From positions 1 to 15,518 of the forward strand of contig PEWQ01000204.1 in the NCBI GenBank assembly GCA_002780065.1: DNA of 15,518 nucleotides. The letters are read 5' to 3'. Every line of letters begins with the position of its first letter. The first letter of the stretch is position 1. Below are positions 1 to 15,518 of the stretch, in pieces. Below the pieces are notes generated by a model that was given only the letters and a program-made list of their open reading frames with translations, did not search any database and had not been told where the DNA came from. The position numbers and the translations under genes are program-made. This DNA comes from Candidatus Hydrogenedentes bacterium CG07_land_8_20_14_0_80_42_17 (lineage in GTDB: Bacteria; UBA8481).

Positions 1-150
1 TTTCAATTTGTACTTTTCAATTTGCACTTTCCAATTTGCACTTTCCAATTTGCACTTTCCAATTTGCACTTTTCAATTTGTACTTTTCAATTTGCACTTT
101 CCAATTTGCAATTTTCAATTTGCAATTTGTAATTTGCAATTTGTAATTTC
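1..150. repeat. 14-bp tandem repeat with a 7-bp sub-period
   Basis: Positions 1-126 are nine consecutive 14-bp units of the form TTYCAATTTGYACT, where the last two bases become AT in units eight and nine. From about 119 to 147 the array collapses to a 7-bp period that alternates TTGCAAT and TTGTAAT. Each 14-mer is itself two related heptamers (TTTCAAT and TTGCACT), so the array looks like a heptamer that was duplicated and then amplified as a dimer. It lies beyond the 3' end of the Maf gene array and starts at the window edge, so its full length is unknown. No ORF is evident in it. Its function is unknown; replication slippage is the likely origin. Confidence 0.93.
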
Positions 151-169
151 AAATATTATCCCTCGCCTG

Positions 170-183
170 TGCTCGCAATGACA
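170..183 (-). repeat. degenerate copy of a dispersed GTCATTGCGAGC repeat
   Basis: The 14 bases at 170-183 (minus-strand TGTCATTGCGAGCA) are identical to 9367-9380 in the fuller copy. The next bases (CAGGCGAGG) resemble, but do not match, the GCGAAGCAATCTC end of that copy. Both copies are intergenic, in the same orientation, and lie just downstream of a minus-strand gene. The motif resembles short dispersed repeats of the GTCATTGCGAGC...GCGAAGCAATCTC type that I recall from many bacterial genomes; the exact family is not established here. Confidence 0.6.
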
Positions 184-187
184 AAAT

Positions 188-204
188 ACTGTTTATTGAA
201 CAGT
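188..204 (-). terminator. weak hairpin, possible terminator of the lepB-PBP-Maf operon
   Basis: A perfect 6-bp stem (ACTGTT at 188-193 paired with AACAGT at 199-204) with a 5-base loop lies 9 bases after the last stop codon of the operon. On the minus strand it is followed by ATTTTGTC, so the U-tract is short and interrupted. The stem is AT-rich and weak. It is the only candidate terminator seen at this gene end. Confidence 0.3.
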
Positions 205-212
205 CCCATATT

Positions 213-1808
213 TTATAATAGCCTAATAATCGAATGCCTGACCCCATCCAGCTCTTCCTTCGACTTTACTGCTGATTCCCACTTGAGCATGAACTCTAAA
301 TCTTCTTCGCCTACATCGAAATCACAGTTTCTCTTATCGATGTTTTGAATTTTAGAAAGATTTCGTTTCGGATTTTTTTTCAAATCTCGAATCGCATCTT
401 CCAATTTCATCTCGTTTGCGCCGAAAATTGATGCTCCGCCCTCAGTAGCATTAATCACATTCACTCTACTTTTTTTAATCTCTCTTTGAAACCACTCCAG
501 CCATCTCGACATGATTATATTTGTCTCTGCTTCTCCGCCACCCCAGCCAAGCACTCGCAATGTTTCGCCCTTTTCTCTACTCGATTCTATTCGCTCCAAT
601 GTAGAAAATCTTGACACTGTATCTGCTCTCAGAAAGCCTTTCGTGTGAGTATTATTTCCGAACGCCATATCCATTCCCACTAAAATTATTTTATCCACCT
701 GCATCTTTCTCAAAAGATCGAATCCGATCGTCGAAACGCTTCCCGAAATTAACAGTGAACCGAATTCTATTTTCAATCTCTTTTCGAGCCATTTTTGAAT
801 AGGATGCCCGTAAGAAGCGGTAAAACGGCTTTTAAACATTTTCGGAATTCTAGGATCAACAACAGGTACCATCACAAGTGAAACCTCATCAGGAATTTTT
901 CTTATTCCATCAAAATCCTTTACATTCTCAGCTGTCGCATCAACTGCGATAACAATGTCAGGAACTATTCCGTAAGCAAGCAGAGTTCTATATGCCGAAT
1001 CGACGGCAACTATGTATGCGCTTTCTTGCGCCGCTATTAGCTTATCAACATTTTTATCAAGCGACGGACCTGCTCCAACAAGAATTCCGACTGTTCCTCT
1101 TCCCTTTCCAAATAAACTCGATACCGGAGCACTATCGAGCATTGCCGGAATATTTGCGATAATGTTTTTTCTCCAGAGATCAGTAAATGTTGATAGTGTC
1201 ACTCGATTTCGCTCACTCGTAATTTTTAAAATGCTCCATTCTTCCTCGAATTGTCTTTCGAATTCCAAATCTATTCCAAATGTCGGATGTCGAATTACAG
1301 AGTAAGGCGGCAATACAACAAGAGAAGCTGACTTATCCGTATTGAAGTCATAATTTAATTTCAAAGCAGAAACAGCCTTTGCCGCATCGGTTCCTAAATA
1401 AAATTCAACTCGTTTATCCAAAATCACTCTGCGCATGTCAAAAAGAGAAAGCATTAAAGCGAATATCGCAAGAGTAGGTTCAACGCAGACAATGCGTTCA
1501 ATATTTTTTCGAGCCTGCGCGGGTTTCAACAAATATCCCAGCCCACAGCCTTTCAAAATAACCAATCGAATCTTTTCGTTTAGCGAAGCAATTGCATTCT
1601 TTGCTTCGAGTCTGGGATCGACTTTATTTTCCAAAGGACGGTGAGGATTCACATTAGTTTGGAGTAAAAACGGCCAGCCGGAATCTGATTTTGCAACAGC
1701 GATTCCTTCTATATTGAAATTAGTTTGAGAAATTATTCGAGCTAAATCAGGTTTGACATGAAATAGAGTTTCAAGATTTAGCGCCAGATAATTTTTATTC
1801 TCAGTCAA
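213..1808 (-). CDS. Maf/DUF115 family glycosyltransferase-like protein, paralogue A
   Basis: A 531-residue member of the motility-associated-factor family (MAF_flag10/DUF115, related to MptE). Family members are implicated in transferring nonulosonic sugars (pseudaminic or legionaminic acid) to flagellin in the cytoplasm; the acceptor here is unknown. An N-terminal Rossmann-like part carries KGCGLGY near residues 86-92. The central domain has GAGPSLDKN (245-253), a paired-Asp segment (AVDSAYR with D270, then PDIVIAVDA with D284 and D290), GSVSTIGFDLL (356-366) and LVGMDMAF (376-383). The C-terminal part has NATEGGASI (453-461). The start is TTG, sharing TTGA with the stop of the upstream paralogue (4-base overlap, translational coupling). 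No earlier in-frame ATG appears near the N-terminus. This is the last gene of the operon. Family assignment is firm; sugar and target are inference. Confidence 0.88.
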   Translation of the reverse strand: MTENKNYLALNLETLFHVKPDLARIISQTNFNIEGIAVAKSDSGWPFLLQTNVNPHRPLENKVDPRLEAKNAIASLNEKIRLVILKGCGLGYLLKPAQARKNIERIVCVEPTLAIFALMLSLFDMRRVILDKRVEFYLGTDAAKAVSALKLNYDFNTDKSASLVVLPPYSVIRHPTFGIDLEFERQFEEEWSILKITSERNRVTLSTFTDLWRKNIIANIPAMLDSAPVSSLFGKGRGTVGILVGAGPSLDKNVDKLIAAQESAYIVAVDSAYRTLLAYGIVPDIVIAVDATAENVKDFDGIRKIPDEVSLVMVPVVDPRIPKMFKSRFTASYGHPIQKWLEKRLKIEFGSLLISGSVSTIGFDLLRKMQVDKIILVGMDMAFGNNTHTKGFLRADTVSRFSTLERIESSREKGETLRVLGWGGGEAETNIIMSRWLEWFQREIKKSRVNVINATEGGASIFGANEMKLEDAIRDLKKNPKRNLSKIQNIDKRNCDFDVGEEDLEFMLKWESAVKSKEELDGVRHSIIRLL

Positions 1809-3520
1809 TGTTCCAAGCCCTCTCCGACTCGAATAAGAAACTCTATAGCAGAAATAAGTCCGCTCTCAATCAAACTCTTTCTTTCCGATTCAGAAAAATC
1901 TTTACTGCCGATAAATGCCGGCAAAGCCAGCCATTTAGCCATAGGACACTTTTCAAGAATTTCATCGGGCTTTCCACTCAATTTTTTTGCCCGCTCAATC
2001 AAATTCGAAAATCGTTTTTCCCAGCCGTGATTTCCAAGTGGTCGAGTTGATTTCATTCGAGCGCGCAGGCTTTCAACATCAAACCGCTCCGAGCCGCAAA
2101 GTTCTGCGATGTCGCGAAGTTTCATCGGAATCATGCCATTCTTCTTCGCTCCGCCCTCGGTTGCATCGATAACCTCAAGCCCTTTTGCAAAACCTCGTTC
2201 TATCGTCAATTCGAACCAGCCTAAATATTCCCTCATAGTCGAGTTCGTTTGAACTTTTGTTCCGTCCCATGCCTCGACAAAAACCTCGTCGCCTGCGTGC
2301 AACTTGAATTCCTGAGACTCTCTCGAACTGAATCTTGAAATCATTTCTGTCATATCATCTTCATAAGCTACGCCGGCGACATGCGTTTTCTTTCCGGTAA
2401 ACGCAAGATCCTGCCCCGCAAAGATCACTCGCTTCGCCTTCATGATTCCTGCCAATGCAAACGCATTTGTCGAGACCGAACCTCCGCTCTGCCACGAAGG
2501 TAAAAATTCTCTTCCGATAATCTCCAAAATTAAATTGTCTAAAGGAAACGATAATGGTAAAGGTTTGCCATCCAAATCCAGCGAAAAGTTAATACATCTC
2601 AAAAATGCTTTCGGGCCTTTGAATGCTTGAACGATAGCAGGCGCCGAAATCGTATCGGCTATAAGAATTGAATTCAGCATCTCTTCGCTCAGTCCCCGAA
2701 CGTCCTTCGCGTTATGTTCATTCGCATCAACAGCAACAGCAATATCCGGCATAATTCCCGCGCGATCTAGTCTTCGCAATGCAGTATCTACTGCAATGAT
2801 CGCGGCTTTCCCTCGAAAAAGTTTTAAGTAATTGATATTTTTTTCCAATGAAGGTCCGGCGCATACTATTACTGCTGTTTTGTCTTTTAGAATTCCTTCC
2901 AAAAAAGACGCTTCCGGAGAATTTATCCACTCAGACATATTTTTTCGAACTGTTTTTGTCCACAAAGGAAGTTGATAAGAGTATGAAAGCGCATTTAGAG
3001 AAACCTCACGCTGAACCTTCAATGCCGTTGTCACTATTGAATGCGCCCATTTGTCATTCAGCGAGGCGTATAAAGGAACTAGCGCAGGTTTGATTCTAAG
3101 ATGCCGAAATGGATCGAATGCATTGCGGAGCGCTGACATTGTATCAAACCCATCTTCATCCAGAAGCAGAGTCACACCTGAAAGTTGAGAGGTCAGTTCC
3201 ACTTTATCCAAATACGCTTTCAACATAGATGCGTCGCGTTCGACAACGACAACAGGACGGCACTTCAAAGCAGAAAGAATTGCGGGAGAAAATCCCAGAA
3301 TCAGCGGTAGATCAGAAGATTCGAATTTCTGATTTTCAATCCAGCGTTTCGCTTCCGTTACCGGTGAATATCTCGACTCGAGCCATTGCCGATCTGAATT
3401 GCGGACTGCTGTCGGAAATCCATCCCGCGAATATTCAATGGTGTACAAATCTTCAGACAGCGAAATCTGTTTTACAAATTCAGACCGATGCGAAAAAATG
3501 TTAAGGTTCTGATTTAACAT
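1805..3520 (-). CDS. Maf/DUF115 family glycosyltransferase-like protein, paralogue B
   Basis: A 571-residue Maf/DUF115 protein, the longest of the four. The N-terminal part has the family's SRDGFPTAV and ESRYSPVTEAKR segments. Its nucleotide-binding-like loop is degraded (LGFSPA near residue 75, where paralogue C has LGTGLGY). The central domain is well conserved: CAGPSLEKN (220-228), AVDTALRR with D245, MPDIAVAVDA with D259 and D265, GGSVSTNAF (346-354) and AGQDLAF (368-374). DATEGGAKK (452-460) and IPMKLRDI (464-471) match the corresponding C-terminal motif of paralogue A, making A and B the more similar pair. The ATG start overlaps the stop of paralogue C by 20 bp, and only a weak GAGA lies just upstream, so coupling is likely. 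The role is inferred from the family: a cytoplasmic sugar transferase acting on an exported protein such as flagellin. Confidence 0.88.
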   Translation of the reverse strand: MLNQNLNIFSHRSEFVKQISLSEDLYTIEYSRDGFPTAVRNSDRQWLESRYSPVTEAKRWIENQKFESSDLPLILGFSPAILSALKCRPVVVVERDASMLKAYLDKVELTSQLSGVTLLLDEDGFDTMSALRNAFDPFRHLRIKPALVPLYASLNDKWAHSIVTTALKVQREVSLNALSYSYQLPLWTKTVRKNMSEWINSPEASFLEGILKDKTAVIVCAGPSLEKNINYLKLFRGKAAIIAVDTALRRLDRAGIMPDIAVAVDANEHNAKDVRGLSEEMLNSILIADTISAPAIVQAFKGPKAFLRCINFSLDLDGKPLPLSFPLDNLILEIIGREFLPSWQSGGSVSTNAFALAGIMKAKRVIFAGQDLAFTGKKTHVAGVAYEDDMTEMISRFSSRESQEFKLHAGDEVFVEAWDGTKVQTNSTMREYLGWFELTIERGFAKGLEVIDATEGGAKKNGMIPMKLRDIAELCGSERFDVESLRARMKSTRPLGNHGWEKRFSNLIERAKKLSGKPDEILEKCPMAKWLALPAFIGSKDFSESERKSLIESGLISAIEFLIRVGEGLEH

Positions 3521-5048
3521 TCTCTGCCGATCCGCTAATCACTTCGTCAAGTATTCTATCTGCCGAACGCAGTTTATCAAAAAGCTCATTCAAAAGTTTT
3601 GCCGACAGCTCTTCTCGCTGAGACACTACAGCATAAGGTCGAATGATAGGATCGAAAAAGCCGGAAAGCTCACGCAAAGCTGTCGCATCTCCATTCATCG
3701 CAAATTGAAGGGCTATTTTCTCCATCTTAAAAGCCTCAATCAAAAAACGTGAATCGACCGGATGAAAATTCGGGCGATAAAATTCCGGCCTTGCAGTCGA
3801 AATAATCTTTTTCAGTTCTGCTCGATCGATGACAGGAACATCTTTCAGCAATCCAAAATCAGCAGTTCGAAAAACCGGTCTCGATGTTTCATAAATCTCC
3901 CATTTCATCCACTGAGCATATTGAGCAAGCTGAGATTCAGTTTCAAATCCGTCGCGCTGAATTTGATTCTGCCTGTTCAATGACTCAATGGAAAAGAATC
4001 TGCTTTGAATGAGGTCTGTGAAGTGTTCGTAGGCAGTTCCTGAACTATGGCGTCTGCCGTGCCTATGCGCAAAGTCCGCACCAACCAGAATTATTTTTTC
4101 GGCTGTCATTCTTCTTGCCAGATCGAAAGCAAAAGTAGTCACTGAACCGCCCGACTTCAATCTTGCAGTTCTTCTTCCGAGCGCAATATCGAACCATGAA
4201 AAATGCGGACCATCCAGCGAAAGTATAACCGATTTCTTTGCGAGCTTCCAAAGTTCAGGCGGGATTACAGGAGCTCCCAAAAGTAAATCAGGCTGAGCGC
4301 CTTCAAAATGCGCGAGCGTCATCTTCTGAGCATCAACTGCAAACACTGCATCAACTCGAATTCCTGCCTTCACAAGAATCGGATAAGCGGTATCGACAGC
4401 AAAGCGCAGTCCTCCTTCTCCATCTGCAAATAAATCGAGATTATCGGAAAGTGTAGGACCTGCCGCAAAAATGAAAACCGGAGTTTTGGAAAATGCGCCG
4501 AACCACCCTGATACGTCGGGAAGCTCTGCCCACTCACGATAATTGCGAACCGAATTTTCCCACCAAAGCGGTCCGAAACGCACCATCGAATTAAGCCCTT
4601 CAATCTGCATCTCTGCAACTTTACCGATCATCTCTGTAATCTCGGAATAATGCTTATCATCCAGAACAGAGAGCCGCGAAATATATTTAATGCAGGTTGC
4701 GGCAGAAGCATCGATGCACCGGGTTATTGCTTCAAAATTGCTTTCTCGGTTCTTACCTACTACAAAAAAAATCCGTTCCGATTCCGATATCTGTCTGTTT
4801 TCCATCATGAGCCTGTAAATATCAGGATTCGATTCTACCGCTAGAATCTTTGTGTTAGGCAAAATTTTAAGTGCCTCTGTAATTGTGTAGCCGAGTCCTG
4901 TCCCCAGAATAACAAGAACGGCAGGATTATCACCTGCAACAGCAGAAATTTCCCTTTGAGCTTCCTTGACGGGATCGTATTTCGAATGAAGATATCTTTC
5001 TCCGATAACTAATGTCGGCGCTCCGCTTTTCGATTCAACGATCTTCAT
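3501..5048 (-). CDS. Maf/DUF115 family glycosyltransferase-like protein, paralogue C
   Basis: A 515-residue Maf/DUF115 protein. I place the start at the ATG at 5048, because it has GGAG six bases upstream and because the protein then begins directly at the family segment MKIVESKSGAPTLV. The frame stays open to an ATG at 5120, but those extra 24 residues look unlike the paralogues and would overlap the upstream gene by 86 bp; with the chosen start the overlap is 14 bp. The N-terminal part has an intact LGTGLGY loop (48-54). The central domain has AAGPTLSDN (195-203), FAVDTAYP with D219, RVDAVFAVDA with D233 and D239, GSVTTFAF (301-308) and LVGADFAHRHG (321-331). The C-terminal ATEGG motif of paralogues A and B is replaced by RTADFGLL (394-401). 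Function is inferred from family: probable sugar transfer to a protein acceptor. Confidence 0.87.
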   Translation of the reverse strand: MKIVESKSGAPTLVIGERYLHSKYDPVKEAQREISAVAGDNPAVLVILGTGLGYTITEALKILPNTKILAVESNPDIYRLMMENRQISESERIFFVVGKNRESNFEAITRCIDASAATCIKYISRLSVLDDKHYSEITEMIGKVAEMQIEGLNSMVRFGPLWWENSVRNYREWAELPDVSGWFGAFSKTPVFIFAAGPTLSDNLDLFADGEGGLRFAVDTAYPILVKAGIRVDAVFAVDAQKMTLAHFEGAQPDLLLGAPVIPPELWKLAKKSVILSLDGPHFSWFDIALGRRTARLKSGGSVTTFAFDLARRMTAEKIILVGADFAHRHGRRHSSGTAYEHFTDLIQSRFFSIESLNRQNQIQRDGFETESQLAQYAQWMKWEIYETSRPVFRTADFGLLKDVPVIDRAELKKIISTARPEFYRPNFHPVDSRFLIEAFKMEKIALQFAMNGDATALRELSGFFDPIIRPYAVVSQREELSAKLLNELFDKLRSADRILDEVISGSAENVKSEP

Positions 5049-6504
5049 ACAACTCTCCATTCTTCCGCATTCTCGTACCTGATGGAAGCAAGATATTTGA
5101 CCTGATAAATGACACCTCATCTGCTTTTACATACTCTATCCCGTCGAGCTCAACAGCATCTTTAGAAAGCTGAAAAAAAGTAATATGAGAATATTTTTTT
5201 GCGAGCCTCTGAATTGCTCTGGCGTAAATCATAAGGTTCTTGCGTGTAGGTATAGATTCTCCTCCCACACTTTTCGCAAAGCTTCGCTCACCTTTTGAAC
5301 AGAGAAAACGTTCACCCAAAATTCCAAAGTTTTCCAATGTTGAAAATCTGCCGAGCACTGCCGCACGCGATAATTCCATAGATGTGCCTTTGACATGAGT
5401 TTTCATCATTGGTTCGGCAAAATCAGCTCCTGCTAAAAAAATCCGCTTTGCGCCCATCAGTACGGCAAGTCCAACTGCGCTTGTTATCACACTTCCTCCT
5501 GCAGGCAATTCTCCAATTTCTTCTCGAAGAGTCTTCATGCGCTTTCCACCATCGCCTTCGGCAAATGCAGAAATTATTTGAGGAACCGCATTCAGAGTAT
5601 GAGGAGAGACTGTCGGAAAAACAACAGCAGGCGGAATCACAGAGTTGTCCGGAAAAATAAAATGCCGTGCAATCTCCTCTTGCGGATCTGTCGTCACAGC
5701 AAGATGCGGAGTAATTCCCAAAAAGTGTAGAGGCAAAAGAGCTCGGCTTGTCGCAATCCAATCAGCATTATTTCCTATTATTTTTGCGATCTTTTCCAGA
5801 GACGGCCCTCCGCCCGCTATAACGGCATCCGACCCGTCCAGCAAATTTCTCAGTTCTGAAACTCCTGGAGCCGACAGGAATCTTTCGCGATTTATCGATT
5901 TATTTTTTTTGAGCAAGTCCTCTTGATGAAGCGAAGATTTCATTCGAACCTCTAAATCGGAAAAAAGTTCCTTCAATGCTGAAAGCTTTTCCGGCCACTC
6001 CACAGATGGATTGATAATAAATCTGTCAGGTTCATAATTTTTTAAAAGCTCCAATATGCCGGCATTAAATTCATTTGGAGTATTGCAAATAATTATTTGT
6101 TTATTTTCCTGTATTTTAATTTTGCCCGCATTTTTTTTTGGATCAAAAGCTAAAGTCACAACTCTGCTGTCGTTTAAAAAATTCCCGGCAGTTTCATTGT
6201 CTGCAACTGTTTCCAATATTTCGGCAACAGGTTCGACAACTGCAAGTCTCCCCTCTTTATCGATCACATCCAGAATTGCTCTTGGAAGCTCTCCAGCGCC
6301 CATTCCCACCAACAGCACAGTTTCTCCCTTCATCACTCCGTTCTTTTCAACGCGCCTTCTTGCGTCAACTTCAGGAGAATACCTGCTTTCGCACCATCTT
6401 CCGTCCGACCGAACTAAAGAAGGTCTGCCGCTTTTTGCAGACGCAATTTTCCAACCGTTGGAAACTGAATCATTCTGATTAGTTTCAACTTTCTGCAATT
6501 TCAT
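5035..6504 (-). CDS. Maf/DUF115 family protein, divergent paralogue D
   Basis: A 489-residue Maf/DUF115 protein, the shortest and most divergent of the four and the first in the array. The N-terminal segments AKSGRPSLV and ESRYSPEVDARR match the family, followed by a Rossmann-like LLVGMGAGELPRA (64-76). The central domain keeps GGGPSLEK (231-238), GGSVITSAV (336-344) and LAGADFAEP (357-365). Two acidic positions conserved in A, B and C are altered: S253 replaces the first Asp, and H267 stands where the others have the Asp of the PD or VD pair; only D273 remains. The C-terminal ATEGG motif is absent. The ATG overlaps the PBP stop (ATGA), with AGGAG immediately upstream. The coding strand contains A8 and A9 runs. 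It may be an enzymatically altered or regulatory member; which is unknown. Confidence 0.85.
   Translation of the reverse strand: MKLQKVETNQNDSVSNGWKIASAKSGRPSLVRSDGRWCESRYSPEVDARRRVEKNGVMKGETVLLVGMGAGELPRAILDVIDKEGRLAVVEPVAEILETVADNETAGNFLNDSRVVTLAFDPKKNAGKIKIQENKQIIICNTPNEFNAGILELLKNYEPDRFIINPSVEWPEKLSALKELFSDLEVRMKSSLHQEDLLKKNKSINRERFLSAPGVSELRNLLDGSDAVIAGGGPSLEKIAKIIGNNADWIATSRALLPLHFLGITPHLAVTTDPQEEIARHFIFPDNSVIPPAVVFPTVSPHTLNAVPQIISAFAEGDGGKRMKTLREEIGELPAGGSVITSAVGLAVLMGAKRIFLAGADFAEPMMKTHVKGTSMELSRAAVLGRFSTLENFGILGERFLCSKGERSFAKSVGGESIPTRKNLMIYARAIQRLAKKYSHITFFQLSKDAVELDGIEYVKADEVSFIRSNILLPSGTRMRKNGELYEDR
5055..5058 (-). promoter_or_regulatory. Shine-Dalgarno that decides the start of Maf paralogue C
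   Basis: Minus-strand GGAG at 5058-5055 is followed by a six-base spacer (AGTTGT) and then ATG at 5048. The site lies inside the last codons of paralogue D, which fits translational coupling. The alternative ATG at 5060 has only a GGAAG one base away, and the ATG at 5120 has no clear site. Confidence 0.65.
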
Positions 6505-8459
6505 TCTCCTACATCTTCTGCATAATGTTCAATGCCGCCCGGCGGCTGAAACTCGACTTCCACAACAGAATCTAGCGGTAATAATTCTCCGCTATTAGGC
6601 GTCTGTTTGACGGCTACTCCGCTTCCTAACGGTTTAAATGAAAGTGGAAGAGTTGAAATTAGTTCATGCGCCTCTCTGAGAGTGAGCCCAATTAAGTCAG
6701 GTATAACTACCTTACCTTCGCGAACTGCGCCACTCTGTCGCGGAGCCTGAACCGTAGCAGGCAAAACTGAGGAAGTATCCGGTGCGCTCGAAGAAATGAT
6801 ATGAAGATATCTCAAAGCCTCTGTCGCTATCCAACCGAAAATTGGAGCCGCAACTGTGCCGCCGTAATATCCTTTCGAAGGGTCCGGTTCTCGGACAACT
6901 ATCGCCATAGCAAGTACAGGCGCCTCAGACGGAACCCACCCGATAAAAACTGCGTTGTAATGTCCTTTCATGTATCCGCCGGTCGGTCCGGAAATCTGTC
7001 CTGTTCCTGTCTTGCCGCTTACATTAAATAATTTTACTGCCGCGAGCTGACCGGTTCCATGACTCACAACACCCTCCATAATATTTCCCATGAGTCTGGA
7101 AATTCCTGACGGTATTACCTGAGTTCTAACATGCGGCGGATAAGTGCGAATCGCCTTTCCGCCCGAATTATCGATGCTTCTTATCAATCTCGGTTGCATT
7201 AGTCTTCCACCGTTCGCCATCGCTCCGGTTGCCATCGCAAGCTGAATTGCAGTGACAGAAATTTCCTGACCTATAGCTAATGTCGAAAGTGAAAGCTTTG
7301 ACCAGTCTTTAACAGGTCGTAAAACCCCCTCTTCTTCACCCTGTAATTCTATTCCGGTTCGCTCTCCAAATCCAAAACTGCGAAGCCCATGATACATTAC
7401 ATTCGGGTCCAACCTTTGAGCAACAAGCATTGCGGTGACATTGCACGATGCTTCAATTGCGCGTCGATAATCGAGTGTGCCGTGAGCTTTATGACACTTG
7501 ATTGAAAAGCCTGCGACGCGCAATACTCCAGGGCAATAAAATGTGTCTTCCGGTTTTACAACTCCTTGCCCCAAGGCAAGCGCTCCGGAAAAAACTTTGA
7601 ATGTAGATCCCGGTTCGAAAAGATCGGTGATCGCTCTGTTTCTTCGCGCATCAGCTTCATATTTCGATGCAAAATTCGGATCATACGACGGATAGTTCGC
7701 CAATCCGAGAATTTCTCCGGTAGCAGGATCGATTACGACTCCGGACGCGCTCTTTGCTCCGTAAGCTTCAGCATTCAGTTTCAAAGCCGTTTCCAAAAAT
7801 GACTGAATCGTGAGATCAATAGTCAGATGAATTGAATGTCCGTCAAATCTGCGATACTTTAATTCTCCGCGCGGAACAAGATTTCCCATCGGATCAAGAA
7901 CAAAATTTCCTTCGATCTCCGGCCCTTTCAGTTCATCGTCCATTGCTCGCTCTATTCCTTCAAGCCCTGCGTCATCCAATCCAACAAAACCTAAAATATG
8001 CGCCGCAGTTGAATCATGAGGGTAATAACGCTGAAACTCAGTTTGAAAGAAGAGCCCATGAATATTCAATAGCGCAATAGAATCAGCAATATCATCGTTA
8101 AGTTTCCGAGCAAGCCAAACGAATTCATTTGGTCTAGACAGCTTGTCCGCAAGTATTTCTTCAGAAATGCCCAATAGTTCAGATAGAGTTTTAGAAACTT
8201 TTTTCCTTTCGAGAGGGTCAGTAAACTTTTGTGGATTTGCCGCGAGCGAACGAATTTTAACCGAGACTGCAAGTTCTCTTCCTCTTCGATCATAAATGGT
8301 TCCGCGCTGACGTTCAAAACGTTTCGCTGTCTCGTTTTGGTGCATCGAAATTTCTTGAAACTTGCTTCTCTCAAGAACTTGAATCTGAAACAATCTCCCG
8401 ATTACAGCGATAAATACTGCCATTGTAAAAAAAAGAATTAAATACACTCTGAATTTCAT
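6501..8459 (-). CDS. ftsI: class B penicillin-binding protein (FtsI/PBP2-type transpeptidase) with C-terminal PASTA domain
   Basis: A 652-residue cell-wall transpeptidase that crosslinks peptidoglycan stem peptides on the outer face of the inner membrane. It has a single N-terminal membrane anchor (about residues 5-24), a dimerisation/pedestal region starting at RGTIYDRRGRELA (52-64), and a transpeptidase domain with all three active-site motifs: SxxK at S285-K288 (GSTFK), SCN at 338-340 and KTGTG at 483-487. One PASTA domain follows (about 582-637, beginning VVIPDLIGLTLREA). This architecture is FtsI/SpoVD-like; which of these it serves as cannot be settled from sequence, so the gene symbol is by family. 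The start lies 5 bp after the lepB stop, and the stop overlaps the first Maf start by 4 bp. No ftsL, mraW or mur genes flank it, so it is outside a classical dcw cluster. Confidence 0.94.
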   Translation of the reverse strand: MKFRVYLILFFTMAVFIAVIGRLFQIQVLERSKFQEISMHQNETAKRFERQRGTIYDRRGRELAVSVKIRSLAANPQKFTDPLERKKVSKTLSELLGISEEILADKLSRPNEFVWLARKLNDDIADSIALLNIHGLFFQTEFQRYYPHDSTAAHILGFVGLDDAGLEGIERAMDDELKGPEIEGNFVLDPMGNLVPRGELKYRRFDGHSIHLTIDLTIQSFLETALKLNAEAYGAKSASGVVIDPATGEILGLANYPSYDPNFASKYEADARRNRAITDLFEPGSTFKVFSGALALGQGVVKPEDTFYCPGVLRVAGFSIKCHKAHGTLDYRRAIEASCNVTAMLVAQRLDPNVMYHGLRSFGFGERTGIELQGEEEGVLRPVKDWSKLSLSTLAIGQEISVTAIQLAMATGAMANGGRLMQPRLIRSIDNSGGKAIRTYPPHVRTQVIPSGISRLMGNIMEGVVSHGTGQLAAVKLFNVSGKTGTGQISGPTGGYMKGHYNAVFIGWVPSEAPVLAMAIVVREPDPSKGYYGGTVAAPIFGWIATEALRYLHIISSSAPDTSSVLPATVQAPRQSGAVREGKVVIPDLIGLTLREAHELISTLPLSFKPLGSGVAVKQTPNSGELLPLDSVVEVEFQPPGGIEHYAEDVGE

Positions 8460-8464
8460 TTAAC

Positions 8465-9226
8465 TTAAATCCAATCTACTCGTTTTATCGGCCAGTATAT
8501 CATAATTGCTCTTGCTTCAATGCCTGATTCATCAACAAAACCAAAATATCTGGAATCAGCACTTTCCAATCTATTGTCTCCAAGACAATAATACTTTCCT
8601 TTTGGAACTACAATAGATCGTATTCCGATTCTGTCGTCTTTGAGCTGAACAATATTCGAAGAGGTTATATCTTTGATTGCAGAGAGCGGGATCGATGAAG
8701 GGAGATTTTTTTCAAGCGGTTTTCCGTCAATAAAAACCTGTTCGGATTTGAATCTCAATTTTTTTCCGTCAAGTATCAAAGCAAAGTTCATAGAGGCATC
8801 ATCTGAACGCGGTTCGTCCATGTACAGATAAGGTTCTTTCAGTTCTATTCCATTGATAATAGCTTTGCCATTTCGCATTGCAATCCTATCTCCACCTATT
8901 CCTATAACTCTCTTTACATACTCACGATGCGGCTCAAAATTTGATATGCCTGCGGAATGAGAAAGAGATTTGTCGAGATTGAAAATAACTATTTCACCTC
9001 TAGAAGGTCTTACGAAACGAATAGAAATTTTTTCCGCAACAATATGGTCGAACGGTTCGAGCGTGGCAATCATGGAACCGGACGGAATAAAATATGCCTG
9101 AATGACAAAGGCTTTGATTAAAAGAGCGAGAAAAGCAGATAAGATAACCGTCTCTAGAGCTTCTCCAAGAGGAGTCTGCCTAAACTCATTAAATCGCTGA
9201 GATATAATAAAATTATTCTGACGCAC
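8465..9226 (-). CDS. lepB: signal peptidase I
   Basis: A 253-residue membrane serine protease that removes signal peptides from exported proteins on the outer side of the inner membrane. One N-terminal membrane segment (about 26-46) precedes PSGSMIATL, which contains the nucleophile S51. The general base is K105 in YVKRVIGIGGD. The conserved GDNRLESADSRYFG block is at 216-229. A lineage-specific insert of about 60 residues lies between the Lys block and this last block. The start is GTG; the frame has no ATG between the upstream in-frame stop and this codon, an ATG five bases upstream is out of frame, and no clear ribosome site is visible. It is the first gene of the train that continues into the PBP and Maf genes. 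Confidence 0.95.
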   Translation of the reverse strand: MRQNNFIISQRFNEFRQTPLGEALETVILSAFLALLIKAFVIQAYFIPSGSMIATLEPFDHIVAEKISIRFVRPSRGEIVIFNLDKSLSHSAGISNFEPHREYVKRVIGIGGDRIAMRNGKAIINGIELKEPYLYMDEPRSDDASMNFALILDGKKLRFKSEQVFIDGKPLEKNLPSSIPLSAIKDITSSNIVQLKDDRIGIRSIVVPKGKYYCLGDNRLESADSRYFGFVDESGIEARAIMIYWPIKRVDWI

Positions 9227-9410
9227 GCCATTTAGATTATCGGCAGGAAATCAAAAGGAATAATGAAAGAATGAAGAATGAGAATGGAGTCATTTTTGCA
9301 ATTTAACAATTTTGTTTATAAATCGTGGCGATTATTTCTTTTAACATTAAGAGATTGCTTCGCTGATGCTCGCAATGACATTTTTCTATTTTTGCGCAGA
9401 TTCTGATTCA
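9227..9410. other. non-coding spacer between lepB and argJ
   Basis: This stretch contains no gene. It holds a purine-rich low-complexity run near 9262-9289 (GAATGAAGAATGAGAATGG), a TTTGCAATTTA motif near 9296 reminiscent of the array at 1-150, and the dispersed repeat at 9351-9380. It must carry the promoter of the lepB operon. A minus-strand GATAAT hexamer lies close to the lepB GTG, but no matching -35 is convincing. No clear terminator for argJ is seen. Confidence 0.6.
9351..9380 (-). repeat. dispersed GTCATTGCGAGC...GCGAAGCAATCTC repeat
   Basis: On the minus strand the element begins TGTCATTGCGAGCA and ends GCGAAGCAATCTC. The outer parts can pair imperfectly (ATTGC at 9354-9358 with GCAAT at 9372-9376). 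A degenerate copy lies at 170-183, in the same orientation, on the other side of the lepB-PBP-Maf operon. From memory, similar short repeats are scattered in intergenic regions of many unrelated bacterial genomes; the mechanism that spreads them is not evident from this sequence. Confidence 0.65.
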
Positions 9411-10574
9411 TCACGTCGTGTAATCAGCATTGATCGAAACATATTCGCGTGAAAGGTCAGTTGTAAAAACTCTCTTTTGAGCCGCACCCAATCCAAATTT
9501 AATTTCTATATCGATCTTTCCTGTCTTCATTCTTTCACTAACCTTAGCCAAATCGAGTTCTAGCGGTCCACCTTTTTCAAATATAGTAAAACCACATACA
9601 CTAATCTTAACCTTTTCAACGTCAATCTCTGCACCGCTTCTGCCAACTGCAGCCAAAATTCTTCCCCAATTAGGGTCGTTACCGAAAAGCGCAGTCTTCA
9701 CCAGCATAGAAGTAGCAACAGCATCTGCAGCTTTGTAAGCTTCAATTTCATTTTTTGCATCTTTGACTTCGATCGTTACAAACTTAGTTGCGCCTTCTCC
9801 GTCCGCTACTATTTTTTTTGCCAATTCATCACAGATATCCTCTAGAGTCGACTCGAACCGCTTCTCATCAACCTTGCCCGCCGTGCCGTTCGCCATGAGA
9901 ATTAAAGAATCGTTTGTCGAGGTATCGTTGTCGACGCTGATGCAATTGAATGTGCGGTCTGCAACCCGCTTAAGCATCGGCTGAATTAAATTTCGAGGCA
10001 AGTCGGCATCAGTTGTCAAAAAGCAAAGCATAGTCGCCATATTCGGATGTATCATTCCGGCGCCTTTTGCTATGCCGCCAATCCGTATTCCATCAATTTC
10101 GCGCTCCGCTATCTTCTCAACCGTATCCGTCGTCATAATCGCAGACGCGGCAGAATCACCATGCGAAATGTCTCTGCATGATTCAATCGCCGATTTTATT
10201 CCTGCTCTTATTTTGTCCATCGGCAATCTTCTTCCGATTACGCCTGTCGATGCGGCAAGAACCTCTCCGCTTCTGCAATTCAATTCGTGAGCTGTAATTT
10301 CCGCCATCTCGACCGTATCTTTATATCCAGCCTCACCTGTCCCCGCATTCGCATTTCCTGAGTTCACGACGATCGCTCGCACCTGCATATTCTTTTGCAA
10401 AATTTCTCTGCAGTATTTAACAGGCGCCGCCGCAAATAAATTTGTAGTGAAAACCCCGGCTACATCAGATAAAGTTTCGGATACAATAACAGCAACATCA
10501 TTTCTGCCAGGCTTCTTTATTCCGGCAGATGCAACTCCAACACGAAATCCTTTTGGATAATCAAGTCCTTTCAT
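9411..10574 (-). CDS. argJ: bifunctional ornithine acetyltransferase / N-acetylglutamate synthase
   Basis: A 387-residue cytoplasmic enzyme of arginine synthesis. It transfers the acetyl group from N-acetylornithine to glutamate (recycling arm) and, in bifunctional members, also makes N-acetylglutamate from acetyl-CoA. The precursor self-cleaves before the nucleophilic Thr; here that is T181 in GAGMIHPNMATMLCFLTTD, splitting alpha and beta chains. Other family marks are NSGNANAGTG (71-80), STGVIGRRLP (109-118), SVDNDTSTND (213-222), GNDPNWGRI and the C-terminal YVSINADYTT. Length is normal. The ATG at 10574 has a strong AGAGGTG five bases upstream. No other arg gene is in the window, so it appears to be a single-gene unit here. 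Whether it is mono- or bifunctional cannot be read from sequence alone. Confidence 0.96.
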   Translation of the reverse strand: MKGLDYPKGFRVGVASAGIKKPGRNDVAVIVSETLSDVAGVFTTNLFAAAPVKYCREILQKNMQVRAIVVNSGNANAGTGEAGYKDTVEMAEITAHELNCRSGEVLAASTGVIGRRLPMDKIRAGIKSAIESCRDISHGDSAASAIMTTDTVEKIAEREIDGIRIGGIAKGAGMIHPNMATMLCFLTTDADLPRNLIQPMLKRVADRTFNCISVDNDTSTNDSLILMANGTAGKVDEKRFESTLEDICDELAKKIVADGEGATKFVTIEVKDAKNEIEAYKAADAVATSMLVKTALFGNDPNWGRILAAVGRSGAEIDVEKVKISVCGFTIFEKGGPLELDLAKVSERMKTGKIDIEIKFGLGAAQKRVFTTDLSREYVSINADYTT

Positions 10575-10579
10575 TTTTT

Positions 10580-10586
10580 CACCTCT
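10580..10586 (-). promoter_or_regulatory. strong Shine-Dalgarno of argJ
   Basis: Minus-strand AGAGGTG with a five-base A-rich spacer before the ATG at 10574. It is one of the clearest ribosome sites in the window and fixes the argJ start. Confidence 0.75.
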
Positions 10587-10629
10587 TTTCGCACACGCTC
10601 CACGCGCCGCGCATCACTATTTTCTATTC

Positions 10630-10650
10630 ATAATCTCATTGATGGATTAT
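10630..10650. promoter_or_regulatory. bulged palindrome in the argJ/flippase divergent promoter region
   Basis: ATAATC at 10630-10635 pairs with GATTAT at 10645-10650, and the inner CAT (10637-10639) pairs with ATG (10642-10644), leaving one unpaired T at 10636. The element sits in the 114-bp gap between two divergent genes, a usual place for an operator controlling one or both. A minus-strand TATGAAT next to it (10626-10632) resembles half of an ARG box, but the second half is not present. Weak AT-rich -10-like hexamers follow (TATAAA at 10656-10661, plus strand). A GC-rich patch at about 10589-10611 lies in the argJ leader. Confidence 0.4.
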
Positions 10651-10688
10651 CCTAATATAAAATTAAATCTTTATCCACTGCGGTGATT

Positions 10689-12155
10689 ATGAGCGAAACG
10701 AATTTTTCATCTATTCCTACCATGCGCGAGGAAGCGTCTAAATTCATAAGCCACTCCATTATCATGTTCCCGTTTCGCATATATGCGATGGCAATCCAAT
10801 TCGCCGTATCCGTGATTCTAGCCCGTATGCTGAACTCTCAAGGTTATGGGCAGTGGGGGCTCATACTCGCTCTGTCGCAATGGGGTTATACCTTTTTTCT
10901 TCTTTGGTCCGCATCCACTTTATCAAGATACGGGCGCGAAGAATTTCTTACGAAAGGACATATTCGTTCGAGCTTCACCTCAAGAATGATTTTTTTTATT
11001 CCAGGTATTGCAGTTCTCATCATCATCGCAGTTTCAGGCTCAAACATTTTAGCAAACTACATTCATTCTCCGAGGTCATTGCTTATCCTGATTACTCTAT
11101 ATTCGATTGGGCTCTCGCTCTCTGACACAGTCCAATATATTTTCCCAGCGATCGGAAGAAGCGACCTTTCTTCTCCTGTCCTTGCGCTGGAAAGAACAGC
11201 AGTTCTCGGGCTTCTCGCGCTCTTCTACAAATTCAATAGATTCGATCCTGTAGCTCCTCTAATCGCTTATCTCTCTGCATCGTGGCTGGTTAATATTCCG
11301 GTAATATTCATTTATCGAAAAATTATTTTCCCTTGGAAAAAAGATTCGGAAAATCTCAAACGTTACTGGAAACTTGCAAAACCTGTCTTGATCATCTCTC
11401 CTTTCGGCAGTCTTTTAGGCTGGGTCGATCTCTTCTTCATAGATCATTTTGGAAGCCTTCAAGATGTCGGCAGATATTTTTTAGCATTCCAATTTTCCAA
11501 TGCATTAGTTCAGTTGAGTTTCATAATTACGATGGCTTCAACGCCTTTGACTATTGCTCTCATTATGAAAAATCGAAAAGACCTGGAAAAAATTTTTATC
11601 GGGAGAATGCAATATCTTTCTGTCACAGCTGGAGCCGCTATTGCTCTGGGTGTGACGCCTTTGATTTGGATGGTCTTCAAATATGTCGGTTCTTCCAATC
11701 TTGAAATGTATCAGAACATCTGGGCAGTGCTGATGCCCGGCTGTATAGCGCAATTTTCTCTTGCAACCATTTCATCTTTTTACAACGCTAAAGAGGATAC
11801 ATGGACTCCGGGAATAATCGGAGTTTATCGAGCTGTCATCAGCTTGTTGCTCGATATCGCGCTTATTCCGGTATTTGGCGCAATCGGAGCGGGAATTGCC
11901 ACTTCAACCGGAACACTGTTTTATTACGTTCTTCTTTTCTGGAAATTGAAAAAATTCGAACTTGAACCCGGAGCAAAAAGTATCTTCTTCAGAATATTAT
12001 TGTGCGTGCTTCCTGCAATATTAGTTAAAATTCTGATTGGAGTTTCTTATTCATACATTGCAATCTTCGCGACTGCCTTCTTATTAGGTTTATTTGCTGT
12101 AGTCACATTAAAAAATACAATGATTAATTATTCACCAGAGCAGTCATCTGTTTAA
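10689..12155 (+). CDS. polysaccharide flippase / oligosaccharide exporter (Wzx-like, MOP superfamily)
   Basis: A protein of about 488 residues with 12-14 hydrophobic membrane segments along its whole length. The N-terminal layout is typical of Wzx-type flippases: an amphipathic start, a first helix region ending SVILARMLNSQGYGQWG (which fits the usual LAR.L....YG pattern), and a C-terminal part containing GAIGAGIATSTGTLFYY. Such proteins move lipid-linked glycans from the cytoplasmic to the outer face of the inner membrane. I prefer the ATG at 10689, because GCGGTGATT just upstream can pair with the 16S 3' end; an in-frame GTG at 10683 would add two residues. It is transcribed divergently from argJ and its 3' end overlaps the convergent NlpC/P60 gene. 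The exported glycan is unknown. A link to the nearby Maf genes is only suggestive. Confidence 0.88.
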   Translation: MSETNFSSIPTMREEASKFISHSIIMFPFRIYAMAIQFAVSVILARMLNSQGYGQWGLILALSQWGYTFFLLWSASTLSRYGREEFLTKGHIRSSFTSRMIFFIPGIAVLIIIAVSGSNILANYIHSPRSLLILITLYSIGLSLSDTVQYIFPAIGRSDLSSPVLALERTAVLGLLALFYKFNRFDPVAPLIAYLSASWLVNIPVIFIYRKIIFPWKKDSENLKRYWKLAKPVLIISPFGSLLGWVDLFFIDHFGSLQDVGRYFLAFQFSNALVQLSFIITMASTPLTIALIMKNRKDLEKIFIGRMQYLSVTAGAAIALGVTPLIWMVFKYVGSSNLEMYQNIWAVLMPGCIAQFSLATISSFYNAKEDTWTPGIIGVYRAVISLLLDIALIPVFGAIGAGIATSTGTLFYYVLLFWKLKKFELEPGAKSIFFRILLCVLPAILVKILIGVSYSYIAIFATAFLLGLFAVVTLKNTMINYSPEQSSV

Positions 12156-12918
12156 CAACTTCTCTATCCAAAGACAGAATTCTTCTTGCTCCAAGATAAC
12201 GATTCGAATAATAACGCTTTGAGAGCGGCGTTATACATACGCTTCCTTCTCCGCTCGAAGCTTGAATGAATTCTCCATTGCCAATATAAATTCCCACATG
12301 GCTTGCGCCTCGAGTATAAGTACTGAAGAAGACTAAATCGCCCGGAGTCAACTCATCATCTGACGGAGTTTCTCCGACCTTGAATTGGTTCTTTGCTTGT
12401 CTGGGTATCTGATAATTCGCACGAGCAAAAATATATTGAACAAAACCGGAACAATCAAATCCTTCGCTCGTCGTTCCGCCCCATCGATATGGAACTCCAA
12501 AAAAAGTTTTTGCGTATTCAATAAGATTAGACGATATTCGCAAATCCTCCGAGGGTTTGTCGGCAAAAATATGTGCAGGTCCATCTACCGGTGATATTGG
12601 AGCGTTTTCGATTTCGCGGTCTTCCTCTACAACCCATGACCGTTCGAACTCATTCGGTCCAAATCTTGCGACAAGAAAAGGCCACAGCGCTTTCGCTTCA
12701 GCTTCTGCTTTCTCTTTGCTGGTGAAAGGTCCAACTCGAACGCGCTTGAAACCGTCTATCTCAGAAAAATATGTATTGAATCCGGCATCTTCAAGAGCAG
12801 ACTGAGTTGCTTCCGCGCGCTCAAATTCTTGAAATGCTCCAACCTGAATACCATACTGGCCTGCAAATGCCGGAAGAGATACTGTAAGAAGCAAGATTGA
12901 AACAACGAATTTTCTCAT
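12124..12918 (-). CDS. exported SPOR-domain NlpC/P60 peptidoglycan endopeptidase
   Basis: A 264-residue secreted hydrolase expected to cut stem peptides in peptidoglycan. A signal peptide (1-19) ends LPAFA before GQYG; there is no lipobox Cys. A SPOR-like domain follows (about 21-82: YGIQVGAFQEFERAE, then RVRVGPFTSKEKAEAEAKAL), which in this family binds glycan strands lacking side peptides, as at division sites. The NlpC/P60 domain (about 130-248) has catalytic C156 in GFDCSGFVQ and H207 in GASHVGIYIG. The third position is Q219 (EFIQASS), where His is most common; polar substitutes are known in the family. The last 32 bp overlap the 3' end of the plus-strand flippase. No clear ribosome site precedes the ATG, and a stable hairpin lies 9 bases upstream. 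Confidence 0.92.
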   Translation of the reverse strand: MRKFVVSILLLTVSLPAFAGQYGIQVGAFQEFERAEATQSALEDAGFNTYFSEIDGFKRVRVGPFTSKEKAEAEAKALWPFLVARFGPNEFERSWVVEEDREIENAPISPVDGPAHIFADKPSEDLRISSNLIEYAKTFFGVPYRWGGTTSEGFDCSGFVQYIFARANYQIPRQAKNQFKVGETPSDDELTPGDLVFFSTYTRGASHVGIYIGNGEFIQASSGEGSVCITPLSKRYYSNRYLGARRILSLDREVVKQMTALVNN

Positions 12919-12927
12919 GAAATTCTA

Positions 12928-12948
12928 TTCGGCAATATTAATGCCGAA
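12928..12948 (-). promoter_or_regulatory. hairpin in the leader of the NlpC/P60 gene
   Basis: TTCGGCA (12928-12934) and TGCCGAA (12942-12948) form a perfect 7-bp stem with a 7-base loop. On the minus strand it ends 9 bases before the NlpC/P60 ATG and lies 30 bases after the stop of the GYF gene. No U-tract follows (TAGAATTTC), so a simple terminator is unlikely. It could be an operator palindrome or a structure near the ribosome site. Function is unproven. Confidence 0.45.
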
Positions 12949-12978
12949 CTCTAGGGAGTGACAAAAATGTTAAAGTTT

Positions 12979-13404
12979 TTATTCGAGTGAAACCGTATCG
13001 CCGGCAGTGTTTAACTCGGTTGAGTTTAACTCGGTTGAGTTTAACTCGGTTGAATTTATTTTATTCTGTAAATGCTCGCCCGGCCAGCGACCGGAAAAAA
13101 TTCTAATCCCCGCAAAAACTAGAGCCCAAAGCAATATTAAATACAATCCGGCAATTGTTATCTTTCGGTAAGTATTATGAATAGTTACATTTTTCCATAC
13201 GTCTTCTTCTTCTTTTTGAGGCGCAATCAATTCTTTAAGCGATTTCCATTCATTTGTTTTTGGGTCAAGAAATGCATCGCGTGAAATATCATCAGTAAGC
13301 TCTCTCTCTCTTAACCATGCCTTGAGTTTCTTCTCCGTAAAAGGTCCGTATTCTTTTCCTTCATACCTTATTCGGTAAAGAGGAGATTCTGATTCGATAG
13401 TCAC
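12979..13404 (-). CDS. GYF_2-domain single-pass membrane protein
   Basis: A 141-residue protein of unknown function. Residues 8-60 resemble the GYF_2 domain ([18 protein letters not shown], a conserved W30, then NEWKSLKEL), a small module thought to mediate protein-protein contact. A hydrophobic segment at about 81-103 ([19 protein letters not shown]) predicts one membrane pass, so the domain is probably cytoplasmic. The C-terminal tail holds three perfect NSTEL repeats (117-131). The start is GTG, overlapping the sucD stop as GTGA, which indicates translational coupling to sucD. No functional link between such proteins and succinyl-CoA synthetase is known to me; it may be a passenger or a membrane-tethering partner. 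Confidence 0.8.
13010..13054. repeat. three 15-bp tandem repeats inside the GYF_2 gene
   Basis: Three copies of TTTAACTCGGTTGAG are contiguous at 13010-13024, 13025-13039 and 13040-13054; the third ends GAA. The unit is a multiple of three and encodes the pentapeptide NSTEL on the minus strand, so copy-number change would alter tail length without a frameshift. Confidence 0.95.
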
Positions 13405-14270
13405 CGCAAACTTTCTTTGAGTAAAGGCACAACTTCAGACGGCAGGTCTGCAACCTTTATCCCGGCGGCTCTGAATGCATTCTTCTTCTCCTCCGCCGTT
13501 CCTTTCCCTCCGGAAATTATTGCCCCCGCATGTCCCATCCGTTTTCCAGGCGGAGCCGATTGGCCTGCAATAAAACCGATCACCGGTTTGGAATAACCCT
13601 TCGCAACATACTCTGCGGCCTTTTCTTCATCACTTCCGCCAATCTCGCCGATTATTGCAACCGCATCAGTCTCGTCATCATTTCGAAATAGTTCAAGACA
13701 ATCGATAAAGTTAGTGCCAGGTAAAGGATCTCCGCCAATGCCAATTGCAGTCGATTGGCCAAGCTTCGCATCAGTCAATGCTTTCACAATTTCATAGGTC
13801 AAAGTTCCTGATCTCGATATGACTCCAACTCGACCCGGTAGATGAATATGTCCGGGCATGATTCCGACTTTTGTTTTTGTGGAAGGAGTAATTACTCCCG
13901 GACAATTCGGACCGATCAGCCTCACACCTTCAGGCATACTTGCATGCACTCGCATCATCTCCAGAGCAGGTATGCCTTCGGTAATGCAGACGACCAGTGG
14001 AATTCCAGCGTATGCAGATTCGAGTATCGCATCGGCCGCGAACGGCGCAGGCACATAAATGATAGAGACGTTTGCAGAGGTTTCTGTCACTGCCTCAGAT
14101 ACAGTATTGTAGACAGGAATTCCAAGATAATTTGTGCCGCCTTTGTTTGGAGTCACACCTGCAACAATCTTTGTTCCGTATTCGAGCATTCGTTTAGAAT
14201 GATAGGTTCCTTCCGAGCCGGTAATTCCCTGAACTAAAAGCCTTGTTTCTGAATTTACAAGAATGCTCAT
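13401..14270 (-). CDS. sucD: succinyl-CoA synthetase (ADP/GDP-forming) alpha subunit
   Basis: A 289-residue subunit, the same length as E. coli SucD. With SucC it converts succinyl-CoA, phosphate and NDP to succinate, CoA and NTP in the TCA cycle. The CoA-binding N-terminal fold has [15 protein letters not shown] (14-28), a variant of the usual QG.TG..G..H motif. PNCPGVI (121-127) and SRSGTLTYE (152-160) are conserved. The phosphorylated active-site His is H247 in [12 protein letters not shown]. The start ATG overlaps the sucC stop by 4 bases (ATGA), and the stop overlaps the GTG of the GYF_2 gene, so the three genes form one coupled unit. Confidence 0.97.
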
Positions 14271-15421
14271 GCGGCAGACCTCACTGCCTTTTGAGCGGCT
14301 TCATCGAGACTTACACCTGTCGCAAACCCTTCAGACTCTAGCATGCTTCTTCCCTCTTTCTCATTAGTACCTGTCAAACGGATTGTAATTGGAACACTAA
14401 TTCCAAGTTCTTTCTTCGCGGAAATAACTCCATGCGCAACTTCATCGCACCGAACAATTCCTCCAAAAATATTTATGAATATTGCTTTCACGTTCTTGTC
14501 GGTCAAAATTATTTTCAGAGCATCTTTGACCCGCTCGCGCTTGGCTCCACCGCCAATGTCCAGAAAATTTGCCGGAGTTCCTCCGAAATGTTTGAGAATA
14601 TCCAACGTTGCCATTGCAAGCCCGGCACCGTTTACCATGCAACCGATATTTCCATCGAGTTTCACGTAAGAAAGATTCGCTTTGCGCGCCTCGCGTTCGG
14701 CCGGTTCTTCCTCGAATTCATCTCGAAGCGCCTCTATATCTTCGTGCTTATACAACGCAGAATCGTCGAAACCTATCTTTGCATCGCCGGCAACAATACG
14801 ATCGTCCTTCAAATGAAAAAGCGGATTTATCTCTATGAGCGAAGCGTCTTTCTCAACAAACAATTTAGAAATTGCAGTAAAAATTCTGACAGCAGATTGT
14901 AAAGGTTTTCCGATCAATCCTAACCTGTATCCTAATTCACGCGCTTGAAACTGAAACAATCCGGAAAGAGGATGAATCTTCATCTTCACTATCGAATCAG
15001 GCTCGCGAGCGGCAACCTCTTCGATCTCCATGCCTCCGAATTTCGAAACCATAAGAACAGGTGATCGAGAAGAGCGATCGAGCGTTATGCCTGCATAAAA
15101 TTCAGACTTAACTTCGAGCGCCTCTTCAACCAAAACTTTTCGAACTTTAATTCCTTCCGGTCCTGTCTGATGCGTGACAAGATTCATTCCGATTATTTTT
15201 TTTGCAGAAGAAAGAACCTCATCTTCTGTTTCAGCCAATTTGATTCCGCCGCCTTTGCCTCTTCCGCCGGCATGAATCTGAGCTTTAACTGCAACTCTGC
15301 CTTTGCCGATTCTATTCCATACTTTCAAAACTTCTGCAGGAGTATCAGCGACATCGCCCAAAGGAATCGGAGCTCCATAACTTGCAAGAAGTTGTTTAGC
15401 TTGATATTCGTGTATTTTCAT
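14267..15421 (-). CDS. sucC: succinyl-CoA synthetase beta subunit
   Basis: A 384-residue ATP-grasp subunit, close to the 388 residues of E. coli SucC. It binds the nucleotide and succinate and forms the heteromeric enzyme with SucD. It begins with the standard [12 protein letters not shown]. The nucleotide-binding loop is [14 protein letters not shown] (46-59). Metal- and substrate-binding parts are SLIEINPL and, further on, [19 protein letters not shown] and [11 protein letters not shown]. The sequence alone does not settle ATP versus GTP preference. The gene is first in sucC-sucD-GYF_2. No strong ribosome site is visible before the ATG. Confidence 0.97.
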
Positions 15422-15518
15422 AAGAACAAGTTAAACTAAAATTTATTAACAATTCAACTTATTTCGATAAAAAAAATCAAAAGATTTTATTCACGAAAAA
15501 ATAGAAAATTAATTATAT
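15422..15518 (-). promoter_or_regulatory. AT-rich upstream region of sucC, weak promoter candidate
   Basis: This 97-bp end of the window is very AT-rich and shows no ORF. The best minus-strand sigma-70-like pair is TTGAAT (15457-15452) and TTTAAC (15435-15430) with a 16-bp spacer; each matches four of six consensus bases. In AT-rich DNA this occurs easily by chance, so it is only a candidate. The region continues past the window edge. Confidence 0.2.

Follow-up and report, generated by a model that had tools for sequence, protein, structure and literature searches.

Four Maf-family genes behind an ftsI-like gene, and the recurrence of this gene order in other bacterial lineages

The window, a stretch of 15,518 nucleotides that makes up the complete contig C66 of a MAG (2.39 Mb, 207 contigs, 87% complete), carries four consecutive genes for Maf/DUF115 proteins directly behind genes of the cell wall, and no flagellar gene was found in this 15.5-kb contig. 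The locus raises two questions: whether its proteins act on a flagellum, and why they are encoded next to ftsI. We consider it likely that the bacterium is flagellated and that the four array genes encode glycosyltransferases of the Maf family, which would most probably O-glycosylate several flagellins with nonulosonic acids. Enzymes of this kind are known; it is their recurring position beside ftsI that is new.

Gene organization and protein family

The four genes lie on the minus strand and encode M1 (213..1808, 531 aa, with a TTG start), M2 (1805..3520, 571 aa), M3 (3501..5048, 515 aa, in which GPTL replaces GPSL), and M4 (5035..6504, 489 aa), the most divergent paralogue and the first Maf of the operon. 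The overlaps of 4 bp (M1/M2), 20 bp (M2/M3), and 14 bp (M3/M4) agree with the initial annotation. The M3 frame stays open up to position 5120; the ATG at 5048 was taken as the start because it has the better ribosome-binding site and the alignment with the orthologue begins there. The start of M4 overlaps by 4 bp (6501-6504, AGGAGAATGA) the stop of a gene for an ftsI/spoVD-like class B PBP with a PASTA domain (6501..8459, minus strand; Transpeptidase, E 1.5e-70; PBP_dimer; PASTA), and lepB, encoding signal peptidase I (8465..9226, minus strand; Peptidase_S26, E 3e-43), precedes the PBP gene by 5 bp. From this overlap and spacing we read the locus as a unit, lepB-ftsI-M4-M3-M2-M1, that may be expressed as a single transcript with the Mafs as its distal genes; a scan for promoters and terminators gave chance-level matches only.

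The best NCBIfam model for the PBP was spoVD, although the score was under the equivalog cut-off of that model. Two class B PBPs were found at E<=1e-35 in the 87% complete genome, one on C66 and one on C114, and since the latter sits in a cluster with mreBCD and rodA, we take the window PBP as FtsI, within the limits of an incomplete genome.

A 14-bp tandem repeat (1..142; TRF, 10.1 copies, 92% match) ends the contig right after M1. The assembly was probably interrupted by this repeat, and our view of the neighbourhood on that side therefore stops at M1. A similar repeat is found on contig C155 (L061 8588-8836), so the repeat may be dispersed and may break assemblies. A separate 15-bp tandem repeat (13009-13058) lies within the gene for a GYF-like protein (13404-12979) and gives an NSTEL repeat near the C-terminus of this protein.

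All four proteins matched PF01973 (MptE-like/DUF115), with E values of 4e-33 (M1), 5e-37 (M2), 1e-25 (M3), and 3e-21 (M4) and scores of 76.5-127.7 bits against a cut-off of 34.6 bits; the Maf N-terminal model PF20157 (Maf_flag10_N) was over its cut-off in M1 only (E 2e-5). A profile of the array matched the Maf structure 5MU5 over about 300 residues (E 1.5e-18). AlphaFold models of M1 and M4 (mean pLDDT 74.7 and 72.1) aligned to 5MU5 starting in its N-terminal part, with Z 27.1 over 438 residues (rmsd 5.4) and Z 24.9 over 390 residues (rmsd 9.1), respectively. 5MU5 is the Maf of Magnetospirillum magneticum AMB-1, in which a Rossmann-like N-terminal domain likewise precedes a central, sialyltransferase-like Maf_flag10 domain, although its chain of 666 aa is longer than the 489-571 aa of M1-M4. 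On these matches the array is Maf in family and, as judged from the M1 and M4 models, in fold.

The central domain of M1 and M4 also resembles the sialyltransferases Cst-I and Cst-II, a pterin pyrophosphokinase (8SD5), and SteA, an actinobacterial division regulator (Z 10.8-12). The fold is common to DUF115, 8SD5, and SteA and cannot by itself give an activity; the glycosyltransferase activity of M1-M4 is thus a prediction from family membership. An identity with the archaeal MptE/HPPK type was rejected, as 8SD5 is a short single-domain protein whereas M1-M4 have 489-571 residues with an additional N-terminal domain and match 5MU5 far better. They also fall short of the PseD model: NF050051 needs >670 bits, and M1, M2, and M3 reached 96.7, 68, and 40.5 bits, with no score for M4. 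The SteA model NF040608 gave a weak score, far under its cut-off, for M5 only, the fifth Maf of the genome. A sixth DUF115 protein, M6 (L038:1018-2046, on contig C124; 342 aa), does not have the N-terminal domain, and its gene sits in a sugar and glycosyltransferase gene cluster.

Flagellar genes and conservation of the paralogues

The initial annotation had found no flagellar genes, which is true of the contig and not of the genome. Seven Flagellin_N matches were detected, five of which are full flagellins on five contigs, and a FliS-like gene lies directly behind M5. The genome also has three strong NeuB-type genes of nonulosonic acid (NulO) synthesis, one of them clustered with a CMP-sugar synthetase gene. 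The flagellin, FliS, and NeuB genes are all located on contigs other than C66, and the idea of a bacterium with no flagellum was rejected on their account. A Maf array can thus lie outside a flagellar island even when the cell is flagellated and carries NulO genes. A gene for a 523-aa protein (L058:9245-10816, contig C6) adjoins a flagellin gene and is followed by a second GT9 gene; the protein combines an N-terminal stretch that resembles Maf (YSRYNPKVEAER, matching the Maf profile with E 2e-9) with a GT9 glycosyltransferase domain. Each of the two genomes of the order has, directly upstream of M5, a gene fusion of an ATP-grasp/L-amino-acid ligase with an FMN dehydrogenase (L037:3096-5333 and L035:6119-8545).

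Among 386 genomes sampled across the domain, flagellin was present in 65 of the 68 with DUF115 over the cut-off and in 85 of the 318 without (Fisher p 9e-28, in a count that ignores phylogeny). The three Maf genomes without flagellin (G085, G104, and G134) indicate that flagellin is not necessarily the substrate throughout the Maf family.

The age of the copies was assessed with G001, the only same-order relative compared, which belongs to a different family and was the sole match when genome contigs were scanned with the M1 profile. As had been suggested, the gene order was looked for in this relative, and M3-M2-M1 was found with order and strand kept. The cluster has recG upstream and a GNAT gene and carAB downstream, with no flagellar gene beside it; the M4 orthologue stands alone on C31 of G001, and that of M5 is also away from M3-M2-M1. 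Identity between orthologues of the two genomes is 33-44% (the single comparisons of M1 and M2 gave 44-46% and 42-43%), compared with about 24-33% between paralogues. A tree built from 63 Mafs placed every one of M1-M5 next to its G001 orthologue with support of 99-100, which bears out the earlier view that the paralogues are old; the conserved order of M3-M2-M1 leads to the same conclusion. From these sequences, the copies split before the two families diverged and have been kept separate since, and a recent tandem duplication was rejected on the same pairing and low paralogue identity. Three flagellin groups are likewise common to both genomes (78, 62, and 56% identity), and this conservation of both Maf and flagellin paralogue groups favours a role on flagellin.

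The array enzymes are therefore best read, on family and genome content together, as probably ordinary flagellum decorators. They would move pseudaminic- or legionaminic-like nonulosonic acids from CMP-sugars onto serine or threonine residues of flagellin in the cytoplasm, ahead of flagellin export. The donors would come from the NeuB-type pathways and the acceptors would be the flagellins, both encoded in trans elsewhere in the genome, and the four old, separately kept copies would probably differ in their acceptor or site preferences.

A four-Maf array of this kind was initially thought not to have been described, which is not the case. In Campylobacter jejuni, the four genes maf2-maf5 form an operon that lies downstream of flaAB, and there, too, four consecutive paralogues in one operon occur in a flagellated bacterium with NulO pathways (PMC13130089); its copies show both redundancy and different roles (PMC13130089). 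The C. jejuni operon, however, lies in a flagellar modification locus (PMC13130089), whereas the window array follows lepB-ftsI on a contig with no flagellar gene. In Clostridium butyricum CDC_51208, the flagellar region encodes three divergent Mafs (<40% identical) and three non-homologous flagellins, and it was suggested that these Mafs use different sites or donors (PMC13317340); they are in a flagellar cluster (PMC13317340), in contrast to the overlapping array behind ftsI. PMC13317340 also cites work on Maf paralogues that differ in site specificity. That multi-Maf arrays are unique to the window can also be dismissed from our own survey, described below, in which tandem Mafs occurred as three in G147 and as two in G030, G177, G312, and G284.

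Recurrence of the ftsI-Maf linkage

Prompted by ftsI beside M4, we surveyed the positions of the closest ftsI homologues in 71 DUF115-bearing genomes, counting as linked any ftsI-like gene upstream of a Maf gene on the same strand and within 2 kb. Linkage was found in nine of the 71 genomes, from six families, whereas 0.07 would be expected by random placement. When the window genome, the source of the test, was left out, five families remained (Poisson P about 1e-8, under a null of uniform placement and independent families and with ftsI as the one neighbour gene surveyed). The other linked families are all outside the phylum of the window and share only the domain with it. The linkage to a cell-wall gene noticed at the outset thus extends to other lineages, where an ftsI-like PBP gene again precedes Maf.

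The arrangements were PBP-Maf-Maf-Maf with FliS 1.2 kb before the PBP gene (G147), lepA-PBP-Maf-Maf (G030 and G177), PBP-DUF502-Maf (G133 and G270), PBP-Maf (G304), and PBP-DUF502-DUF502-Maf-radical SAM (G018 and G165). Two further cases were left out of the count: PBP-Maf cut by the contig end (G312) and DUF502-Maf-Maf at a contig start (G284). DUF502 was encoded between ftsI and Maf in two of the linked families. More broadly, three families had genes for DUF502 membrane proteins either in the interval from ftsI to Maf or immediately ahead of Maf (L113:13293-13985, L110:9068-9748, L108:8954-10221, and L087:63-689). Matches to both flagellin and NeuB were present in 11 of 11 genomes, namely the nine counted together with G312 and G284. 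The idea that the first Mafs of the linked sets form one clade was rejected: the tree, made with a quick method and containing many long branches, needs six changes, of which at least three are forced by starred branches. Within the order, G001 keeps argJ-lepB-ftsI on C53 with no Maf behind, which shows that the linkage has been gained or lost even at this level. No description of an ftsI-maf or DUF502-maf linkage was found in the open-access literature.

Possible reasons for the linkage

A neighbour that recurs in unrelated bacteria suggests that flagellum decoration and cell division may be linked. One tentative explanation, which extends our main reading, is joint production of the enzymes and the septal transpeptidase, which would couple the assembly of filaments to every division. 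The number of linked genomes and families, the PBP-Maf pair in a tenth genome (G312), the scatter of the linked Mafs over more than one clade, and the flagellin and NeuB matches in all of them are consistent with it. A parallel comes from Caulobacter, in which flagellin glycosylation is cell-cycle regulated, with CtrA controlling flmG and neuB, and polar flagella, as the authors point out, must be built once per division (PMC7591256). FlmG resembles the proposed scheme in that one cytoplasmic pathway serves several flagellins with pseudaminic acid at a pre-divisional time; the timing there, however, runs through CtrA and not through an ftsI operon, and the passages of PMC7591256 consulted do not describe FlmG as belonging to DUF115/Maf. 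Against a tie to division stand the Maf-free argJ-lepB-ftsI of G001, whose M3-M2-M1 adjoins recG, and the 62 of 71 genomes with no linkage; the linkage may also be shared by ancestry among the other families, which the Poisson P takes as independent. The more specific proposal, that operon structure wires flagellin glycosylation to septation in several unrelated lineages through co-expression of maf with FtsI and often DUF502, we regard as rather doubtful; if true, new filaments would be decorated once per division. Timing of the enzymes to the pre-divisional cell is a prediction, as are the donor, the acceptor, and the division of labour among the copies.

The linkage could also be neutral, the Mafs having landed several times behind a constitutive essential gene that gives steady expression. 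Other non-flagellar contexts, such as recG in G001, and the variation by family of the genes upstream of ftsI (lepB, lepA, fliS, and others) agree with this, but hundreds of essential genes would serve equally well, and yet it is repeatedly this one partner, in one order and on one strand, that is found, and DUF502 also recurs between ftsI and Maf; we think a neutral origin somewhat unlikely. It is considerably less probable that the ftsI-linked Mafs act on a substrate of the envelope or divisome (perhaps an exported protein, or a polymer at the cell surface) instead of flagellin. The neighbours lepB and ftsI, the DUF502 membrane proteins in other families, the SteA-like central fold, and the short M6 protein in its sugar and glycosyltransferase cluster point in that direction; however, flagellin is present in every linked genome, the window's own genome has FliS next to M5, and 5MU5 outscores the other fold matches by a wide margin. 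Returning to glycosylation of flagellin, which is often essential, the recurrent ftsI-(DUF502)-maf order would offer a simple and testable route for its timing, and would give a first functional lead for DUF502.
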